The notes beneath the pieces were generated by a model that saw nothing but the letters and a program-made list of their open reading frames with translations, was not told the origin of the DNA and made no database searches. Shown here piece by piece: positions 1 to 64,000 of a stretch of DNA of 64,000 nt. A program made the position numbers and the translations under genes. The first letter of the stretch is position 1. The number at the start of each line of letters is the position of its first letter. The DNA lies in contig JAOAEQ010000004.1 in the NCBI GenBank assembly GCA_026416715.1, positions 81,642-145,641 on the forward strand, read 5' to 3'. The DNA is from a bacterium (GTDB lineage: Bacteria; UBP4; UBA4092; JAOAEQ01).

Positions 1-1
1 A

Positions 2-82
2 AATTTAAAGGATTTATATAAGGAATTAACAAGTGGGTTGATTCCGTGTGTTCGTAGAGTTGCGGAGCTAGAACTGGCATGA
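2..82 (+). CDS. 3' end of an upstream gene, possibly the antitoxin of the HicA pair
   Basis: An open frame enters from the left edge and ends at TGA 80-82, overlapping the ATG of the next gene by the classic ATGA arrangement. The visible 26 residues end in CVRRVAELELA. The overlap shows translational coupling with the HicA-like gene, and HicB-type antitoxins are commonly coupled to hicA, so this may be the antitoxin; that is positional inference only, because the diagnostic HicB fold lies outside the window. The start is not visible. Confidence 0.4.
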   Translation, partial: NLKDLYKELTSGLIPCVRRVAELELA

Positions 83-261
83 AACGAATCGATTTAATCC
101 GGCAAATCGAAGCTATGGGTTGCATTTTTATTCGACATGGAGGGAAACATGATTGGTATCAAAACCCTAGAACACGAGCTGCGCAACCGATCCCTAGACA
201 TAAAGATATCAATGATAACCTAGCCAAACATATTATTAAGATGCTAAAAGATTCATCTTAG
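79..261 (+). CDS. hicA: HicA-family mRNA interferase toxin
   Basis: A 60-residue protein that matches the small HicA (YcfA) toxin family, double-stranded-RNA-binding-like mRNA interferases. Visible features are the N-terminal helix (KRIDLIRQIEAMG), the catalytic-loop pattern GGKHDWY with His24 in the place of the conserved HicA histidine, and the late P-x-H strand (QPIPRHKDI) before a C-terminal helix. Length is normal for HicA. It overlaps the preceding gene by 4 bases and is followed 18 bases later by a 57-aa gene, so it is the second gene of a short operon. Activity is inferred from the family. Confidence 0.82.
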   Translation: MKRIDLIRQIEAMGCIFIRHGGKHDWYQNPRTRAAQPIPRHKDINDNLAKHIIKMLKDSS

Positions 262-279
262 TAAGAAGGAAGGTGTTAT

Positions 280-453
280 ATGTATTACTTTATTTACCAC
301 GATAAAGTAACTCCTGCAGCGAAACTCCATAAAGAAACTTGCGGAGCCTGTAAAGGTGGTCGTGGCATGCATGGACATCAGAAACTTGACGAGAATGAGT
401 GGTATGGTCCATTTAGCAACATTCAGCAAGCCATTAACTCAGCCCAAGTATGA
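280..453 (+). CDS. 57-aa Cys/His-containing small protein
   Basis: Small gene supported by a good Shine-Dalgarno (AAGGAAGG at 266-273, 6-base spacing) and by an ATGA overlap with the next gene at 450-453. The product starts MYYFIYHDKVT, has HKETCGACKGGRGMHGH (a CxxC with nearby His residues, possibly a half metal site), and ends WYGPFSNIQQAINSAQ, which looks like a short beta-hairpin followed by a helix. I do not recognise the family. Its tight packing between hicA and the DNA glycosylase suggests a role with them. Confidence 0.7.
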   Translation: MYYFIYHDKVTPAAKLHKETCGACKGGRGMHGHQKLDENEWYGPFSNIQQAINSAQV

Positions 454-1235
454 GGTATTGGAAATTTGAACCACTTGTTATAAGTCCACAAATTAGCGTC
501 ATTAACTTATCAGATAATTTAATAAATCAGATTACGCTTCGAATAATTGAATTTGGTCAGAGCCTTCCACGATTTAGCACTGGCTTACCTGAAGCTGATG
601 AGCTCGTTTATTGTGACAATTTTGCGTTTCTCATCGCTTGTTGCCTTGATAGAGGAATGCCTTCCGAAATCATCTGGCGTATACCGTATTTTTTAAAACA
701 AGCATGCGGACATCTAGATCCGGAACGATTCAGTAAAATGTCTATAGAAGAATTGAGTCAGGTAATATATCATCTACCAGTGCGACCGAGATATACTAAT
801 GATGCTCCATACACAATCATCCAACTTGCAACTATAATCACCAATGAATTCGGTGGAAAAGCAGAAAATTTATGGATAGGCCATTCAGTTCGTGAAATTT
901 ATCGGACATTACGTCGGATTCGTGGAGTTGGAGAAGGAATAGCTAATATGACGATTAACCTTCTCCATCGATATTTGAATATTGAACTTACCGTAGATGA
1001 TTTAAGAGACATTGATGTAAAACCAGATGTTCATGTGGAACGGGTTTTTCAACGGACGGGATTATCCCCAGGCGCAGGCAGTTCCGTTTTTGCTGCTCGA
1101 TTACATAGTCCAAATTATCCGGCTGCTCTTGATCTAGGTGCTTGGACTATCGGTAAGAATTGGTGCCATGCGAAGGTGCCAAACCACGAGGGGTGTCCTA
1201 TCATGGCTATATGTCCGAAAATACCGGTTGAATAA
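450..1235 (+). CDS. HhH-GPD DNA glycosylase, endonuclease III-like, with a modified iron-sulfur motif
   Basis: A 261-residue protein of the endonuclease III/MutY/Mig superfamily, which removes damaged or mismatched bases. The helix-hairpin-helix is RIRGVGEGIAN (residues 156-166) and the catalytic Asp is D193 in PDVHVERV. The position of the EndoIII Schiff-base lysine is Gly163, so it should be a monofunctional glycosylase if active. The C-terminus keeps the EndoIII cluster spacing, but the second ligand is His: Cys239-x6-His246-x2-Cys249-x5-Cys255. The N-terminal ~45 residues are extra relative to EndoIII. Its start overlaps the stop of the 57-aa gene. Substrate cannot be told; the toxin-containing operon hints at a defence or mobile-element context. 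Confidence 0.8.
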   Translation: MRYWKFEPLVISPQISVINLSDNLINQITLRIIEFGQSLPRFSTGLPEADELVYCDNFAFLIACCLDRGMPSEIIWRIPYFLKQACGHLDPERFSKMSIEELSQVIYHLPVRPRYTNDAPYTIIQLATIITNEFGGKAENLWIGHSVREIYRTLRRIRGVGEGIANMTINLLHRYLNIELTVDDLRDIDVKPDVHVERVFQRTGLSPGAGSSVFAARLHSPNYPAALDLGAWTIGKNWCHAKVPNHEGCPIMAICPKIPVE

Positions 1236-1247
1236 AAAGGGTTTCGT

Positions 1248-1715
1248 ATGTCTTCTTGGAAGATGCCGCCGATAGCGAAAGTTTATGAAGCATTAAGTGC
1301 GGTTGCTGACCAGCGGGTTAATATCATCGGCGCGACTAATGCTCAAGTACTATCTTCGACTCGGGAAAAAGTTTATGATATCGAATGGTCAGCGGATATG
1401 CAATCGTTCAGCTCGAATGATAATGCTTCTTATTGGCAGGGATATATTGGATATCCGATTATAGCTGTTCTTTTGAAACTAGGGAAATTGACCTACGACA
1501 ACAAAATCGTTGGCCTATTAGCTAATATCCCGTGGAAAGAGATTAACCTCAAGTTTAAGCGGGATTATGAGAAAGCAGTAGCTTATGTTCTCGAGCAAAT
1601 AGAAGCGAAAGGTGGGAATCGAACAGAAATCATTTCAGAAGTTGAAAGAATATATAAGCAACTGAACGAACTGCATCTCCAACGGCTACAAAAGCACCGA
1701 CTACCACCGAAGTAA
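1248..1715 (+). CDS. unknown 155-aa protein, last gene of the HicA/glycosylase operon
   Basis: Starts 12 bases after the glycosylase stop with an AAAGGG ribosome site. The N-terminal half carries an ordered motif block (PPIAKVYEALSAVAD, VYDIEW, then ASYWQGYIGYPIIAVL), which looks like a small alpha/beta domain; the C-terminal third is charged and helical, probably coiled coil (residues ~115-150), ending in a basic tail. No signal peptide or membrane segment. I cannot name the family. The WQGYxGYPxIA block reads like a conserved domain core rather than random sequence, so the gene is probably real and functionally tied to the glycosylase. Confidence 0.7.
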   Translation: MSSWKMPPIAKVYEALSAVADQRVNIIGATNAQVLSSTREKVYDIEWSADMQSFSSNDNASYWQGYIGYPIIAVLLKLGKLTYDNKIVGLLANIPWKEINLKFKRDYEKAVAYVLEQIEAKGGNRTEIISEVERIYKQLNELHLQRLQKHRLPPK

Positions 1716-1825
1716 CACTGCTGGTTTACCGATATATCTATCAACTATCAAATTCCCGATGCTCAATATCAAATGAACCTATCTATTGCAAACTTTGTGT
1801 TTTTATATTGACCAATCAATAAATA

Positions 1826-2176
1826 TTATTCTATAGCACCGGCATCTTGTAATACATTGCGAATATCCTGCCGATTCATTTGTATTGCGTATTGCAATGC
1901 AGTTAACCCCGCATGGTTTTTAATGGTATATTTCGCGCCATGTTTTAAGAGAAGTTTAACAATTTCTAAATTCCCGAATCGAACCGCTTTCATTAGCGGG
2001 GTATATCCTAACGCATCCGTTGCGTTTATATCAATTCCTTTATCAATCAAATATTCGATACGCGCAATATTCCCAACGCTAATACACCGATTCAATTCTT
2101 CTAACCCTAAATTTTCATGGCGACGATGTATTGGGTCTATATCATTCGTAAATAAAAATGAAGAATATGGAGCCAT
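1826..2176 (-). CDS. ankyrin-repeat protein
   Basis: 116-residue protein with about three ankyrin repeats: an N-terminal partial unit (LNRCISVGNIARIEYLIDKG), a full one (ALGYTPLMKAVRFGNLEIVK), and a third (AGLTALQYAIQMNRQDIRNV). Each shows the G-xTPL-x2A and LL-x2GA signatures. No signal peptide; likely a cytoplasmic protein-binding scaffold. The partner is unknown. It stands alone, convergent with the upstream operon and divergent from the large secreted protein at 2470. The shadow frame on the + strand over the same bases has no family features. Confidence 0.85.
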   Translation of the reverse strand: MAPYSSFLFTNDIDPIHRRHENLGLEELNRCISVGNIARIEYLIDKGIDINATDALGYTPLMKAVRFGNLEIVKLLLKHGAKYTIKNHAGLTALQYAIQMNRQDIRNVLQDAGAIE

Positions 2177-2276
2177 TTTTTGTAATCTTGTTAAAAGGCA
2201 GTTGTACTATTTGATATTTTATCAAAAACTAGACTTGCCTGCAATCTGATGATTCGTGCTGATGATTGGTGATAAT

Positions 2277-2306
2277 TTGACTGCATTATGAATCACTTGT
2301 TATAAT
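2277..2306 (+). promoter_or_regulatory. sigma70-type promoter for the 2470 gene
   Basis: TTGACT (2277-2282), 18-base spacer, TATAAT (2301-2306), with TG one base before the -10 giving an extended -10. This leaves a ~155-base 5' leader ahead of the large secreted protein; its ribosome site GGAGG is at 2457-2461. Divergent from the ankyrin gene. Confidence 0.6.
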
Positions 2307-2469
2307 ATAACTACATAGTCTCTCTTGAATCTAGCCGGTTTCATCAAAGGTAGATATTTTTCCTGATTGAACGATAAAAAGAACTATATACTTATCTCAT
2401 CATAATCAGCGGAATCTCGCTTGATTTTCGTTGGTTAGATAATATATTTATGCAACGGAGGATGTTCTG

Positions 2470-5451
2470 ATGATTAAACGAAGGTTAGGAGTTATTATAT
2501 TAGGTGCATTATTTTGTTTGAGTATTTTTGCTATTGCGGATGAACTTCTCTTGCCTGGCGGTTTCTCCGGAACGGTATCGTATAGTGGGAGTAGTTCCGG
2601 CGCTATTTTTCTGGTGATATTCAACACGCCGTTTTATGGTGACCCGACTTCGTTTGTTTATTTACCTACGTTAGGGAAATATACGGTTAGTAATCTGATT
2701 CCAGGTACCTATTATCTCGCAGCATTTATCGATTGTAACGGTAACCATGATTTAGATTTCGGTCATGAACCGCTGGGAGCGTATGGCGGATTTTATCAAC
2801 CGACTCCAATTACGGTTACCAGTGGCGGTAATACCCCCAATATTAATGTTACTATCGAAAATCCACCGAGCGGCGATAAAACGCCACCAACATTGGTTTC
2901 AACGAATCCAGCAATTGGTGCGGTGAATGTCGCTACGACCACGCGAACGTTTTCATTTACCTTCAGTGAAAAGATGTGGATTAACCATGATATGGAGTTC
3001 ACCAATTTCACCGCGAATTTTTCGTATTCTTGGTCAACAGATGGGAAAACGATAACGTATACTTCAGACCGTAACTTACCCGCTAATACTATCCTATACT
3101 GGATTTTGCAGGGATTTCAAGATTTAGCAGGGAACGTATTATTTCCGGTTAACGGTGCGTTTGCCACGGGGTCGAATTATAGTGTTGGTGCGGTTAAAGG
3201 AACGATAACCTACCTCGGTAGTAGCACCGGTCGGATTGGTATATTTCTTTCTAGAGATAAAATGTTCGACACCGTTGTTGGATTCGGAATGATAACTGCT
3301 CCGGGACAATATACGGTATCAAACCTCGCGCCGGGAACCTATTATGCTGCGGCGGTTATGGATATTAATGGAAACGGGTTTCCTGATGTTGGTCACGAAC
3401 CGATGGGTATGTATGGCGGGAATATCTATTATCCGACTCCGATAAACGTGGCGGCTAACGCTACCACGAGCAATGTTAATATTACGTTACAGAACCCGCC
3501 GACTGGCGATTCGACTCCACCATATTTAGTTGCATCGAATCCAGCGAACGGTGCGTATAATGTTTCGACAACACAACGAACACTATCGTTCACGTTCAGT
3601 GAACCAATGTGGATAAGTTCTCTTATCGATTTGCAAGGGGGATATACCGACGGGATAACTTATTCGTGGAGTTCGGACGGAAGAACCATAACCTATACAT
3701 ATCAATATCCGCTACCGTCATCTAATGTCGTCCGGTGGACATTAAATCCGAATTACGATGACGATGAGTGGCGGTTTATGGATTTAGCTGGTAATATACT
3801 TCCTATGACGAGCGGAAGTTATACGACACAACATATCGGGAATATTCCGGATATTCGACTCAATATCGCTCGGTCTGAACTGGACTTAATACAATTACAC
3901 CGATATTTTCTGGGACCGTGGGGGCTAGCCAATTGGACGTGGTCATCGTATACTACGTTTGCAAATATTACGATTGATAGTAATGCATTTGTCGATTATT
4001 TAACTCCGTTACAATGGACTCCGGGATTAGATACAGTAACCTTTACCGCAGCGGGTTATGGCAGTGATAAATCGGTTTTAAAATATTCTAGCTATGTGTT
4101 TAACGGAAGATTACCGACTGCATTGGTTGATAATGGAAGGAAAATCGCTAATTGTGACTTAAAGTTATCTGACTATTTCCTGAACCTCGGTGCACCTGTT
4201 GGTCCCGCGCAATATTCCGTAGATACAGTTCGGTATAGTAATAGCGCTGATATCGGGAAATTAACTGTATCTTTTTCCGGAGATACTTTGAAAATCAGTG
4301 CTACCAGTGCTTTAAAAGGTTCTGCACAAGTTGTCGTTAAAGTGTATACTTCAACCGCAAATGATTGGGAAAAAGAACTGGTTAATGTCTATGAAATAGC
4401 TAATACATATAGTCGGTTTACTATTGCCAGTGATACCAGTAAATGGTTCTATGAAATTTATGGTGATGGAACTGGTACCGGTACATTATCTTGGCTTTCA
4501 TCATTTGGCAGTCAAAGCGGGGTATTGAGGATAGAACAGATACCAGGACAGAAAGCGAAATTAACGCAAATTATTACCGTTCCCGAACCAGGATGGTATA
4601 CCGCAGAAGCGAAAGTCGCAACTGATATTTCGAATCCGGCGAAACAGCAGAAAGCGTATCTCTATCTCCAAGAACTCAGTCAGAATACGGCAATCATTTC
4701 CTGCGCAAATCAGGTGATTGCACCTGGAGCTGGCGGGTTTGGTTCTGCCAATGTCTGGAAAACCATGAAAATATCGTATTATGCGACCGGAACGATACTT
4801 GGCGTTCAGGTGGTTGCGATAAATCCGTCGAATAGTGCGGTTACCGGTAGTATGTATATTGATGATATCTATATGTATCCAGCGCCACCGGAAGTATATC
4901 AATGTCGTGGCGTTAATACTATCGGAATATATAACCATAGTTTCTATGACGGATTGAATAATTGGCTGATTGAATCGTATGGCGATGCGACTGCGCCTGG
5001 TTCGTGGGATATTTATAATAGCGGTTCAGCGAACCATTGGCAGCTCCTGCGTGGAATCCAAGCTAGCGGGCAGAAAGCGAAAATCAGCCAGAATATAGAT
5101 TTATCGAATTTCCAAGGGATTGGGCAGAAAAATGCTGCGGTTTCAGTTTGGGTATATAGCGAAGCCGGGTCGCAATCGAATTCGCAGAAAGTATATCTCT
5201 ATTTCTATAGTATGAATAGTTCTAGAACGAAAGTTATCGAAAGTGGAAACGCTATCCTACAACCTGGAAAATGGACTCCTGGCGAATGGCGTCAACTCCG
5301 GTTCGGATATACGCCAATAACCGGATATAATTCAATTCAGTTAGTCGGTATCAATCCGAGCGGGAAACCAACGCAAACGATGTATTTCGATGATGTTGAA
5401 GCATGGATTGACCAAGACCTTCCAGCATACTGGGACCATAGTTTATTCTAA
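2470..5451 (+). CDS. large secreted protein: duplicated DxNGN/Ig-like (Big_5) modules plus two carbohydrate-binding-like domains
   Basis: 993 residues. A Sec signal peptide covers residues 1-~24 (cleavage near AIA-DE). There are two copies of a two-part module: a beta-domain ending PGTYYLAAF(I/V)D-x-NGN-x3-D (at ~32 and ~241), then a Big_5/SbsA Ig-like domain starting TPP(T/Y)L and containing SFTFSE-x-MW (at ~138 and ~348). The DxNGNxxxD loops look calcium-binding. After a linker region come two jelly-roll, CBM-like domains (~647-800 and ~821-990), both with a QKAK core and a YxDD(I/V)-type ending. No catalytic site is recognisable, so I read it as a surface or extracellular binding protein. 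Transcribed alone: promoter at 2277, terminator at 5491. Confidence 0.85.
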   Translation: MIKRRLGVIILGALFCLSIFAIADELLLPGGFSGTVSYSGSSSGAIFLVIFNTPFYGDPTSFVYLPTLGKYTVSNLIPGTYYLAAFIDCNGNHDLDFGHEPLGAYGGFYQPTPITVTSGGNTPNINVTIENPPSGDKTPPTLVSTNPAIGAVNVATTTRTFSFTFSEKMWINHDMEFTNFTANFSYSWSTDGKTITYTSDRNLPANTILYWILQGFQDLAGNVLFPVNGAFATGSNYSVGAVKGTITYLGSSTGRIGIFLSRDKMFDTVVGFGMITAPGQYTVSNLAPGTYYAAAVMDINGNGFPDVGHEPMGMYGGNIYYPTPINVAANATTSNVNITLQNPPTGDSTPPYLVASNPANGAYNVSTTQRTLSFTFSEPMWISSLIDLQGGYTDGITYSWSSDGRTITYTYQYPLPSSNVVRWTLNPNYDDDEWRFMDLAGNILPMTSGSYTTQHIGNIPDIRLNIARSELDLIQLHRYFLGPWGLANWTWSSYTTFANITIDSNAFVDYLTPLQWTPGLDTVTFTAAGYGSDKSVLKYSSYVFNGRLPTALVDNGRKIANCDLKLSDYFLNLGAPVGPAQYSVDTVRYSNSADIGKLTVSFSGDTLKISATSALKGSAQVVVKVYTSTANDWEKELVNVYEIANTYSRFTIASDTSKWFYEIYGDGTGTGTLSWLSSFGSQSGVLRIEQIPGQKAKLTQIITVPEPGWYTAEAKVATDISNPAKQQKAYLYLQELSQNTAIISCANQVIAPGAGGFGSANVWKTMKISYYATGTILGVQVVAINPSNSAVTGSMYIDDIYMYPAPPEVYQCRGVNTIGIYNHSFYDGLNNWLIESYGDATAPGSWDIYNSGSANHWQLLRGIQASGQKAKISQNIDLSNFQGIGQKNAAVSVWVYSEAGSQSNSQKVYLYFYSMNSSRTKVIESGNAILQPGKWTPGEWRQLRFGYTPITGYNSIQLVGINPSGKPTQTMYFDDVEAWIDQDLPAYWDHSLF

Positions 5452-5827
5452 AACTAAACACCAAGTATTAAATATTAGGTAACCAAATAAAAAGAGCAAG
5501 TTGAAAAACAGCCAACTTGCTCTTTTTTATTTTTTTTATGTAGAAACCCATTTTAACCAATTTTACCCTTTACCAATTTTGCTGTGTCTATATGGAGAGA
5601 GAATAACTAATGTAAATTAGGGTTTCCTTTTCACTCTGTCAGTCGAGATAAAGAATCTAGCTATCCTGGTGATTTTGTGTTCGTTGGACTTCAAATTATA
5701 AATTTCTTCACTAGCAGTTCCTATCTTTCTATTGTACAATATCAATTTAAAATAAAACAATCATCTGCTGAAACCCTAGAGTATACAAAGTTTATTTAAT
5801 CATTTAATTATTTAACAAGGAGCGATT
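5452..5827 (+). other. intergenic region, 376 bases
   Basis: Holds the terminator at 5491-5530 and then about 300 bases with no convincing gene. The last bases carry AAGGAG ahead of the ATG at 5828. A possible -10 (TACAAT at 5735-5740) has no -35 at proper spacing, so the promoter of the next gene is not settled. Confidence 0.5.
5491..5530 (+). terminator. rho-independent terminator after the 2470 gene
   Basis: Perfect 13-bp stem (5491-5503 with 5513-5525), 9-base loop, followed by a T-rich run to about 5537. Placed 40 bases after the stop codon. Confidence 0.92.
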
Positions 5828-8356
5828 ATGAAACGAATCAACACCATAGTTTTTTTATGTTCCTTTATGTTAATGTTCTGTTTCTCGCTATCTCTTGCGG
5901 AGCTGAAAAATCCACCGCCGGGATTCGATTCGCCATTCGGGCTCGGTGGTGCGAGTTATTTCCATATGCGGCATTCTGCGGATAAATGGGAGTTTGGTTC
6001 CAAACATCATCAGCTATTCAATTTAACTGGCGCAAAATGGGCTCGGCAAGATTTCTGGTGGAGTAGTATCGAAACCAGTCAAGGTCGGTTCGATTGGGAG
6101 TTTCCAGACCAAGTCGTTGCACAGTATCGGAAATATGGAATAAACCTATTTCCGATAATCTGCTATGGTTCTGCTTGGCAACATAGCGAAGCGCCGATAA
6201 CTGAATCGGAACGGAAACTTGCTGCCCGATATACCTATTTGCTGGTCAGCCGATATCGGAATACGGTTCATGCTTGGGAAATTTGGAATGAACCGAACAT
6301 TCTCCCGTTCTGGAGCCCGAAACCGAACCCTGCGGATTATGCTGCGTTGCTGAAAGAATGTTATATTGCAGCGAAAAACGCTGACCCGAACTGTATCGTT
6401 GTCGCTGGCGCGTTAGCTGGCGTTGATGAATCGTTTCTGCGTGGGATGTATCAACACGGAGCGAAAGGATATTTCGATGCGCTTTCGTATCATACTTACG
6501 GCCAAAATCCACCGGAACGGTATATCCAGAACGAAATTAACCTGATTCGGAAAATTATGGCAGAATTCGGTGATGATAAGCCAATTTGGATGACGGAAAC
6601 CGGATATTATACCGGTCCAGCAGGGATTTCGGAAGAACAGCAGGCGAAATGGATTGTTCGCAGTCATTTATGCTGGTTAAGTGCTGGTGTAGATAAAATT
6701 TTCGAATTAACTATGCTCGATTGGACTGATGACCCGAACACGCCTGACGGTACGTCATTCCGTGGAATTGCGCATCGGTCGTTTGACCCCAAACCTGCAT
6801 TTTATGCGTATCGAACGATGACCGAAATGCTTGACGGAAAGCAGTTTTATGGTAATCTAAAATTATCGCCGGAAGTTTATGGAGCTCTTTTTACTGCGAA
6901 AGGATATCCCTATACCAAACTCCCGCATGCTACGCTCGTTCTTTGGACTGATGATAACAAGGAGAAAACGGTTACCTTTGATCCCGGCGCAAATACGGTT
7001 CTCGTTCACAACCTGCATGGCGACCGCAAATTGCTTAAAGTTGATGAGAACAACCAGATTCAGATTAAAGTGACCGATGCCCCGATTTATCTCGAAGGTA
7101 TCGGCGAAAAAATTCTTTTGCAATCGCAATTCGTTCAACTTAATGAATCCTACCGACAGCTCGCTTATTTATCCGAGAACACGATTAAACTGCGGTTCTA
7201 TAATCCATTAAGCACAGCGTTACGTGGTGAAGTGCTCGTCTATATCAATAAACCGAAATTAGACTTAACGCACAAATCGTTATCTCTCGAATTAGCACCG
7301 AATGAAAAGAAAGAAATATCTATTGCGCTTTCCAAATCTGATTGTTCGATATTAGGAGAAACAGAGTTGGTAATTAAGTATTCAAGTCCGGATATCGGCA
7401 ATATAACGGTTTTTGAGCAAGTTGAAATTGTTAATCCGATTAAACTGAAATTTCTGCCTGTTCAACGTTCTATTCCGCCGAAATTTGACATTCAGCTCGA
7501 GAATTATTCCGGTAAGGAAGTTGAAGGAACGTTGCAGGTTACACTCGTTCAACCGTTTGACCATCAATGGTCGTTACCGGTTAAACTCGCTACGCAAACT
7601 ACAGCGATATATTCTTTTAGCTACGACCCGGACATGATAGAATCGTTTACGCCGTATCAACTATCCGTAACATTCATCGGGTCAGGGTATTCTGCGACCG
7701 CAGATAAAACCTATACATTCATTTTAGTTCCAAAAGCAACGAAAACAATAACGATCGACGGCGAATTATCGGATTGGACTGAACCGACTATCACGCCGCA
7801 GAATTTGAAAGTAGAATTCTTTAACCAGAATGCGTATACCGGTTCGGGAGATATTACCGCAACAGCGTATCTCGCTTGGGCTCCAGGTAAATTATATCTC
7901 GCAATAGATGTTACTGATGATAAAATTATCCTTGCGACTCCGCCAACGGTTTGGGATCAGGATTCGTTACAAATCGCTATTGACGGCTTAAACGATGCCG
8001 AGCCGAAAACAGGGTTCGATAATAACGATTTCGAGTTTGAAATTGCTTTGACGAAAGACGGGAAAAATTATCTCGCTGCGGGACATTATCCTGCGGGGCG
8101 AATCGAATCAGTTGTTCCGGAGAAAGTTCAGGTAGCCATCAAGCAAAAAGCTGATGGGAAAGGATTAATTTACGAACTGATGATTCCAGAAGAAGTGGTT
8201 CTTCCGTTAACATTCGAATCGGGTAGAATTTTCGGATTCAATTTTATTCTAAATGATAATGATACCGGACTCCGCAAAGGATGGCTAGAACTAGCGCCGG
8301 GTATTGGCTGGGGAAAAGAACCCGCAAAATATTATGATGTTATTCTAATGGAATGA
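5828..8356 (+). CDS. secreted clan GH-A glycoside hydrolase with C-terminal CBM9/DOMON-like domain
   Basis: 842 residues with an N-terminal signal peptide (cleavage near residue 24, LSLAE). The TIM-barrel domain (~35-340) has the clan GH-A acid/base in EIWNEPN (Glu155) and the nucleophile in PIWMTETGYY (Glu257), like GH39/GH5 type enzymes. A beta-sandwich region (~345-630) follows, then a CBM9-like domain (~638-842) starting KTITIDGELSDW with an internal WDQDSLQIAIDG. It should act outside the cytoplasm on a polysaccharide; the substrate is not evident. The ribosome site is AAGGAG. It follows a terminated gene, so it is probably monocistronic. Confidence 0.88.
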   Translation: MKRINTIVFLCSFMLMFCFSLSLAELKNPPPGFDSPFGLGGASYFHMRHSADKWEFGSKHHQLFNLTGAKWARQDFWWSSIETSQGRFDWEFPDQVVAQYRKYGINLFPIICYGSAWQHSEAPITESERKLAARYTYLLVSRYRNTVHAWEIWNEPNILPFWSPKPNPADYAALLKECYIAAKNADPNCIVVAGALAGVDESFLRGMYQHGAKGYFDALSYHTYGQNPPERYIQNEINLIRKIMAEFGDDKPIWMTETGYYTGPAGISEEQQAKWIVRSHLCWLSAGVDKIFELTMLDWTDDPNTPDGTSFRGIAHRSFDPKPAFYAYRTMTEMLDGKQFYGNLKLSPEVYGALFTAKGYPYTKLPHATLVLWTDDNKEKTVTFDPGANTVLVHNLHGDRKLLKVDENNQIQIKVTDAPIYLEGIGEKILLQSQFVQLNESYRQLAYLSENTIKLRFYNPLSTALRGEVLVYINKPKLDLTHKSLSLELAPNEKKEISIALSKSDCSILGETELVIKYSSPDIGNITVFEQVEIVNPIKLKFLPVQRSIPPKFDIQLENYSGKEVEGTLQVTLVQPFDHQWSLPVKLATQTTAIYSFSYDPDMIESFTPYQLSVTFIGSGYSATADKTYTFILVPKATKTITIDGELSDWTEPTITPQNLKVEFFNQNAYTGSGDITATAYLAWAPGKLYLAIDVTDDKIILATPPTVWDQDSLQIAIDGLNDAEPKTGFDNNDFEFEIALTKDGKNYLAAGHYPAGRIESVVPEKVQVAIKQKADGKGLIYELMIPEEVVLPLTFESGRIFGFNFILNDNDTGLRKGWLELAPGIGWGKEPAKYYDVILME

Positions 8357-8362
8357 CTAACT

Positions 8363-8390
8363 GAAGAACGAAAGAACGAAAGAACGAAAA
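8363..8390 (+). repeat. array of 8-base repeats (consensus AAAGAACG), left flank of the four-helix-bundle gene
   Basis: Three and a half tandem units start 7 bases after the glycoside hydrolase stop. The same unit lies in opposite orientation at 8832-8860, so the two arrays form an inverted pair around the small gene. Confidence 0.8.
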
Positions 8391-8429
8391 TACAAATAAC
8401 ATAAAAGCAATAATCTGAAAAATTTCTAA

Positions 8430-8828
8430 TTACTGTAAAAAATCGTAAACTATAGATTTTTTATTACTTCTAACTTTGGCGGAGAAAGCTTTTAGTTGTC
8501 GGATAAGATTTTCTGCTTGTAAAAGATAGACTTTATGTTCTTCTATATCAATATATCTATCATCTAAAGCACAATCTAAACAACCACAAACCTCATTTAC
8601 CGAAGTTAATGCATTATTTAAAAAACGACTAAAATCAGTATCTGAATATCGTTCTGAACCTTCAGCAATATTTAATACAATCGAATCTAACGCTCGCCAA
8701 AGTTGTGATGTTAAATTATATTGTTCTTGTTTTGGAAACTTTTTTCGACTAAGCTCTTTTAATTGTTTACGAAATTCTCGTGCATCTTTATATACCGGAA
8801 ATTCTCGAAAGCGAAAAACCGTATTCAT
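8430..8828 (-). CDS. four-helix-bundle protein (S23/23S rRNA intervening-sequence protein family)
   Basis: 132 residues with the hallmarks of the family: FREFPVYKDAREF at the N-terminus, LTSQLWRALDSIVLNIAEGS in the centre, then S-x-F-x-RFLNNAL and a final bundle helix. The family is widespread; members occur inside 23S rRNA intervening sequences, next to retroelements (Avd) and as solitary genes. No reverse transcriptase or rRNA is near. The gene is flanked by inverted 8-base repeat arrays, and the right array (on this strand GAACGGAA units) sits just before the ATG where the ribosome site should be. Function unknown. Confidence 0.88.
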   Translation of the reverse strand: MNTVFRFREFPVYKDAREFRKQLKELSRKKFPKQEQYNLTSQLWRALDSIVLNIAEGSERYSDTDFSRFLNNALTSVNEVCGCLDCALDDRYIDIEEHKVYLLQAENLIRQLKAFSAKVRSNKKSIVYDFLQ

Positions 8829-8831
8829 TTT

Positions 8832-8860
8832 TTGTTCTTCCGTTCTTCCGTTCTTTCGTT
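8832..8860 (-). repeat. array of 8-base repeats, right flank and leader of the four-helix-bundle gene
   Basis: Read on the minus strand it is about 3.5 units of (A/C)G(A/G)AAGAA directly upstream of the ATG at 8828. It is purine-rich and may act as the ribosome-binding site, so copy number could alter expression. Confidence 0.75.
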
Positions 8861-8867
8861 AAATGTT

Positions 8868-10355
8868 TTACCAAAGCGTTTGCTTAATTTCCATCTTATA
8901 CGAGAACTGGCCGTAGTATAGATTCACATCATCATACTCAACTTCACCGCGCTGGAAATCAACAGTATCTGATCGCACCGCGTTTTTCGGCGGATAAAGC
9001 GGAACACCGTGGTCTTTGTTTGCCACCAGCCGATATGGATCCATGTTCCCGAAATAGAAATCATGGAGTTCCCGTTTCTGGTCATCAGTTAAACCGACGG
9101 CATACCGCGTGAAATGGATCGCCCGATGTGGGTCAACTGGCACCCAGCCATACGGGTCGAGATAGATTTCTGTCCAATCATGCATCCCCGACCCTTCCCG
9201 GGTAGGATACATCGTCCAAGCGGTCTGCCATCGCGCAGGAATCCCGTTCATTCGGCAGAGCGTAATGAATAGCAGCGCTTCTTCCCCGCAATCGCCATAG
9301 CGTCGTTTGAACGTCGTCTCGCTGATATTGCGAATCGTGGAATATTCATGCGCATAACTATATAGGATATTAGTCCCAATCCAATCATAAATTTTCTTCG
9401 CTTTCCAATAAGGATTAGTTTCATTTCCGACAATCTCTTGTGAAATATTCCGGAATTCGGGAATAAACATCACATGCGGCGGCTGTTCTTCAAGAAATTT
9501 ATCTACAGCCGGATTCCCGCGCTGATATGGGACAACTTTATTCGGGTCAATTCGGGTATAAACCGAGTATACTTTAAATCTATATTCGAGCTCGAATACC
9601 GTCGGTTTATCTTTTTCCGCTACCCGCTCGAAATAAACTGCACGCATATCTTGGTCAGGTTCACCAATCCATTTCGGCGCCGGATTCGACCGGATAAACC
9701 GCAGGTCTTGCTGTTGCGGTCGAGCTACCGGATACGGCATCCAGCAGCGAACGGTTTTCCCTGCTGGGACTTCATTCGATTTAACGGTTATCGTCATTTT
9801 AACTCTATATTTTTTTGGGTAGATATATCGGTCATACGGCGATTTCTCCGCCGCTTTCCGAATTTTTAAATACTCTTTCCAGACGGATTTATCGTAGGTA
9901 TCACTTTTCGGCGCTATTTCTCGCGCCGCAATTTCCGGATATCGCCAAATCAGGTTGCTTACACTCGATCCGAGGTAATATTTTTCCCCATCTATAATTT
10001 TTACATCGAATTTCCCTTCTGCTTCCCAATTCGCTAATTCATCTTCAGAGAAATTCGCAATCCGCAATTGTAATCTTCTCAACAACTCTTCTCGGGTTAA
10101 CGAATAATCTTTTTTAATCCGGTCGAGTCGTTCGATTTCCCAGAGAAGTTCTTTTTTCTCGATTGCGGATAAAGTTCCTTTTGCGATTTCATCTTGCACT
10201 AATTGTTTCGCGATAGCAAATTCGCCTTTTTCTTCTAAAGCAGCAATTTGCGATTTCAATTCTAACCCCTCCCCGAAACATATAAAATTTGTTATGCTTA
10301 AAATAAGTATTAGCCATAATGAACCTAAAACAAATAATGGTAGTCTTCTTCTCAT
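8868..10355 (-). CDS. secreted transglutaminase-like protein
   Basis: 495 residues with an N-terminal hydrophobic signal (residues ~5-28). Residues ~32-110 are helical and charged. The transglutaminase-like domain (~310-415) shows the Cys-His-Asp triad: Cys356 in RRYGDCGEEALLF, His392 in GMHDWTEIYL, Asp408 in GWVPVDPH. A preceding beta-domain (~185-265) matches the region usually found before bacterial transglutaminase cores. Such proteins are peptidases or cross-linking enzymes outside the cytoplasm. It is divergent from the putative glycosidase at 10576 and has its 3' end against the four-helix-bundle gene. Substrate unknown. Confidence 0.85.
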   Translation of the reverse strand: MRRRLPLFVLGSLWLILILSITNFICFGEGLELKSQIAALEEKGEFAIAKQLVQDEIAKGTLSAIEKKELLWEIERLDRIKKDYSLTREELLRRLQLRIANFSEDELANWEAEGKFDVKIIDGEKYYLGSSVSNLIWRYPEIAAREIAPKSDTYDKSVWKEYLKIRKAAEKSPYDRYIYPKKYRVKMTITVKSNEVPAGKTVRCWMPYPVARPQQQDLRFIRSNPAPKWIGEPDQDMRAVYFERVAEKDKPTVFELEYRFKVYSVYTRIDPNKVVPYQRGNPAVDKFLEEQPPHVMFIPEFRNISQEIVGNETNPYWKAKKIYDWIGTNILYSYAHEYSTIRNISETTFKRRYGDCGEEALLFITLCRMNGIPARWQTAWTMYPTREGSGMHDWTEIYLDPYGWVPVDPHRAIHFTRYAVGLTDDQKRELHDFYFGNMDPYRLVANKDHGVPLYPPKNAVRSDTVDFQRGEVEYDDVNLYYGQFSYKMEIKQTLW

Positions 10356-10462
10356 AATCGAATTCCTTTCTTAAAGTTTATTTAAGAAAAATTATATCAT
10401 TTATATCAATTATTTTGCTAGATAGGGACAATTTGCTTGATAAGGATAAAGAAGTAGTAACG

Positions 10463-10503
10463 GAGAGGAACCAGTGTGCCTTTAACCCACACTGGTTCCT
10501 CTC
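10463..10503. repeat. perfect 16-bp inverted repeat between divergent genes
   Basis: Arms 10463-10478 and 10488-10503 are exact reverse complements with a 9-base loop and no T run. It lies in the 220-base divergent region between the transglutaminase and glycosidase genes. Could be an operator, an RNA hairpin or a small mobile-element relic. Confidence 0.75.
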
Positions 10504-10575
10504 AAGGTTCTCTTCAGAGATAATACCTAGTTTCGCTAATAATAAGGAATTTTAGATATAATAGATATATATACG

Positions 10576-13317
10576 ATGAAGTCAAGTAAAATAGTGCTGA
10601 TTTTTTTAATTATTGCGCATTGTCACCTTTTATCGCAATCCCTGTTAGCGACTGATATTACCACCCAAGATGGGTTAACCTTACAGTTTTCAAATAGTGA
10701 TGGGAGCTTTGCAGCGATTACCATTGATGGACGTTCGCTTCCGTTATTTGGCAATACAACCGGCGGACTGTCGATTATCGAAGGACACTCGGTAACCTCA
10801 ACTACCAACCTATTCACGCATAGTTTCGAAACCAATCTCCCGCTATGGTCGAATGCGCAGAATGATAACTGGACGACCGGAACGCTCTATTATAGTTGGA
10901 TAACCAGTGGTGGACTTGGCAATTCCCAATATCTCAAACTCGGGAATGGAACTACTCCCGGCGCAGGGATTGCGTTCAACCAGCTTTTGCCAGTCAGTTC
11001 AGGGAAATATCAAATAAGTTGGTATGGGAAATCTGCGGATACGACTAGCAAATATATATTCTGCATTCGGCTTTTTGATGCGAATTCAACTGATATAACG
11101 CAAACCACGACCCCGCCGACCGGCTGGGGTTATAGCGGAACGTCGAAAGCGCATTTCGTTTGCGGGATGAGCAATACTCTTCCGGATACCTGGGAACAGT
11201 TTCGGTACGAATATCTTATGCCGGAAGGAGTGAAATATATCACGATTTCGCTCCGCTACTGGAACGGCGGAGATTATTATGTCAATATCGATAACCTTGA
11301 AATCTGGAAAACCAGCGGGATTGAATGGGAGAATGAACTGCCGATATATTCGCAATTAACTGGAACTGGACAACCGAACCAGTTTGGTTTCAAGCTTAAT
11401 CCACCGGGTAAAAATTTATCGATAACCTTAACTTATACGCAACTCTCGGAATGTATCCGAGTTGATGGCGAACTGCAGGATACTTCCAGTCCGTTAACCA
11501 CTCGATTTTTTAAGGTATATTACACTTTGCCGATTGATGCGACCGGTTGGAACTGGTTCGATGATATTTACCGCCAGCGGAATATCGATACTTCCAAAAC
11601 TGCTTACGAAAACACGGTTACGATACAAAATCGAAAAGTGGCGATATATCCATTCACCGCACTCACAGATGCAACTAGTGGAATCTCTCTTGCCGTTCCG
11701 ATGACTGAACCACGTATCCAGAATACCAGTTACTGCCGACCAATTGGTTTACGAATTCAATTCGATTTGGCAATATCTCCTGCAACTCTACTCCTCGGCG
11801 CTGGGAAAGCGACGTTCCATTTCATTCTCTATAAACTCGATACGCCGAACTGGGGATTTCGTTCCGCAGCGAAAAAATATTATGCGCTCTATCCGGAATA
11901 TTTTATGAAACGAACCGGAGATGAAGGTTGCTGGGAATATCCGATAGCACCAACAGTCGTTCAGAATCCGCTAGATTTCGGATTTAAATTCTATGAAACT
12001 AATCCGCAGAGTTCAACGGTTATCGATACCTGCAATCAGCTCGGAATCGAAATCTATCATTATCACGAGCCATGGGGCGCGTGGATGGGCTGGGGATATG
12101 TTACTACCAAACCGAGTTATGACGAACGTACTGCTCGGTTATATGCCTGGGCAGCAGATACCGGCTCCAGCTTAAAATGGAATAACGCACCACGATGGTA
12201 TACCGCACAAGCGATAATCAATTCCGGATATCTTGATGATTCTAGCAGATTTCAAATCGATGCGAGCAGCTATTTCTGGCATCAATGGAGCGGGTCGAGT
12301 TCCTGGAACCAGTTCTGGCCAACGAATCCGGATATGAATCTCCCTCAGCCGAATATGGGAACAGCATATAAAACGTATTCTGTAGATTATCGTGCTGCGG
12401 ACGCAACTGGCGGAATGTATGTCGATTCGATTTTAGTCGGGAGTAGTATGGGTGGAGTAAGCGATTATCGGTATAGTCATTTTTCGACGGTGACACTCCC
12501 GCTAACGTTCTCGGATACGCAAGGGAAACCGATTATCGCCAGCGAACTCCAGCAGTATGCTTATCTCGATTGGCTAGGAAATTATCTTCATGCGCAAGGG
12601 AAAAAGGTTATGGGGAATATCTTTCCGACTGCATATCGGTTCTACGCGCATCTATTGGATATCCTTGGGTCGGAAGTATGGAATGTTACTGAGCCGGAAT
12701 CGGATATTGCGATTCGAAGAACCTTATGTTATCAGAAAGTTAATACCAACCTACTCCAATTCTGGGAAACGAGATTTTTAACCAAAGATGAAATTGAAAC
12801 CTATCTGAAACATCAATTGTTCTATGGCTCATATCCGGGGATAAGTTCCGCTGGCGGTGGTCTGACGTATGGCGCACCAGTCCGCTATTTCCTGCATCCG
12901 GAACTCTATGAACGCGACCGAGAACTGTTTATTAAATATATCCCGATAATTAAAACATTAAATCGCGCCGGATGGGAACCGATACCGTTTGCGACGAGTT
13001 CCGTTGATTCAGTCCGCATTGAACGGTTCGGCAATTGGTCAACGTATAATATTTATTATACCGCAAAAAATGCGACCGCAAGCGTTCAAACGACAACGGT
13101 TACCATAACCTATCCGGATTTAGGGATTCAGGATAGCGAATTGCCGAACCTGCACCTCGTTGCGTTATTCGATAATACGTTCATTCCTTTACAATATAAT
13201 ATCATTGAAAAAACCGTTCAATTCCAATGCATCCTTAACCCGAATGAAGTGCATGCGTATCGATTAACCTATACCACTACAACCGTCCCAACTCAACTCT
13301 GGCAAGCCGTCAAATAG
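10576..13317 (+). CDS. secreted putative glycoside hydrolase with an inserted carbohydrate-binding-like domain
   Basis: 913 residues, signal peptide 1-~25 (LLATD). An N-terminal beta-domain (GLTLQFSNSDGSFAAITIDG) is interrupted at ~73-228 by a CBM4/9-like jelly roll ending YYVNIDNLEIW. A likely TIM barrel runs from ~430 to ~800, with strand-end residues typical of glycosidases: HYHEPWGAW, GGMYVDS (Asp617, a plausible nucleophile) and ASELQQYAYLDWLG. A beta-domain closes the protein. I cannot assign a GH family. There is no Shine-Dalgarno; TATAAT at 10557-10562 is 13 bases before the ATG, so the mRNA may be nearly leaderless. Confidence 0.75.
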   Translation: MKSSKIVLIFLIIAHCHLLSQSLLATDITTQDGLTLQFSNSDGSFAAITIDGRSLPLFGNTTGGLSIIEGHSVTSTTNLFTHSFETNLPLWSNAQNDNWTTGTLYYSWITSGGLGNSQYLKLGNGTTPGAGIAFNQLLPVSSGKYQISWYGKSADTTSKYIFCIRLFDANSTDITQTTTPPTGWGYSGTSKAHFVCGMSNTLPDTWEQFRYEYLMPEGVKYITISLRYWNGGDYYVNIDNLEIWKTSGIEWENELPIYSQLTGTGQPNQFGFKLNPPGKNLSITLTYTQLSECIRVDGELQDTSSPLTTRFFKVYYTLPIDATGWNWFDDIYRQRNIDTSKTAYENTVTIQNRKVAIYPFTALTDATSGISLAVPMTEPRIQNTSYCRPIGLRIQFDLAISPATLLLGAGKATFHFILYKLDTPNWGFRSAAKKYYALYPEYFMKRTGDEGCWEYPIAPTVVQNPLDFGFKFYETNPQSSTVIDTCNQLGIEIYHYHEPWGAWMGWGYVTTKPSYDERTARLYAWAADTGSSLKWNNAPRWYTAQAIINSGYLDDSSRFQIDASSYFWHQWSGSSSWNQFWPTNPDMNLPQPNMGTAYKTYSVDYRAADATGGMYVDSILVGSSMGGVSDYRYSHFSTVTLPLTFSDTQGKPIIASELQQYAYLDWLGNYLHAQGKKVMGNIFPTAYRFYAHLLDILGSEVWNVTEPESDIAIRRTLCYQKVNTNLLQFWETRFLTKDEIETYLKHQLFYGSYPGISSAGGGLTYGAPVRYFLHPELYERDRELFIKYIPIIKTLNRAGWEPIPFATSSVDSVRIERFGNWSTYNIYYTAKNATASVQTTTVTITYPDLGIQDSELPNLHLVALFDNTFIPLQYNIIEKTVQFQCILNPNEVHAYRLTYTTTTVPTQLWQAVK

Positions 13318-13785
13318 AAATGGTTAGTAATAGCCATCTATCTTGCAGTAGTTGATTCTATTCAACCTTGAATAAGACTTTCATCAGTATATGCGATCAA
13401 GGTATTAACACATGGAGCCCTATCGTTTCACCGACTACGCTATTTCGTTTCACGTTGGGTTCTCCATCAGGTGTTAGCTCCGATTGTTCAAAGGAAGGTA
13501 TCAGGATAAGCTATAACACTAAAAACTACAAAGCAAAAAAATGAATGAAAAATACGTTCGAGAAGCATATAGAGTCCTTCCGACTCCAAGTACAAGTATA
13601 TACACGAAGAGGGTATGTCAAAAGAAATTGTTTGAAACCTGAATTTTCCTGGTGCAATATTTCCCTGCTTAACCGATGGTGATATTTGTTGCCGCTTCTC
13701 CTTGCTCTCTAAAAGAAAAAAATCAGTTTATCTATCGGATAAACTGATTTTTAGATTCGACTACAATATTAAGATATTAACCGAA
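13318..13785. other. intergenic region, 468 bases, between convergent genes
   Basis: No gene is supported. It contains an imperfect hairpin region at about 13405-13476 (left ACACATGGAGCCC against right GGGTTCTCCATCAGGTGT) and the minus-strand terminator at 13711-13752. The stretch between them shows nothing I can name. Confidence 0.5.
13711..13752 (-). terminator. rho-independent terminator of the thrS-infC-rpmI-rplT operon
   Basis: Perfect 15-bp stem (13718-13732 with 13738-13752), 5-base loop; on the minus strand it is followed by a T run. It lies about 30 bases after the rplT stop codon. Confidence 0.9.
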
Positions 13786-14136
13786 TTATGCTTTTTTCGC
13801 TAATTCAACCAGTTTCGTGAATGTTGCTGGGTCAGAAATAGCAATTTCTGAGAGCATTTTCCGGTCTAATCCAACCTTCGCTTTTTTAAGTCCAGCCATG
13901 AAATCACGATAGGTTATCCCATTGGAGCGAGCAGCTGCGTTAATTCGAACAATCCATAATGACCGAAAATCGCGTTTTCTCGCTTTTCGATCTCGAAACG
14001 CATATTGACCAGCCCGCATTACCGCTTCTTTTGCTGACCGATACAATTTGCTTTTCGCGCCACGGTATCCTTTCGCTAATTTGAGGACTTTTTTCATTCT
14101 GCGGTGACTAACATACCCGCTTTTAACTCGAGCCAT
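13786..14136 (-). CDS. rplT: 50S ribosomal protein L20
   Basis: 116 residues, start at [13 protein letters not shown], preceded by GAAAGGAG at suitable spacing; an earlier in-frame ATG would add 20 residues with no family match. Basic N-terminal tail, then [15 protein letters not shown] and [12 protein letters not shown] are the family core. L20 binds 23S rRNA, is needed early in large-subunit assembly, and in many bacteria represses its own rpmI-rplT message through the leader. Last gene of the operon; terminator follows. Confidence 0.98.
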
Positions 14137-14278
14137 ATAAGTTATCGTTCTCCTTTCAACATAAAACCTGGTTAAATGGCTTAATAAGTTAACCAAGCTA
14201 AATTACCAAATTTTTTACAATTTGTTTTAACCTAATAACCAGTTAACTCTTCACCATTTACCATACATCATAAATAAA

Positions 14279-14473
14279 CTATACTGATATCAAGGTACGA
14301 ATTGTTTTCGCTTCCCCTTTAAAAACATACCCTGGTTTCCGTAACGCTCGTTTCTGCCGTTTCGATTTCGCAGCCAGTAGATGACGTAGATACGCTCGTT
14401 TCCGTTTAATTTTACCGGTTGCGGTAAGTTTAAACCGTTTTTTCGCTCCACGATGTGATTTAAGTTTTGGCAT
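14279..14473 (-). CDS. rpmI: 50S ribosomal protein L35
   Basis: 64 residues, start [15 protein letters not shown]; an upstream in-frame start would add 23 unrelated residues. The highly basic composition, [13 protein letters not shown] and the C-terminal RKPGYVF are typical. Component of the large ribosomal subunit. It sits between infC and rplT as in most bacteria; the 227-base gap from infC holds a candidate L20 leader hairpin. Confidence 0.98.
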
Positions 14474-14604
14474 AATAGAAATGCAGGATAACGTTAAAGT
14501 AGGGTCTTGATTTATCAATCCCGTTGTAAGTGTTTTGAACATTGAACCCTACGTTACGCCTGCGGTTTAACTCCTTCCTAAACGAAATAAATAATGGAGA
14601 TAAT

Positions 14605-14678
14605 GCAGAAATCTATCCCTTATAATCCTAGCGCTATGTTAGGGGGAATAACGCTGATTTAAGAGGGATTATTTCTGC
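14605..14678 (-). promoter_or_regulatory. candidate L20-responsive leader hairpin ahead of rpmI-rplT
   Basis: An 8-bp perfect outer stem (14605-14612 with 14671-14678) continues imperfectly inward and encloses a second small hairpin near 14627-14643. Position between infC and rpmI is where L20 leaders control rpmI-rplT in other bacteria. I recognise position and a foldable element, not a specific Rfam consensus. Confidence 0.4.
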
Positions 14679-14700
14679 TACCCTCTGAAAATAGAACATG

Positions 14701-15447
14701 CTATTGAACCGAATTCAAATTTGTTTCCTGATGAGTTGATATCGCTGGGTCAACCGCTTGATTCGAATTCGATTCCGGTATTAACGGTTTCAGAGGTTCG
14801 ACTACACTCGGTACCGGATTGTTTCCAACAGGAGCAGGGGTATCAACCGCAACTTTTTTCCTTGCATCGGTAGAAGAACTGACTGGCGATTCAGTCTTTT
14901 TCAGTTGTTTTTTAATCAGTGGGTTGATAGTAAAAATTGCGGTTAATTCTTTCCCTTCCATTCGTGGCGTTTGCTCTGGTATCGCTAGGTCTTTAATATC
15001 TTCGATAAACCGTGTCATAACTTTCTGACCGATTTCTTGATGGGTTATCTGTCGTCCATGATATACAATCGCTACCCGTACCTTATCTCCTTCGGTTATA
15101 AACTCTCGTGCATGCCGTAGTTTAAACTGATAATCATGCTCACTAATGTTCGGTCCCATTTTAATTTCTTTAACTTTAATTGTTTTCTGTTTCTTTCTCG
15201 CTTCTTTTTCCCGTTTCGCTTTTTCGAATTTATACTTGCCGTAGTCCATAATACGACATACCGGCGGAACCGCTTGCGAAGATACTTCAACCAAATCGAG
15301 CCCTACTTCCCGTGCTTTATTTAACGCTTCCTGGAGCGGAAGAATCCCGAGTTGTACCCCGTCAGGACCAATCACCCGCACCTCTTTTGCGCGAATATAC
15401 GTATTAATTCTTACTCTCGGTTGTTGCGGTTTATATGGTCTAAATAT
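14701..15447 (-). CDS. infC: translation initiation factor IF-3 with an AUA start and a C-terminal extension
   Basis: 248 residues if started at ATA (15445-15447). The reading frame upstream of the first GTG (15381) encodes RVRINTYIRAKEVRVIG, the standard IF-3 N-terminus, and the only sensible start is ATA placed 7 bases after GAGGTGA (15455-15461). IF-3 binds the 30S subunit, prevents premature 50S joining and rejects non-AUG starts; E. coli infC itself uses AUU for autoregulation. Core motifs: PPVCRIMDYGK and VKEIKMGP. Residues ~180-248 are a low-complexity Pro/Ser/Ala-rich tail absent from E. coli IF-3. Downstream of thrS in the usual operon order. Confidence 0.95.
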   Translation of the reverse strand: MFRPYKPQQPRVRINTYIRAKEVRVIGPDGVQLGILPLQEALNKAREVGLDLVEVSSQAVPPVCRIMDYGKYKFEKAKREKEARKKQKTIKVKEIKMGPNISEHDYQFKLRHAREFITEGDKVRVAIVYHGRQITHQEIGQKVMTRFIEDIKDLAIPEQTPRMEGKELTAIFTINPLIKKQLKKTESPVSSSTDARKKVAVDTPAPVGNNPVPSVVEPLKPLIPESNSNQAVDPAISTHQETNLNSVQ

Positions 15448-15454
15448 TGTTACG

Positions 15455-15461
15455 TCACCTC
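15455..15461 (-). promoter_or_regulatory. ribosome-binding site that fixes the infC start
   Basis: GAGGTGA on the minus strand, seven bases ahead of the ATA codon. An in-frame TGA overlaps this element, so no upstream start is possible, and the next downstream candidates (ATT, GTG) are too far from it. Confidence 0.8.
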
Positions 15462-15467
15462 ACTTAT

Positions 15468-15505
15468 TAAAATCCAAAATTCAATATTCAAATGGCAAAA
15501 TAACA
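15468..15505. repeat. dispersed AAAATCCAAAATTCAA-type intergenic repeat
   Basis: Copy of an A-rich repeat (AAAATCC-AAA-TTCAA-) also seen at about 36463-36490, 46401-46430, 47092-47115 and, on the other strand, 47172-47200. Here it lies in the thrS-infC gap. Confidence 0.6.
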
Positions 15506-15545
15506 TCCAGATTTTAACCTATTATTTTACTGTGATTTGTATCGA

Positions 15546-17270
15546 TTATTCAATATTCAATTCCGGTTTAAGTAACGCTAAAAATTCGGGGATAGTCATT
15601 GCGCCGAAATCTTTTCCATCACGTCGTCGCACCGCAACGGTCTGACTGGTTTGCTCGCGTTCACCGAGAACCAGCATATACGGGATTTTTTCAAGTTGCG
15701 CATCACGGATTTTATGTCCGAGTTTCTCGTTGCGTTCATCTACTTCAACTCGTAAATCCTGCTGCTTTAAGATTTCGTGCACTTGTTTCGCATACTCCAT
15801 CAAACTATCTTTTATTGGCAGGATTTTGATTTGTACCGGAGCTAACCAAGTAGGAAACGCACCGGCATAATGTTCGATCAGCACACCTAAAAACCGTTCT
15901 AGAGACCCGAGTAATGCGCGATGAATCATATACGGCCGATGCGGTTTACCATCTTCTCCAATATATTCAAGGTCGAATCGGGTAGATAGGTTAAAATCAA
16001 ATTGGATAGTTGAACATTGCCAGGGTCGGCCGAGACTATCTTTAATTTTAACATCTATTTTGGGTCCGTAAAATACACCGCCACCTTCATCAATCTGATA
16101 AGGTAATCCGGTCTGGTCAATAGCATTTTTTAACGATGCCATCGCTTTTTCCCAATCTTCCGCTGAACCAACCGCTTTCTCCGGTTTAGTCGCTAGATAG
16201 ATATCAAATTCATGGAACCCGAAGGTACGTAATATAAACAACACGAAATTAAGCGTTCGGGCAATCTCTGATTCCATCTGGTCAGGACGGCAGAAAATAT
16301 GGGCATCATCTTGGGTAAACCCACGAACCCGTAAAAGTCCATGCAGGACACCAGAACGTTCATAGCGATATACCGTTCCTAATTCTGCCCAGCGTAACGG
16401 TAACTCGCGATAGCTGCGAGTTTGCGATTTATAGACTAGAATATGAAACGGACAATTCATCGGTTTGAGAAAATAATTCTGTCCTTCGATATCCAGCGGA
16501 GAATACATGTTCTCCTGATAAAAATCAAGATGGCCGGAAGTCTGCCATAACAGAGAACGGCCGATATGCGGCGTGTATAATAATTCATATCCGTTCTTAT
16601 AATGTTGTTTCCGCCAGAAAGTTTCGATAATATTCCGTATCCGCCCACCTTTCGGATGATAACAAACCAACCCAGCACCGGATTCTTCATGGATACTAAA
16701 TAAATCTAATTCTTTTCCTAACTTGCGATGATCACGCCGTTTTGCTTCTTCAAGTTTAGCAACATACGCGTCTAATTCTTCTTGCGTATAAAATGCGGTA
16801 CCATAAATCCGTTGTAACATTGGATTGTGTTCGTCTCCACGCCAGTATGCTCCAGCAACGGATAACAGTTTAAATGCTTTCACTTCTCCGGTACTTGCCA
16901 GGTGTGGTCCCCGACATAAATCAACAAATGAACCATGACGATAGAGCGTAACCGTATTATCAGGGATATCATTCAGTAATTCAACTTTATAACGTTCTCC
17001 CTGACTAAGAAACTGCTGTTTTGCGGTTTCTTTATCAATTTCAATCCGCTCAAATGGAACGTTCGATTTGATGATTTCTCGCATTCGTTCTTCTATTTTC
17101 GCTAAATCCGATTCTTTGAACGTTGTTGGACTATCGAAATCATAATAGAATCCATCAGCAATCGCTGGTCCGATAGCCAGTTTGGTTCCCGGAAATAGTT
17201 CAGTAACCGCTTGTGCCATAATATGCGATGTGCTATGTCGTAACGTTTCTAAACTTATTTGGTCTGCCAT
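15546..17270 (-). CDS. thrS: threonyl-tRNA synthetase lacking the TGS domain
   Basis: 574 residues; the E. coli enzyme is 642. The protein begins almost directly with the editing domain (LRHSTSHIMAQAV; HxxxH at His12/His16, then DLCRGPH with Cys119/His123), so the ~60-residue N-terminal TGS domain is absent. The class II catalytic core has the zinc ligands Cys273 (MNCPFH), His324 (DDAHIF) and His450 (MIHRALLGS), followed by the anticodon-binding domain (from ~470). Charges tRNA-Thr and clears mischarged Ser. First gene of thrS-infC-rpmI-rplT. No T-box features were seen upstream and no clear ribosome site. Confidence 0.97.
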   Translation of the reverse strand: MADQISLETLRHSTSHIMAQAVTELFPGTKLAIGPAIADGFYYDFDSPTTFKESDLAKIEERMREIIKSNVPFERIEIDKETAKQQFLSQGERYKVELLNDIPDNTVTLYRHGSFVDLCRGPHLASTGEVKAFKLLSVAGAYWRGDEHNPMLQRIYGTAFYTQEELDAYVAKLEEAKRRDHRKLGKELDLFSIHEESGAGLVCYHPKGGRIRNIIETFWRKQHYKNGYELLYTPHIGRSLLWQTSGHLDFYQENMYSPLDIEGQNYFLKPMNCPFHILVYKSQTRSYRELPLRWAELGTVYRYERSGVLHGLLRVRGFTQDDAHIFCRPDQMESEIARTLNFVLFILRTFGFHEFDIYLATKPEKAVGSAEDWEKAMASLKNAIDQTGLPYQIDEGGGVFYGPKIDVKIKDSLGRPWQCSTIQFDFNLSTRFDLEYIGEDGKPHRPYMIHRALLGSLERFLGVLIEHYAGAFPTWLAPVQIKILPIKDSLMEYAKQVHEILKQQDLRVEVDERNEKLGHKIRDAQLEKIPYMLVLGEREQTSQTVAVRRRDGKDFGAMTIPEFLALLKPELNIE

Positions 17271-17459
17271 AGGTTGATAATCTATAGTCTATAGTATAAA
17301 ATCTAAAAATAGTGTAATATTATCTACTAAAATACTGAATTTTACAAGATTAAATCAGTGAAGCGATACAGAATCGGGTTTAAGGAAAACAAAAATGATA
17401 CCGCAATCTGCTGATACTATTCTCTCCCCTGAATGTATTGAATTATTTACCTATTTATT

Positions 17460-19283
17460 ATGAGAACCATTCAATATCATAAATATTTGATTATTCTAGG
17501 GTTAACCGTTATCTCGGTAATAATTAACGGATATCAGTTCAAATATGCTGACCAGGATATTTATTTCGCTTATCTACCCCTATATACCGATACGCAAGCA
17601 TATCCACCATCGGATTTAATGATGCTGGGAAAACAGACTGGCGGGAATTATTATACGTACCTGTGGTATTTACTTTTGCCATTAATTCATCTATTTGGAT
17701 TAGAATGGACTTGTTTTATCGTTCATGGTATTAATATATACCTTATTTTTCTAGCGATATATTTTCTTGCGATAAGAATTGGGATAGAAAGAAATATTCA
17801 AACCCAGGTTTGGGGTTTATCGATTCCGCTGCTACTCGTTTTGATTCTCTTACTAACCAAAAAATTCGTTGCTGGGGTTTTAATGGTAACTATCGAACCC
17901 TATTTACATCCACGAAATATCGCGCTTGTTTTTCTGCTTTTTGCTATTGAACGTTCTCTAGCGGATAAATGGTTCAGTGCATTTACTCTGGCAGGGATAG
18001 CCGCGAATATCCATCTGTTATCTGCGTTCCTTATATTCTTCTGCTTAATAGTTAGTATGATTTATAACGTGCAAAAAATACCAGCAGGTAACTATGATGC
18101 ACAAAATAAAGGAGTCAAGAAAAGATGGATAAAACAAATAGTCGCCATAGCTGGTTTTGTTTTATGTTCATCGCCAATTTGGCTATGGATTCTTTTAACC
18201 GTTTCTTGGTCGAGTTCGCAGCGTATTTCCACTACGCAATGGCTGCAAATACTGCAGTATCGCACACGTTATTTATTCCCGCAATTCTGGGATCGCGATA
18301 GTTGGCTAGCTTTTCTCTCAATCATCGCAATGTTTTCAATAGGATATTATCAATGGTATCAGGCCAAGAATTCTCGAGTACATAGTAATGTGAAAAATTT
18401 ACTAGGGTTCATTGTGGGGATATTGCTCTTAATTCTTATTGGTATCGTATTCAGTGAATATATCCCGTTCCCGTTGATTATCGGATTGCAATTAATTCGG
18501 AGTATCCAATTTTTTATTTTTATCGCAATTATTCTGATAGTCCCCTATATTTTAGAACTGTGGAAGCAAAGTCGAATGGGAAAATTATGGGCGTTCGCAA
18601 TCGGAATAGGAATATTTTTATTTGAGCCGAAAACAATACTACTTTTTCTCTTGAGTTCAATTATCTATCTGCAAACATTGAGATGGATACCACAAAAAAG
18701 TAAATGGATTTTTGGATTTTTTCTGATACTTATGATTAGCGTTTCAATTCCATTTATCTGGAAACGAGTCACTGCAAAACTCCCGCAATGGTTCGCATAT
18801 TTTCAAGGTCATCATTCATTACGCCAGACTTTTTTGCATTATATCGAAGTACCCGGTATGACTACTATAACCGCATGGGAAGATGTGCAACGCTGGGCAA
18901 AAGAGCATAGTGATAAACATAGTCTCTGGATAACCCCGATTTATTTATCTGGATTCCGAGTTGATTCGCAACGAAGTACGCTCGTTGAATGGAAAGATGG
19001 TGCGCTCAGTGTATTTAATGCGGGATATGCACAGGAGTGGTATCAACGGCTGCAAGCGTTTGGGATTACTGTTCAAACTCCAGTAGCATTACAGCCAATA
19101 TTGTATCGAAATCTTGCCGAATCGCAATTTAGTACTATCGCCGAAAAATATAACGCGCAGTTTGTCGTGGTTGAAAAACCACAAAAGCTTTCTTTCCCGT
19201 TAGTATATACGAATACGCAATTTAATGTATATCAGGTGTCTGAACGGGTGCGGGCGACTCCTCGAGTCGCCCGAGAGAACTAG
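17460..19283 (+). CDS. polytopic membrane protein, GT-C/mannosyltransferase-like architecture
   Basis: 607 residues with roughly 11-13 hydrophobic segments between residues 10 and 440, and a soluble C-terminal domain (~450-600). The C-terminal part contains ITPIYLSGFRVDSQRSTLVE, a pattern I associate with uncharacterised membrane proteins of the DUF6798 type, and TITAWEDVQRWA before it. The overall shape (many membrane spans plus a C-terminal domain) suggests a lipid-linked glycosyltransferase relative, but no catalytic motif is certain. Divergent from thrS. The last codons are read through a perfect 10-bp palindrome at 19251-19273. Confidence 0.7.
   Translation: MRTIQYHKYLIILGLTVISVIINGYQFKYADQDIYFAYLPLYTDTQAYPPSDLMMLGKQTGGNYYTYLWYLLLPLIHLFGLEWTCFIVHGINIYLIFLAIYFLAIRIGIERNIQTQVWGLSIPLLLVLILLLTKKFVAGVLMVTIEPYLHPRNIALVFLLFAIERSLADKWFSAFTLAGIAANIHLLSAFLIFFCLIVSMIYNVQKIPAGNYDAQNKGVKKRWIKQIVAIAGFVLCSSPIWLWILLTVSWSSSQRISTTQWLQILQYRTRYLFPQFWDRDSWLAFLSIIAMFSIGYYQWYQAKNSRVHSNVKNLLGFIVGILLLILIGIVFSEYIPFPLIIGLQLIRSIQFFIFIAIILIVPYILELWKQSRMGKLWAFAIGIGIFLFEPKTILLFLLSSIIYLQTLRWIPQKSKWIFGFFLILMISVSIPFIWKRVTAKLPQWFAYFQGHHSLRQTFLHYIEVPGMTTITAWEDVQRWAKEHSDKHSLWITPIYLSGFRVDSQRSTLVEWKDGALSVFNAGYAQEWYQRLQAFGITVQTPVALQPILYRNLAESQFSTIAEKYNAQFVVVEKPQKLSFPLVYTNTQFNVYQVSERVRATPRVAREN
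19251..19273. repeat. perfect palindromic element overlapping the end of the membrane-protein gene
   Basis: CGGGCGACTC - CTC - GAGTCGCCCG: 10-bp GC-rich stem with a 3-base loop, unlike the AT-rich surroundings. It encodes the last residues of the 17460 protein and stands between convergent genes, so it could be a REP-like repeat or a bidirectional stop of transcription. Confidence 0.7.
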
Positions 19284-19289
19284 GGTAGG

Positions 19290-19481
19290 TTATCCTTTGG
19301 CAATGAGTTTTAATATACCGAATACGATAGCATAGAGCAGCAACGTATTTGTGAACCGTAAGAATGCATCCGGTGTTATTCCGAGCAACCATGGTGCACC
19401 GCGATTAACCCCGTATCCGAGCGCCCGGCTGAATATCCCGAGAAACAGCATAATAAAAGATAGAATTATACAAAACCACAT
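19290..19481 (-). CDS. small membrane protein, 63 aa
   Basis: ATG at 19481 is preceded by GAGGTGGAGAAGG at good spacing; a GTG at 19499 would place the start inside that element and is less likely. Two hydrophobic segments (residues ~3-20 and ~43-60) flank a loop with APWLLGITPDAFLRF. Convergent with the 17460 gene, stops 7 bases from it. I recall similar short proteins with the SRALGYGVNRGAPW-like loop only as uncharacterised inner-membrane proteins. Function unknown. Confidence 0.65.
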   Translation of the reverse strand: MWFCIILSFIMLFLGIFSRALGYGVNRGAPWLLGITPDAFLRFTNTLLLYAIVFGILKLIAKG

Positions 19482-19600
19482 ACTAAGAACCTTCTCCACC
19501 TCACTTTCGTAAATGAATAAGGTATTCTTTTATAAAATATAATACCATAAATTAGCAGGTAGAACTCATTCTCTAAACGGTCGACCGAATTGGGTTGTAA

Positions 19601-19629
19601 TTGACAGATTCAGAATTATGGAGTAGACT
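19601..19629 (+). promoter_or_regulatory. sigma70-type promoter for the pseudopilin gene
   Basis: TTGACA (19601-19606), 17-base spacer, TAGACT (19624-19629). The start of the pilin gene is about 80 bases downstream, preceded by GGAGGAG. Confidence 0.6.
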
Positions 19630-19712
19630 TTCTTTATACAGAATCGATAGTTTTATCTTTATACCAACAAAAAGATTATGTTGAGAATCTTATCTAACCG
19701 GAGGAGCGTATA

Positions 19713-20279
19713 ATGAAAGAAAAAGGATTTACGTTGATTGAGCTGTTGATTGTTGTTGCGATTATTGCGATTCTAGCAGCAATTGCGATTCCGAATTTTC
19801 TCGCTGCGCAGACCAGAAGTAAAGTCGCACGAGTTCAAGAAGAGATGCGAACATTAGCAACTGCGCTGGAAAGTTATTATGTTGATAATAATTACTATCC
19901 TTTAGACAGTCGGAATGAAGGACCGGATGATGGCGATATTGATTTTACCTTCTGGAATTTCGACCCGCAAATAGGGTTAAATGTAACCGATGGAACTATC
20001 TGGTGCTTAACGACTCCCCTAGCATATATAACCAAATATCCAGCTGATTTATTTTATAAAACCGGTCGAGATAAATATTTCCAATATGCGGCAAATCGGT
20101 CGAACTGGATTATCGCCAGTTGCGGGCCGGATAATGATAGTGAAGACCGAGGCGATGTAAAAGAACGAAATATCATTCCGGATAATGAGAATTTCTACGT
20201 TTGGGCGATTGATACTGTCAGATATGACCCGACGAATGGAACGATTAGTAATGGGGATATCATTCGAATAAAAGGGTAA
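19713..20279 (+). CDS. type II secretion/type IV pseudopilin, GspG-like
   Basis: 188 residues. Starts with a prepilin leader: MKEKG followed by FTLIELLIVVAIIAILAAIA, with processing after Gly5 and the conserved Glu at mature position 5. The globular part has SYYVDNNYYPLD, a pattern of GspG major pseudopilins. The end (ASCGPDND, YDPTNGT, GDIIR) is a C-terminal signature common in pseudopilins of PVC and related environmental phyla. Would be cleaved by a prepilin peptidase and assembled in the inner membrane. No other secretion genes are adjacent. Own promoter at 19601 and strong Shine-Dalgarno. Confidence 0.93.
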   Translation: MKEKGFTLIELLIVVAIIAILAAIAIPNFLAAQTRSKVARVQEEMRTLATALESYYVDNNYYPLDSRNEGPDDGDIDFTFWNFDPQIGLNVTDGTIWCLTTPLAYITKYPADLFYKTGRDKYFQYAANRSNWIIASCGPDNDSEDRGDVKERNIIPDNENFYVWAIDTVRYDPTNGTISNGDIIRIKG

Positions 20280-20329
20280 TCGAGCGTTGTCTGAACTCAG
20301 TTGTCAACTAACACCGAATCACTGAATAT

Positions 20330-21367
20330 ATGGCGCATAGGAAAATATCCCGTCGTAAATTTATTAAACAGAGCTCAATCATCGGTTTCGGCAGTATTAT
20401 TATTCCAAAATTTACTCCGTTAATCTCCGCAATACCGAAAGCATTGGCACCAAGTAAAGTTGTCGTGGTAACCCATCCGGAAGCAACAAGCGGAAGTGTT
20501 ATTAACCAATCAGTTGTTCAAATGATGACTGATACTGGTATCCGTGAACTAACTGGGATTGCGCAGTTAGGTCAAGCATGGCAATCGTTATTCCCGGGAT
20601 TAACTGCAAGTAGTGTGATTGCTATCAAAGTGAATTGTATCAACAATCTATTATCGACCCATCCCCAGGTAATTAATACGGTTATCAATGGGTTAGCGCA
20701 AATGCTAAACGGCTCGTTTAATATCAATAATATCATTATCTATGACCGTACCAATAGTGAACTTACCGCAGCGGGATATACCTTAAATACGGGTAGTTCT
20801 GGAGTCCGCTGTTTTGGAACCAATCATTCCGGTGTCGGGTATGACACGAGTTTTAGTATTCCTGTAGGATCAACAACGAGAAACTTAACAAAAATAGTTA
20901 CCCAGTATGCTAATTATTTGATTAATGCGGCGGTACTCAAAGACCACAGTCAAGGTGGAGTTACGTTAAGTTTAAAAAATCATTATGGTTCTGTTAACAA
21001 TCCTGGGACATTAGCGCACGGTTCGCCACCAAACGGTTGTAATCCCGATGTAGCCGATATTAGTAATTCAACTACTATTAGAACGAAAACAAAACTGATT
21101 ATAATTGATGCATTGTTCGGAAAGCACACCTGGGGTCCCGGCGGTTCACCAAATATTACGTTTAACGGGTTGATTTTTAGTACTGACCCGGTTGCCGCAG
21201 ATTGTGTCGGTCGGGATATATTAAATACCTATAAAACCACGCCAGTTGATGCGAATTATATCCATACCGCAGCCAGTTACGGTTTAGGAAATGATATAGA
21301 TATCAATCGGGTCAATATCAATCTGGTTCCTACTGAAGTTTCTCGCTGGGAAGCTTACGCAGAATAA
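20330..21367 (+). CDS. DUF362 family protein with a Tat signal
   Basis: 345 residues. Twin-arginine motif SRRKFIK (residues 7-13) and a hydrophobic stretch, consistent with Tat export of a folded protein. The DUF362 body shows VIAIKVNCINN, NIIIYDRTNSEL, the central AAVLKDHSQGGVTLSLKNHYG and the late FSTDPVAADCVGRDIL. DUF362 proteins often carry or accompany iron-sulfur modules and are of unclear function. Here no ferredoxin domain is fused, but the next gene 66 bases on encodes an aldo/keto reductase with two Cys clusters, so the pair may form an electron-transfer unit. No Shine-Dalgarno is visible. Confidence 0.85.
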   Translation: MAHRKISRRKFIKQSSIIGFGSIIIPKFTPLISAIPKALAPSKVVVVTHPEATSGSVINQSVVQMMTDTGIRELTGIAQLGQAWQSLFPGLTASSVIAIKVNCINNLLSTHPQVINTVINGLAQMLNGSFNINNIIIYDRTNSELTAAGYTLNTGSSGVRCFGTNHSGVGYDTSFSIPVGSTTRNLTKIVTQYANYLINAAVLKDHSQGGVTLSLKNHYGSVNNPGTLAHGSPPNGCNPDVADISNSTTIRTKTKLIIIDALFGKHTWGPGGSPNITFNGLIFSTDPVAADCVGRDILNTYKTTPVDANYIHTAASYGLGNDIDINRVNINLVPTEVSRWEAYAE

Positions 21368-21433
21368 ATAAGTAAATCACCATACTTCACAATTCAAATC
21401 CGAGAATAACTAAGAATACTAAAAGGTTAATGG

Positions 21434-22525
21434 ATGAAAAAGAAAAATAATACAAAGAACGTTGCTCTTCCCATTCGCCCTTTAGGAAAAACAGGATTAC
21501 ACGTTACCGTTCTCGGGTTCGGCGGAATCCCAATTCAGCAGGTAGATACTTCGGATGCAGTTAAAGTCGTTCGCCGTGCCTATGAATTAGGGATAAATTA
21601 TTTCGATACCGCTCGAGCGTATGCGGATAGTGAAACCAAAATCGGAATCGCATTGCAAGGAATACGAGCACAATGTATTCTAGCTACAAAAAGTACAGCG
21701 AAATCGAAATCGGAAATGGAAGAAAGTATCGCTCTGAGCTTAAAAGAACTGCAAACCGATTATCTTGATATTTATCAATGTCATAATATCCAGAATGTTG
21801 AAATGCTCAATACAATATTAGCGTCGGACGGTGCTATTACCGCGCTATTATCCGCAAAAAAGAAAGGAATAGTCCGACATATTGGATTATCCAGTCATTC
21901 TGTTCCAGTTATCATTGAAGCGATAAAACACGCTGCTGTATTCGAAACTATTTTAGTGCCGTATAATTATATTGAAACCGATGTGGTTGATGAATTGTTA
22001 CCGTTAGCTAATAAAAAAGGGATTGCGGTTATTGCAATGAAACCGTTCGGGGGCAGCGCGTTTGCGGATAATCCGAAAATGGCATTATCATACGTTCTCG
22101 AGCAACCAGTATCAGTCGCATTAGTTGGTATGCAGACGGTTGAAGAAGTTGAAGAAAACGTGCGGTTATGTAGAGATATCAAGAAGTTAACCGCATCGGA
22201 ACAGAAGCGAATCGCGCAACTTAAACAGGAACTCGATAAAAACTTTTGCCGCCGTTGTGGATATTGCCAGCCGTGTAGTGTCGGAATAGAAATCTCGTAT
22301 GTTTTAGGTGCAAAATATATTTATAAACGGTATGGTTGGAAGAATTATATTAATGGAAATGATAAGTCGAAATTAGCAAAAGTAGCAGAATGTATTCACT
22401 GTCGGTTATGCGTTGACCGATGTCCCTACCATCTGCCGATACCGGACTTATTACCCAATCGTGTCGCTGAACTGCATGCGATTTATTCCCGTTCGGTTCT
22501 TCAAGAAGAGCGTTTAACCAGATAA
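21434..22525 (+). CDS. aldo/keto reductase with C-terminal 4Fe-4S ferredoxin-like region
   Basis: 363 residues. Aldo/keto reductase barrel with FDTARAYADSE, ILATKS, IYQCHN and IGLSSHS supplying the Asp-Tyr-Lys-His site region. The C-terminus has two Cys groups: FCRRCGYCQPC (~271-281) and ECIHCRLCVDRCPYHLPIP (~317-335), typical of the iron-sulfur subgroup of these oxidoreductases. Likely a cytoplasmic NAD(P)H- and Fe-S-dependent oxidoreductase. Probably co-transcribed with the DUF362 gene. The weak AAGGTTA site at about 21421 supports the start. Confidence 0.9.
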   Translation: MKKKNNTKNVALPIRPLGKTGLHVTVLGFGGIPIQQVDTSDAVKVVRRAYELGINYFDTARAYADSETKIGIALQGIRAQCILATKSTAKSKSEMEESIALSLKELQTDYLDIYQCHNIQNVEMLNTILASDGAITALLSAKKKGIVRHIGLSSHSVPVIIEAIKHAAVFETILVPYNYIETDVVDELLPLANKKGIAVIAMKPFGGSAFADNPKMALSYVLEQPVSVALVGMQTVEEVEENVRLCRDIKKLTASEQKRIAQLKQELDKNFCRRCGYCQPCSVGIEISYVLGAKYIYKRYGWKNYINGNDKSKLAKVAECIHCRLCVDRCPYHLPIPDLLPNRVAELHAIYSRSVLQEERLTR

Positions 22526-22660
22526 GGTGTTAGTTCTCCATGGTTTATCCTAAAATTTCCCTGATGTATCGGGATAGACAGATTTATTTTCTCATTCACC
22601 TAGGGATTAGATAAACATTGAGCTGCATCATCCGGTTACTACCTGAGAGAATGCGGATTG

Positions 22661-25600
22661 TTAATCTGGTTTCACCACTCCGGTTATCTGGACTACGGTA
22701 ATCGGCTTCTCTTTTCCTTTAACCGTAATCGGTCCTATTGGATAGCCGGTAAACTTTTTATCTACCAGACTAAAACATTCTTCCGTAACCAGAATCTGTC
22801 CTCCGTCAGCGATTTCCTGCAAGCGAAATGCTATATTCACATTATCGCCGACTGCGGTATATTCGAGTCGTCTCTGTGAGCCAACATTGCCAACAATCGC
22901 TTCGCCATAGTTTATCCCAATTCCAATCTTAATTTCCGGTAATCCTAAACCACGGCGGCTCTGATTGAATAGATCCATTTGTTCTTGCATCGCTAATGCC
23001 GCAAGAATCGCTCGTTCTAAACTATCTTCTGCAGGAATCGGTGCACCGAATAACGCCATGATACAATCCCCGATAAATTTATCGAGAGTTCCTTCGTATT
23101 TGAATATGATGTCAATGAGATGGGTAAAACATTCGTTCAGCATCGCAACTACTTCTTCTGGATTTCCTTTTTCTGCTAATGCAGTAAATCCACGAATATC
23201 TGCGTAGAGGATGGTTATCGGTCTACGTTCACCTTTGAGTGGGACACCTTCCGGATGAGATAGGATTTTTTCTGCAACTCGTTCACTAACGTATTTCGAA
23301 AACGTATCGCGAACTCGTTGCCGGTCTTTCAGAAGCCGAACCATCTGGTTAAATGAACGACCGAGTTCGCCCATTTCATCTTTTTGGCGAATATCAACCT
23401 GATACTCTAAATTACCCGCGCCAACTTCTTGAGTTCCCCGGATAAGTTTTATCAGCGGATGCATCGTCATCACCGTTAATCCGAACCCGATAAAGCTTGC
23501 GATGAGCAGCATTAGGATCGTGAATGACATCAAATTATCATCAAACTCTTTAATTTGCTGGTCAACGAATGTTCGTGGAATAGCAATCGCAAATAATCCC
23601 GGATTCGCTGACTGGACAAATGTTTGCAGCGTTGTTGAAAATGTATATATCGGAAAACGGAGATATCCGACGGTATACACCATATCGCCGATATGCTGCC
23701 GGGAAACAGTGAACGATTCAACCTCAGTTAGTTCCGCTTCAGCCAATTCGGTTTCGCTGATTTTTAATGATTCAGCTTTCATTCGCGGTAACGTTGAAAT
23801 GATATTATTCTCCCAAACGAAAGCTGTTTCCGTGCCGCTATTAAGTTTTAAAAGATGCAATAAACCTTGGCTCACTGGCAGTCCGATAACCGTGGTTTTT
23901 TCCAGATTGTTTTGGGTATAGGTATATTGGTCAAAAAGCATAGGAGTTTGTGATTCCGGGTCAACGAACAATGTTCCGGAAACATTAGGTTTCCCAAAGT
24001 TGAGTAACGCAATATCACCGGCACTGTGTATGCGGTTATTGTTACTCGTTATTTGTTGTGCCCAGTGCAATTGCGGATATTTCTGCTGATAGTTTTGCAG
24101 AATCGCTTGTCGTGCTGTATCATCTTTAGCGGATGCCATTGATATTGCTAATTGATGAAGTTCATATTTCAATTGGGTGACTATTTTCAAAGTTCGTAAC
24201 AAGCCATCGGAGACATGCCGGCTGATTTGTTCTTCCAGTGCATCGCGGGTACTAAACCCAGCGAACCGGAAAATTACTATGGGTAATAAGGTCGCCAGCG
24301 CTAACGCAAACACGAACTTTTTCGTTAATTTAAGTCCGCGATGGACTACCAAGGAAACGATTATTAGAGTTACGAATAGGAGAATAGCCGACGTGCTGAT
24401 TTGGGTATACCGGTCAATTTTCGTTATGACTTCTATCGGATACGGTAATAGGGCGCAAAGTAAACTATCTGAAATAGTAAACGGAATAGCGTATCCGCAA
24501 ATTTTATAGGGGGCTTCTCCAATATGCTGGTAAAAGAAGTATTTCCCACGGTCGAGAAAAGATAAGTTTAGTTCTCGGTCAGTGAATCGAGGTAGTTCGT
24601 GATTATTGAATGGCTCTGTAATCGTGGCATCGACCGTTATCCATTCGTTAATAGCTTTCGGATCAGTGGTTCGGGTAAGAAGAGCGAATTCCGGTCGAAT
24701 CTCGTTCGGAAAATGAGTTTGGATTTCTTTTTTCAACCATTGGGCGGTAATTGGAAAAAAGAGAACAAGATAATGGAGATTTTGTGCAGATTCGAGTAAA
24801 CCACCAGTAGTTAATTGGAGATACGTAACCATTTGAAGTCCTTGCGCAGGAATAACTATTGAATCTGTTTGCAGCTGGATTCGTTTACTATCCAGCATTT
24901 GCGTAAAAACCTTTTTCCAAGCAGAAGAAGCAATGTTCCCAGCTTTGTTGTCGGTTGACGCAGATGGATATACGCAAATAATCTTTTGGGAGTCAGGAGC
25001 ATCCTTGGTTACGAGATATGCTTGAGTACCGGGTGGAAGTTGCAAGTGATAGCGATTTAAAACCGTCTGCCACTCTGTAGGGTGAATAATTTGAGGTGGT
25101 CGTCTGGCTATCGCCTTGAGAACAGCTTGTTGATTTTCCATAATAAATTTGCATTTCTGCATGGACAGTTCAATACTCTGTTTGGCAAAAGAATCAATCG
25201 TTTCAATTTTCTGTTTAATTTGAGTGCGTGCATACCATTTTAGGATCGGAATTGATACCAGAAGAATGATTAACATAACTGAAAAAATCCATTGCCGTTT
25301 CCGAAAGGAGGATGAGGTAGGAAAATCTTTCGGTTCCCCGGATTGTTCTAAATGACCCCAGTTAACCAATACGAACCCTAGCGAAAGTACTGGAAGTGCA
25401 GGAATTGCGAGTTCGCTGAAGATAACGATAAGAAACACTACAATGAACGCTAGGGTAAGTATCAAGAAATTGTTGGTTCGGTTAAACTTAAATTTAACCG
25501 TAGCGAATAAAAATAACGCACTGAAAATACAATCACTTACCCCGAAAAAACCGGGGATTTCTGCTGTTCCTAACAGCGGAAATCGAATTAAAAAATAGTT

Positions 25601-26059
25601 TATCTCTCCGGTAGTGATAAACGATTTCGTTGGGCCAATCACTCCACTCCAGAGATCTAATGCTGACCCGAGAACCGCTATAGGAACCAAATATGATTTC
25701 TGATTTAATGAACGAATTAATAAACTGCTTGTAGTTATGCTGAACAAAATGAGACCGAGGTCAATAGTTACCGCACGGATAACCTCCGCACCGCGAAAAT
25801 GATTTCCAAAATAAACGAAGCCTGCGGCTACAATGGTTATGAGTAATAACCATATCGGTTTTAGTATGAATCGAGTTAGCGAGTAGAAAATAAGTAAAAT
25901 TGTTACCGCACATACTCCTGCGGAAATGAGATAGCCCCATTTCGGGTGTATCGCTGGGACACTCGGTGCGAGATAGGAAAACAAAAAGTAGATAAGAAAC
26001 CACAGCGCTACGGTTAATGCCGGATAGATGAACGATGATTTCTCCTGTACAGAGTTCAT
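22661..26059 (-). CDS. membrane-bound class III adenylate cyclase with two sensor regions and a HAMP domain
   Basis: 1132 residues. An N-terminal block of about 8 membrane helices (1-255) is followed by a helix near 260-280, a large extracytoplasmic region (~290-555), further helices (~560-620), a second extracytoplasmic region (~625-845), a helix (~848-870), HAMP (~867-918) and a class III cyclase domain (945-1125). Metal-binding Asp954 (YADIRGF) and Asp998 (FIGD), adenine-selecting Lys994 and Asp1072, and transition-state Asn1075/Arg1079 are all present, so it should make cAMP. Divergent from the 26154 gene. Ligands unknown. Confidence 0.93.
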   Translation of the reverse strand: MNSVQEKSSFIYPALTVALWFLIYFLFSYLAPSVPAIHPKWGYLISAGVCAVTILLIFYSLTRFILKPIWLLLITIVAAGFVYFGNHFRGAEVIRAVTIDLGLILFSITTSSLLIRSLNQKSYLVPIAVLGSALDLWSGVIGPTKSFITTGEINYFLIRFPLLGTAEIPGFFGVSDCIFSALFLFATVKFKFNRTNNFLILTLAFIVVFLIVIFSELAIPALPVLSLGFVLVNWGHLEQSGEPKDFPTSSSFRKRQWIFSVMLIILLVSIPILKWYARTQIKQKIETIDSFAKQSIELSMQKCKFIMENQQAVLKAIARRPPQIIHPTEWQTVLNRYHLQLPPGTQAYLVTKDAPDSQKIICVYPSASTDNKAGNIASSAWKKVFTQMLDSKRIQLQTDSIVIPAQGLQMVTYLQLTTGGLLESAQNLHYLVLFFPITAQWLKKEIQTHFPNEIRPEFALLTRTTDPKAINEWITVDATITEPFNNHELPRFTDRELNLSFLDRGKYFFYQHIGEAPYKICGYAIPFTISDSLLCALLPYPIEVITKIDRYTQISTSAILLFVTLIIVSLVVHRGLKLTKKFVFALALATLLPIVIFRFAGFSTRDALEEQISRHVSDGLLRTLKIVTQLKYELHQLAISMASAKDDTARQAILQNYQQKYPQLHWAQQITSNNNRIHSAGDIALLNFGKPNVSGTLFVDPESQTPMLFDQYTYTQNNLEKTTVIGLPVSQGLLHLLKLNSGTETAFVWENNIISTLPRMKAESLKISETELAEAELTEVESFTVSRQHIGDMVYTVGYLRFPIYTFSTTLQTFVQSANPGLFAIAIPRTFVDQQIKEFDDNLMSFTILMLLIASFIGFGLTVMTMHPLIKLIRGTQEVGAGNLEYQVDIRQKDEMGELGRSFNQMVRLLKDRQRVRDTFSKYVSERVAEKILSHPEGVPLKGERRPITILYADIRGFTALAEKGNPEEVVAMLNECFTHLIDIIFKYEGTLDKFIGDCIMALFGAPIPAEDSLERAILAALAMQEQMDLFNQSRRGLGLPEIKIGIGINYGEAIVGNVGSQRRLEYTAVGDNVNIAFRLQEIADGGQILVTEECFSLVDKKFTGYPIGPITVKGKEKPITVVQITGVVKPD

Positions 26060-26153
26060 ATTACGCTATAATGTATACTATAATAAAACAATACAACGTT
26101 ATTTCTTAAGTAGGTAGCTGAATTTTATCTCGGTACTATACCTGGTAACAACA

Positions 26154-28241
26154 ATGTCGAAAAAACTAACGATTATTATAATAAGTTTCTATCTATTATT
26201 ACCGAAATTGGTTTTTTCTGAAAGTGCAACCGTTCAACAAGTAGCTGTTTCCCGTGTCGGATACACTATTCATTTCAATTCGCTCCGAACCGTTGACGAT
26301 GCGAAGAAAAGTATTGCAATGGCAGAATTCGCCGGGGCAGGAATCGTGAATATCGTTCCGCCAGCGCATATCTGGTCGCAACCGACCAGCGTACAAGTTT
26401 TGGATACATTATTCGCTGAATGTAAAGCGAGAAATATCCGAATTATTTTAACTCGGATCGATGCCAATACGCCGGACGGTAAAAACTATTTATATCAGCA
26501 GATATTGACTCCGGTAGATAAAACGGGTAGGGTATTTTCGATTGTTGCGAATCCAGAATATGAAGAATGGTTACAGCAGGAAACAGCATATTATGCGAAC
26601 CGATACGGTCGAGAACCGAATTTAGCGGGATTCTGTATTGGCGGGTTTGCGGGATTTCTCGATTCAATCCGCGCAGGAGTTTTAGTCTGGAACGATAAAA
26701 CTAAACGGTATGAAATCGGGCAGTATACCGAGGTGATGAAAAGGTATTGGCAACAATGGCTACTGAACACGTTCGAAACCATGGAACGAATTAATGAAGA
26801 ATATCAAACGCAAATCGCTACTCCGGACGAGATTCCGTTACCGCAAAATCCTATGGATAAACGATTCGGATTACCGCATCGTGCCTATTTCGATTTCATC
26901 AGTGCGCTCAATTCCTGGTGGTGGAAACAATATAACTATAATCGGAACATCTGGCAGCAATCAAGTAAAACGCCGTTCATCTTACAATTGAACGGGTTAT
27001 TAGTTGATACATTGATTAAAGGACATCCAGAATATGCGGCGTTCAATCTTCCCGCTTGGCTGAGTAATGCGGATGCGCTCGGAATATCGCTCTATACTGA
27101 TACGAAATTAGCTGATACCGGATTCGGGTCACTCTATGCGATGACTAACATCATTCATTGGGCGAAAGAATTAGGTAAACCGATATATATTTTAGAAAGT
27201 GGAGTTGATAAGAATAACGCTGGATTTGATTTATTCCAGCTTCGATATATAACCTACTGCGGATTACCGTTGAATCCGAAATCGATTCTCTACGAACATT
27301 TCCGAGAGCAAAAGGCTGGGCAGTCGGTTCGACCGGGAGTACTTTATCAATGGAATTGGAATCTTAATCTTCCGAACAGTACGTCTATTACTCGCACTTT
27401 CTCGAATGCAAACCGTATTTTATCTGAGGGGAAAGCCGAACCGAGATTACCGTATGTCTATGTTATTACTTATCCCAAACTCCTCCGCGATGATATCCTA
27501 GCGAAAAAATTTTATTCGATGCTCTATATGATAGCAACGTTTGTTCCGATTCGTTTGGTTGATATTAAGGATATAACGTTTATTCCAGCGAACCAAATTG
27601 TTCTCATTGCACCGAGTTGGAAGTCAGAGTTACCTGAAATATATCAGAGGAATATCATTCAACTGGCAAAACGTCGTTCGTGGCTTCTAATGACTGACGA
27701 ATATACCTATCCCCAAATCCAGCGATTGTTGGGTAAAGAAATTCCTGGCGCAACTCTTGATTTAGCGGGATATATGAAATCAGTTGACCTGGATATTGCC
27801 GCCCGTGGGTTTGGCAAAGCATTAGGTAATTTTTATATCGCCCAGAAAAAAAATGCGCCGAATGGAATTCTCGCTACTGCTGGATTAGCTTATATACCAC
27901 TATCTGATGGAATAAAAATATTCTGTACCCAACCGGTTGAGGTTCTTCCGCTAGACGCTGGAATTTGGGGACTCGGTGAAAAAGAAAAAATCAAACCGGA
28001 ACTGCAGGTGACGATATATCGGCGGGATGGGCAACCTACTCCGGTTAAAATATCATTGCCGGTTATCCCGCAAGCGACACTTAAAACTGTCCGCTGGTCA
28101 GTAGTGGAGTTAGCCGGCTCGCAGAAAACCACTGTACCAGCGAAAACAGTCAAGAATACCATTGAATTTACTGCACGAAACGGAATTGAATATCTGATTA
28201 CTCAAACTCGACAAACTCGACCGACAGCAGGAAAAAAATAG
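26154..28241 (+). CDS. secreted glycosidase-like protein (GH42/GH-A-like barrel, possibly inactive)
   Basis: 695 residues, signal peptide 1-~23. The first ~400 residues look like a beta-galactosidase-type TIM barrel: ...RVGYTIHFNSLR, AEFAGAGIVNIVPP, WWWKQYNYNRN and PIYILESGVD with Glu348 at the nucleophile position. The strand that normally carries the acid/base reads LAGFCIGGFAGF (residues 158-168), with glycines where an Asn-Glu pair is expected, so hydrolysis may be lost or use another residue. A GATase-like middle region (LPYVYVITYPKLL onward, ~430-560) and a C-terminal beta-domain follow, as in GH42 proteins. No ribosome site is obvious. Confidence 0.65.
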   Translation: MSKKLTIIIISFYLLLPKLVFSESATVQQVAVSRVGYTIHFNSLRTVDDAKKSIAMAEFAGAGIVNIVPPAHIWSQPTSVQVLDTLFAECKARNIRIILTRIDANTPDGKNYLYQQILTPVDKTGRVFSIVANPEYEEWLQQETAYYANRYGREPNLAGFCIGGFAGFLDSIRAGVLVWNDKTKRYEIGQYTEVMKRYWQQWLLNTFETMERINEEYQTQIATPDEIPLPQNPMDKRFGLPHRAYFDFISALNSWWWKQYNYNRNIWQQSSKTPFILQLNGLLVDTLIKGHPEYAAFNLPAWLSNADALGISLYTDTKLADTGFGSLYAMTNIIHWAKELGKPIYILESGVDKNNAGFDLFQLRYITYCGLPLNPKSILYEHFREQKAGQSVRPGVLYQWNWNLNLPNSTSITRTFSNANRILSEGKAEPRLPYVYVITYPKLLRDDILAKKFYSMLYMIATFVPIRLVDIKDITFIPANQIVLIAPSWKSELPEIYQRNIIQLAKRRSWLLMTDEYTYPQIQRLLGKEIPGATLDLAGYMKSVDLDIAARGFGKALGNFYIAQKKNAPNGILATAGLAYIPLSDGIKIFCTQPVEVLPLDAGIWGLGEKEKIKPELQVTIYRRDGQPTPVKISLPVIPQATLKTVRWSVVELAGSQKTTVPAKTVKNTIEFTARNGIEYLITQTRQTRPTAGKK

Positions 28242-28319
28242 AAGTACGACGCTAGAAAAGCAAACTGTCTGGTAAATCTAAAACTTTGTTATCTTAATTA
28301 AAGGAGAGTTTAGAGAAAT

Positions 28320-29114
28320 ATGCCTCGGGTACGACAGATAGTTTTAGGAATTAGTTTACTTGCCGTTAGTTTCAGTATCGGGTATGCCGGACATGAACGA
28401 CCGTTAGAAACTGAGAGTGCGGAAATAACGTCGTATGGCAAAATTGAGGTTCGAGCTGGCATAGGTTATCTCAAAAATATCACGTTATTATTTCAACCGG
28501 AAGATAAAAAATGGGAAGTGATAAAACTGCCGGCGATAGGCGTTTCCGCTGGGTTAGGGGAACGAGTAGAAGTTCAAACCGATTTCGATTTGTTGTATCA
28601 GGATGATGGAACCGATAGCGGGTTTGATGTCGGCGATGTGCGGTTATGGACGAAAATAAAGTTGGTATCCGAAACCGATACGCGACCGGCAGTCGCCGTT
28701 AAGTTTGGTACCAAACTACCGAATGCGGATAACTCGCGAAATTTCGGAACGGATGAATCGGATAATTTCATTCTTCTGATTTTAAGTAAGAATATTCTGG
28801 GCATAGAGTCTCGGCTAAATGTTGGGATGGGGATTCTGGGCAATCCGCATGAGTTATCGAAACAGGATGATGTATTGATGTATGGTATCGGGGCGGTTAA
28901 ACCGATTTCCGCTAATATGAACGCCGTTGCCGAAATAACCGGAATTGCAAATTCGCATGATGGAAATGACCGAACGTCATTGCGTGCCGGAGTTCAGCTA
29001 CCGTGGCACTGGATAACCTGGGATATCGCCGCTTCTATCGGATTAAATGACCGCAGTGAAGATTGGAGTTTAACCGCTGGTGGAACGTTTGAACTTAATG
29101 CGTTTGGAAAATAA
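28320..29114 (+). CDS. predicted outer-membrane beta-barrel protein
   Basis: 264 residues with a signal peptide (1-~22, cleavage at GYA-GH). The mature part alternates hydrophobic and polar residues in ~10-residue strands (for example KIEVRAGIGYLKNITLLF, AVAVKFGTKLP, LNVGMGILGN), as in transporters of the phenol MetA-degradation/porin-like family; the turn GVSAGLGERVEVQTDFD is characteristic. Likely a small outer-membrane pore. Shine-Dalgarno AAAGGAG at 28300-28306. The next gene follows after 26 bases, so they are probably co-transcribed. Confidence 0.75.
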   Translation: MPRVRQIVLGISLLAVSFSIGYAGHERPLETESAEITSYGKIEVRAGIGYLKNITLLFQPEDKKWEVIKLPAIGVSAGLGERVEVQTDFDLLYQDDGTDSGFDVGDVRLWTKIKLVSETDTRPAVAVKFGTKLPNADNSRNFGTDESDNFILLILSKNILGIESRLNVGMGILGNPHELSKQDDVLMYGIGAVKPISANMNAVAEITGIANSHDGNDRTSLRAGVQLPWHWITWDIAASIGLNDRSEDWSLTAGGTFELNAFGK

Positions 29115-29140
29115 TTATAGTTAATAGGGGGAATCGCTCT

Positions 29141-29890
29141 ATGCATAATGTGTATAAACTCAATAAACTGATTGGTATTGTGGTGTTCGGATTATTTATT
29201 CTGTTAACGTCCAGTGTCTTCTCGCAAGATAAACCGGATAGAACCGCCATTATTGCAAGACTCTACCAGCATTATTGGGATAGAATTAAATCGTTTGAAG
29301 CTGAGAATCAAACATTTAAAAAAGTAGTTTTACTCGGTGATTCGATTACTGAAGGGTTTAAGATTGAACAATATTTTCCTGGTCGCCCGTTTATTAACCG
29401 AGGGATAGTCGCTGATGGTATCGGAGTTAATACCACCGGTATCCTGCATCGGCTCGATAATTCAGTGTTCGACTGCAATCCGTCGCATGTTTTTATCCTC
29501 ATCGGGATAAACGACCTCGCTGCGGGGAGAAGTCAGGATACTATTCTACGGGTATATCGCGAAGTATTAACCCGAATTCAAAGTCGGTTACCGAAAGTTA
29601 AAGTATATATAATTTCCGTTCTACCCTGTCGCGGGAAATACGCGCATCTGAATCAAATGGTACTAGATTTCAATGCGAAACTGAAATCGTTGGCTGATGA
29701 ATTTCAGTATCACTATCTGGATTTACATGCGTTACTCAAAGATGAAAATGGTGAACTGCGGGAAGAGTTTACCGCTGATGGACTCCATCTCAAACCGCCT
29801 GCCTATGAAATCTGGAAACAAGAGATTGACCGGTTGCTAACCAACCTGAATCCGCAAACAACTGATACGGTTGTTCCTTCAAAACCATAG
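29141..29890 (+). CDS. secreted SGNH/GDSL esterase
   Basis: 249 residues, signal peptide 1-~29 (VFSQD). SGNH blocks are clear: GDSIT (Ser68), the block II Gly around NRGIVADG, GIND in block III, and DGLHL with Asp213/His216. These enzymes remove acyl groups from carbohydrates or lipids; with several secreted glycosidases nearby a carbohydrate esterase is a reasonable guess. Good ribosome site (GGGGGAA). Probably in one transcript with the barrel gene just upstream. Confidence 0.9.
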   Translation: MHNVYKLNKLIGIVVFGLFILLTSSVFSQDKPDRTAIIARLYQHYWDRIKSFEAENQTFKKVVLLGDSITEGFKIEQYFPGRPFINRGIVADGIGVNTTGILHRLDNSVFDCNPSHVFILIGINDLAAGRSQDTILRVYREVLTRIQSRLPKVKVYIISVLPCRGKYAHLNQMVLDFNAKLKSLADEFQYHYLDLHALLKDENGELREEFTADGLHLKPPAYEIWKQEIDRLLTNLNPQTTDTVVPSKP

Positions 29891-29940
29891 TGCGCCTAAT
29901 CCCCACATTATGTTAACAATGAAGTATGGGAATTCGTTTC

Positions 29941-29969
29941 TTGCAATTTCTTATAAAAATCAGTATAAT
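29941..29969 (+). promoter_or_regulatory. promoter giving a near-leaderless MshEN mRNA
   Basis: TTGCAA (29941-29946), 17-base spacer, TATAAT (29964-29969), only 12 bases before the ATG at 29982. A second TATAAT-like hexamer at 29975-29980 abuts the start. No Shine-Dalgarno lies between. Confidence 0.55.
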
Positions 29970-29981
29970 GATACTATAATT

Positions 29982-30443
29982 ATGACTGAATATAGTGCTT
30001 CGAAAAGAATTGGAGAGCTCCTCATCGAACAAAAACTGATTACGCCGGCTATTTTGGAACAAGCACTTTCCCAGCAGCGGCAAGAATTAGTTCCGTTAGG
30101 GAAAATATTTATCCAGCTTGGTTGCGTTTCTGAAGACCAGTTAAACTCGGTTCTTGCTAGTCAGTTTGGATTAGTCTATCTTAACCCACGGTCATTTGTT
30201 TTACAGGATACATCGCTCCTTAATTTCATTCCGGAATCGCTCGCGCGACGTTTTGTTTGTTTTCCTCTCGAAAAGAAACATGGGACGCTGTTGGTGGTTA
30301 TGGCTGATCCGTGGAATACCGATGCGATTAATGAGCTTACGAAAGTCACCCAATTAACTATCCAACCGAAATTTAGTCGCCACGAATGGATTGAGCAAAT
30401 CATTGATAAATATTATAATAGTCAGTGGCAGAAGAATAATTAA
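29982..30443 (+). CDS. stand-alone MshEN (GspE/PilB N-terminal) domain protein
   Basis: 153 residues from ATG 29982, chosen because the protein match starts here (SASKRIGELLIEQKLITPAI) and a promoter sits immediately before it; an upstream frame start overlaps the esterase gene. Two 24-residue MshEN motifs in tandem: RIGELLIEQKLI...LEQALSQQ and LGKIFIQLGCV...LNSVLASQ, the pattern that binds c-di-GMP in MshE and related ATPases. The rest matches the second half of the GspE N-terminal domain (FPLEKKHGTLLVVMADPWN). About two-thirds identical by eye to the N-terminus of the next gene: a tandem duplication. No ATPase domain. Confidence 0.85.
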   Translation: MTEYSASKRIGELLIEQKLITPAILEQALSQQRQELVPLGKIFIQLGCVSEDQLNSVLASQFGLVYLNPRSFVLQDTSLLNFIPESLARRFVCFPLEKKHGTLLVVMADPWNTDAINELTKVTQLTIQPKFSRHEWIEQIIDKYYNSQWQKNN

Positions 30444-30544
30444 TCGCAAAATATCTAGCCTAATCTCATTATAACCATAACCGAAACAAATTTGCAAAAT
30501 AAACCATAGCAAATTTTACAGAGGAACTTTATAGCGTTATTCCA

Positions 30545-30553
30545 TGCGATAAT
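30545..30553 (+). promoter_or_regulatory. extended -10 promoter right before the MshEN-DnaA gene
   Basis: TGCGATAAT with the ATG only 9 bases after it (30563). No -35 match and no Shine-Dalgarno; a transcript from here would be leaderless. Confidence 0.4.
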
Positions 30554-30562
30554 ATTCGAATT

Positions 30563-32086
30563 ATGGCAAAACAACTCGGTGAACTTCTTATTGAACAGCG
30601 GTTGATAACGAAAAGTATGCTTGAACAGGCGTTGGAGTTACAACAGCAGCGCCGGTTACCATTAGGGAAAATCCTATTGCAACTGGGATATGTTACCGAG
30701 GAAGATTTGAATACTATCCTCGCGAAACAATTCGGGAGTATCTATATCAATCCGCGTGGATTCGTTGTAAAAGATATTAACCTGTTAACCTTGATTCCAG
30801 AACCTATCGCGCGACAATATATCTGTTTCCCATTAGAAAAAAATGAAGAGCAGTTAACTGTAGCGATGTCTGACCCTTGGGATACCGACGCTATCCAGAA
30901 ATTAACCGAATTAACGAAATTGACTATTCGTCCGATATTTAGTCGTCGGGAATGGATTGAACAGATTATCGATAAATATTATCCGACAGTGAAATCTAAC
31001 GACCGTTCATTATCATCCGATACAATTACGGGGATTTTTCCCATAACCGCAGTCCCTGAACCTAATGGCACTCAATCTAAACCTGTAGAATCTCAACCAA
31101 TTTCCTCAAAAACTGATACAGTGATGGATATATCCACACCGCAGACTCCAGTTCAGCCATCAGCGGCAGTTGTTCCGGATAAACGTTCATTGGATACCGA
31201 GCAAGCTCTGGATAAAGCGCAACTAGAATCGCTATCCCAGCAACCCAATGTTCCGCTGGGATTAACTCCATCTACTTCGACAGAATCGCACGTATCACCA
31301 CAACCGCAACCGCATCTATCTTCTCCAGAACCGACGCAGATTCAGCCATCGCTATTAACGAAACCGATACCCGAGTTTACTTTTGATAGTTTTGTCGTTG
31401 GGACTGGGAATCAACTCGCTTGGGCAGCAGCGAAAAATGTCGCTGAATCACCAGGTACAACCTATAATCCACTCTTCATTTATGGCGGGGTCGGACTCGG
31501 CAAAACGCATCTGATGAACGCAATCGGCAATTTAATTCTGCAAAAAAATCCTCATAGTTTATTGGTATATATCCCCTGCACTCGTTTTATTGAAGAGATG
31601 ATTACTGCGATTGCATCAGGAACAATCACTCCGTTCCGCCAGAAATACTGGCATCTGCAAGTTTTGCTCATTGACGATGTTCAGTTTCTCGCTGGTCAGG
31701 AACGAACCCAAGTCGAATTATTCCAGATGTTTGAAGAATTGCATCATCGTCGAGCACAAATTGTTCTCACCAGCGACCGTCTTCCGAAAGATATCCCGCA
31801 ACTCGAAGAACGACTTCGCTCCCGATTCGAAGGCGGATTGATTGTCGATGTCCAGATGCCGGATTTAGAAACGCGCATAGCGATTCTCCGCCGAAAAGCG
31901 ATGCAACGGAATTTGCAGCTTCCGGATGATATCGCCAATGTCATTGCAACGTTCATCTCGACAAATGTTCGCGAACTGGAAGGGGTGTTGAATAAAATTA
32001 ACGCAATTTCATCGCTCGGTGGCCGACCGATAACGATGCAGGTTGTTCAAAATATTTTAAGCGAAATGATTAAACAAGGTAGGTGA
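30563..32086 (+). CDS. fusion of an MshEN domain with a DnaA-like AAA+ ATPase lacking DNA-binding domain IV
   Basis: 507 residues. 1-~140: MshEN domain with both motifs (QLGELLIEQRLIT, LGKILLQLGYV). ~141-270: Pro/Gln/Ser-rich linker. ~271-505: DnaA domain III, starting FTFDSFVVG, with Walker A GGVGLGKTH (Lys314), Walker B LLIDDVQFLAG (Asp371/Asp372), sensor 1 LTSDR, box VII RLRSRF (Arg421 at the DnaA arginine-finger position) and sensor 2 NVRELEG (Arg470). It ends at the close of domain III, with no helix-turn-helix domain IV, and lacks DnaA domain I. Likely a nucleotide-dependent oligomer controlled by c-di-GMP rather than a replication initiator. Tandem with a lone MshEN gene. Confidence 0.93.
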   Translation: MAKQLGELLIEQRLITKSMLEQALELQQQRRLPLGKILLQLGYVTEEDLNTILAKQFGSIYINPRGFVVKDINLLTLIPEPIARQYICFPLEKNEEQLTVAMSDPWDTDAIQKLTELTKLTIRPIFSRREWIEQIIDKYYPTVKSNDRSLSSDTITGIFPITAVPEPNGTQSKPVESQPISSKTDTVMDISTPQTPVQPSAAVVPDKRSLDTEQALDKAQLESLSQQPNVPLGLTPSTSTESHVSPQPQPHLSSPEPTQIQPSLLTKPIPEFTFDSFVVGTGNQLAWAAAKNVAESPGTTYNPLFIYGGVGLGKTHLMNAIGNLILQKNPHSLLVYIPCTRFIEEMITAIASGTITPFRQKYWHLQVLLIDDVQFLAGQERTQVELFQMFEELHHRRAQIVLTSDRLPKDIPQLEERLRSRFEGGLIVDVQMPDLETRIAILRRKAMQRNLQLPDDIANVIATFISTNVRELEGVLNKINAISSLGGRPITMQVVQNILSEMIKQGR

Positions 32087-32109
32087 TGAGAAAAGAAATG
32101 ATGTAGAAC

Positions 32110-32304
32110 TTATTTATCTTTATTTTCTGGATTCTGTTTTTTTACGAGATGCGGATGGCATTCATAAAAATATTGGCAATGGTCACAGCAATAATCCGGT
32201 TCACCTTTTTCGCCACGCAGCCATTTGGTGATACAACTGCTATAGAACTGGCATCGCATACAGCAGAATAATAAATTATGTGGATTATGTTCTCCGGTGG
32301 CCAT
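32110..32304 (-). CDS. 64-aa cysteine-rich protein with a duplicated CCxxCx5C motif
   Basis: Eight of the first ~50 residues are cysteines arranged as two copies of C-C-x2-C-x5-C (FCCMRCQFYSSC and YCCDHCQYFYEC), about 24 residues apart, followed by His residues and a charged tail. This suggests two metal or Fe-S sites. Convergent with the MshEN-DnaA gene, 23 bases away. A TATGAT box lies about 12 bases before the ATG with no Shine-Dalgarno. I do not know a family; similar short Cys-rich proteins are annotated only as hypothetical. Confidence 0.7.
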   Translation of the reverse strand: MATGEHNPHNLLFCCMRCQFYSSCITKWLRGEKGEPDYCCDHCQYFYECHPHLVKKQNPENKDK

Positions 32305-32450
32305 ACTGTGCTAATATCATACCTTATATATCAGCATTTTGTCAAAATCGGTCTCCTAATTTTTGCGTGATTTACCGTATGTAGTATTAGGAAGTTGCAT
32401 TATAACTCCTGCATTTATAATAGTTTATGTTATTTTATGAACGAGTTATA

Positions 32451-32497
32451 CTGGACTTGAGTGGGAATTGCTTTGAGCAATTCCCACTCAAATCCAG
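32451..32497. repeat. long near-perfect hairpin upstream of the cyclophilin-like gene
   Basis: 16 perfect base pairs (32457-32472 with 32476-32491, 3-base loop) extended by 5 more after one mismatch. No T run. It lies 48 bases ahead of the ATG at 32545, so it would fold in the 5' leader or act as a DNA palindrome. Confidence 0.75.
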
Positions 32498-32544
32498 TGA
32501 TTAACCGTATAACTCCATATTTTTCAAAGGGAGATATATTCGTT

Positions 32545-32922
32545 ATGCAACGTAAAAAAATTAAAATTACAGCAGAGCCGGTTTCGATGCTCGCGGAGCT
32601 CAATGAGACGAAAACTGCTGAACTGGTTTGGAATGCTTTACCGATAACAGCATCAGCCAATACTTGGGGTGAAGAAATATATTTTAGAATCCCAGTCAAA
32701 ACAACTGATGAAAAACCGCAAGAAACAGTTCAATTAGGGGATATCGGATATTGGGTTCCGGGGAATGCGTTCTGTATCTTTTTTGGCAAAACGCCATCGA
32801 GTCGTGGCGATGAAATCCGACCGTATAGTCCAGTGACGGTTATTGGAAAATTGCTTGGTGACCCAAAAGAGTTTCTGAAAGTGAAAGATGGAACGAACAT
32901 AATAATTGAAAAAGCAGAATAA
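32545..32922 (+). CDS. cyclophilin-like fold protein (TM1367/DUF-type)
   Basis: 125 residues from ATG 32545, preceded by AAGGGAGA at good spacing; an earlier in-frame ATG would be translated through the hairpin and lacks a ribosome site. Family features: the N-terminal strand then AELNETKTAELVWNALPI, TWGEEIYFRIPV, LGDIGYWVPGNAFCIFFG and SPVTVIGKL. These bacterial/archaeal proteins share the cyclophilin fold but lack the proline-isomerase active site; their role is unknown. Stands alone between convergent and divergent neighbours. Confidence 0.88.
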   Translation: MQRKKIKITAEPVSMLAELNETKTAELVWNALPITASANTWGEEIYFRIPVKTTDEKPQETVQLGDIGYWVPGNAFCIFFGKTPSSRGDEIRPYSPVTVIGKLLGDPKEFLKVKDGTNIIIEKAE

Positions 32923-33043
32923 TCAACCGAGAATTACCGCTACCATTTGCTGCTAACCTATTTTTTATTTCAACTCGAGCACAGGATTGTATTGGTCTTT
33001 AACGCGCTACGCAGTGGAACGCTGGATTGATCAGCGTCGAGGA

Positions 33044-34063
33044 TTAGAATTGTTGTAAGAAGCGCAGGTCGTTTCCAAACAGGAGTCGAATATCGTTTAT
33101 TCCGTATTTAAGCATCGTTATCCGGTCTATCCCGAATCCGAACGCAAACCCAGTATATTTTTCCGAATCATAGTTGACCGCTCGAAACACTTCCGGATGC
33201 ACCATACCGGCGCCTGCGATTTCTAACCAACCGGATTGCTTGCAGGTTCTGCATCCGCTGCCTTTACAAATCGAACAACTCATTGCAACTTCAACGCTCG
33301 GCTCGGTGAACGGGAAAAAATCCGGACGGAAACGGACTTTCGTATCTTTTCCGAATAACTGCTGCAGAAATAAGGTAATTGTTCCTTTCAAATCGGCAAA
33401 GGTGATATGTTCATCAACGCATAATCCTTCAACTTGATTGAACATCGTATAATGCGATGCATCAATAGCATCCCGACGATAACAGCGACCAGGAGCTATC
33501 ATTCGAATAGGTGGCTGCTGTTTTTCCATCGTCCGGATTTGAACGGGAGAAGTATGGGTGCGCAGAATTATCCCGTCGGATATATAGAACGAATCATGGG
33601 CATCTCGTGCCGGATGATGTGCTGGAAAATTTAACGCTTCAAAATTATAGTATTCTAGTTCTATATCCGGTCCAATTTCGATGCTAAATCCCATGCTGAT
33701 AAATATATCTTCAATTTCATAGAGCGTTTTCGTTAGTGGATGTAGGTTCCCGATACGCGGTTTCCGACCGGGTATGGTTATATCCAATGCTTCTTTTAGC
33801 GTACTCAGTTCCGCTGCGCGTCGCGCTAATTCCTGTTTTCGTGCATTCAATAATGCGGTGAGTTCATTTTTCAGTTCATTCGCTTTCTTCCCGATAATCG
33901 GCCGTTCTTCCGGCGGATAACTGCCTAGACGATCTAAGATTGCTTTCAATTCGCCTTTTTTCCCGAGATATTTGACCCGAAGTTGTTCCAACTCTTCATG
34001 TGATTCCGCACTATTGATTTGTGCGATTGCGTTAGATTTAAGTTCTTCTATGTTATTAGACAT
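33044..34063 (-). CDS. pheS: phenylalanyl-tRNA synthetase alpha subunit
   Basis: 339 residues, normal length. N-terminal coiled coil (1-~90), then the class II core: motif 2 in RCYRRDAIDASHYTMF, motif 3 FGFGIDRITMLKYG. A CxxC-x4-CxxC loop (CSICKGSGCRTC) is present as in many bacterial PheS. Forms an alpha2beta2 enzyme with PheT, but pheT is not next to it: downstream is a convergent gene and upstream is folC. Last gene of the trp-accD-folC array on the minus strand; the start codon has no Shine-Dalgarno. Confidence 0.98.
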   Translation of the reverse strand: MSNNIEELKSNAIAQINSAESHEELEQLRVKYLGKKGELKAILDRLGSYPPEERPIIGKKANELKNELTALLNARKQELARRAAELSTLKEALDITIPGRKPRIGNLHPLTKTLYEIEDIFISMGFSIEIGPDIELEYYNFEALNFPAHHPARDAHDSFYISDGIILRTHTSPVQIRTMEKQQPPIRMIAPGRCYRRDAIDASHYTMFNQVEGLCVDEHITFADLKGTITLFLQQLFGKDTKVRFRPDFFPFTEPSVEVAMSCSICKGSGCRTCKQSGWLEIAGAGMVHPEVFRAVNYDSEKYTGFAFGFGIDRITMLKYGINDIRLLFGNDLRFLQQF

Positions 34064-34145
34064 AATACAATTTTTACCCCAACCTTGCTACGACACTTAT
34101 TACAATATTTAACTGGTTGTGTCTTAGTACCTTGGTGGTATATTG

Positions 34146-35459
34146 CTATTTCATTAGCTGTTCTCTCGCTTCACCGACGACATACAATGAACCGGTGATA
34201 CAAATTAAATCATTTCTATCAGCTAATTGTAACGCATATTGTATCGCATCAGGGATATGCTTGACAATAGTTATCCGTGGCGGATTCGATTTCAGCGCAA
34301 ATGTATCCGTTGCATTAATCTGGGTTGATAAGGTTTCCGGCGGAATCGCGCGATGCGTTTTTGCCGCCGTGAGGATAACTTCTTTTGCTAACGGACAGAG
34401 TAGTTCCAGCATTTTCCGACTCTCTTTATCATTGGCAATCCCGATGATTAGATAGAGATTCTCATAGTTGAATTCATCGAGTAACGCTGAGGTTAATGAT
34501 TCAATACCAGCAACATTATGCGCTCCGTCGAGAACGATCATCGGTTCTTGTCTCACCACTTCTAATCTCCCTGGCCAAACCGTTTTTTTCAATCCTTCCG
34601 CTATCGCAGAACGACAGTCGCAACCGTAAGCAGATTCCATAGCTTCAATTCCTGCAACGGCTAACGTTGCATTGACCAACTGATGTTTACCACGCAATGG
34701 AATTTCAAGATGCGGATAAACATTATTAACCGTGGCAATGGTAAATCGGCGGGTATCGAACTCATTCAAGTCCTCTTGATACGCGATATCCTTCGGATAG
34801 ACGATTAACTCCGCAGTACGTTCTGCGCAGACCCGCTGGATTTCGGTTAACGCTTCTCCAGCAGCACCGGTGATAACTATCGCATGCGGTTTGATTATCC
34901 CCGCTTTTTCATAAGCGATTTTGGCTAAAGTATCGCCGAGATATTGCATATGGTCGAACGTGATATTCGTTATCACCGCTACTTTCGCAGAAACAACATT
35001 CGTTGCATCAAGCCGGCCGCCCATCCCAACTTCGAGAACCAGATACTCTACGTTATTCTGGGCGAAATAATCGAGCGCTATCGCTGTGGTAACCTCAAAA
35101 AAGGTTGGGTGCAATCCCTGATTGTCATCCGCAACTTGTTTTGCGATTGGCTGAATTTTTTCGACGAATCGAACTAACTCGGATTCGGTTATCTGCTTGC
35201 CATTAATCTGCATCCGTTCTTCAAATTTCACTAAATGCGGTGAGGTATAGAGACCAACCTTATATCCGGCACTGGTTAGAATACTTGCACAATATGCAGC
35301 TACTGACCCTTTTCCATTGGTTCCAGCGATATGAATCGCCCGCAAGGTTTCCTGCGGATTCCCGAGTAATTCCATCATCCGCTGGATATTATGCAGTCCG
35401 AATTTAATTCCAAACTGCTCAAGTGAATATAGATACGATATCGCTTCTTGGTAGTTCAT
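34146..35459 (-). CDS. folC: folylpolyglutamate synthase/dihydrofolate synthase
   Basis: 437 residues starting MNYQEAISYLYSLE. A longer in-frame version (to 35555) would add 32 Cys/Arg-rich residues read from a repeat-like spacer and is rejected. Mur-ligase fold: P-loop GTNGKGSVAAY, KFEERMQING, GMGGRLDATN, GAHNVAG. Adds glutamate to folates (and forms dihydrofolate). Follows accD, an order also known from Pseudomonas and Geobacter trpBA-accD-folC clusters. Confidence 0.96.
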   Translation of the reverse strand: MNYQEAISYLYSLEQFGIKFGLHNIQRMMELLGNPQETLRAIHIAGTNGKGSVAAYCASILTSAGYKVGLYTSPHLVKFEERMQINGKQITESELVRFVEKIQPIAKQVADDNQGLHPTFFEVTTAIALDYFAQNNVEYLVLEVGMGGRLDATNVVSAKVAVITNITFDHMQYLGDTLAKIAYEKAGIIKPHAIVITGAAGEALTEIQRVCAERTAELIVYPKDIAYQEDLNEFDTRRFTIATVNNVYPHLEIPLRGKHQLVNATLAVAGIEAMESAYGCDCRSAIAEGLKKTVWPGRLEVVRQEPMIVLDGAHNVAGIESLTSALLDEFNYENLYLIIGIANDKESRKMLELLCPLAKEVILTAAKTHRAIPPETLSTQINATDTFALKSNPPRITIVKHIPDAIQYALQLADRNDLICITGSLYVVGEAREQLMK

Positions 35460-35565
35460 AGTTGGACTGCGGAAAACTCGTTCCCACTTGGTTTTAGAAC
35501 GCTTGCTGCAACATAGCCTCTGGCAAGCTTGGGTAAGAAAAGATGGCGCAAACAAGGTTGCGCAT
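35460..35565. repeat. repeat-like spacer between accD and folC
   Basis: 106 bases containing CAACATAGCCT and AAGCTTGGGTAA, also found in similar form near 51530-51595, plus a 6-bp stem around 35546-35563. Looks like a degraded dispersed element. Confidence 0.4.
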
Positions 35566-36450
35566 TTAACAGTTTGAGCGAAATGGATTCCTGGATTGGT
35601 TATTCGTTAACAGGGTAATAACCTGCGCGATCGTATTTTTTAATTCCCGGCGATCAACGATAATATCAATAAATCCGTGTTCTAATAAAAATTCTGACCG
35701 CTGGAATCCTGGCGGTAACTGCTGACGGATAGTCTGCTCGATAACCCGCGGTCCAGCAAATCCGATTAACGCTTTCGGTTCGGCAATCACCACATCGCCC
35801 AGTGATGCGTATGATGCCATGACTCCCGCAGTTGTCGGATTCGTTAACACCGAAATATACGGAATTCGCGCTTGCGCTAATTTCGATAATGCGGCGCTGG
35901 TTTTCGCCATCTGCATTAAGGATAATATCCCTTCCTGCATTCGCGCTCCGCCAGTAGTTGAAATAATCACGACCGGCATGTTCGTGGCTAACCCACGTTC
36001 AATCGTTCGCGTGACCTTTTCGCCAACCACTGACCCCATACTGCCGCCGATAAACCCGAATTCCATTATCCCGATTGCAACAGGAATACCATTGATTTTT
36101 CCTTCGCCGCAGATTATCGCTTCGTTGATACCAAGTTTTTTCACCGATTCTGCTATCCGAGCTGGATACCTCTTCGAATCCGTGAATTCAAGCGGGTCGG
36201 CAGATTGAATCTGCGCATCGAATTCAACGAAACTTCCGGTATCGAGCGTATATGCTATCCGTTCTTTTGCCGAAATCCGAAAATGATACCCGCATTTCGG
36301 GCATACTTTTAGATTCGCTTCCAACTGTTTATTATCGAGAATCGCGGAACATTCCTCGCATTTCGTCCATAAACCGTCTGGAATTTGAACCCGCTTCTTT
36401 TCTTTCGGAACAGATAACGTGGTATATTCCGGTTTTTTAAACCAAGCCAT
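35566..36450 (-). CDS. accD: acetyl-CoA carboxylase carboxyltransferase subunit beta
   Basis: 294 residues from MAWFKKPEY. N-terminal zinc ribbon with Cys31, Cys34, Cys50, Cys53, then the carboxyltransferase crotonase-fold domain (GEGKINGIPVAIGIMEFGF, GGSMGSVVGEK, STTGGARMQEG). Transfers CO2 from biotin to acetyl-CoA to make malonyl-CoA, with AccA, which is not in the window. Follows trpA by 59 bases. Confidence 0.97.
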   Translation of the reverse strand: MAWFKKPEYTTLSVPKEKKRVQIPDGLWTKCEECSAILDNKQLEANLKVCPKCGYHFRISAKERIAYTLDTGSFVEFDAQIQSADPLEFTDSKRYPARIAESVKKLGINEAIICGEGKINGIPVAIGIMEFGFIGGSMGSVVGEKVTRTIERGLATNMPVVIISTTGGARMQEGILSLMQMAKTSAALSKLAQARIPYISVLTNPTTAGVMASYASLGDVVIAEPKALIGFAGPRVIEQTIRQQLPPGFQRSEFLLEHGFIDIIVDRRELKNTIAQVITLLTNNQSRNPFRSNC

Positions 36451-36462
36451 ATACATTACATC

Positions 36463-36490
36463 CCAATATCAAAATCCAAATGTCAAATGG
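36463..36490. repeat. dispersed AAAATCCAAATGTCAAAT-type repeat
   Basis: Copy of the A-rich intergenic repeat in the trpA-accD gap. Confidence 0.5.
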
Positions 36491-36509
36491 AAATTTTCCC
36501 TATTGAACC

Positions 36510-37310
36510 TTAACCTTTAGTACCTTGAGCTAACCGTTTAACAAATTTTGCTACTTGATGAACTAAATCTTGCTTCCCGATATTCTGCTCGATGAGATTA
36601 ACAATCGCACTGCCGACGATAACGCCATCCGCACCCCAGTTGACTATCTGCCGAACCTGCGCCGGATTTGAAATCCCGAATCCGACCGCAACCGGTTTAT
36701 CCGTCAACCGTTTAATCTTTCTAATTGATGCAGCAATATCAGTTGCAACCTGTTTCCTTACGCCGGTTACCCCAGTTAGAGATACATAGTATACAAAACC
36801 GCTACTACTTTTTGCAACTAATTTTATTCGAGCAGGAGTACTAGTCGGCGCTAATAGGAAAATCGTATCTAACCCAGTTTTCCGTGATGCTTGGATAAGT
36901 TCGTTCGCTTCTTCAGGCGGTAAATCCGGAACGATAACGCCATCGAGTCCGGCGTTAACTCCATCCTGTGCGAACTTTTCTATCCCATATTGCAGGATTG
37001 GATTATAATATGACATAAATACCAGTGGAATTTGCGTTTGGTTTCGCAACTCTTTAACCAGAGCAATAACATTTCTAAGTTGCGTTCCTCTAGCTAGCGC
37101 TCGTTGTGATGCTTTCTGAATCGTTGGTCCGTCAGCTATCGGGTCAGAAAATGGAATCCCTAACTCGATGATATCCGCTCCGGATTCTGCTAATGCTAAC
37201 ACCAGTTTTTCAGTTGTTCCCAAATCCGGGTCACCAGCGGTAATATACGCGATTAACGCTGCCCGATTCTCTTGTTTGGTTATTTCAAATTTATGTTGAA
37301 TTCTTGACAT
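36510..37310 (-). CDS. trpA: tryptophan synthase alpha subunit
   Basis: 266 residues from MSRIQHKFEI, 5 bases after the trpB stop. Catalytic Glu49 (IIELGIPFSDP) and Asp60 (DPIADGPTIQ) are present, with the phosphate-binding end GFGISNP and GVIVGSAIV. Cleaves indole-3-glycerol phosphate; indole is channelled to TrpB. The alternative start at 37328 lies inside trpB and is not needed. Confidence 0.97.
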   Translation of the reverse strand: MSRIQHKFEITKQENRAALIAYITAGDPDLGTTEKLVLALAESGADIIELGIPFSDPIADGPTIQKASQRALARGTQLRNVIALVKELRNQTQIPLVFMSYYNPILQYGIEKFAQDGVNAGLDGVIVPDLPPEEANELIQASRKTGLDTIFLLAPTSTPARIKLVAKSSSGFVYYVSLTGVTGVRKQVATDIAASIRKIKRLTDKPVAVGFGISNPAQVRQIVNWGADGVIVGSAIVNLIEQNIGKQDLVHQVAKFVKRLAQGTKG

Positions 37311-37315
37311 AATCG

Positions 37316-38530
37316 CTATTTTCCGCAATGTTTACTTACCTGCTGCACATCTTTATCTCCCCGACCGGAAAGGTTGATAACGATAATCTGGTTCTTTTTC
37401 AGTTTCGGCGCAAGTTTGCAGGTATATGCGACTGCATGGGCGCTTTCTAACGCCGGGATAATGCCTTCCAGTTCCGCTAAAAGCTGGAACGCTGCCAGCG
37501 CTTCTTTATCAGTTATCGCAACATATTCTGCACGACCGCTCTTTTTATAGAAGCTATGCTCAGGCCCAACTCCGGGGTAATCGAGTCCAGCGGAAATCGA
37601 ATGCGTTGGCAGAATCTGTCCATTGTTATCCTGCAGAACATAACTTTTACTGCCATGCAGAACGCCGATTGACCCCGCACATAACGATGCCGCATGTTTT
37701 CCGGTTTTCATCCCTAACCCAGCAGCTTCAACGCCGATAAATTTAACCGATGTATCCCAATAAAACGGATAAAATAATCCGATCGCATTACTGCCACCAC
37801 CGACGCAAGCTACGAGATAATCCGGTAATCTACCTTCTTTCTGTTGAATCTGCCGTTTCGTTTCTTTGCCGATAACTGATTGGAAATCGCGAACCATCAT
37901 CGGGAACGGATGCACTCCACTTACCGAACCGAAGATATAGTTGGTATCTCGAACATTAGTTATCCAATCGCGAAACGCTTCATTAATTGCATCTTTTAAC
38001 GTTCTACTCCCTGATTTGACTGGGATAACTCGCGCTCCTAGCAATTCCATTCGGAAAACGTTCAATGCTTGCCGATGGCAATCTTCTTCTCCCATATAGA
38101 TATCGCAGGTCAGGTTGAATAACGCGGCAACCGTTGCGGTTGCTACCCCATGCTGACCAGCGCCGGTTTCTGCAATCACTCGCGGTTTCCCCATTCGTTT
38201 GGTTAATAATGCCTGACCGATAGTATTATTTATTTTATGCGCGCCGGTATGACATAAATCTTCCCGTTTCAGATATATTTTCGCACCACCGAGATATTTC
38301 GTTAACCGTTCAGCGAAATAGAGTGGAGTTGGCCGCCCAGCATATTCTTGCAGATAATAATTCAATTCTTTCGTAAACGCCGGGTCGGTTTTCGCTTTCC
38401 GATAAGCATACTCGAGTTCGTCGAGACACGGCATTAACGTTTCCGGCGCAAATTTCCCGCCGAAAATATCGAAATGACCACTTCGATTAGGTAACATTTT
38501 TCGTATAGACATATTGTTCAATTTTGACAA
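37316..38530 (-). CDS. trpB: tryptophan synthase beta subunit
   Basis: 404 residues, TrpB1 type. PLP-binding Lys99 in [20 protein letters not shown], and the Gly-rich phosphate loop [12 protein letters not shown]. Condenses indole and serine. The start could be MSKLNN (38530) or MSIRKM six residues later; neither has a strong ribosome site. Between trpF and trpA. Confidence 0.97.
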
Positions 38531-38566
38531 TATAGCATTTTGCCTTGGAATTTATAGCTGTTCTGA

Positions 38567-39184
38567 CTAACCAAACTTCCGCACTGCTTCAATAAATCGT
38601 CTCATCTTCTCAAAGTCTTTCTTGCCAGGAGATGATTCGACACCGGTACTCACATCAACCGCATACGGATTTACCGCTTGAATTGCTTCTGCAACATTTT
38701 CCGGGGTTAATCCCCCAGCGAGAATAACCCGCCCATACGGTAGTGCGATTTTCGCTAACTCCCAATCGAACGTTTCCCCCGTGCCGCCCCGTTTCCCTTT
38801 AACTCGGGAATCGAGCAGATATGCTGAAACTATCCCTTTATACCCAGGCAACATTGATAAATCATCCGGATTTTTAACCCGAAACGATTTTATAACCTTT
38901 CTGCCGAACTGACTACAATATTCGGGGAGTTCATCGCCATGGAACTGGAGAACATTCAGTCGGCAGACGCTAGCGATATGTTTAACTACTTCTGCAGACT
39001 CGTTAACGAAAACGCCTACCGTGGTAATAAACGGCGGTAACTGTTTAATTATTTCCGTTGCGATTTCCGCATCAATCCGCCGAGGGCTTTTTGAAAAGAT
39101 GAAACCGAGCGCATCTGCGCCAAGTTCAACCGCTTTTTCCGCATCCGCTAAGTTGGTTATACCGCAAATTTTGATTTTTATCAT
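38567..39184 (-). CDS. trpF: phosphoribosylanthranilate isomerase
   Basis: 205 residues. KIKICGITN with Cys7 as general base, VGVFVNES, LLDSRVKGKRGGTG with the general-acid Asp, and LAGGLTPENV. Amadori rearrangement in tryptophan synthesis. A 129-base gap separates it from trpC upstream; downstream trpB follows after 36 bases. Confidence 0.97.
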   Translation of the reverse strand: MIKIKICGITNLADAEKAVELGADALGFIFSKSPRRIDAEIATEIIKQLPPFITTVGVFVNESAEVVKHIASVCRLNVLQFHGDELPEYCSQFGRKVIKSFRVKNPDDLSMLPGYKGIVSAYLLDSRVKGKRGGTGETFDWELAKIALPYGRVILAGGLTPENVAEAIQAVNPYAVDVSTGVESSPGKKDFEKMRRFIEAVRKFG

Positions 39185-39313
39185 AATATAAATACCTTAC
39201 CTGTTAATCCCAAGTTTGTCAAATCTAATTAACTTGACTCGGTATAGTGAAATGAGCGTTGACCTGTTCAAATTCCATATCTCTGTCCTTCCTGTTCGGG
39301 ATACATAAACAGG

Positions 39314-40102
39314 TTATAAACCGTATAACTCTTTTATTTTCAATGCGATATCGTGGTTCCGCATGAACGTTTCTCCGATGAGCAGGGCATCAACTCCGAG
39401 CGATTGCATTCTCAGAACATCATCTCGGGTTTTTATCCCACTTTCAGCAACGATAATACATTCTTTTGGGATATCGGAGATTAACCGTTCGGTTGTGGCA
39501 AGGTCAACTGTGAAGGATTTCAGGTCTCGGTTATTTATCCCAATTATTTCCGGTTCGATTTTTAGCGCCCGGTCGAGTTCCCGCTGGTTATGAACTTCAA
39601 CGAGCGTATATAGTCCGACTTCTTTCTGAGCAAGTTCGTTAAATTCCTGAAGTTGGGTATTATCTAATGCGGCAACAATGAGCAGAATCGCATCTGCGCC
39701 AGCAATCGCTGATTCATATATTTGATATGCATCAATAATAAAATCTTTCCGCAATAACGGTAGGGAAACTCGAGACCTAACCTGCGCTAGATATTCCAAT
39801 CTTCCAGAGAAAAACTTTTCATCGGTTAGAACCGAAATTGCATTCGCTCCGGTTCGTTCATATATTTCAGCGATTTGACTCGGATTGAACTCCGGTCGGA
39901 TTACCCCAGCGCTAGGGGAAGCTTTTTTAATTTCCGCAATCAGTTTGATTTTTTCTCCCGGTTTCCGAGAGATAGCGGCAGCGAAATCTCGCGGGATAAC
40001 TTTCTGCGCAGCTAGACTGCGTTTAAGTTCGTGCAGGGAAACCTGCTGTTTCCGGTTAGCTACTTCCTGTTTCTTATAAAAAATAATTTCGTCTAAAATC
40101 AT
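39314..40102 (-). CDS. trpC: indole-3-glycerol phosphate synthase
   Basis: 262 residues, TIM barrel. Key strands: LIAEIKKASPSAG, LRKDFIIDAYQI, IIGINNRDLKSF, IVAESGIKTRDD. Closes the indole ring from CdRP. A stand-alone enzyme, not fused to TrpF as in E. coli. Confidence 0.97.
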   Translation of the reverse strand: MILDEIIFYKKQEVANRKQQVSLHELKRSLAAQKVIPRDFAAAISRKPGEKIKLIAEIKKASPSAGVIRPEFNPSQIAEIYERTGANAISVLTDEKFFSGRLEYLAQVRSRVSLPLLRKDFIIDAYQIYESAIAGADAILLIVAALDNTQLQEFNELAQKEVGLYTLVEVHNQRELDRALKIEPEIIGINNRDLKSFTVDLATTERLISDIPKECIIVAESGIKTRDDVLRMQSLGVDALLIGETFMRNHDIALKIKELYGL

Positions 40103-40168
40103 AATAGTTGCCGAATGAATTAGTTGCTAGCGAATGAACCGAATCAAAACTCCTTGAAAACGTGCAGG

Positions 40169-41179
40169 TTATGCATTGGTGAGTTTCTTCAATTGTTCAA
40201 GTTTATCAAAAGCGGCACCGGAATCAATGGATTGCGCAGCTTTAGCGACGCCTTCCGCGAGGGTATTGGCTAAATCGGAAACGAGAATCGCTGCGCCAGC
40301 GTTCATGAGAACGATATCACGTCGCGGACCAGGTTTGCCTTTAAGAACCTCAAGTATTATTTGTGCGTTTTCTTCCGGGGTGCCGCCTTTGATACTGGAT
40401 AACGGCGCCGGATTGAATCCGAAATCTTTCGGGTCAACATAATAATCCATTAGTTTCCCTTGTTTCAGTTCAACGATTTTCGTATCTCCGGTAATGGTTA
40501 TTTCATCGAGTTTATCCGACCCATGCACAACGAGCGCATGGTTCGATCCCAGTTCTTTCAGAACCGCTGCTAGCGTATCCGTTAACTCTGCGGAATATAC
40601 CCCAAGCACCTGCGCGGTTGCCCCAGCTGGATTGGTTAACGGACCGAGAATATTAAATATGGTTCGAATTCCGATTTGCTGCCGGGGTCCAATCGCATAT
40701 TTCATCGCACTATGATATAACGGCGCAAACAGAAACCCTATCCCCAGTTCATTCACGCATCGTTCGGTTACTGTGATATCAACATCAATTTTCACACCGA
40801 GCGCTTTCAAAACATCCGCACTTCCGCAAGAACTTGATACCGACCGATTCCCATGTTTCGCAACAATACATCCTGCTCCTGCCGCAACGAACGCTGCACA
40901 GGTTGAGATGTTAAACGTTCCGCTGCGGTCACCGCCGGTTCCGCAGGTATCAACTACCGGCTGGCGAGTAGTCTGGATTTTCGTCGCTTTTTCCCGCATC
41001 ACCAGCGCACAGCCAGTGATTTCTTCTACCGTTTCCCCTTTCATCCGTAGCGCAGTGATAAACGACCCGATTTGCGCTTCCGTCGCTTCTCCGGACATAA
41101 TCTCGTTCATCACGGTTACCGCTTCTTCACGGGTTAAATCCTGTTTTTCGACTAATTTAGATATCGCTTCCTTAATCAT
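40169..41179 (-). CDS. trpD: anthranilate phosphoribosyltransferase
   Basis: 336 residues from MIKEAISKLVEKQ (GAGG ribosome site 10 bases upstream). Motifs: DTCGTGGDRSGTFN, KHGNRSVSS, IGPRQQIGIRTIFN. Transfers phosphoribosyl from PRPP to anthranilate. Stand-alone, not fused to TrpG. Separated from trpG by a ~720-base segment with HEPN/MNT remnants. Confidence 0.97.
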   Translation of the reverse strand: MIKEAISKLVEKQDLTREEAVTVMNEIMSGEATEAQIGSFITALRMKGETVEEITGCALVMREKATKIQTTRQPVVDTCGTGGDRSGTFNISTCAAFVAAGAGCIVAKHGNRSVSSSCGSADVLKALGVKIDVDITVTERCVNELGIGFLFAPLYHSAMKYAIGPRQQIGIRTIFNILGPLTNPAGATAQVLGVYSAELTDTLAAVLKELGSNHALVVHGSDKLDEITITGDTKIVELKQGKLMDYYVDPKDFGFNPAPLSSIKGGTPEENAQIILEVLKGKPGPRRDIVLMNAGAAILVSDLANTLAEGVAKAAQSIDSGAAFDKLEQLKKLTNA

Positions 41180-41369
41180 AAATTGAAAACCTCGATTCAC
41201 GAAACGGATAAATACCTATTTACCTCTGATAATCACAATTATAGTAGAATGATTAATGTATGATAATTATACAATATCTAGTGTTTTTTTGCAGGTGTTC
41301 TGTATGAATCCGTGGCTAGAAGTTTAAGAAGTTACCCAAAAGAAGAAATGCAATAATCGTGGATGCAAA

Positions 41370-41687
41370 TTATCCGATAACCAATTCGCCGGATTTCGCA
41401 AAATTAACAATCATTGATTTTTCATTATTCCATTCTGTAGGAGTCATTGCAACCGCTTCAATCGGCTCAAAAATTTCATAAATAGCATCTGATAATATTT
41501 CAATCCGTTCCCAATAGTTTTTATCAGCAAAATCTTCGGAGATAACTACCAAATCAATATCGCTACCTTCTCGAGCAGTTCCAGTTACATAAGAACCGAA
41601 TAATATTAACCGATCCACCTTAATCCCTTTCAACTCAATTACTTTACGAAACCGAGCAATAATTTCTAAAACTTGGTTTTTATCCAT
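41370..41687 (-). CDS. MNT-type minimal nucleotidyltransferase
   Basis: 105 residues with LFGSYVTGTAREGSDIDLVV, the GS-x10-DxD signature of minimal nucleotidyltransferases. In HEPN/MNT toxin-antitoxin pairs this protein is the antitoxin, AMPylating the HEPN RNase. It overlaps the HEPN-like frame by 22 bases, the usual arrangement. Complete for its family. Its partner looks truncated (see 41666-41980). Inserted between trpG and trpD. Confidence 0.85.
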   Translation of the reverse strand: MDKNQVLEIIARFRKVIELKGIKVDRLILFGSYVTGTAREGSDIDLVVISEDFADKNYWERIEILSDAIYEIFEPIEAVAMTPTEWNNEKSMIVNFAKSGELVIG

Positions 41688-41980
41688 GCTATCGCTTCCT
41701 CGCTGTTCGAAACAATTTCGCTGGTTATCACTTCCGTATATTCTTTCTGTAATATATCTATATCTTCCGGATACCGAGTTATTAGATTTGCTTCATTCAA
41801 TTTAACAAAAAAACGTGCCAGTTTTTCCGGTGGTTTTATTCCGATTTTGTTCACTAAATATATCAGGTTATGCACTTTCGGTGGAGTTTGTTTTAATCTC
41901 TCTAGAGTTTTACGAAATTGTTTAAAATCGGTTTTCCGACTTTCGTTAAGACCGATTCCGGATGGAATTGGACGCCCCAA
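41666..41980 (-). pseudogene. HEPN-domain protein, apparently 5'-truncated
   Basis: The frame continues through PPKVHNLIYLVNKIG, KLARFFVKLNEANLIT and RYPEDIDILQKEY, which match the second half of PF05168-type HEPN domains (the H-x-L block and the following helices). The first helices, with the expected AEK-ALKA pattern, are missing: residues 1-~28 of the frame are out-of-phase trpG sequence, since trpG stops at 41902. After that stop the only plausible start is a GTG near 41875 without a ribosome site. I read it as a decayed HEPN toxin next to an intact MNT gene; a short functional form cannot be excluded. Confidence 0.6.
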
Positions 41981-42465
41981 ATCGGGTATTGTTTATGCCG
42001 GAGTCCCATAATTTCGTTCTGGTCAGTCCAAGCGATGATTTCAAGCACCGGCGGTAATGTTTCTCGTTCAACGATGAGCGAATGATATCGCGTTGCTTCA
42101 AATGGATTTTCTATATTCTGGAATATCGTTTGTTCATTATGGTAAATCAAACAGGTTTTCCCATGCATTAATCGGTCAGCGCGTTTCACCACCCCACCGT
42201 AAACATAGCCGATACATTGATGACCAAGACATACACCAAGCGTCGGAATATTCGGGCTAATCTCCCGCAGAATATCATTCGAAATCGCCGCTTCTTTCGG
42301 CGTTTTCGGACCAGGTGAAATGACAATTTTCGACGGGTTCAGTTTCCGAATGGTATCCAAATCTATCTTATCGTTGCGATAGACTTTAATATCCTGACCC
42401 AGTTCGCCAAGGTATTGAACGAGATTATACGTGAAAGAATCGTAGTTATCGATTACTAATATCAT
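41902..42465 (-). CDS. trpG: anthranilate synthase glutamine amidotransferase subunit
   Basis: 187 residues. Class I glutamine amidotransferase with Cys79 (LGVCLGHQ) and His168/Glu170 (VQFHPESVLT). Supplies ammonia to TrpE. Ends normally (ILNNFVKL), so the HEPN-like frame that overlaps its 3' end is not part of it. 48 bases after trpE. Confidence 0.97.
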   Translation of the reverse strand: MILVIDNYDSFTYNLVQYLGELGQDIKVYRNDKIDLDTIRKLNPSKIVISPGPKTPKEAAISNDILREISPNIPTLGVCLGHQCIGYVYGGVVKRADRLMHGKTCLIYHNEQTIFQNIENPFEATRYHSLIVERETLPPVLEIIAWTDQNEIMGLRHKQYPIWGVQFHPESVLTKVGKPILNNFVKL

Positions 42466-42513
42466 ATTAAATTTAAAATTTACAATGCTAATTTTGCATT
42501 TTGAAATGAGTCT

Positions 42514-43989
42514 TTATTCAAGTCCTTCTTCTGCCAGTTCAATTGCGCGCAGCATCGCTTTCGCTTTATTCATCGTTTCCTGAAATTCATTCGCAGGAAC
42601 CGAATCCGCAACTAATCCCGCCCCTACCGAAATATAAGCGGTATCGTCTTTAATCAGAATCGTTCGAATGGTTATGCAGGTATCAAGGTTACCACTGAAA
42701 CTGAAATACCCGACCGCACCCGCATATATTCCTCTCCTTGTCGGTTCAAGTTCGTCGATAATCTCCATCGCGCGAATTTTCGGCGCGCCCGTAACGGTTC
42801 CCGCTGGGAAACAAGCACGTAACGCATCGAATTCATCGAGTCCATCGTTTAATTCGCCACGAACATTGCTCACGATATGCATAACATGCGAATATTTCTC
42901 GATCGTCATTAAATCCGTTACTTCAACGGTACCATATTTACTCACGCGACCGACATCATTTCGACCTAAATCAACCAGCATAATATGTTCCGCCCGTTCT
43001 TTCGGGTCAGCTAACAAATCTTCAATCAAATCATCATCTTCTTTCTCAGATTTGCCACGACGCCGCGTTCCTGCAATTGGTCTTACTTCAACCACGCGAT
43101 TTTCTACGCGAACCATAACTTCCGGCGATGACCCCGCTAATTTCAAATCACCAAATTGCAGATAATACATATACGGAGACGGATTAACCGACCGTAACGC
43201 ACGATAGATATCAAACGGGTCAGCGGAAATGTTCGTCTGTAACCGTTGGGCAAGAACAACTTGGAAAATATCGCCCGCTCGAATATATTCCAGCGCGCGT
43301 TCAACAGCGGATTCAAATTCCGATTGCGTAAAATTCGAGCTGAATTCATGCATCGGATGTTTATCAATTCTCGGTTTACTCGGTTCGACCGGTTCGCGCA
43401 GAATTTCAATCAACTGCTGGATCTGGTCAACTGCAGAGAAATATGCGGTATCAATATCGCTATTCTCAATATGCGCATTAGAAACCACCTTGATTTTATG
43501 CTGGACATGGTCGAAGATTAGAATCGCGTCGGTGAACATAAAATACGCATCCGGTACCGCTAGGTCGTCAGGATTCTTATCCGGAAGCACTTCCATAAAT
43601 CGCACCATATCATAACTCAAATACCCGACCGCACCGCCGTAAAACCGTGGTAGATTCGGGTCGGGAACGCTTGTATATTTGCGTAAGAGTTGTTTGAGCG
43701 AATCCAACGGGTCATTCACCGTTTTCTTTTCAATGAAACCACCGCGAATAATTTGGATTTCGTTCCCTTTACTCTTGAAAATCAGAGAAGGATTTACGCC
43801 GAGAAACGAATATCGAGCGATTTTTTCGCCTCCTTCAACGCTCTCTAATAAAAACGCATACTCTTGATGCATGAGTTTCCGGAATGCGGAAACCGGCGTC
43901 TCGATATCCGCTAAGATTTCTTTATAAACTGGGATAAGATTGCCTTGTTTCGCTTTTTCACGAAACTCAGCTAACGATGGATATATCAT
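42514..43989 (-). CDS. trpE: anthranilate synthase component I
   Basis: 491 residues. The N-terminal region has FLLESVEGG, the LLES element of the tryptophan feedback site, and the chorismate-binding domain has FQVVLAQRL, YMYYLQFGDLKLAGSSPE, RPIAGTRRRG, HIMLVDLGRNDVG, FPAGTVTGAPKIRAMEII. Converts chorismate to anthranilate with TrpG. Ninety-two bases after hisI, so it is probably read from the his-trp transcript. The leader holds a two-armed inverted repeat and no evident Trp-codon leader peptide. Confidence 0.97.
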   Translation of the reverse strand: MIYPSLAEFREKAKQGNLIPVYKEILADIETPVSAFRKLMHQEYAFLLESVEGGEKIARYSFLGVNPSLIFKSKGNEIQIIRGGFIEKKTVNDPLDSLKQLLRKYTSVPDPNLPRFYGGAVGYLSYDMVRFMEVLPDKNPDDLAVPDAYFMFTDAILIFDHVQHKIKVVSNAHIENSDIDTAYFSAVDQIQQLIEILREPVEPSKPRIDKHPMHEFSSNFTQSEFESAVERALEYIRAGDIFQVVLAQRLQTNISADPFDIYRALRSVNPSPYMYYLQFGDLKLAGSSPEVMVRVENRVVEVRPIAGTRRRGKSEKEDDDLIEDLLADPKERAEHIMLVDLGRNDVGRVSKYGTVEVTDLMTIEKYSHVMHIVSNVRGELNDGLDEFDALRACFPAGTVTGAPKIRAMEIIDELEPTRRGIYAGAVGYFSFSGNLDTCITIRTILIKDDTAYISVGAGLVADSVPANEFQETMNKAKAMLRAIELAEEGLE

Positions 43990-43996
43990 AACAATT

Positions 43997-44081
43997 AACC
44001 ACAGAGACCGCAGAGAAAAACTGAATAAATATATCTTTTACATTCTATTTTTCTCTGTTGTTCTCAGTATCCTCTGTGGTT
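43997..44081. repeat. two-armed inverted repeat between hisI and trpE
   Basis: AACCACAGAG (43997-44006) pairs with CTCTGTGGTT (44072-44081); inside, CAGAGAAAAA (44011-44020) pairs with TTTTTCTCTG (44048-44057). The hisI stop abuts it. The AACCACAGAG word recurs before hisF. Confidence 0.8.
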
Positions 44082-44465
44082 CTATTTTTTATATACTTTC
44101 TTCTCATCAAACACTTTTTCGCCGCATTCAACGCAGGTATCTTTCTCTACTTTCCGGAAAAAACAGGAACGATATCCGGTATGACATGCACCACCGATTT
44201 GTTCGACTTTAATCAAAACCGCATCGCCATCGCAATCGATATATACCTCTTTCACTTTCTGAATATGCCCAGAAGTTTCTCCTTTCCGCCATAGTTTCTG
44301 CCGTGACCGGCTGTAAAAACAAGTCTTACCATCCGTTAAAGTTTCAACTAGCGCTTCTTGATTCATATATGCAACCATTAAAACTTCATTATTATTCGCA
44401 TCTTGAATGATAACGCACACCAACCCTTTTTCATCAAACTTGATTTGATTAAGTATTTCTTTCAT
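44082..44465 (-). CDS. hisI: phosphoribosyl-AMP cyclohydrolase
   Basis: 127 residues from [14 protein letters not shown]; an upstream start (44510) would add 15 residues with no family match. Zinc/magnesium site residues in [11 protein letters not shown] and [12 protein letters not shown]. Stand-alone HisI without the HisE pyrophosphohydrolase domain. Opens the purine ring in step 3 of histidine synthesis. Between hisF and trpE. Confidence 0.96.
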
Positions 44466-44557
44466 ATAGTATGTAGTCAAGAGAAATTGGTTTGAATTAA
44501 CCGGAATCAAAATATTCTTGGTAACTCTTCACTCTCTTAGTCTTGACCTTATCGGAA

Positions 44558-45322
44558 TTATAATCGTATCGGGACACCTTTCTGTTTAAGATATTCTTTC
44601 GCTTCGCGAATCGTATAAGTCCGATAATGGAAAATTGATGCCGCTAAAACCGCATCCGCTTTCCCAATGGTTAACCCTTCATAGAGATGGTCTAACGTTC
44701 CGACCCCACCGGAAGCGATGATGGGGATATTCGTTGCTTCAGCAATCGCTGCGGTTAACTCTAAATCATAGCCATCTTGCGTACCATCTCGATCCATACT
44801 AGTTAATAAGATTTCGCCAGCACCATATTTTTCAACCTGTTGTGCCCATTCGATAGCATCGAGTCCAGTCGGTGTTCTCCCTCCATGGATATATACTTCC
44901 CAGGAAAGAGGGCTGGTCTTCTTTCGTTTCGCATCGATTGCTACGACAATACATTGCGCTCCGAATCGGTCAGATGCAGCTTTAACAAACTCCGGATTTT
45001 CGACTGCTGCAGTGTTGATTGAAACCTTATCCGCTCCGGCTTTAAGTAGGTTTCGAATATCATCTATAGTTCGAATTCCACCGCCGACGGTTACCGGCAT
45101 AAACGCGACTTCTGCTGTCCGATAGACCACATCGAGCATAATATTCCGCTTCTCATACGATGCGGTGATATCCAGGAACACCAATTCATCCGCACCTTCT
45201 TCATCATAGATATGCGCGACTTCTACCGGGTCACCGGCATCACGGAGATTCAGGAAATTGACTCCTTTAACCACCCGGCCATCTTTAACATCTAAACAGG
45301 GAATAATCCGTTTCGCTAACAT
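44558..45322 (-). CDS. hisF: imidazole glycerol phosphate synthase cyclase subunit
   Basis: 254 residues, TIM barrel with catalytic Asp11 ([15 protein letters not shown]) and the second Asp in [13 protein letters not shown]; phosphate sites PVTVGGGI and IIASGGVG. Works with HisH, which is absent here. First visible gene of the hisF-hisI-trp array. An inverted repeat lies just before its start. Confidence 0.97.
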
Positions 45323-45327
45323 ATATA

Positions 45328-45380
45328 ACCACAGAGTACACAGATTCTATAATATAGATTACAGCGATTCAATCTGTGTA
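45328..45380. repeat. inverted repeat just upstream of hisF
   Basis: TACACAGATT (45337-45346) pairs with AATCTGTGTA (45371-45380), enclosing the small palindrome CTATAATATAG. It begins with AACCACAGAG, as at 43997. Located 15 bases before the hisF ATG, it could be an operator or a copy of a dispersed repeat. Confidence 0.65.
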
Positions 45381-45443
45381 GATTAAATATTGTTTATTTT
45401 AGCATAATTTAGTTACTTCTGGTTAATCAACCGTTTATCAAGC

Positions 45444-45472
45444 TTGACAAGAGTGGGAAAGAGTTATATATT
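45444..45472 (+). promoter_or_regulatory. consensus sigma70 promoter for the Memo/AMMECR1 fusion
   Basis: TTGACA (45444-45449), 17-base spacer, TATATT (45467-45472). ATG at 45521 with GAGGAG about 8 bases upstream of it. Confidence 0.75.
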
Positions 45473-45520
45473 TAACCATAACAATATCAGGGATATTAAA
45501 TTCATTGAGGAGTTAAACGT

Positions 45521-47077
45521 ATGCAACAAAATCAAAATCGGATGTATATACTCATTTTATTCGTTTTAATCAGTTCGAGTTTTCTTATTGCCAAAGAAAC
45601 AGAAGTGTACTGGACGAGTTCTGCTGGACGGTGGTTCCCAGCCAATGAAAAAGAATTAACTACGATGGTAAATGGATTCTTGAGCAAAGCAACAACCGCA
45701 TCGTTACCTGGCGAAATAGTTGCGTTAATTTCACCCCATGCAGGATATCCCTATTCCGGTCCAATTGCCGCCTATGCTTATAAACAGATCGAAGGAAAAC
45801 AGTATGATACGGTTATCCTGCTCGGATTAGCGCATCGGTATCCGTTAACCAATGCGGCGATTTATGACCGAGGAGTTTGGCAGAGTCCGCTCGGGAAACT
45901 TGAGATTGATACCGAGTTAGCGAAAAGTATAGAAAAAGCAAATCAAACTTTAATAAAATTTAATCCAGACGCTTTCCAAGGAGAACATTCGGTTGAAAAT
46001 CAGCTACCATTTCTCCAGGGGACGTTGAAGAACTTCAGAATCGTCCCGATTCTGGTTAACCGATCGGAACTCGCTGAACCGTTAGCAAAAGCTATTTTCA
46101 CCGCTATCAACCAACAGAAATCGAAAAAGATTCTTATTGTTGCGAGTACCGATTTATCCCATCTCCAATATCCGAAACTGGATGAAGCGAAAAAAACCGA
46201 TGATATCGCTCTAACGGCAATGCAGAAGCTTAATCCGAATGGATTGAACGGTATCCCTTGCGGGGAAGCGGGAGTTATGACTGCAATTATAATTGCGAAA
46301 TCGCTTGGTGCGAAACAAGGGATAGTATTAAAATACGGGAACTCGTATGAAATTACTAACGATTTATCCTGGGTAGTTGGCTATGGTGCAGTAGCGATCA
46401 TCAAATCCAAAATTCAAAATCCGAAATCAAAAATAGAACAACAATCTGCAATCTGCAATCCGCAATCTGCAATATTAGATTTGTTACTCACCGCAACGAA
46501 GCAGACGACTGAACTTAAAAAATGGGAACCTCAACTAGATGACCGTGCGCAAAAAGAACTGCTTAAACTTGCACGGAATACGCTTGAAACTTATATCCGC
46601 CATAGCAGAACCCTAGAATATAAACCGATGTATGAAGTGTTAACCGAAAATTGGGGAGCGTTTGTTACCTTGATGAAAGATGGGCAGTTACGCGGGTGTA
46701 TCGGTCATTTCGGTCGAGATATGCCGTTGTATCAAGTGGTTAAAGAAATGACGATTGCTGCGGCAACGCAAGACCCGCGATTTTATCTGGTTAAAGTAGA
46801 TGAATTAGCGAATATTAAAATCAAAATATCGGTTCTCTCGGATTTAAAGCCGATTTCTGATGTGAACGAGATTATCGTTGGCAAACATGGGGTATATATC
46901 CGTTCCGGATACCGTAGCGGAACCTATCTTCCGGAAGTTGCGGTTGAACAGGGTTGGACACGCACCCAGATGCTCGAACATCTCTGCGAGCATAAAGCCG
47001 GACTACCGAAAGATGCATGGAAAGATAAAAACACGCAGATATATATCTATACATCACAAGTTTTCGGAGAGAAATAA
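45521..47077 (+). CDS. Memo-like/AMMECR1 fusion protein (AmmeMemoRadiSam system B+A)
   Basis: 518 residues. Residues ~8-23 form a hydrophobic N-terminal segment, so the protein is probably exported or anchored. ~28-295: Memo family (ISPHAGYPYSG with His73, GLAHRYPL, GEHSVENQLPFL, STDLSH, PCGEAG). ~296-318: linker. ~319-518: AMMECR1 domain (GAFVTLMKDGQLRGCIGHF, TIAAATQDPRF, LPEVAVEQGW). The two families are usually separate genes together with a radical SAM gene, which is not adjacent here. The linker is encoded by intergenic-type repeats (AAATCCAAAATTC and CAATCTG units). Function of the system is unknown. Confidence 0.93.
   Translation: MQQNQNRMYILILFVLISSSFLIAKETEVYWTSSAGRWFPANEKELTTMVNGFLSKATTASLPGEIVALISPHAGYPYSGPIAAYAYKQIEGKQYDTVILLGLAHRYPLTNAAIYDRGVWQSPLGKLEIDTELAKSIEKANQTLIKFNPDAFQGEHSVENQLPFLQGTLKNFRIVPILVNRSELAEPLAKAIFTAINQQKSKKILIVASTDLSHLQYPKLDEAKKTDDIALTAMQKLNPNGLNGIPCGEAGVMTAIIIAKSLGAKQGIVLKYGNSYEITNDLSWVVGYGAVAIIKSKIQNPKSKIEQQSAICNPQSAILDLLLTATKQTTELKKWEPQLDDRAQKELLKLARNTLETYIRHSRTLEYKPMYEVLTENWGAFVTLMKDGQLRGCIGHFGRDMPLYQVVKEMTIAAATQDPRFYLVKVDELANIKIKISVLSDLKPISDVNEIIVGKHGVYIRSGYRSGTYLPEVAVEQGWTRTQMLEHLCEHKAGLPKDAWKDKNTQIYIYTSQVFGEK
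46399..46474 (+). repeat. intergenic-type repeat forming the interdomain linker
   Basis: A-rich AAATCCAAAATTCAAAATCC units followed by four CAATCTGCAAT-type units, all in frame and without a stop. The first part matches repeats lying between genes at 15468, 36463 and 47092. Confidence 0.75.
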
Positions 47078-47091
47078 TAAATCTGAATTTT

Positions 47092-47115
47092 TCAAAGTTC
47101 AAAATCCAAATAAAT
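47092..47115. repeat. dispersed AAAATCCAAATAAA-type repeat
   Basis: Copy of the A-rich repeat between convergent genes; a related copy is read into the end of the epimerase gene at about 47150-47200. Confidence 0.5.
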
Positions 47116-47144
47116 CGTTACATCCTTAAATTATTCAATGATTG

Positions 47145-48140
47145 CTATTGATTCAAGGATTTATTTGATATTTGGGTTTTGTCATTTGGATTTGCTTTTT
47201 TTATCGATTCTATCTGGTTGGTTAAACCTTGTTTCAGGTCGAAAGAAGGTTGAAAACCAAGTTCGATGTTTGCTTTTGTCGTATCCGCGAGCGTATCGCG
47301 AACATCACCTTTCTGTTTCTCCTGATATACCCGTTTGCTTTTCATTCCAATAAGTTCATCGAGTAAATCTAACAAATCATTTAATGTAACCCGATGTCCG
47401 CCGCCGAGATTATACGCTTGCCCTGGCCGACCTTTTTCCATCGCTAGAATGTTCCCGTGAATAATATCGGCGATATAGGTGAAATCCCGGGTTTGGTTCC
47501 CGTCATCATAGATGATCACCGGTTCTTGTTTTAGCATAGCGGTGATAAATTTATGGAACGCCATATCCGGCCGCTGCCGTGGTCCGTAAACAGTAAAATA
47601 CCGTAATGATACCGTTGGAATCCCAAAGTTTTTCCAATAGAGATAACAGAGATGTTCCGCCGCAAGTTTAGTTACGCCATAGGGTGAAATCGGCTGGAGG
47701 CGGTTATCTTCTTTCATCGGGAGAATATCCGTATCGCCATAGATTGAAGATGAAGAAGCATAAATCAACCGTTTTAGATTCGATGGTTGATAGGTTTTAA
47801 TCGCTTCTAATAACCGTTGGGTAGCGAGAATATTATTTTCGGTATAACTAGCGAAGGTTGTGCCCCAACTCGCACGAACGCCTGCTTGCGCCGCTTGATG
47901 GAATATATAATCTACATCGAGTAGAGGCTGAAAATCTTCAGCTCTAACCGAAACCAAATTCGCTTCAATAAACGTAAACTGTTTTTGATTCAGCAGGTTT
48001 GCGAGGTTCCGTTCTTTAATTGCTCGTGGATAATAGTCGGTGAAACAATCAATTCCTACCACCTGGTACCCGAGTTCAACCAATTTCTCCGCAAGATGCG
48101 ACCCGATAAATCCAGCTACACCGGTAATCAAGCATTTCAT
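47145..48140 (-). CDS. NAD-dependent sugar-nucleotide epimerase (UDP-glucose/glucuronate 4-epimerase type)
   Basis: 331 residues from MKCLITGVAGFIGSH, the standard extended SDR start. Cofactor loop GVAGFIGSH, catalytic SSS (YASSSSIYG) and YxxxK (YGVTKLAAEH), then RYFTVYGPRQRPDM. Likely makes an epimerised UDP-sugar for surface glycans. The last ~16 residues (from NPNDKTQISNK) are encoded by the dispersed A-rich repeat and are probably an accidental extension. Convergent with the 45521 gene. Confidence 0.92.
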   Translation of the reverse strand: MKCLITGVAGFIGSHLAEKLVELGYQVVGIDCFTDYYPRAIKERNLANLLNQKQFTFIEANLVSVRAEDFQPLLDVDYIFHQAAQAGVRASWGTTFASYTENNILATQRLLEAIKTYQPSNLKRLIYASSSSIYGDTDILPMKEDNRLQPISPYGVTKLAAEHLCYLYWKNFGIPTVSLRYFTVYGPRQRPDMAFHKFITAMLKQEPVIIYDDGNQTRDFTYIADIIHGNILAMEKGRPGQAYNLGGGHRVTLNDLLDLLDELIGMKSKRVYQEKQKGDVRDTLADTTKANIELGFQPSFDLKQGLTNQIESIKKANPNDKTQISNKSLNQ

Positions 48141-48225
48141 ATTATATAATATTGCCACGAATATCTCGAATGATAACGAAAATTCAGTATCGCTTTATTT
48201 CGCGGTCATTTATTCAATTCACGGT

Positions 48226-49536
48226 CTATGATTTTTGCATTATCGCATTGATTTTTTTCGCGGCGTTGGTCACCGTTTCTTTCGGCGACTGTTTTTTCGC
48301 CCAGAGTTTATCGAATTCATCTTTCAGGATTCGAGATACTTCAAATCCGGAAACATACGGTGAAACCTGTTCCGTTCTCGCGATTTTCATCCCATCGAGA
48401 TAAATCTGGTTCTTATCTTCTTTCGGGAACTCGGGATTGAATAGGAATTCCGGCAGTTGCGCAACTGATATCCGGCTGGGAATCCCGTCGCCGGTTCGGG
48501 TAACGATAAGCTGGTCTTCTTTTTCCGCTAGAAATTTAACGAATCGGAACGATTCTTCCGGATGTTTAGCATTATACGGTATAACAAAACTTTTACTAAA
48601 CGCATAATTCGCTGGATATTTCCCTTGCGGTAACGGCGCAATTGACCAATCTAACTCTTTCCGCTGACGATAACTCACCGTCATATATCTGCCACTAACC
48701 AACATCGCAACTTTTTCCGCAGCGAATAGGTTCATCGCACCGCCCCAATTCCCTAACGTTGCCATCTGGTTCTCTTCCGCTAACGTGGGCATCACCCGAT
48801 GTTTGTACTGTAAATCATATAAGAACTGGATACCAGCTAAGCATTCCGGAGAATCGAGCGTACATCTTTTCCCATCATCAGAATACATCTTACCACCGAA
48901 TTGCCAGATTATCGGCTGGACTTCTTTCCAATAATAGACTCCGTAATGGATAACTCGACCTGTTTTCGGGTCGCGTTTCGTCAGTTTTTTTGCAGCGTCG
49001 AGCATATCATCTAACGTCCAATGTTCGGTCGGATAGGATACTCCAGCTTCGTCAAACAATCGTTTATTATAATACAATACGAGATTCGTCATATTATCCG
49101 GTAGGCCATAGATTTTCCCGTCGTCGTAATAGATATACGGTTTCAGTTGCGGCCAGAAATCGGTCATATCAACGTTGTATTTCTGGATATACGGGGTTAA
49201 ATCGAGTAACGCTTTTTTCTCGCAAAGAATCCGAAAGAAATTGATGGAATACGTGGTAAATACGTCCGGCGGTTCACCGCCAGCAATCTGGGTTAACGCT
49301 TTCTGTTCCAGCGCAACATCGCCGCCTGGATAATCTGGTTTAATCTTAATATCCGGATTCGATTTTTCAAACGCAGCTATCTGCTCTTTCCGAATCGGAT
49401 TACCGTCTACCATCCAGCGCAGATAAACAACTTTCTGTCCGGATACCGTTGTCGGCTGCTGCGCGCTACAACTTAATAATATACTTAATCCACAGAGTAC
49501 ACTGATTAACCTTAAAGATACAATATACTTGTTCAT
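48226..49536 (-). CDS. ABC transporter substrate-binding lipoprotein (family 1, sugar type)
   Basis: 436 residues from ATG 49536, with TAGGAG 6 bases upstream. Lipobox LLSC near residue 23, so a lipid-anchored periplasmic protein. Family 1 solute-binding features: IAAFEKSNPDIKIKPDY, DVFTTYSINFF, LYYNKRLFDEAGV, PSRISVAQLPEF. Such proteins usually bind sugars or oligosaccharides. Permease and ATPase genes are not adjacent. The DNA of the signal peptide (49490-49506) resembles the CACAGAGTACAC repeat. Confidence 0.92.
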   Translation of the reverse strand: MNKYIVSLRLISVLCGLSILLSCSAQQPTTVSGQKVVYLRWMVDGNPIRKEQIAAFEKSNPDIKIKPDYPGGDVALEQKALTQIAGGEPPDVFTTYSINFFRILCEKKALLDLTPYIQKYNVDMTDFWPQLKPYIYYDDGKIYGLPDNMTNLVLYYNKRLFDEAGVSYPTEHWTLDDMLDAAKKLTKRDPKTGRVIHYGVYYWKEVQPIIWQFGGKMYSDDGKRCTLDSPECLAGIQFLYDLQYKHRVMPTLAEENQMATLGNWGGAMNLFAAEKVAMLVSGRYMTVSYRQRKELDWSIAPLPQGKYPANYAFSKSFVIPYNAKHPEESFRFVKFLAEKEDQLIVTRTGDGIPSRISVAQLPEFLFNPEFPKEDKNQIYLDGMKIARTEQVSPYVSGFEVSRILKDEFDKLWAKKQSPKETVTNAAKKINAIMQKS

Positions 49537-49556
49537 ATCCAACTCCTATCAAGCGC

Positions 49557-50666
49557 CTATTTTTTCTTGTCGAATAATTGTTTATATTCGCTATATCCTT
49601 CTTTATCCAAATCTTCTTTCGGGATAAAACGTACCGCAGCGGAATTGATACAATATCGCAGTCCGGTTGGTTGCGGTCCGTCATGAAACACATGACCGAG
49701 ATGGGAGTCACCAGATTTACTCCGAACCTCAATTCGTTCCATCATGAAACTATAATCCGGTTTTTCAACAATATTGTTCTCATCTAACGGTTTACTGAAA
49801 CTTGGCCAGCCACAACCGGAATCGAATTTATCCAACGAACTAAATAGTGGTTCCCCGGTAACAATATCAACGTATATCCCGTCCCGATGTTCGTTCCAAT
49901 ATTCATTCTGGAACGCAGGTTCAGTCGCATTCTCTTGCGTAACCTTATACTGCAAGGGAGTAAGTCTCTTTTTCAATTCTTCTGGTGACGGTTTATGATA
50001 TGTCCGTTTGGGATTCGTTGATGGGAGTAAACTTGTCGTTGCATCCGCCCATATCTTGTTTAAATATTCATCGCGACCGGAATGAGCGCGATACGTTTTA
50101 TATCGTACCGGACATTTCTTATAAAAATCCTGATGATATTCTTCTGCCGGATAGAATGTTGTTGCTGGAATTATTGCGGTAACGATTGGTTTTGGATACC
50201 GACCGGATTGGTTCAACTGCTGTTTCGATTGTTCTGCGAGTTTCTTCTGCTCCTCGGTATGATAGAAGATTGCGGTTCGATATTGCGGACCTCGGTCAAC
50301 AAACTGACCGTTCGGATCAGTCGGGTCAATCTGCTGCCAGAAAATATCTAATAACTGCTGATATGAAACTTTTTTCGGGTCAAAGGTTATCTGCACCGCT
50401 TCATAATGTCCGGTAGTACCAGTACAAACTTCTGCATAGGTCGGATTCTTTTTGGTTCCGCCGGTATATCCTGAAACTACGGTAATCACACCATCGACCT
50501 GTTTGAACGCCGGTTCGATACACCAGAAACATCCGCCTGCAAACGTCGCATATTCGACTTGATTATTGTTACCTATCGCCATAGTATTCACCTCATAATT
50601 CTGATAGGATATTATAATAAAAAAGACGAAAAGTATAAACCCACTAAATTTAATTCTTGATTTCAT
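49557..50666 (-). CDS. msrAB: secreted peptide methionine sulfoxide reductase MsrA-MsrB fusion
   Basis: 369 residues. Residues 5-22 are a signal or anchor. MsrA domain: [10 protein letters not shown] with catalytic Cys46, then GYTGG and EDYHQDFY-like [10 protein letters not shown]. MsrB domain (~225-350): [18 protein letters not shown] and the catalytic Cys339 in [13 protein letters not shown]. The CxxC zinc pairs of many MsrBs are absent. Repairs both stereoisomers of oxidised Met, here in the envelope. Starts in tandem with the ZIP gene, only 10 bases between them. Confidence 0.95.
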
Positions 50667-50676
50667 ATCCGTATTC

Positions 50677-51492
50677 CTATCCTAACGCCACATCCAGCAG
50701 CATCATGGTAGCGAATCCGAGCATCGCTCCGATCGTAGCGATATGCGTATTCCGTTGCATTTGCGATTCCGGAATAATCTCTTCAACGACGACATAAATC
50801 ATTGCGCCAGCAGCGAATGATAATGCATAGGGAAGCAGCGGTTTTATCATCAATACCGCAGTCGCCCCAATTACCCCAGCTACCGGTTCAACGAATCCGG
50901 ATAATTGACCATACCAGAAACTTTTCAATCGGGTTAATCCTTCCCGACGTAACGGAACTGAGACTGCGGTTCCTTCCGGAAAATTCTGCAGTCCGATCCC
51001 GATTGTTAACGCTATCGCTGCTCCGAGCGATGCTGAGGGTAGCCCAGCTGAAACTGCTCCGAACGCTACTCCAACCGCTAATCCTTCCGGAATATTATGG
51101 AGCGTTATTGCCAGAACCAACAAGATACTTCGCTGCCAGTCGGTTTTGATTCCTTCTGCCTGTTCGAGCGGAAATTCAATATGCAAATGCGGTAAAATTT
51201 TATCTACTAACCAGAGAAACGCACCGCCGAGCAGGAATCCGACGATCGCCGGCATCCAGCCGGGAACCCGCATCTGTTCCGCCATTTCGATAGCTGGCGC
51301 TAATAGCGACCAGAAACTCGCAGCAATCATAACACCAGCAGCGAACCCGAGCATACTATCTAGTATTTTCCGATTCAATGTTTTGAATAAGAATACGGAA
51401 CTAGCACCGAACGCGGTGACTGACCAAGTGAATAGCGTTCCGAGTAACGTTTGCAGAACCGGATGTAAACTTTTAAACCAATCAAGAACCAT
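50677..51492 (-). CDS. ZIP-family divalent metal transporter
   Basis: 271 residues from [12 protein letters not shown]; a longer start (51540) would read a repeat and is rejected. About eight membrane helices, with the GufA/ZupT metal-site helices [15 protein letters not shown] and [13 protein letters not shown] and a third EEIIPESQ. Likely imports zinc or related metals. No Shine-Dalgarno; the leader is occupied by a repeat containing an 8-bp palindrome. Followed closely by msrAB. Confidence 0.92.
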
Positions 51493-51494
51493 AA

Positions 51495-51600
51495 ATAAAT
51501 GTGGATTGCGAAAGCTTGCTTTCGCTTTGCATTTACCCAAGCTAGCTTAGCTAAAATCACTTGGGAATTCTTCAACAACATAGCCTGGCGAAATCTATCT
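51495..51600. repeat. dispersed element with GCGAAAGCTTGCTTTCGC palindrome
   Basis: Perfect 8-bp stem at 51508-51525 followed by TTTGC; a degenerate copy of the same 25-30 bases is at 52507-52536. The distal part (CAACATAGCCTGG) resembles the accD-folC spacer. Confidence 0.55.
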
Positions 51601-51651
51601 AGCCGCGGCTATATAAGTTTATTTCACTATCTGCTTACTTCGTTAATCAAT

Positions 51652-52344
51652 TTATTTTTTCCGAAATTGCGGAGTTAATATATCTTGAATCTGTTCAAAC
51701 GGAAGTTCTACTTCCGGAATTCCTACAATTCGGGGTCCGACCTGATACTGCTGGAAAATGAAGATGATACTTTTATCGGTTAGCATAAACGTTTGATAAT
51801 TTTTCGATATCGGCGCCGTGCCGGTATTAATCCAGTCCGATTGCGATGGTTGTAGTTTTTGCGCTAGTATCGGGCGGACAAATGCTGATATTCGAACTAA
51901 ATAGTCAGTTTTGGAATTAAATATATCTGATAATGCTAATTCCTTGCCGGTTTTAAAATCATAGGTTTTCGTTACTACGAGCGTAGTTCCATGCGCGCCG
52001 CCAGTAAAGGTATAGATATCGAATCGAATACTTTTAATTCGTTCTGAGTAGTGCGTGATACGATAGGTTATCCAGAGTTCGTTCTTCCACGCGGGTGAAA
52101 TCCGTTTCGGACTGATTTGATGTTTAAAATCAGCGATAGTATTTCGGATTAGTTTCTCTATTTTTCGGTTTATGATGTTATTCGTTACGCACGGATAGGT
52201 AATATTAATGAGATATGTATCAGTTTTTTGGTGAATATTCTTATCCGATCGTATACATTCCGGATATGACGGTATAGCTATACTACTCCTGCTCAAGCTA
52301 GATATAAGAATGAGGATTAACGAGGTTATTTTTATTTTTACCAT
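51652..52344 (-). CDS. exported DUF3298/RsiV-like protein
   Basis: 230 residues with a signal peptide (1-~23). DUF4163/DUF3298-type pattern: INITYPCVTNNIINRKIEKLI at the start of the mature protein, YTFTGGAHGTT, YDFKTGKELALSDIF, and a final IIFIFQQYQVGP strand. These are periplasmic or surface domains of unknown role, related to the RsiV anti-sigma lysozyme-binding domain; no transmembrane anti-sigma region is present here. Stands alone. Confidence 0.85.
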   Translation of the reverse strand: MVKIKITSLILILISSLSRSSIAIPSYPECIRSDKNIHQKTDTYLINITYPCVTNNIINRKIEKLIRNTIADFKHQISPKRISPAWKNELWITYRITHYSERIKSIRFDIYTFTGGAHGTTLVVTKTYDFKTGKELALSDIFNSKTDYLVRISAFVRPILAQKLQPSQSDWINTGTAPISKNYQTFMLTDKSIIFIFQQYQVGPRIVGIPEVELPFEQIQDILTPQFRKK

Positions 52345-52662
52345 AATCTTTACTGACGAAATTTTATATGAGTAACCGCTGCATCAATCGATGTAATTCC
52401 GGATTAACGACCGCTAAAACTTGGCATATCGAATGAGATTTTTAGAAATATTATAACAAAATTAGGTGAAAGGAAAATAAACTTGGAGAACGAGATTATG
52501 TTGACTGCGTAAGCTTGCTAGCGCTTTGCTTTTCCAAAGGTTACTTTGAAGTAGTATACATACGAAATCCGGGGAAGCAATCTTGTCTTTAAAAAAAAAG
52601 CGGGAGCAAGCTCCCGCAGTTTATCCTATTTAAATCTAAATAATGTAAAACAATCAATTGTT
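52345..52662. other. intergenic region, 318 bases
   Basis: Contains the degenerate GCTTGC repeat at 52507-52536 and the minus-strand terminator at 52591-52617. No gene is supported. Confidence 0.5.
52591..52617 (-). terminator. rho-independent terminator of the peroxiredoxin gene
   Basis: GCGGGAG/CTCCCGC stem (52600-52606 with 52611-52617), 4-base loop; on the minus strand it is followed by nine Ts. About 45 bases after the stop codon. Confidence 0.92.
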
Positions 52663-53334
52663 TTATAGCTTCTTATGGCAGAGCCACCAATCTAGACATT
52701 CGAACTCGCCGGATTTCGCTTTCTCCAGCCGTTCTTTCGCAGTTTTAACATCTTTCGGAGGCGGAATGATAACATGGTTATCGCCAACAACTTCACTTTT
52801 CGGCCAGTTCGCGGGCATAGCGACTTTATTCTTATCCGCAATCTGCATCGCTTCAACCGCACGGAGTATCTCATCCATATTTCGACCGAGTTCTTGCGGG
52901 TAATAGAAGATGATTCGGATGATTCCGTTTGCATCAACGATGAATACCGCTCGCACGGTATTAGTTCCTTTACCTGGATGAATCAGACCGAGCGTTTCCG
53001 CTACCGCACCGGTATCCGCAATGATCGGAAATTGGATTTCGATATTTAGTTTCTCTTTAATCCATTCTTCCCATTTCATATGCGCGAATACCTGGTCAAC
53101 ACTCAATCCAATCAATTCGCAGTTTAACGCCTTAAACTTATCATACCGTTTCTGGAAAGCGACGAATTCAGTTGTACATACCGGCGTGAAATCAGCTGGA
53201 TGGCTGAATAAAACGAACCATTTCCCAGCATAATCATTCGGCAACATTTTTTCACCGTGGGTCGTTTGAACTTTCATTTCCGGGAATTTATCCCCTAGCA
53301 ACGGCATACTTTTTTTTACTCCAGTGGGTTCCAT
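52663..53334 (-). CDS. peroxiredoxin (Prx6/archaeal ApTPx-like)
   Basis: 223 residues; ATG preceded by AAGGAGGG. Peroxidatic Cys53 in [14 protein letters not shown], Arg of the active site region, and a long C-terminal domain ending with Cys213 and Cys219 (ECLDWWLC), the same 6-residue spacing as the C-terminal cysteine pair of archaeal peroxiredoxins such as ApTPx. Reduces peroxides using thiol donors. Monocistronic, with its own terminator. Confidence 0.96.
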
Positions 53335-53496
53335 AGATAACCCTCCTTAATGTGTTTAGATTTTTTTAGGGTGAATTGAGTTTTCAACCCTAATTATCAG
53401 ATTAGACGCGTTTGAATAACAATAGATTCAATGTATACGAGAGTAAAATAGCATGGAATAATTAAATTAGGCAATATGCAATTTCATATTTACCAG

Positions 53497-53526
53497 TTGT
53501 CAAGAGAGGGTAATACCGTGTAAACT
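53497..53526 (+). promoter_or_regulatory. possible promoter of the hisC-aroF-tyrA operon
   Basis: TTGTCA (53497-53502), 18-base spacer, TAAACT (53521-53526); about 55 bases before the hisC start. Confidence 0.35.
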
Positions 53527-53583
53527 ATTACAATGAATCATAGTTGCCGTATAGCACTAAACTAAATATTCATTCTACGAGGT

Positions 53584-54666
53584 ATGATTATGATACCAAA
53601 AGTCAGGAACACTGTGCTAGGGATGGAACCATACAATCCAGGGAAACCGATTGAAGAGGTAAAACGGGAACTGGGATTAACGGATGTAATTAAACTCGCC
53701 TCGAATGAGAATCCACTTGGTCCATCACCGCTTGCAAAACAAGCGATAATCAATGCCGTGGATGAAGCGAACTTATATCCTGATGGGAGCGGATTCGCGT
53801 TACGGAAAAAACTTGCGGAAAAATTTGCTGTTTCGATGGATGAAATTATTCTCGGGAGCGGGTCAGATGAAATCATCTCGATGCTCGCGCAAACGTTCAT
53901 TTCGCCCGGCGATGAAGCGGTGACTTCCGCGTTTTCGTTTGTTCGGTATGAACAAGCGGTACAGTTAATGGATGGCGTGATGAAATTTGCACCGATGCGT
54001 GAGTATACCTACGATTTACCTGCAATAGCGAAATTAATAACTTCGAAAACGAAGTTAGTGTTTATAGCGAATCCGAATAATCCGACCGGAACGATGGTGG
54101 ATAAAACCGCAGTAGCTGAATTTATGGAGAATGTCCCGCCGGAAGTGTTAGTGGTGTTCGATGAAGCATATTATGAATATGCGCTTAGTCCGGAGTATCC
54201 GCAGACGTTCGATTATTTTCGGCAAGGGAAGAATGTGATTATTTTACGAACGTTTTCGAAAATCTATGGATTAGCGGGATTTCGAGTCGGGTATGGTTTT
54301 GGGAAGCCGGAATTATTAAATATGTTGCATAAAGTTCGACCACCGTTCAATGTTAATCGAATGGCACAAATTGCAGCGTTAGCGAGTTTAGATGATGATG
54401 ACCATGTGACTCGCAGCCGGGAAACGAATCAGCGCGGGAAAGAATATCTCTATGCCGAATGCGCTCGACTCGGGCTGGAATATGTTCCAACGGCAGCGAA
54501 TTTCATTTTGATAAAGTGTAAAACTGACGCAAACAGAGTATTTGAAACCTTATTACGGCAGGGAGTAATCGTTCGGCAGATCGGCGCCGAGTATATTCGC
54601 GTGACTATCGGGACGATGCCGCAAAATGAACGGTTTATTCGCGCATTACAGAAAGTTTTAGCATAG
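53584..54666 (+). CDS. hisC: histidinol-phosphate/aromatic aminotransferase
   Basis: 360 residues. Fold-type I PLP enzyme: LASNENPLGPSP, GSGSDEII, NPNNPTG, FDEAYYEY and the PLP-lysine in LRTFSKIYGLAGFRVGYG. HisC family. Because aroF and tyrA follow directly, it may serve the tyrosine/phenylalanine branch as well as, or instead of, histidine. ATG at 53584 or 53590 are both possible; CGAGG at 53577 favours the second. First gene of the operon. Confidence 0.92.
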   Translation: MIMIPKVRNTVLGMEPYNPGKPIEEVKRELGLTDVIKLASNENPLGPSPLAKQAIINAVDEANLYPDGSGFALRKKLAEKFAVSMDEIILGSGSDEIISMLAQTFISPGDEAVTSAFSFVRYEQAVQLMDGVMKFAPMREYTYDLPAIAKLITSKTKLVFIANPNNPTGTMVDKTAVAEFMENVPPEVLVVFDEAYYEYALSPEYPQTFDYFRQGKNVIILRTFSKIYGLAGFRVGYGFGKPELLNMLHKVRPPFNVNRMAQIAALASLDDDDHVTRSRETNQRGKEYLYAECARLGLEYVPTAANFILIKCKTDANRVFETLLRQGVIVRQIGAEYIRVTIGTMPQNERFIRALQKVLA

Positions 54667-54730
54667 AAATTGGTTATTCAGTTCGAAAATTGAATTTCAA
54701 TAATTCGGAGAGAGGTAAAAGAGAAAAACT

Positions 54731-55744
54731 ATGATACTGGTTTTACGGCCGGATGCTACTCCGGAACAAATTGAACATATTTTAACCCGAATACGTGAAC
54801 TCGGGTTAACTCCACATATCTCTAGAGGAGTTAAACGGACTATAATCGGAGCAATCGGCGATGAAGAAATCTTGCGAGAACAACCGTTAGAAGCTATCCC
54901 AGGAGTTGAAAAAGTTCTGCCGATATTAAAACCGTATAAACTCGCGAGTCGTGAATTTAAATCAGAAAATTCAGTTATTGAAATCGATGGGATTACGATT
55001 GGCGGGAAACGTATCACCATTATCGCTGGACCATGTTCGGTAGAAACAGAAGAGGTACTGTTAGCGACTGCGCTTGCAGTTAAATCGGCTGGGGCAACGA
55101 TGCTCCGTGGTGGCGCATTTAAACCGCGTACTTCACCGTATAGTTTTCAAGGGTTAGGTGAAGCGGGATTGAAAATGCTCGCTAAAGTGAAACAGGAAAC
55201 CGGCTTGGGTATCGTTACCGAAGTGATGGATACCCGCGATGTAGAATTGGTAGCGCAATATGCGGATATCATTCAAATCGGCGCACGCAATATGCAGAAT
55301 TTTAATCTGTTGAAAGAGGTTGGGATGCTGCAAAAACCGGTGTTACTGAAACGGGGTATGATGTCAACCTATGAAGAGACATTAATGTCAGCGGAATATA
55401 TTATGTCGAAAGGGAACTATAATGTTATCCTCTGTGAACGGGGAATTCGAACGTTTGAAAAAATGACCCGGAATACCCTAGATTTAAATGCGGTCGTTGC
55501 GTTTAAACAGCAGAGTCATCTGCCGGTCATCGTTGACCCGAGTCATGGAACAGGGCACTGGCGGTGGGTAGCGCCGTTATCCCGAGCAGCGATTGCAGCT
55601 GGCGCTGACGGGTTAATGATTGAAGTTCATCCGGAACCGGAAAAAGCTTGGTCAGATGGTTCCCAATCATTATTACCGGAGAAATTTGCGACGTTAATGC
55701 ACGAATTGCAACAAATCGCGCAAATTATTGGACGAGAATTATAA
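54731..55744 (+). CDS. aroF: DAHP synthase (AroA-I-beta type) with N-terminal ferredoxin-like regulatory domain
   Basis: 337 residues. Residues 1-~70 form the ferredoxin-like domain found in Thermotoga-type enzymes (MILVLRPDATPEQIEHIL), which mediates feedback control. Catalytic barrel: IIAGPCSVETEE, RGGAFKPRTSPYSFQG, QIGARNMQNF, KRGMMSTYEE, VDPSHGTGH. First committed step of aromatic synthesis. Good GAGAGG ribosome site. The pairing with tyrA fits tyrosine control. Confidence 0.97.
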   Translation: MILVLRPDATPEQIEHILTRIRELGLTPHISRGVKRTIIGAIGDEEILREQPLEAIPGVEKVLPILKPYKLASREFKSENSVIEIDGITIGGKRITIIAGPCSVETEEVLLATALAVKSAGATMLRGGAFKPRTSPYSFQGLGEAGLKMLAKVKQETGLGIVTEVMDTRDVELVAQYADIIQIGARNMQNFNLLKEVGMLQKPVLLKRGMMSTYEETLMSAEYIMSKGNYNVILCERGIRTFEKMTRNTLDLNAVVAFKQQSHLPVIVDPSHGTGHWRWVAPLSRAAIAAGADGLMIEVHPEPEKAWSDGSQSLLPEKFATLMHELQQIAQIIGREL

Positions 55745-55776
55745 TCAGCATATTCAAATTTCGGGTTTGATTTTCT

Positions 55777-56655
55777 ATGAAATATCTGTTTAATAAAGTC
55801 GCTATTGTTGGGGTCGGGTTATTAGGTGGTTCGCTCGGGTTAGCTTTGAAAAAGCGTCGGTTGGTTCGGTCGGTAGTTGGGTTAGGCAGAAATCAGCAGC
55901 GATTAGACCGTGCCGTTCGGAAACAAGCGATCGATGCATATTATCTTGAACCGGAATGGCAATCCGCAGTGAACGATACGGAATTAGTCGTTATTTGCAC
56001 GCCGGTTGGTGATATTGTGCGGATTGCGAAACAACTCTGTCGCTGGTTACCCGCGGGTAGTATTATTACTGATGTCGGTAGTACCAAACAGTCTATCGTT
56101 CAGCAGATGGATAGTTTTCTCAAACGAGAACGATTTCCAGTATATTTTGTTGGGAGTCATCCGATGGCGGGGTCAGATCAAACCGGTGTTGAAGCTGCAC
56201 AAGCTGATTTATTCAACCGAGCGGTATGTATTATCACCCCGACAAAATATACCGCAGAACCGGCGATACAAAAAGTATCTCAGTTATGGAAATCGGTTGG
56301 TGGAAATATCATTTTTTTAGCGCCGTCACGGCATGACCGATATGTTGCGGCGATAAGTCATCTTCCCCATCTGGTAGCAGCGAGTTTAGTTAATTCTATT
56401 GAGCAGGTGAATAGAAAAGATACAACGGTACTTCAGCTCGCTGCCGGTGGGTATAAAGATACTACCCGAATAGCGAGTAGTAGTCCGGAACTCTGGCGGG
56501 ATATTTGCTTAGAAAACAAAACCAGTATTGTATCGGTATTAAAACTATTTGAAAAAGAATTAACTAGAATGAAACGAGCAATAGAAACCGCTGATTCCCG
56601 AGAAATATATCACTGTTTTATACAAGCAAAGAAAGCTCGGGATAAAATTAAATAA
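55777..56655 (+). CDS. tyrA: prephenate dehydrogenase
   Basis: 292 residues. Rossmann start VAIVGVGLLGGSLGLALKKR, catalytic His in GSHPMAGSDQTG, and SHLPHLVAASL in the helical dimer domain. Oxidatively decarboxylates prephenate (or arogenate) for tyrosine. No chorismate mutase or ACT domain is fused. 32 bases after aroF. Confidence 0.96.
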   Translation: MKYLFNKVAIVGVGLLGGSLGLALKKRRLVRSVVGLGRNQQRLDRAVRKQAIDAYYLEPEWQSAVNDTELVVICTPVGDIVRIAKQLCRWLPAGSIITDVGSTKQSIVQQMDSFLKRERFPVYFVGSHPMAGSDQTGVEAAQADLFNRAVCIITPTKYTAEPAIQKVSQLWKSVGGNIIFLAPSRHDRYVAAISHLPHLVAASLVNSIEQVNRKDTTVLQLAAGGYKDTTRIASSSPELWRDICLENKTSIVSVLKLFEKELTRMKRAIETADSREIYHCFIQAKKARDKIK

Positions 56656-56724
56656 TAGATAACCTTATCTATATTAATTATTTCCCACTCCGAACCTTAA
56701 ATCAGGTATTGAAAGGATGAAATT

Positions 56725-59325
56725 ATGCGATTCGATAAACTCACGGTTAAATCTCAAGAAGCAATTCAACAAGCGCAAGGGATCGCTGAACAACATCAGC
56801 ATCAGCAGATTGATGTAGAACATTTACTTCTCGCGTTACTCAATCAACCTGATGGTGTGGTTATCCCGATACTGCAGAAGCTTGGTGTGAATGTTCCCCT
56901 GATGAAAAGTCGAGTTGAAGAAGCGTTAACCAAAATCCCGCAAGTATATGGGACGACGATAGGCCAAATTTATCTTACCCCGCGATTAGCGAAAGTATTC
57001 GAGTCTGCCTGGCAGGAAGCACAACGGTTGAAAGATGAATATGTTAGTACCGAACATTTATTACTGGCGATTGCGGATGAAAAAGACGCGACAGCTAGTT
57101 CGGAAATATTCCGCAATCTCGGAATTACGAAAGACCGAATTTATACTGCGATGCAAGAGATTCGGGGTGCGCAACGGGTTACTGACCAGAATCCGGAAGA
57201 TAAATATCAGGCGTTAGCGCGATATAGTCGCGATTTGACTGAATTAGCTCGGAAAAATAAACTTGACCCGGTTATTGGTCGTGATGAAGAGATACGGCGG
57301 GTTATCCAAGTTCTATCCCGGAGAACGAAAAATAATCCGGTACTTATTGGCGAACCCGGAGTAGGGAAAACCGCGATTGCTGAAGGGTTAGCGCAACGGA
57401 TTGTTGCTGGCGATGTGCCGGAAACCTTAAAAAACAAACGGGTAGTTGCGCTAGATATGGGCGCGTTAGTTGCTGGCGCAAAATATCGCGGTGAGTTTGA
57501 AGACCGGTTGAAAGCGGTGTTAAAAGAAATCGAACAATCTGAAGGACAGATCATTTTGTTTATTGATGAATTACATACATTAGTCGGTGCGGGCGCTGCG
57601 GAAGGAGCGATTGATGCATCGAATATGTTAAAACCGGCGTTAGCCCGTGGTGAACTCCGCTGTATCGGAGCGACGACTTTAGATGAATACCGGAAACATA
57701 TCGAAAAAGATGCAGCGTTAGAACGACGGTTCCAGCAGGTATTCGTTGGTGAACCGTCAGTCGATGATACCATATCAATTCTGCGTGGGTTGAAAGAGCG
57801 ATATGAAGTGCATCATGGAGTGAAAATTCAAGATGCCGCGTTAATCGCCGCTGCGGTATTATCGCATCGGTATATTTCCGACCGATTCCTGCCGGATAAA
57901 GCGATAGATCTGGTTGATGAAGCGGCATCACGGCTGCGGATTGAAATCGATAGTATGCCGACAGAACTCGATGCTATCGAACGGCAGATACGCCAGTTAG
58001 AAGTAGAAAAACAAGCGGTGCAAAAAGAAAAAGATGCTGCTGCCCGTGAACGGTTGAACAAGATTGAAGCTGAACTAGCGGAGTTGAAAGAAACTAGTAG
58101 AAGTATGAAAGCGCATTGGCAGAAAGAAAAACAGTATATAACCAAAATTCGCGAGATTAAACAGCAGCTGGATGCATTAAAAACGGAAGAACAGAATGCG
58201 GAACGAGTTGGAGATTTAACGCGAGTGGCGGAAATACGGTATGGCAAACTTCCGGCGTTGCAGAAACAGTTAGAGATTGAAAGTAAAAATCTTGCGGAAC
58301 TTCAGAAAGAGAAGAAGTTCTTGAAAGAAGAAGTCGATGAAGAAGATATCGCAGAAATTGTTTCGAAATGGACGGGGATACCGGTCGCGAAAATGCTGGA
58401 AGGAGAAATGCAGAAACTGCTGAAAATGGAAGACCGATTACGTGAACGGGTGGTTGGTCAGGATGATGCGATTAGCGCAGTTGCGAATGCGGTTCGTCGT
58501 TCGCGAGCGGGAATAGCTGACCCGAACCGACCTATTGGTTCCTTTATTTTTATGGGACCAACCGGCGTTGGTAAAACCGAACTCGCGCGCGCGTTAGCGG
58601 AATTTTTATTTGATGATGAACAAGCGATGATTCGAATTGATATGAGTGAATATATGGAGAAACATACCGTATCCCGATTGATTGGTGCACCGCCGGGATA
58701 TGTTGGCTATGAAGAAGGCGGACAGTTGACTGAAGCGGTTCGTCGTCGTCCATATTCCGTAGTATTATTTGATGAAATTGAGAAAGCACATCATGATGTG
58801 TTTAATGTTCTCTTGCAGATACTTGATGATGGTCGGTTAACTGACGGGCAGGGACGAACGGTTGATTTCAAAAATGTCGTGGTGATTATGACCTCAAATG
58901 TCGGGAGTCAGTTTATTACCGAATTAGAAGATGAACAGGATGAAGATACGATGCGGGAAAAGGTTATGGAAGCGTTACGTGTCCAGTTCCGCCCAGAATT
59001 TTTGAATCGGATTGATGAGATTATTATCTTTCATCGGTTATCCCGCGAGCAGATTAAACAAATTATTGATATTCAACTACGGCGGTTGCAGAAACGATTA
59101 GCTAACCGGAAAATCGGACTAGAAGTTGATGAGAGTGTTAAAGAAATGCTTGCGGATATCGGTTATAATCCGGTATATGGAGCTCGGCCATTAAAACGTG
59201 CTATCGTGCAAATGTTAGAAAACCCGTTAGCATTGAAGATTATCAGTGGTGAAATTCAAGATGGGCAGAATGTGATTGCGGTTATGCAAAAAGGTGAAGT
59301 GGTGTTTAAGCCTAAAAAGAATTAG
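56725..59325 (+). CDS. clpB: ClpB/Hsp104 disaggregase
   Basis: 866 residues, full length. Clp N domain (two repeats, 1-~145), NBD1 with GEPGVGKTA and [13 protein letters not shown], the coiled-coil middle domain (~400-520, distinguishing ClpB from ClpC/A), NBD2 with GPTGVGKTE and the arginine-rich sensor region, and the C-terminal D2-small domain. ATP-driven hexamer that rescues aggregated proteins with DnaK. Good ribosome site (GAAAGGA). No HrcA/CIRCE-type or other heat-shock operator was recognised. Confidence 0.98.
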
Positions 59326-59487
59326 ACGCTGCTGTTCACAGCAGCGGAGAGGTTTCTCTTCCCGATTTTAGTCGAGGGTTGATAAGCCTTTGGTTTTGAA
59401 AAGACTTAGTTCGCATCGAACGTTTGTGATATCTATCAAGATATCAATTTTCTAAATCACTGTGTTACATTAGGGACAAGTAACCCA

Positions 59488-60123
59488 ATGTTATATCCAA
59501 TTAATTTAAACGTTAACAAGAAACCATGTGTCGTTATCGGCGGGGGTGAAGTTGCGTTACGAAAAGTAGAATCATTATTAAGTTGTGGCGCGCAGGTTAC
59601 GGTTGTTGCTCCGCAGATTCATCCTGCTTTGCAGAAACTCGCGCGCGCTAAACGTATCCGGATAGTTAACCGCGCATATCAGCCGGAAGATGTAGCGACC
59701 GCTTTTTTAGTTATTGGAGCTACCAATAGTAATAAGGTAAATCAGCAGATTGCGCAATCTGCGAAACAGCGCAATGTTTTGGTTAACATAGTTGATACGC
59801 CGGAACTCTGTAATTTTCAGGTGCCGGCAAGTATACGTCGCGGGTCGTTGTTAATTACGGTTTCAACGGAAGGGAAAGCGCCAGCGTTATCCAAACATCT
59901 TCGAACAGAGTTGGAAAAACAGTTCGGGCCAGAATACGCTATGTTTGTTGAAAAGCTTGCGAAATGGCGAACTGCCCTACGTAAACTAGTTCCGAATCAA
60001 AAACAGCGCGACCAGATTATGTCTGCATTAGTTACATCCGATATACTATACCTTTTACAAAGAGGGTTAAAACAAGAAGCGGAACTGCGGTTTAAACAAA
60101 TTATACAGCAATATGGAACGTGA
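59488..60123 (+). CDS. precorrin-2 dehydrogenase/sirohydrochlorin ferrochelatase (CysG N-terminal type)
   Basis: 211 residues. NAD-binding VVIGGGEVALRKVESLL, the Asp-containing NIVDTPELCNF, IRRGSLLITVSTEGKAPALS, and the C-terminal dimerisation/active-site helices. Makes siroheme from precorrin-2. Stand-alone, as in Met8-type enzymes; the methyltransferase activity is supplied by the fusion at 62901. First gene of a hem operon. Confidence 0.93.
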   Translation: MLYPINLNVNKKPCVVIGGGEVALRKVESLLSCGAQVTVVAPQIHPALQKLARAKRIRIVNRAYQPEDVATAFLVIGATNSNKVNQQIAQSAKQRNVLVNIVDTPELCNFQVPASIRRGSLLITVSTEGKAPALSKHLRTELEKQFGPEYAMFVEKLAKWRTALRKLVPNQKQRDQIMSALVTSDILYLLQRGLKQEAELRFKQIIQQYGT

Positions 60124-60255
60124 ATGGTTTCTCTTTGGGGAAGTCGGTGACGGAATTACTTTTCGGGTTTAGTAATACATTTTCTATCGGTTCCGCTACG
60201 ACAAATTATCCCGATGGATATCGAGCTATGCGGCTGGTCTGTTTAAGGAGTGATT

Positions 60256-60330
60256 ATGAATCATCCTGAGTTTAAGTGCGAAGAACTGGTGCATAAGAAT
60301 TTTTTAGTTTCTTTTCAATTACTCCGATAG
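60256..60330 (+). CDS. 24-aa leader ORF upstream of hemA
   Basis: ATG at 60256 with a strong Shine-Dalgarno (AAGGAG, 5-base spacing), stopping 24 bases before hemA. The peptide MNHPEFKCEELVHKNFLVSF... has no known family. The ribosome site is better than that of hemA itself. Possible regulatory leader peptide; it may also be chance. Confidence 0.4.
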   Translation: MNHPEFKCEELVHKNFLVSFQLLR

Positions 60331-60354
60331 GTTAATTTAGATGATGATGGAGTT

Positions 60355-61659
60355 ATGAATATCCTTACGCTCGGATTGAATCATTTAACCGCACCGATTG
60401 AAATTCGGGAAAAACTCGCGTTTTCTGAATCGCAGATTCCAGTTGCGTTAACGCGATTACGCGAGATGACTCAAGCGAGTGAAGCGGTGATATTAACCAC
60501 CTGTAATCGGGTGGAAATATATATCGTTGCTGATGCAACAGTATCGGAAATGATTCATACAACGAAACAATTTCTCGCTGAATTCCACCAGATTCCGATA
60601 TCGCATTTTGCTCTAAACCTGTATATTCATCACGGGAATGGCGCAGTTCGGCATTTATTTCGGGTAGCGGCAAGTTTAGATTCGATGGTGCTCGGAGAAG
60701 CACAGATTCTCGGTCAGGTGAAAGAAGCGTATGAGCTAGCGAAAAAAACTGGGAATACCGGATTTATGCTGAATACGGTATTCCAGCGGGCATTCAATGT
60801 CGCGAAAGAAATTCGCAGTAAAACCGATATTGGGAAAGGAGCGGTTTCCATTAGTTCCGTTGCGGTAGAATTAGCCCGAAAGATTTTCGGTGAACTATCG
60901 AATCGTTCTGTGATGATTATCGGCGCGGGAGAAATGAGCGAACATACGTTACGGCATCTGGTTGATGCCGGGGCAAGTTCGGTCATTGTGAGTAATCGGA
61001 ATTACGAGCGTGCGGTTAAACTTGCGGCAGCATATCGTGGGCAAGCGGAACGGTTCGATACCTGTTTCAACCGTATGGTTGACGTTGATATTGTGATAAG
61101 TTCAACTGGTTCACCGCGGTTTATTATTCGCAAAGAAGATATGCTGCCGGTTATGCGAGCACGCAAACATAAACCGATATTTCTCATTGATATTGCGGTT
61201 CCGCGGGATATTGACCCGCAGGTTGAATCGCTGGATAATGTTTATTTATATAATATCGACCATTTACAGCAGGTAGCGAATAATAATCGAGCGCTGCGGC
61301 AACAGGAGTTAGCAAAATGTGAAGCGATTATTGATAAGGAAGTGCAGGAATTTAATCAGTGGTATCATGCGCTGGCGGTTACTCCTGTCATCAAGAAACT
61401 GAATGCGAAATTAGACCATATCCGTTTGAAAGAACTGGAAAAAACGTTATATCAACTGGATGAATTAAGCCCGGAACAGAAAGAGAAAATCGGATATTTA
61501 ACCCAGCGGATTATGAACCAGTTTCTCAACTCGCCGCTTGAACAATTGAAAAAGCGTGCAGCTAGCGGGAATGGGATAATATATTCGCAGGTGGTAACTG
61601 AGTTATTTGAGTTGGAAAAAGAAACGGATAATGCTGAACCGCAGAATACCTCTGAATAA
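60355..61659 (+). CDS. hemA: glutamyl-tRNA reductase
   Basis: 434 residues. Nucleophilic Cys50 in ILTTCNRVEIY, substrate-site FRVAASLDSMVLGEAQILGQV, NADPH domain MIIGAGEMSEHTLRHL and a C-terminal dimerisation helix. Reduces Glu-tRNA to glutamate-1-semialdehyde (C5 pathway). Normal order hemA-hemC-cobA/hemD. Confidence 0.98.
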   Translation: MNILTLGLNHLTAPIEIREKLAFSESQIPVALTRLREMTQASEAVILTTCNRVEIYIVADATVSEMIHTTKQFLAEFHQIPISHFALNLYIHHGNGAVRHLFRVAASLDSMVLGEAQILGQVKEAYELAKKTGNTGFMLNTVFQRAFNVAKEIRSKTDIGKGAVSISSVAVELARKIFGELSNRSVMIIGAGEMSEHTLRHLVDAGASSVIVSNRNYERAVKLAAAYRGQAERFDTCFNRMVDVDIVISSTGSPRFIIRKEDMLPVMRARKHKPIFLIDIAVPRDIDPQVESLDNVYLYNIDHLQQVANNNRALRQQELAKCEAIIDKEVQEFNQWYHALAVTPVIKKLNAKLDHIRLKELEKTLYQLDELSPEQKEKIGYLTQRIMNQFLNSPLEQLKKRAASGNGIIYSQVVTELFELEKETDNAEPQNTSE

Positions 61660-61726
61660 TCCAGAGTATACGGTACCTTATTTTAACCATTCAATCAATT
61701 CATTGGTTAACTAACATATCTCTCTT

Positions 61727-62710
61727 ATGAAAAAACGAACATTGATTCTTGGAACTCGCGGTAGTCAACTCGCTATCCAGCAGGCGGAATGGGTTAAATC
61801 CCGGTTATTAAAAAAGGTTCCCGGAATAACCGTTAAACTTGAGAAAATAACGACTACCGGCGATAAATTCCGGGGTACAACTTGGTCGAAAGCGCCAACG
61901 AAAGGCGTGTTCACCAAAGAGCTGGAAGAAGCGTTATTAGCGAAGAAGATAGATTTTGCGGTACATAGTTTGAAAGATGTACCGACAGAATTACCTGATG
62001 GTTTAGCACTGGTTGCGTTTCCCAAACGAGCGGATGCGCATGATGCGATTATTTTTAATCGGTCAAGCCAAGTTCATGTTCCGGATGAACATGGCGAGGA
62101 AACATTATCTTTATTAGATACGCTACCGGAAAAAGCGCGAGTCGGCACCAGCAGTTTGCGACGCCAATCGCAATTGCTTCACTTTCGACCGGATTTGGTT
62201 ATGGTCGAACTCCGCGGTAACCTAAACACCCGCATCGAGAAACTTGAACAGGAAGGATTAGATGCGATCATTGTCGCTGCTGCAGGGTTAGCTAGGTTGA
62301 AAATCAAACATGAGTTTATGCATATCATACCATTTGAAATTATGTTACCTGCAGTCGGGCAGGGGGCGATTGCAATTGAATCCCGTGCTGCAGATAAACC
62401 GGTGATAACGTTATTACAACAATTGAATGATAAGAAAACTGAACTTGCGATAACTGCGGAACGGTCGTTTCTCGCTGGGCTAGGTGGTGGATGCCGATTA
62501 CCGATCGCTGCTTATGCGCGCGTTGAACAGAATAAACTCATTTTAGACGGGTTGATTGCTAGTCCTGACGGCAGTAAGTTTATCCGGAGTAGAATTGAAA
62601 CCGATATGTTAACGATCCCCAGCGCTGTTGAATTGGGGAACCAATTAGCGCAGAAATTGTTATCCGCTGGTGCTGGACAAATCCTTCAAACTCGAACTGA
62701 TATTCAATAA
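61727..62710 (+). CDS. hemC: hydroxymethylbilane synthase
   Basis: 327 residues. LGTRGSQLAIQQAEWVKS, catalytic Asp84 in VHSLKDVPTELP, RVGTSSLRRQSQL, ELRGNLNTRIEKL, and the dipyrromethane-carrying Cys256 in GGGCRLPIAAYA. Makes the linear tetrapyrrole. No Shine-Dalgarno; 67 bases after hemA. Confidence 0.98.
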   Translation: MKKRTLILGTRGSQLAIQQAEWVKSRLLKKVPGITVKLEKITTTGDKFRGTTWSKAPTKGVFTKELEEALLAKKIDFAVHSLKDVPTELPDGLALVAFPKRADAHDAIIFNRSSQVHVPDEHGEETLSLLDTLPEKARVGTSSLRRQSQLLHFRPDLVMVELRGNLNTRIEKLEQEGLDAIIVAAAGLARLKIKHEFMHIIPFEIMLPAVGQGAIAIESRAADKPVITLLQQLNDKKTELAITAERSFLAGLGGGCRLPIAAYARVEQNKLILDGLIASPDGSKFIRSRIETDMLTIPSAVELGNQLAQKLLSAGAGQILQTRTDIQ

Positions 62711-62828
62711 TTAATAAACCTTATTTTTACGACCCGACTTCATTCGAGAATCATATTATAACTTTATAACTGTTAACGTGATTAAAGCCAGTTGACCTGA
62801 ATAGGCACGAACTATGGACTGAAGTTTA

Positions 62829-62846
62829 CCCAGCAAGATTGCTGGG
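62829..62846. repeat. small hairpin in the hemC-cobA/hemD gap
   Basis: CCCAGCA - AGAT - TGCTGGG, a perfect 7-bp stem in the 190-base gap. No T run; could be an attenuator or chance. Confidence 0.4.
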
Positions 62847-62900
62847 CAACGATGTTGACGGTTATTGTAAGATGATGATTCGAATTTCGGATGGATTGAT

Positions 62901-64000
62901 ATGAAGAATTTTGGTAAGGTATATCTCGTTGGAGCAGGACCAGGTGACCCTGGGCTTATTACGGTTAAAGGGTTAGAGTGTATCAAAACTGCGGATGTGA
63001 TTATCTATGATTATTTAGCGAATCCGAAATTGTTAGCGTATGCGAGACCGGAAACAGAACTGATTTATGTCGGGAAAAAAGCGGGTGAACATACTTTACC
63101 GCAGGAAGAAATCAATGCTCTTCTGATTAAAAAAGCGCACGCGGGGAAAACCGTCTGCCGACTTAAAGGCGGTGACCCGACGGTGTTCGGTCGTGGCGGA
63201 GAAGAAGCGGAAGTGTTAGTTCAGGCTGGTATCCTGTTCGAGTTCGTACCGGGGGTAACCTCTGCGATTGCGGTTCCTGCGTATGCTGGGATACCGGTCA
63301 CGCATCGGGAATATACCTCCGATTTCGCGGTTATCACCGGACATGAAGTTCCGACGAAAGGTTCTAGTTCGATTAACTGGGCGCACCTCGCAACGAGCGT
63401 TGGCACCTTGATATTTCTGATGGGTGTAGGCAATCTCCCGTTAATTGTTACCCAGTTACTCAAACATGGCAGACCAAAACGAACCCCAGTCGCTATAATC
63501 CGACATGGAACAACTCCGAAACAGGAAACGATTGTTGGAACACTGGCAGATATAGCTGAAAAAGCCAAACAGAACCAATTCAAACCGCCAGCAGTTATCA
63601 TTGTCGGGGACGTTGTTAAACTTCGGGATAAACTGAATTGGTTCGAATCGAACCCGTTATTCGGTAAACGGATTCTGGTTACGCGAACGAGATCGCAAGC
63701 GAGCGAGTTTGTGCGCGTGTTAGAATCGTTCGGTGCAGAAGTTATCGAATTCCCGACGATAGAGATTATCCCGCCTTCTAACTGGAGACCGCTAGATAAA
63801 GCGATTAGAAACCTCGCGAATTATGATTGGGTTATATTTACCAGCGTTAATGGCGTAACATATTTTTTCCAGCGGTTAGCGGAAAAGAACCTTGATTCCC
63901 GCCTGTTTCGAACCGCACGAATAGCTGCGATCGGTCCGGCAACTGCGGAAGCGTTGAAGGAAAAAGGGTTAATTCCTGATATTGTTCCGATGGAATATTG
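62901..64000 (+). CDS. uroporphyrinogen-III C-methyltransferase/uroporphyrinogen-III synthase fusion, 3' end missing
   Basis: Frame open from ATG 62901 to the window end (366 residues visible). Residues ~1-245 are SUMT (VYLVGAGPGDPGLITVKG, RLKGGDPTVFGRGGEE, FEFVPGVTSA, GHEVPTKG-like loop, LIFLMGVGNL). From ~250 starts a HemD domain (GKRILVTRTRSQASEF, WVIFTSVNGVTYFF, IAAIGPATAEAL). The fusion couples ring closure with the first methylation toward siroheme or B12. Follows hemC. Confidence 0.96.
   Translation, partial: MKNFGKVYLVGAGPGDPGLITVKGLECIKTADVIIYDYLANPKLLAYARPETELIYVGKKAGEHTLPQEEINALLIKKAHAGKTVCRLKGGDPTVFGRGGEEAEVLVQAGILFEFVPGVTSAIAVPAYAGIPVTHREYTSDFAVITGHEVPTKGSSSINWAHLATSVGTLIFLMGVGNLPLIVTQLLKHGRPKRTPVAIIRHGTTPKQETIVGTLADIAEKAKQNQFKPPAVIIVGDVVKLRDKLNWFESNPLFGKRILVTRTRSQASEFVRVLESFGAEVIEFPTIEIIPPSNWRPLDKAIRNLANYDWVIFTSVNGVTYFFQRLAEKNLDSRLFRTARIAAIGPATAEALKEKGLIPDIVPMEY

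Follow-up and report, generated by a model that had tools for sequence, protein, structure and literature searches.

The window analysed here is a 64,000-nucleotide stretch of bacterial DNA that carries, on its + strand at 30563..32086, a gene for a 507-residue protein in which an MshEN domain is joined through a linker to a DnaA domain III, as assigned from Pfam, NCBIfam and a structure model. The frame is open throughout and contains no frameshift. Pfam matches MshEN (PF05157; 8.8e-16) at residues 70–144 and Bac_DnaA (PF00308; 3.9e-59) at residues 271–429, with a weak match to Hda_lid and none to DnaA domain I or the C-terminal domain IV anywhere in the 507 residues. Both Pfam and the AlphaFold model place MshEN at the N-terminus, where the DnaA initiator has domain I, and the protein ends at residue 507 right after the lid, the helix–turn–helix domain IV being absent. 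The DnaA model TIGR00362 of NCBIfam scores 336 bits, slightly below its cut-off of 343.9, as expected for a protein without domain IV. A sequence-only reading of this locus had described an MshEN domain joined to DnaA domain III and a lack of domains I and IV; Pfam, NCBIfam and structure matches bear out the former, and Pfam together with the end of the protein after the lid confirms the latter. Since the loss of these two domains would remove helicase loading via domain I and DnaA-box binding, the fusion, judged from its domain content, is not a replication initiator. Rfam gave no match across the whole window, and a promoter and terminator scan around the fusion and the lone MshEN gene preceding it yielded hits at chance level.

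The C-terminal subdomain of MshEN, identified by the PF05157 match at residues 70–144 (30770..30994, +), is followed by a linker rich in Ser, Pro, Thr and Gln that is predicted to be disordered (residues 146–268; 30998..31366, +) and by the AAA+ core and lid of DnaA domain III (residues 270–505; 31370..32077, +), which stops two residues before the end of the protein and is supported by Pfam, a structure match and the model. The AlphaFold2 model is confident for the MshEN helices within residues 2–57 (2–11, 17–30, 34–41 and 46–57 of the N-terminal subdomain) and for domain III at 270–505, and falls below a pLDDT of 50 in the linker (146–263). The MshEN C-terminal subdomain is modelled with low confidence from a thin alignment and has the sequence match to PF05157. 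Foldseek returned domain III of Bacillus subtilis DnaA as the first match of the model (53% identity, TM-score 0.93 of the target), and comparison with the solved structure of that domain (8btg) gave 6.9e-76. By sequence, the N-terminus of the fusion resembles PilF, PilB and MshE.

The ATPase half shares its motifs and predicted fold with DnaA domain III of B. subtilis (8bv3 and 8btg) and Aquifex aeolicus (1l8q and 3r8f), and differs from DnaA in being joined to a signal-sensing domain. A residue table locates Walker A (GGVGLGKTH, residues 308–316; 31484..31510, +), Walker B (VLLIDD, residues 367–372; 31661..31678, +) and the sensor 2 residue Arg470 in NVRELEG (31970..31972, +); the arginine finger, Arg421, lies in box VII (RSRFEGGL; 31823..31825, +), which in canonical DnaA usually reads RSRFEWGL. 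Walker A, Walker B, sensor 1, Arg421 (within SRF) and Arg470 all match the solved domain III structures, in agreement with the earlier claim of a complete set of ATPase motifs including both arginines. The Trp-to-Gly change in box VII was considered as a family diagnostic and is weakened in that role by the A. aeolicus protein, which also has Gly there.

MshEN–DnaA-III proteins were found in seven genomes of three phyla: the window genome (G000) and G001, the sole other genome of its phylum in the sample; all three sampled genomes of a second phylum (G025, G060 and G061); and two of the three sampled from a third (G151 and G288, the other being G386). A profile built from the first fusions found G001, G025, G060 and G061, and long-frame DnaA matches revealed G151 and G288. 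No further fusions appeared among about 390 diverse genomes, covered in two surveys of ∼386 genomes each drawn largely from the same sample; as three or four candidates were scored per genome, absence elsewhere is not firm. Full-length homologs of the window fusion occur in G001 (47% identity), in G025 and G060 (35–38%) and also in G061. In G151 four genes lie in tandem: both Pfam domains exceed their cut-offs in g1 and g3, g2 retains MshEN, its ATPase region having decayed too far for a score, and g4, which is likewise homologous to the window fusion in both G151 and G288, matches the c-di-GMP motif model and the DnaA models, is ∼2,000 residues long and has a second DnaA domain III near its C-terminus. 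Walker A and B, sensor 1, the arginine finger and sensor 2 are retained in all seven fusions of the residue table. The presence of the architecture in six other genomes excludes an assembly artefact, and the fusion is neither an assembly error nor a singleton. A further MshEN–DnaA-III protein of 398 residues (L207:1480-2676, contig C283 of G151) adjoins ORFs resembling an ECF sigma factor and an anti-sigma factor. A search for related loci among genomes of named organisms returned DnaA domain III matches as its best 80 loci.

The MshEN/GSPII domains of MshE, PilB and Thermus PilF sit N-terminal to an ATPase, as in the fusion, and share with it two 24-residue motifs with a five-residue spacer and, judging from its model, a four-helix N-terminal subdomain (PMC5013675, PMC11731258). 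The output differs, being a DnaA-type AAA+ domain in the fusion and a PilT/GspE-type traffic ATPase in the known proteins. Their extended consensus, (R/K/L)LGxx(LVI)(LVI)xxG(LVI)(LVI)xxxxLxxxLxxQ, is present in two copies separated by a short spacer (PMC11731258, PMC5013675). In the fusion, predicted c-di-GMP motif I spans residues 4–27 (QLGELLIEQRLITKSMLEQALELQ; 30572..30643, +) and motif II residues 33–56 (PLGKILLQLGYVTEEDLNTILAKQ; 30659..30730, +), each matching the consensus at nine of 11 scored positions. The resulting 18 of 22 compares with 17–19 in five more of the seven main fusions, 13 in the degraded G025 homolog and 12–20 in the PilB proteins of the same comparison set, so that the window fusion and those five lie within the range of genuine PilB MshEN domains. 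The curated NCBI model of the motif, NF053729, scores 57.5 bits on residues 4–56 against a cut-off of 38 and exceeds that cut-off in all seven fusions, barely so in G025 (40.2). The key residues of the contact motifs, on which the earlier proposal depended, are therefore largely in place.

Position 1 of the motifs departs from the known proteins, being Gln in motif I and Pro in motif II where the consensus has Arg, Lys or Leu. Pro is also found there in motif II of the GSPII-C domain of Thermus PilF, a c-di-GMP binder (PMC11731258). In the published mutagenesis, changes at Arg9, Asp12 and Gln32 shifted the affinity by no more than about fivefold, and single mutation of any conserved hydrophobic residue reduced it more than tenfold (PMC5013675). 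Because the leucines of both clusters (L5, L20 and L24; L34, L49 and L53) are all kept in the window fusion, its MshEN domain is likely to bind c-di-GMP. Binding is probably not universal, given the 13 of 22 positions and marginal NF053729 score of G025, and may vary across the family. GGDEF proteins are encoded in all seven fusion genomes, with nine matches in that of the window, so c-di-GMP synthesis is available there. The suggestion of a second-messenger-gated oligomer, made in the sequence-only reading, stands.

The gene upstream of the fusion (29982..30443, +), 119 bp away, encodes a lone MshEN protein of 153 residues (MshEN 9.8e-16; NF053729 60.0 bits; 17 of 22 consensus positions), a tandem paralog of the fusion N-terminus with 61% identity to the fusion's own MshEN. 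In a tree of MshEN domains the two are sisters (91/89), with the G001 fusion outside, which makes the lone protein a local, lineage-specific duplicate; no counterpart was seen next to the fusion in G001 or in the other lineages. The upstream paralog noticed earlier is thus real and in tandem, but it is not a conserved partner of the fusion. The remaining neighbours in the window are a GDSL esterase and a cyclophilin-like gene, and no pilus gene is nearby. About 4 kb from the pair, 22661-26059 (−) encodes a membrane protein of 1132 residues with HAMP and class III adenylate/guanylate cyclase domains. Elsewhere in this genome there are two further lone MshEN-type proteins (L182:6014-6823 on contig C17 and L183:6315-7028 on contig C10), one of them directly upstream of two pilT-like genes.

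Outside the window genome, the fusion lies inside a pil cluster in G025, G060, G061 and G151. All three genomes of the second phylum have a co-directional run fusion–pilB–pilT–pilS–pilR–pilC with the fusion first, at 19, 157 and 30 bp from pilB in G025, G060 and G061, respectively. The order in G151 is pilD, g1–g4, a gene for a TonB_C-type protein, pilB, one ORF, pilT, pilC, a histidine kinase gene read as pilS, pilT and a pilR-like gene, and G288 has pilD and the same MshEN/AAA+ tandem up to the end of the contig. In G001 pilB–pilC lies ∼8 kb from the fusion; in G000 the fusion is on contig C4 and the corresponding pilB cluster on contig C34. PilB and PilT were called by PF00437 and the other pil names by eye from translations. 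The fusion-adjacent PilB proteins are 48–56% identical across phyla to one another and to the PilB on contig C34, and less like the two other PilB proteins of G000 that were examined (45–47%). All seven genomes encode T2SSE-family pilus or secretion ATPases (17 in G000), and a rough, unsimulated estimate, taking 18–20 T2SSE genes in ∼5,000 genes and each phylum as one event, puts chance adjacency to such a gene at ∼1% or less in the second lineage and lower in G151.

These observations suggest that the fusion is a c-di-GMP-responsive, DnaA-derived AAA+ switch that serves a type IV pilus, or else a related T2SS-like system, a reading to which we assign a probability of roughly 0.55. The MshEN domain would most likely bind c-di-GMP, and domain III would most likely bind and hydrolyse ATP and self-assemble through the arginine finger; ligand on MshEN would alter the state of assembly, which would act on the pilus motor, probably PilB, itself the carrier of a related MshEN domain. 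We infer c-di-GMP binding, oligomerization and the pilus target, as well as the same job for the unlinked window copy. Against this reading stand that lack of linkage in the window genome, the decayed motif of G025, the Gln and Pro at position 1 of the window motifs, trees that neither show nor reject a single origin of the fusions, and the retention of R381 and T382, equivalents of some ssDNA contacts of DnaA. The unlinked copy would suit an ATPase or scaffold of more general signalling, directed at other targets such as transcription or surface polysaccharide, for which the pilus linkage is lineage-specific; the varied neighbourhoods of the receiver-domain proteins described below and the sigma/anti-sigma-like ORFs beside L207 point the same way. 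Such a role appears unlikely in view of the recurrent pil linkage, with the fusion right before pilB in one phylum and in the same cluster in another.

Of the two uses proposed in the sequence-only reading, reuse in pili, secretion or at the surface is favoured over control of DnaA through mixed filaments by the pil operon context in two other phyla. In a c-di-GMP-gated replication regulator, the ring or filament end formed by domain III would co-assemble with DnaA and promote ATP hydrolysis or cap the filament in the manner of Hda, an AAA+ protein that also consists of DnaA domain III alone and lacks domain IV. The arginine finger and the motifs of the AAA+ interface are intact and would allow this, and DnaA models score top among AAA+ families. 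A family search of G000 returned the canonical DnaA (encoded separately, on contig C19), the fusion and a DnaC-like loader (contig C9), and no separate Hda. The Hda model TIGR03420, however, scores 115 bits on the fusion, far below its cut-off of 194.8, and among the 11 matches of a loose pattern none was judged by eye to be a clear Hda-like motif for binding the sliding clamp; the fusion further differs from Hda in its MshEN domain and its pil-linked relatives. No linkage to dnaA, dnaN or oriC, or to any replication gene, was seen in the lineages read. Control of replication is weakened by the pil linkage and the poor Hda scores, and we consider it quite improbable.

A further alternative is an ATPase that acts on single-stranded DNA taken up during natural transformation driven by the pilus. 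The fusion keeps R381 and T382, equivalent in the alignment to some of the ssDNA-contact residues of DnaA, which we take to be R190 and T191 in Aquifex numbering, and the pilB–pilC cluster of the window lineage contains dprA-like and topA-like ORFs (by eye). Not all such contacts are kept: the K188 equivalent is Gln in the window lineage, that of T191 is Ala in the second phylum as well as in g4 of G151 and G288, and those of R190 and T191 are both lost in g3 of the same two genomes; nor were transformation genes seen beside the fusion in the second and third lineages. We regard this function as very improbable.

The history of the fusions was approached through trees of both halves. Among 41 DnaA-III domains placed in one tree, a branch (78/93) that is not conclusive separates the fusions, together with the TPR and tandem proteins, from the rest. 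Neither a single clade of the seven fusions (p-AU 0.27) nor a grouping in which the window pair (G000 and G001) joins its canonical DnaA (p-AU 0.19) is rejected. The MshEN tree does not reject monophyly of all fusions (p-AU 0.115) and sets PilB domains apart from fusion domains (84/85). A single origin of all fusions is accordingly neither shown nor rejected by these sequences. G151 g4 joins the G025 lineage in the MshEN tree (80/87), and in the DnaA-III tree the G151 and G025 lineages fall into a single group with the TPR proteins (81/82); this agreement fits a shared history of the two halves, and one old fusion common to at least two lineages is the simplest reading.

DnaA domain III also occurs under other domains. 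Genomes of the G151 phylum encode several extra DnaA-III proteins each with an N-terminal response-regulator receiver (REC) domain, in varied gene neighbourhoods; two were confirmed by Pfam and the rest identified by eye. Among them, L202:841-2661 and L205:781-2643 (G288) combine REC and domain III with an unannotated C-terminal region. Similar proteins, several copies per genome, were seen at L203, L204, L208, L210, L211 and L197 in the phylum of G151, G288 and G386, and some of the genes adjoin histidine-kinase-like ORFs. Long TPR proteins of 1750–2008 residues or more have a DnaA domain III at their end and lack domain IV (L106:6958-12984 in G013 and L172:2480-7732 in G301). A DnaA-like AAA+ domain begins a coiled-coil protein of 1746 residues (L108:3512-8752 in G025; also L138 in G060), the G025 protein having a second, weak DnaA-like match farther along, and a 697-residue protein of G108 (L175:2424-4517) contains two copies of domain III, the second divergent. 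Three proteins of 611–709 residues (L174:3793-5655, L176:3233-5362 and L177:1932-3767) hold domain III between unannotated N- and C-terminal regions; the gene of the G119 member lies one ORF from a pilT-like ORF. G060 and G061 additionally encode, near a PilB-like gene, a short DnaA of 352–357 residues (L129:1474-2532 and L130:1201-2274) with domains III and IV but not I or II by eye, extra to the canonical dnaA.

In the REC and TPR proteins this ATPase sits beneath a different sensor or scaffold, which favours the proposed reading, and domain III looks like a signalling output module under varied inputs, one that is apparently undescribed. No description of the MshEN–DnaA fusion was found in searches of one open-access library, which covers a part of the literature. 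A broader reading, in which DnaA domain III is a signal-output ATPase freed from replication behind MshEN, REC or TPR domains in several poorly known phyla and the MshEN branch is devoted to ligand-gated control of type IV pili, seems to us to fall a little short of even odds.

FleQ and other c-di-GMP-regulated AAA+ proteins likewise place an AAA+ ATPase under the influence of c-di-GMP. FleQ is mentioned in the MshEN work (PMC5013675); the fusion differs from it in belonging to a different AAA+ clade, in having MshEN as a separate receptor domain and in having no DNA-binding domain. The ATPase of DnaA is usually regarded as having no task beyond initiating replication and directly controlling that step. 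If the proposed reading is correct, an initiator ATPase would have been co-opted for signalling, c-di-GMP biology would gain a new class of output, and these proteins would offer a natural test of DnaA-type assembly without DNA-binding domains. The MshEN-, REC- and TPR-DnaA-III proteins are concrete candidates for biochemistry, and the MshEN fusions suggest that a replication motor has found a second use in switching surface pili in response to a signal.
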